From an archaeon (GTDB lineage Archaea > Hydrothermarchaeota > Hydrothermarchaeia > JALTZZ01 > JALUTC01): a DNA stretch of 6,664 nt. This document shows positions 1-6,664 of this stretch, in pieces. The notes below the pieces were generated by a model. The model ran no database searches and was not told the DNA's origin. It saw only the letters and a program-made list of their open reading frames with translations. The DNA lies in contig JALTZH010000019.1 of NCBI GenBank assembly GCA_027051265.1, positions 1 through 6,664 on the forward strand. The letters are read 5' to 3'. The first letter of the stretch is position 1, and every line of letters begins with the position of its first letter. The position numbers and the translations under genes are program-made.

Positions 1-64
1 TATTTATATATGTAAATTTGCCATCTAAATCTATTAAGTAGATGATTTCATCACTTAAACTCAT
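1..64 (-). CDS. PAS-domain protein, N-terminal fragment (cut by window edge)
   Basis: An open frame reads leftward off the window from an ATG whose complement is at 62-64, giving 21 codons: MSLSDEIIYLIDLDGKFTYIN. The pattern of hydrophobics, then DLDG, then a hydrophobic-Tyr-hydrophobic-Asn run is what the first two strands of a PAS sensory domain look like. In such proteins the PAS fold binds a small ligand or cofactor and usually sits in front of a histidine kinase or other output domain, but the output part lies outside the window. No Shine-Dalgarno precedes the ATG, and a TATA-like stretch lies about 27 nt upstream, consistent with a leaderless start. So few residues leave the family call tentative; an unrelated protein with a chance PAS-like start is possible. 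Confidence 0.45.
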   Translation of the reverse strand, partial: MSLSDEIIYLIDLDGKFTYIN

Positions 65-87
65 ATTTATTATTTTTCAATATTTAG

Positions 88-97
88 TTTAATAAAT
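88..97 (-). promoter_or_regulatory. TATA-like box for the PAS-type gene
   Basis: On the minus strand this reads TTTATTAAAC, centred about 28 nt before the ATG at 64. That is the spacing expected for an archaeal TATA box driving a leaderless transcript. AT-rich DNA yields such boxes by chance, so this is an inference from position. Confidence 0.3.
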
Positions 98-130
98 CTT
101 TGTTAAAAACATCTATTTTTATATTACTTT

Positions 131-176
131 CACTGACTTCCTCCTCACGCTGAAGGACGGGCAACCACAGGCTTTC
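131..176 (-). mobile_element. Degenerate IS200/IS605-type right-end (omega-RNA-like) remnant
   Basis: Read on the minus strand, this stretch goes AAAGCCTGTGGTTG, then CCCGTCCTTCAGCGTGAGG, then AGGAAGTCAGTG. From general knowledge of the family, CCCGTCC-TTHA-GGGCGGG followed by GAGGAAGTCA is a common layout at the right end of IS200/IS605 and TnpB elements in archaea and cyanobacteria, where it forms the 3' part of the guide scaffold. Here the second arm is mutated (GCGTGAGG in place of GGGCGGG), so the hairpin is mostly lost while the GGAGGAAGTCA tail is intact. It is also a GC island in very AT-rich DNA. No tnpA or tnpB frame is present on either side, so this is a solo remnant or an orphan guide-like RNA. 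The call comes from remembered motif resemblance, not an alignment. Confidence 0.45.
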
Positions 177-241
177 TTAGCAATGTTTTATAAAAAGATT
201 CTAAATAATAACGAATAAAAGCTTAATAAGTGCTTAATTAT

Positions 242-261
242 TAACTCAAAGTAACTCAAAG
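242..261. repeat. Perfect 10-bp tandem repeat
   Basis: TAACTCAAAG occurs twice, head to tail, with no mismatch (242-251 and 252-261). It could be a pair of sites for a DNA-binding protein, or a simple slippage duplication. Nothing else in the window repeats it as far as I can see. Confidence 0.6.
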
Positions 262-267
262 AAATTA

Positions 268-311
268 TCAGAAAATTACAATATATGGAATCATACTATG
301 TTTTTTTCTGA
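268..311. repeat. Inverted repeat, 8-bp arms, 28-nt spacer
   Basis: TCAGAAAA (268-275) is the reverse complement of TTTTCTGA (304-311). The spacer holds the small palindrome CATACTATG (292-300). It may be a weak hairpin or an operator in the divergent intergenic region. Arms of this length can arise by chance in DNA this AT-rich. Confidence 0.35.
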
Positions 312-380
312 ACAGCAGAGAAGATAATAATATACACATTTTGATTTTTGTTATAATTTTAAAAATCTAGCATTAGCAAG

Positions 381-390
381 CTTAAAGTAT
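381..390 (+). promoter_or_regulatory. TATA-like box for the GAN/Cdc45-like gene
   Basis: CTTAAAGTAT ends 24 nt before the ATG at 414, the usual distance for an archaeal leaderless promoter. There is no Shine-Dalgarno before this ATG, which supports a leaderless start. Confidence 0.35.
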
Positions 391-413
391 GATGTTAAAA
401 AATAAAACTTTTT

Positions 414-1586
414 ATGAACATATATGAAAAAATAGATGAAATTAAGTATTATATAGATAAGATGGATAAAAATACTGTTACATGGATCTTCTGTAGAGAG
501 GATTTTGATTCAACGCTTGCAGCATTAATTATGTTTTTATTGTTAAAGCATTTAGGATTTAAAGTTCATATCAGATATGTTAAGAGTTTAGAGGATATAG
601 ATAATTCTATAGCTAAAAGAAACGTTATCCTAATAAACTTAGGGCAATTAGGAGGAGGAGAGATTTCGATATGTAGAATTAATGATTATTCTTCAACTTA
701 TATATCATATAATGTATTTAAAGAATATATTAAAGATGAGTTCTATGCGATATATCCTATAATCGTATCGTTGCTTGAGTTTCAAGATAACAAAGGAGAA
801 CTTCCAGAACATTGTAAAGAACTCGTAGAGGAATCAAATGTAAAAATAGAAAAAGATTTAAGGATTATAAGATGTGAAACCTTTACGTTAAGTGATTCCT
901 TAAAATTATTTTTTCCACCATTTTTAAAAGGTTTAAGTGGAAACGAATCCGGTACTAAAAAATTTCTTAAAGAAATAGGATTGGAAGATAAAAGAATCAT
1001 GGATTTAAGTAATAATGAGATGAATTATTTAAAACAACGTTTGTTAGATGAATATGGTGAATATTCCAGCATAGTTGGTGAAGTATATTATTATAAGGGA
1101 AAAGATTTAAAGATAATTGCACATAACATGTTTTCGATATATAAAGAAGATTTAAACAGTTTTTTAAAATCGTTTTTTCATAAATACTTAGATGTTAGGG
1201 AATGTTTTTCATATTATACTTCACTTTTATACCTTTGTTTGAATTGGGTTGATAAAAACATCAACAAAATGATTAGATCAGAAAAATTTTATTATATATA
1301 TACGATGGAAAAATTAAATAAAGATTTTATAGAAATGGTGCTAAAAATATTGAAGCGTGGAAAATTTATAAAGGATAAAAAACCCCTTGCATTATTTATT
1401 AGAGAAAATAACAGGATAAAAATACACATGATATTAACCAAACGTATAAATAAGGAGACTGTTGAAAAAAATTTTTCTGATATAATTTATGATATCGATT
1501 ATAATTATCCTTTTTTGCATATAGAATTAAGAGAAAGAGTTATGTTAACGTTTTTACAAAAGATGAATGCAATATTAAACAAATAA
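414..1586 (+). CDS. GAN/RecJ/Cdc45-like DHH-superfamily protein, probably catalytically inactive
   Basis: This 390-residue protein resembles the archaeal GINS-associated nuclease (GAN), the RecJ/Cdc45 relative that joins MCM and GINS in the replicative helicase complex. Visible matches: residues 25-50, where CREDFDST (27-34) stands where GAN has SHNDADG, followed by a hydrophobic helix and LGF; residues 71-83 (VILINLG-QLGGGE) for the strand ending in DLGSG; residues 115-130 ending in QDNKGEL, like the RQD..G.L segment; and residues 162-190 with PPFLKGLSGNE (168-178) then FLKEIGL, a very typical GAN segment. The catalytic signature is eroded: the motif-I His is Arg28, the motif-II Asp is Asn75, no DHH triplet exists in the shortened stretch 84-112, and the C-terminal GGGH of DHHA1 is absent. 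It is somewhat shorter than usual GAN proteins (about 450-470). A structural, Cdc45-like role is inferred. No GINS gene is adjacent. It is probably monocistronic. Confidence 0.7.
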   Translation: MNIYEKIDEIKYYIDKMDKNTVTWIFCREDFDSTLAALIMFLLLKHLGFKVHIRYVKSLEDIDNSIAKRNVILINLGQLGGGEISICRINDYSSTYISYNVFKEYIKDEFYAIYPIIVSLLEFQDNKGELPEHCKELVEESNVKIEKDLRIIRCETFTLSDSLKLFFPPFLKGLSGNESGTKKFLKEIGLEDKRIMDLSNNEMNYLKQRLLDEYGEYSSIVGEVYYYKGKDLKIIAHNMFSIYKEDLNSFLKSFFHKYLDVRECFSYYTSLLYLCLNWVDKNINKMIRSEKFYYIYTMEKLNKDFIEMVLKILKRGKFIKDKKPLALFIRENNRIKIHMILTKRINKETVEKNFSDIIYDIDYNYPFLHIELRERVMLTFLQKMNAILNK

Positions 1587-1753
1587 TAATAAATTAATAA
1601 ATTAAATATGGGGCTTCAAAACCTTATCTTTAGAATTAATTTCTTGTTTAACTTTTGTCGATAAGAAGTATATTTACGTAAGTGAGGAAATAAATTAAAG
1701 CCGTAGCATAAAAGGTGATATAGATTATATCCATATAAGAGCGAGATCGTTCA

Positions 1754-1763
1754 CTTCTAAAAT
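1754..1763 (+). promoter_or_regulatory. Possible TATA box for aspartate kinase
   Basis: CTTCTAAAAT begins 26 nt before the ATG at 1780, in a position that suits a leaderless transcript. No Shine-Dalgarno is seen near the ATG. The whole stretch to the start codon is AT-rich, so the exact box is uncertain. Confidence 0.25.
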
Positions 1764-1779
1764 CAAATTATTTTATATT

Positions 1780-3162
1780 ATGAGAATTGTAATGAAATTT
1801 GGCGGTGAAGCATTAAGGAATGAAAATAGAGTTTTTCATACAGCAAACATTGTAAAAAAGTTCAGAACAAAAGAAACTGTTGTAGTTGTTTCAGCAATGT
1901 CTGGAATAACGGATAAGCTTTATAACTTATCTAAAAACGTTTTAACAATGAATGAATCTGAAATAAAAGAAAAGGTTGATGAAATTAAAAAGAGACACAA
2001 AAAAGTTATAGAAAAATGTGTAAAAAAAGATTATCAAGAAGAATGTAAAAAAATACTAAACGATTTAATAGAACGTCTTGAAAGAACTCTTCTCGGAATT
2101 TTATACGTTGGAGAGTTAACTCCTAGAAGTCAAGATCTCGTATTAAGTTTTGGTGAGAGATTAATAACACCAATCTTTGCTTATGTTCTTAAATCTTTAG
2201 GAATAGACTCAATACACTTTACAGGAAGTGAAGCAGGTATAATAACCGATTCAAATTTCGGAAGAGCAAATCCTTTATGGGAGAAAACCAGAACATTAGT
2301 TAAAGAACGACTTGAGAATATTTTAAATGAAAAAGTACCAGTAATAAGTGGTTATATTGCTTCGGATGAAAAAGGAAGAGTAACAACTTTAGGTAGAGGA
2401 GGTTCTGATTATACTGCAACGATCATTGGATCATGCTTAGATGTCGATGAGATATGGTTGTTTAAGGATGTGGAAGGCTTAATGACAGCCGATCCTAAAA
2501 TAATACCTGATGCCAAAATCATTAGAAAAATATCGTATATAGAAGCAATGGAACTTGCATACTTTGGTGCTAAAATTTTACATCCAAAAGCTTTAGAACC
2601 TGCTATGGAGAAAAATATTCCGGTTAGAATTAAACCTTTATTCAATCCTGAAGATGATGGAACGCTAATAACTTCCGAATGCAAAAAAAGTAAAGATATC
2701 GTGAAAGCAATTGCTGTTAGAAAAAATGTCGCTGCACTGAATATATTTGGTGCCGGTATGGTTGGGTTACCAGGTATTGCTGCAAGAATATTTAACGCAT
2801 TAGCTAGGAACAACATAAACATATTAATGATCTCTCAAGGATCTTCGGAAACTAACATTTCCTTAGTTGTTGAGAGAGAAGATTTAAACAAAGCAATAGA
2901 AGCTATTAGGGAAGAATTTAAAAACGAAAATGTCATAAAGAATATCGATTGTAATAAAGATGTTGCCATACTTGCAGTAGTTGGTGCTGGAATGAAAGGA
3001 ACAAGAGGTGTTGCTGCAAGAGTATTCTCCGCAGTTGCAAGAGCAGGAGTAAACGTTTTAATGATATCACAAGGATCTTCAGAGGTAAATATATCGTTTG
3101 TTGTCGAAGAAAAAGATGCAAATATTGCGTTGAAAGCTTTACACAAAGAATTTATTTGCTAA
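1780..3162 (+). CDS. Aspartate kinase with two ACT domains
   Basis: Aspartate kinase phosphorylates L-aspartate with ATP to 4-phosphoaspartate in the cytoplasm, the committed step toward Thr, Met and, where used, Lys. The 460 residues have the full monofunctional layout. The amino-acid kinase domain carries KFGG (6-9, Lys6 catalytic), VSAMSGIT (37-44), SFGERL (123-128) and TLGRGGSD (203-210, Asp210 catalytic), then DVEG..TADP and GAKILHPKALEPA. Two ACT domains follow at about 313-388 and 396-460, each with ISQGSSE.NIS (351-361 and 429-439), the signature of Thr-responsive enzymes such as those of the Methanocaldococcus/ThrA type, so feedback by threonine is a reasonable inference. Oddity: the position after KFGG is Glu-Ala (KFGGEAL) where nearly all relatives have Thr-Ser or Ser-Ser. 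The gene stands alone, with a 193-bp gap upstream and T-runs downstream. Confidence 0.93.
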   Translation: MRIVMKFGGEALRNENRVFHTANIVKKFRTKETVVVVSAMSGITDKLYNLSKNVLTMNESEIKEKVDEIKKRHKKVIEKCVKKDYQEECKKILNDLIERLERTLLGILYVGELTPRSQDLVLSFGERLITPIFAYVLKSLGIDSIHFTGSEAGIITDSNFGRANPLWEKTRTLVKERLENILNEKVPVISGYIASDEKGRVTTLGRGGSDYTATIIGSCLDVDEIWLFKDVEGLMTADPKIIPDAKIIRKISYIEAMELAYFGAKILHPKALEPAMEKNIPVRIKPLFNPEDDGTLITSECKKSKDIVKAIAVRKNVAALNIFGAGMVGLPGIAARIFNALARNNINILMISQGSSETNISLVVEREDLNKAIEAIREEFKNENVIKNIDCNKDVAILAVVGAGMKGTRGVAARVFSAVARAGVNVLMISQGSSEVNISFVVEEKDANIALKALHKEFIC

Positions 3163-3176
3163 TTTTTAATCTTTTT
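3163..3176 (+). terminator. T-rich terminator after aspartate kinase
   Basis: Two T5 runs, TTTTTAATCTTTTT, start immediately after the stop codon. Oligo-T tracts without a strong hairpin are the usual intrinsic terminators in archaea. Confidence 0.45.
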
Positions 3177-3192
3177 AAAGAATTTTATCATA

Positions 3193-3285
3193 AACTAACC
3201 TCTCCCTATTCTTAAAAGATGACGTAATTATTAAAACATCTTACAAACAACGGAAACAAAAAAATAAAAATTTCTAAGGTTAGTT
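3193..3285. repeat. Nested inverted repeats upstream of the tRNA pair
   Basis: AACTAACCT (3193-3201) is the exact reverse complement of AGGTTAGTT (3277-3285). Inside it, AAGATG (3216-3221) pairs with CATCTT (3237-3242) across a 15-nt loop. Together they could close a roughly 93-nt RNA with an inner stem-loop, or be operator-like sites. No C/D-box or H/ACA pattern convincing enough to name is present. Chance is not excluded. Confidence 0.35.
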
Positions 3286-3312
3286 GTCTTAATTATTTAT
3301 GAAAATAAATAA

Positions 3313-3386
3313 GGGCCCGTAGCTTAGTCTGGTAGAGCGTGGGACTCTTAATCCCAAGGTCGGGGGTTCAAATCCCCCCGGGCCCG
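3313..3386 (+). tRNA. tRNA-Lys (anticodon CUU)
   Basis: A complete 74-nt cloverleaf. The acceptor stem GGGCCCG (3313-3319) pairs perfectly with CGGGCCC (3379-3385), with discriminator G at 3386. The D arm contains AGCTTAGTCTGGTAGAGC. The anticodon stem TGGGA/TCCCA (3340-3344, 3352-3356) closes the loop CTCTTAA, placing the anticodon CTT at 3347-3349, which reads AAG. The T arm is GGGGG-TTCAAAT-CCCCC (3362-3378). There is no intron and no encoded CCA. It lies 5 nt before the next tRNA, so the two are almost certainly one transcript. Confidence 0.97.
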
Positions 3387-3391
3387 TTTAT

Positions 3392-3464
3392 GCCCCGGTA
3401 GCTCAGCTGGTAGAGCGACGCTCTGGTAAAGCGTAGGTCCCGGGTTCAAATCCCGGCCGGGGCT
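3392..3464 (+). tRNA. tRNA-Thr (anticodon GGU)
   Basis: A complete 73-nt cloverleaf. The acceptor stem GCCCCGG (3392-3398) pairs with CCGGGGC (3457-3463), with discriminator T at 3464. The anticodon stem ACGCT/AGCGT (3418-3422, 3430-3434) closes the loop CTGGTAA, with anticodon GGT at 3425-3427, reading ACC and ACU. The T arm is CCGGG-TTCAAAT-CCCGG (3440-3456). CCA is not encoded and there is no intron. It is the second gene of the tRNA pair. Confidence 0.97.
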
Positions 3465-3509
3465 TTTACTGTATAAAAAAAATTGAAATCTCATTTTTCG
3501 TTTCTTTAT
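3464..3509. terminator. Bidirectional T-rich terminator between tRNA-Thr and the flavoprotein gene
   Basis: Two convergent transcripts meet here. On the plus strand T4 starts at 3464, and TTTTTCGTTTCTTTATT lies at 3494-3510. On the minus strand the A8 run at 3475-3482 reads as U8 just past the stop codon of the flavoprotein gene. Both strands therefore carry oligo-U tails fit for archaeal termination. Confidence 0.45.
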
Positions 3510-3516
3510 TAAAATA

Positions 3517-4557
3517 TCATCTCCAATATTCATCAAAAGCAATCCAGATATGTTTTAAGTTTTTTTCTAAGTGTTCGTTTGATTTATAAAATTCATTAGC
3601 AATGTATCGTTTTTTTAACGAATGTTCTAATCTTCTCCCTATAAGTTTCCTGGCAATTGTTTCATATTTCTGCAATATTTCTAAATCTTCATTTTCCAAA
3701 GCTTTTTGAATTATTTCGGATGCAACTTTTGCTAACATAACAGCACTAGAAATTCCAGCACCAGATATTGGATCGGTTGAAGATGCGGAATCCCCTATTA
3801 ACAGGACGTTCTTATTTACTATTTTATTCCTAAAAGCATACAAAGGTATAAGTGCTTTTTGAACAGAAATTATGCTTGAATCTTTATAATTTTCGTTAAT
3901 AAACTTTTCAATCAATCTAAACGGATTAACCTTAAAAACTCTGGGTAATATTCCAAGACCAATTTTTGCAGCATTTTCACCGATTGGATATACCCATACA
4001 TAACTACCTGGAGCATAATTTACGTTAAAATAGTTATACGTGGAGTTTTGATCTATATCCTTCAAATTATAAACTTCGTATTGAACTGCATAGGCAATAA
4101 GCTTCTTATCTATATCATTATCCAATTTTCTCGCAACAATACTATTAACACCATCACATCCCACCAATATTTTATAGGAAATTCTTCTCTTATTTGTGAT
4201 TAAGATGTTATCTGAGAAATCTAATGCTTTTTCTCCTAAAGATAACTTAGCACCATAGGAAGAAGCTTGTATAGCAATTCCTCTATCAAAAGATCTTCTA
4301 TCTACAATAAAACCACGCACCTTTCTAACGTATTCTTTACCAGATGGTGAAATCGTTATCATATAATCGACGGATGTTTGGATGCCATGTATCTTAAAGT
4401 ATTTGAATAAAAATCTTGGAATATATCCAGCACAGGGTTTTAGTCCAATTTCGTAATTCTTTTCAATTACAAGACAATCTATACCTTTTTTGGAAAGAAA
4501 ATATGCTAAGGATAATCCAGCAACGCCTCCACCAACAATTGTTACATCAACTCTCAT
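3517..4557 (-). CDS. Geranylgeranyl reductase-family FAD protein
   Basis: These enzymes use FAD to saturate the geranylgeranyl chains of archaeal membrane lipids or related isoprenoids, working at the membrane surface. The 346 residues show the Rossmann motif GGGVAG (9-14) with acidic Glu32 ending the second strand, a KPCAGY segment (40-45) with Cys42 at the conserved cysteine position, DRRSFDRGI (86-94), GCDGVNS (133-139), the family motif YVWVYP....G (Tyr186, Trp188, Pro191, Gly200), and the second FAD motif GDSASSTDPISGAG (255-268). It is shorter than many characterised archaeal members (about 390-450), mainly at the C terminus. The substrate cannot be told from sequence; the family also includes menaquinone-reducing and halogenase-like relatives. 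It is divergent from korA with 33 bp between the starts, so shared regulation is likely. Confidence 0.85.
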   Translation of the reverse strand: MRVDVTIVGGGVAGLSLAYFLSKKGIDCLVIEKNYEIGLKPCAGYIPRFLFKYFKIHGIQTSVDYMITISPSGKEYVRKVRGFIVDRRSFDRGIAIQASSYGAKLSLGEKALDFSDNILITNKRRISYKILVGCDGVNSIVARKLDNDIDKKLIAYAVQYEVYNLKDIDQNSTYNYFNVNYAPGSYVWVYPIGENAAKIGLGILPRVFKVNPFRLIEKFINENYKDSSIISVQKALIPLYAFRNKIVNKNVLLIGDSASSTDPISGAGISSAVMLAKVASEIIQKALENEDLEILQKYETIARKLIGRRLEHSLKKRYIANEFYKSNEHLEKNLKHIWIAFDEYWR

Positions 4558-4560
4558 AAT

Positions 4561-4568
4561 TTTTAAAC
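4561..4568 (+). promoter_or_regulatory. TATA-like box for korA
   Basis: TTTTAAAC is centred about 26 nt before the ATG at 4591, matching an archaeal leaderless promoter. It lies inside the 33-bp divergent gap, so factors bound for one gene would affect the other. A corresponding box for the minus-strand gene is less clear; AATTATTAA (minus strand) sits only about 17 nt from its ATG. Confidence 0.4.
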
Positions 4569-4590
4569 GATTAATAATTCATTTCAAAAT

Positions 4591-5715
4591 ATGCATTTAA
4601 AGGGTATTCATTTCATGCAGGGAAACGTTGCTTGTGCTGAAGGTGCAATAGCTGCAGGTTGTAGATTTTTTGCTGGATATCCAATAACACCAAGTACAGA
4701 AATAGCAGAATGGTTAGCAAGAAGGTTACCAAAAATTGGAGGCATCTATATCCAAATGGAAGATGAGATAGGTAGTATTGCAGCAATAATAGGTGCGAGA
4801 TGGGCTGGGGTAAAATCAATGACCGCAACATCCGGACCAGGATTTAGCTTAATGCAAGAAAACATCGGTTATGCTGCGATGACAGAGACACCTATTGTTG
4901 TTGTTAATGTTCAAAGAGGAGGACCAAGTACGGGACAACCAACATTGCCAAGTCAACAAGATGTATTACAATCGATGCATGGATCTCATGGAGATTATGA
5001 AGTTATTGTTCTATCACCAAATTCTCCACAAGAAATGTTTGATTTAACGGTTTTAGCTTTTAATTATTCCGAAATGTACAGAGTACCAGTAATTTTGTTA
5101 TCGGATGAAATAGTTGGTCATATGAGAGAAAAGGTAATTATACCAGAACATGTTGAAACGTATACCGCACCTTTACCAGAAAAAAACAGTTTACCATTTG
5201 AAGCAGATCCAGATACTCTAGTACCTAAGATGCCAATTTTTGGTAAAGGTTATAAAGTACATGTCACAGGATTAACACATGATGAGAGAGGATATCCCAG
5301 AACATATGAGCCGGAGATTCATTTTAAACTTGTTAAAAGATTATGTGATAAGATAAGAAAAAATGCGGATAAGATTGTAAAATACGAAACAAAGTTTATA
5401 GAGGATGCTGACTTGATAATAATTTCGTATGGTGCAACTTCGAGAAGTGTTACTCAAACAGTATTAGAAATGAGAGAAAAAGGATATAAGGTTGGTATGA
5501 TACGACCTATAACGTTGAATCCATTACCTGAAAGATTCATACGAGAAATCTGTGAGGATAAAAAAATATTGGTTTGTGAGATGAATCTTGGACAATTAGT
5601 GAAAGAAATAGAGCGAATCGTAAGAAAAGATGTTCACTTTTTACCTAAAATAGGAGGAGAAGTACATACACCTGAAGAAATATTTAACATTGCTAAAAAT
5701 TTAATTAGAATATGA
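4591..5715 (+). CDS. korA: 2-oxoacid:ferredoxin oxidoreductase, alpha subunit (KorA type)
   Basis: This is the alpha subunit of 2-oxoglutarate (or a related 2-oxoacid) ferredoxin oxidoreductase, which decarboxylates the 2-oxoacid to acyl-CoA, reducing ferredoxin. With the beta subunit it forms the cytoplasmic thiamine-diphosphate enzyme. The 374 residues match the family length. Visible motifs: MQGN.ACAEGAIAAGC (9-24), GYPITPSTEI (29-38), MEDEIGSIAAIIGARWAG (56-73), TATSGPGFSLMQEN (78-91), and a C-terminal domain with IIISYGATSRS, VGMIRPITLNP and CEMNLGQL. The first ATG fits a leaderless start, giving a short leader before the conserved MQGN. The beta subunit gene, usually next, is absent; a Toprim gene overlaps the stop instead. 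Substrate choice among 2-oxoacids cannot be proven from this subunit alone. Confidence 0.9.
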   Translation: MHLKGIHFMQGNVACAEGAIAAGCRFFAGYPITPSTEIAEWLARRLPKIGGIYIQMEDEIGSIAAIIGARWAGVKSMTATSGPGFSLMQENIGYAAMTETPIVVVNVQRGGPSTGQPTLPSQQDVLQSMHGSHGDYEVIVLSPNSPQEMFDLTVLAFNYSEMYRVPVILLSDEIVGHMREKVIIPEHVETYTAPLPEKNSLPFEADPDTLVPKMPIFGKGYKVHVTGLTHDERGYPRTYEPEIHFKLVKRLCDKIRKNADKIVKYETKFIEDADLIIISYGATSRSVTQTVLEMREKGYKVGMIRPITLNPLPERFIREICEDKKILVCEMNLGQLVKEIERIVRKDVHFLPKIGGEVHTPEEIFNIAKNLIRI

Positions 5716-6113
5716 ATCTCTTACCATTACTTGAAGAATTTTTAAGGATAATGAATAGGGATGAGAACATACCAATATTAGTTGAAGGATATCGTGACCT
5801 TTTGGCATTACGTTATATGGGTTTTAAATCCCAGATATATACCTTAAACAATAAACCGCTATTGGAAATTTGTTATGAAATATCCAGAAAACATAAAAAA
5901 GTATATATTCTTTTTGACTTTGATAAAAGAGGCAAATTTCTATATAGGAAGACGAAGAGATATCTATCAGAGCTTGGGGTAGTTGTAGACGATACGCTTA
6001 GAGATTTGTTTAAGAAATTTGGAATATCAAAAATCGAAGAAATAAGATATAGAATAAAAAATCTAGTTAAAAATGATAAATATTTTTATTTATACTTTGG
6101 TAATGAGTTTTAA
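5712..6113 (+). CDS. Small Toprim-domain protein (UPF0292 type)
   Basis: A 133-residue protein made almost entirely of a Toprim fold, the metal-binding core shared by DnaG primases, topoisomerases and RNase M5. The motifs are clear: ILVEGYRDLLALRYMGF (22-38) with catalytic-type Glu25, and VYILFDFDKRGKFL (64-77) with the DxD pair Asp69 and Asp71. The tail, with DDTLRDLF then an IEEIRYRIKNL helix, fits the archaeal UPF0292 family of small primase-like proteins, whose function is not established; RNA or DNA cleavage or processing is a guess from the fold. All the acidic metal-binding residues are kept. The start codon overlaps the korA stop (ATGA at 5712-5715), so translation is probably coupled to korA. 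T-runs follow it. The pairing with a metabolic gene may be only positional. Confidence 0.85.
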   Translation: MNLLPLLEEFLRIMNRDENIPILVEGYRDLLALRYMGFKSQIYTLNNKPLLEICYEISRKHKKVYILFDFDKRGKFLYRKTKRYLSELGVVVDDTLRDLFKKFGISKIEEIRYRIKNLVKNDKYFYLYFGNEF

Positions 6114-6126
6114 ACATATTATATCT

Positions 6127-6152
6127 GTTTTGTTTTTAGTATCAATTTTTTT
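6127..6152 (+). terminator. T-rich terminator after the korA-Toprim operon
   Basis: Two T-tracts, TGTTTTGTTTTT and then a T7 run at 6146-6152, lie 14-39 nt after the Toprim stop codon. They fit an archaeal oligo-U terminator separating this operon from the next gene. Confidence 0.4.
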
Positions 6153-6186
6153 CAAAGTTAACATTTTAAGTAAATTTAAAAATCTA

Positions 6187-6192
6187 GAGGTG
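6187..6192 (+). promoter_or_regulatory. Shine-Dalgarno deciding a TTG start
   Basis: GAGGTG matches the 16S rRNA tail and lies 5 nt before TTG at 6198-6200. The in-frame stop TAA at 6177-6179 rules out an earlier start, and the next in-frame ATG (6363) is inside conserved sequence. This is the only clear Shine-Dalgarno seen before a gene in the window. Confidence 0.65.
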
Positions 6193-6197
6193 TTTTT

Positions 6198-6664
6198 TTG
6201 GTAGATGTTCAATCGGAAGTATCTAAGATAAAAATCGATATAGATAAAGTTGGAGTTAAAAACATAAGAAAGGAATTCATAATTCCCAAGGATGGATTGT
6301 ACTTTTTTTTATCCAGTATAAATTGTTATGTAGATTTACCTTCTAAATACCGAGGAATTCATATGTCGAGAAATATTGAAGCGATAAATGAAACAATATC
6401 GGATGTTTCAAGAAAACCGGTTAGAACTCTTGAAGAATTTGCTGAAAACCTATGCTCTGAGGTCTTAAAGAGACATGAATATGCAAGATTTGCATATATT
6501 GAGATAAAGAGCTATATACCTTATAAGAATAAATCGTATAAAGTTTTCGTTCGATGTAAATGTAATAGAATGAGAGAGTTATATAGAAAAATAATTTTAA
6601 GATTAGATACGCCTTTCTTTATATCGAATTATAAAATATATATCGATGTAATTATATATAATAA
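6198..6664 (+). CDS. mptA: MptA-family GTP cyclohydrolase, partial and possibly reduced
   Basis: The gene starts at TTG 6198 and runs off the window after 155 codons. MptA is the Fe(II)-dependent archaeal GTP cyclohydrolase (relative of bacterial FolE2) that makes 7,8-dihydroneopterin 2',3'-cyclic phosphate, the first step to methanopterin-type pterins. The N-terminal half fits well: VDVQSE (2-7), DKVGVKNIRK (16-25), YVDLPSKYRGIHMSRNIE (44-61), and SEVLKRHEYARFA.IEI (87-103). After this, family members usually have about 30 more residues before a CPC motif. Here CKC (120-122) followed by an NRMRELYRK helix comes early, and the His that follows that motif in FolE2/MptA is not seen in the next 33 residues. 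It may thus be a shortened, divergent or repurposed member. There is no frame break in what is visible. It is probably its own transcription unit. Confidence 0.7.
   Translation, partial: MVDVQSEVSKIKIDIDKVGVKNIRKEFIIPKDGLYFFLSSINCYVDLPSKYRGIHMSRNIEAINETISDVSRKPVRTLEEFAENLCSEVLKRHEYARFAYIEIKSYIPYKNKSYKVFVRCKCNRMRELYRKIILRLDTPFFISNYKIYIDVIIYN

Follow-up and report, generated by a model that had tools for sequence, protein, structure and literature searches.

A diverged GAN/RecJ/Cdc45-like protein of Hydrothermarchaeota predicted to lack nuclease activity

The locus and its family assignment

The stretch of DNA analysed here (the window) is a whole contig of 6,664 bp (C19) of a 1.46 Mb MAG (G000; 95% complete, 1.1% contaminated) from a deep-branching archaeon. 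The aspartokinase encoded in the window is 83% identical to that of a genus-mate (G002) and the contig is therefore assigned to the genus. G002 harbors two aspartokinase copies (C130 and C143), both 83% identical to that of the window, which are either paralogues or the result of a strain mixture. The gene under study encodes a protein of 390 amino acids (Table 1). The remaining part of the window contains a minus-strand frame (positions 1–64) cut by the contig end, the product of which starts with MSLSDEIIYLIDLDGKFTYIN and is PAS-domain-like, and an ordinary tandem of tRNA-Lys(CTT) and tRNA-Thr(GGT) genes (3313–3464, plus strand). A 133-amino acid Toprim protein (5712–6113, plus strand), related to the PRK04017 family with scores below the cut-offs, is encoded directly 3' of a gene for an alpha-type subunit of a 2-oxoacid:ferredoxin oxidoreductase.

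Table 1. Features of the GAN/RecJ/Cdc45-like gene, in window coordinates
Feature	Position	Strand	Evidence
GAN/RecJ/Cdc45-like protein, 390 aa, predicted without nuclease activity	414..1586	+	ORF, RecJ_archaeal match, GAN profile, AlphaFold model and fold matches
Degenerate motif I, residues 28–33, R-E-D-F-D-S (for H-x-D-A-D-G)	495..512	+	Alignments
Degenerate motif II, residues 75–82, N-L-G-Q-L-G-G-G (for D-x-G-S-G)	636..659	+	Alignments; exact register uncertain
Deletion site removing motif III (DHH) and its strand, residues 84–90	663..683	+	Gap versus all relatives
Degenerate motif IV, residues 121–125, L-E-F-Q-D (for G-D-x-Q-D)	774..788	+	Alignments
CMG-interacting domain (CID) region, residues 143–221	840..1076	+	GAN profile segment, Pfam DHH_CID (sub-threshold), kept columns
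Stem helix and DHHA1 start, residues 270–352	1221..1469	+	GAN profile segment (24.3 bits), alignments

The frame is no chance event. No stop codon interrupts its 390 codons at a GC content of 25%, and approximately 4e-13 open frames of this kind are expected by chance at the composition of the window. The codon-position composition is coding-like and GC3 resembles that of the neighbouring genes. The protein matched the NCBIfam model RecJ_archaeal at 5.2e-16, albeit with a score (58.5 bits) far below the curated cut-off of 360, and the SSO0295 family (Sulfolobus RecJdbh) at 1.3e-6 (27.6 bits, below the cut-off of 350), while the HAN model, also among the curated family models, gave no match. 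In a single-sequence search, the RecJ-Cdc45 protein of Methanothermobacter (PDB 7bhi) was matched at an E-value of 0.0016. A GAN profile built from 15 intact GANs scored the protein with 76.8 bits in three collinear segments, compared to 3.9 bits for the best of 300 shuffled sequences. The segments PPFLKGLSGNE and QDNKGEL, from which a GAN scaffold had originally been predicted, align with conserved GAN segments, and together with the profile matches this confirms a real, highly diverged gene of the GAN/RecJ/Cdc45 type. Descent from the second RecJ paralogue of the phylum was rejected, since a profile of that paralogue did not match the protein. The amino acid sequence identity to active GANs is approximately 24%, whereas those of the phylum are about 50% identical to one another. 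In the tree, the branch of the protein is very long (5.07 versus a median of 0.33), for which reason its placement is not settled.

Catalytic motifs and predicted fold

The catalytic residues were checked on alignments to 15–21 active relatives. The motif set of intact GANs (H-x-DADG, motif II Asp, DHH, GD and GGGH) was not found in the protein. In motif I, the histidine is replaced by Arg28, as the original prediction had stated, and the glycine by Ser33, while Asp30 and Asp32 are kept. The predicted loss of the motif II aspartate was seen as well, but its proposed counterpart, Asn75, was obtained in one alignment only and is Gln78 in another. The DHH triplet, which had been reported missing, is indeed deleted together with a block of approximately 20 to 30 residues, the gap to all relatives lying at about residues 84 to 90. 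The aspartate of motif IV (GD of GAxGDxQD) is conservatively exchanged for Glu122, a substitution absent from the earlier account. The C-terminal GGGHD is deleted in the alignments, in accordance with the prediction, and the GGGH loop expected after the stem helix and the start of DHHA1 is missing. Because of the loss of these motifs, the protein is predicted to have lost nuclease activity. The nuclease residues had been described as lost; the loss is, however, incomplete, since Asp30, Asp32 and the conservative Glu122 remain.

An AlphaFold model of the protein (pLDDT 80.8, pTM 0.72) was confident over most of the length and dropped to pLDDT values below 50 at residues 79–84, near the DHH deletion. 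As this model was built on an alignment of active GANs, it is biased towards the GAN fold. The model superposed on the archaeal RecJ-Cdc45 7bih with a Z-score of 30.5 over 381 residues and on human Cdc45 (5dgo) with 21.3 over 377 residues. With this bias, the fold of the RecJ/Cdc45 superfamily (DHH-like domain, helical connector and DHHA1) extends over residues 1–390, except that the DHH domain lacks one strand, and a fold devoid of the DHH core was not seen. The parallel originally drawn to eukaryotic Cdc45, an inactivated RecJ relative, is supported.

In contrast to the active site, the CID appears to be the best-kept stretch of the protein. The strongest segment of the GAN profile match (residues 93–202, 34.9 bits) overlaps this domain, and near-invariant GAN positions are retained at 14 of 26 sites in the CID compared to 23 of 73 in the rest of the protein (one-sided p = 0.04); the Pfam model DHH_CID matched below threshold (0.069). 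The signal is modest, but of the kind expected for a retained docking function.

Search for another GAN in the genome and the phylum

The comparison set comprised 23 genomes, which served for both the class and the phylum (Hydrothermarchaeota). The RecJ_archaeal cut-off was passed in 16 of them and two more hold split copies. Apart from the protein described here, every GAN of the phylum with a motif in view is catalytically intact. In the loci inspected, the GAN gene follows that of S15, whereas the 390-amino acid protein is encoded outside the S15 neighbourhood. No other GAN and no fragment of an active one was detected in the 95%-complete G000 by family search at E-values up to 10, and G002 yielded no GAN either. 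The assumption that this is the only GAN-type gene of the genome therefore stands within the limits of a MAG of this completeness.

An orthologue of the protein was not identified in G002, neither at an E-value of 0.01 nor in 530 kb searched with higher sensitivity, and both aspartokinase copies of this genome lack a GAN-like gene upstream. Of the two genomes of the genus, the gene was found in G000 alone. Exact peptide patterns retrieved no close relatives from genome contigs and viral contigs. A second GAN assembled from fragments on C45 and C180 of G000 was considered and discarded, because they correspond to an intact 358-amino acid DHH/DHHA1 protein of G002 without a CID match; a single short, active DHH/DHHA1 gene, located near his genes, is likely split over the ends of the two contigs, whereas it is intact in G002 (C4). 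G000 also encodes a HAN-like protein in a separate ORF of 641 amino acids on C208 (scored by the HAN model with 549.5 bits at a cut-off of 840) and a 305-amino acid DHH/DHHA1 protein on C66.

The protein might be an additional, inactivated paralogue, with replication served by a normal active GAN encoded in a section of the genome absent from the assembly. The gene of S15, the usual neighbour of GAN, is itself missing from the G000 assembly, which is 95% complete, and a 93%-complete MAG (G011) shows no GAN even though its congeners have one, so that a GAN can be missed in a MAG; because of these two observations, the explanation retains some weight. The presence of two GANs in a further genome (G012) also counts in its favour. 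On the other side, the genus-mate G002 also lacks a GAN and carries genes for a DtxR-like regulator and a Sua5-like protein after S15 instead, and G000 did not yield even a fragment of an active GAN at E-values up to 10. Overall, a missed active GAN is considered unlikely. The two GANs of G012 (C62 and C6) are full-length and active and reflect either a duplication or a mixed MAG.

A putative Cdc45-like subunit of the replicative helicase

It is likely that the gene encodes a Cdc45-like subunit of the replicative helicase of this archaeon, derived from an active GAN by loss of the catalytic centre. One MCM (G000:C43) and one Fen1 were found in G000, and its GINS51 (C99) keeps the C-terminal domain (PF22090, 8e-13), which is the part binding GAN/Cdc45 (PMC5484177, PMC12035558). 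Known structures show MCM in contact with the CID and GINS with the DHH domain (PMC5484177). An active GAN nuclease would have become a non-nuclease subunit of the CMG complex, the DHH domain of which would bind the C-terminal domain of GINS51 while the CID would contact MCM. The protein may help to keep MCM in place and to activate it, leaving the DNA uncut, and the cutting might be covered by Fen1 and possibly by other DHH nucleases such as HAN. Against a Cdc45-like subunit stand the modest CID signal, the GAN-biased model, the place outside the S15 neighbourhood and the single known sequence; moreover, the very long branch would equally be expected of a gene that is under weak constraint or decaying.

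A functionless remnant on its way to a pseudogene would account for this branch, for the lost catalytic motifs and for the detection of the gene in G000 but not in its genus-mate. Such decay is nevertheless improbable in view of the 390 stop-free codons at 25% GC, the coding-like composition with a GC3 like that of the neighbours, the model confident over most of its length and the CID residues conserved among GANs. A rebuilt metal site with Asp30, Asp32 and Glu122 could provide a residual phosphodiesterase or nuclease activity, for which the two kept motif I aspartates and the conservative exchange in motif IV speak. This is very improbable, since nothing is left of the motif II aspartate, the DHH histidines or the GGGH loop, and the matching motif II aspartate is the one mutated in the D83A structure of P. 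furiosus RecJ (according to the entry title).

Compared to GAN and archaeal RecJ (Thermococcus GAN, Pyrococcus RecJ, Methanothermobacter RecJ-Cdc45), the putative Cdc45-like subunit shows whole-length homology, the same DHH-CID-DHHA1 order and fold Z-scores of 28 to 30, but differs in the low identity (approximately 24%), the lost catalytic motifs and the position away from S15. Eukaryotic Cdc45 shares the dead RecJ fold with a CID (Z 19 to 21); the identity in structural alignments, however, is only about 10–16%, and the 390-residue protein is devoid of the long acidic/helical insertion. Inactivated RecJ homologues of Crenarchaeota and Halobacteria were described by Makarova and colleagues, who proposed that inactivation had occurred independently at least twice and that these proteins are structural components of replication (PMC3307487). 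The crenarchaeal proteins (Sulfolobus RecJdbh/SSO0295 family, arCOG00432 of Desulfurococcales and arCOG05692 of Thermoproteales) have likewise lost the nuclease centre, and a role in CMG was predicted or shown for them (PMC3307487, PMC7776575); Sulfolobus RecJdbh, which is without nuclease activity, forms a CMG-like complex (PMC7776575). This is in contrast to the protein described here insofar as the latter matches SSO0295 more weakly (27.6 bits) than RecJ_archaeal (58.5 bits) and the other GANs of its phylum are active. The halobacterial RecJ (arCOG00428) was also inactivated within an otherwise active, euryarchaeal-type lineage (PMC3307487), but keeps the S15 neighbourhood, unlike the gene described here.

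Since RecJ_archaeal is the closer match of the protein and the Sulfolobus family the more distant one, a separate loss appears to be the simpler reading, although the tree gives no placement. Loss within the lineage is likewise simpler because the other GANs read in the phylum are catalytically intact, and an ancestral state is not supported; of the independent or ancestral parallel to the eukaryotic CMG complex proposed originally, the independent one is retained as plausible. On balance, it seems somewhat more likely than not that, in this lineage, the only GAN independently became a Cdc45-like helicase subunit without nuclease activity, with the DHH strand deleted and the gene moved away from S15, while the other GANs of the phylum stayed active. 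The case is probably one more, independent example of a type of loss already known, the occurrence in Hydrothermarchaeota being new; a literature search pairing the phylum with GINS, with most subscription journals outside its range, returned no earlier report for it. It would add an apparent case of Cdc45-like inactivation in this phylum. The importance of the nuclease of the ancestral CMG helicase for replication is an open question (PMC5484177, PMC3307487), for which a lineage without GAN nuclease beside relatives possessing it would offer a natural comparison, namely of which other nucleases change upon its loss and which GAN surfaces are retained.

A phosphoenolpyruvate-synthase-like protein with an apparent small in-frame intein is encoded on the minus strand of a G002 contig (C12). 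Upstream of the 390-codon frame, the segment CTTCCTCCTCACGCTGAAGGACGGG (138–165) resembles IS200/IS605 ends. It gave no stable fold and had no second copy in the fetched loci; possibly it is a vestige of the relocation of the gene.
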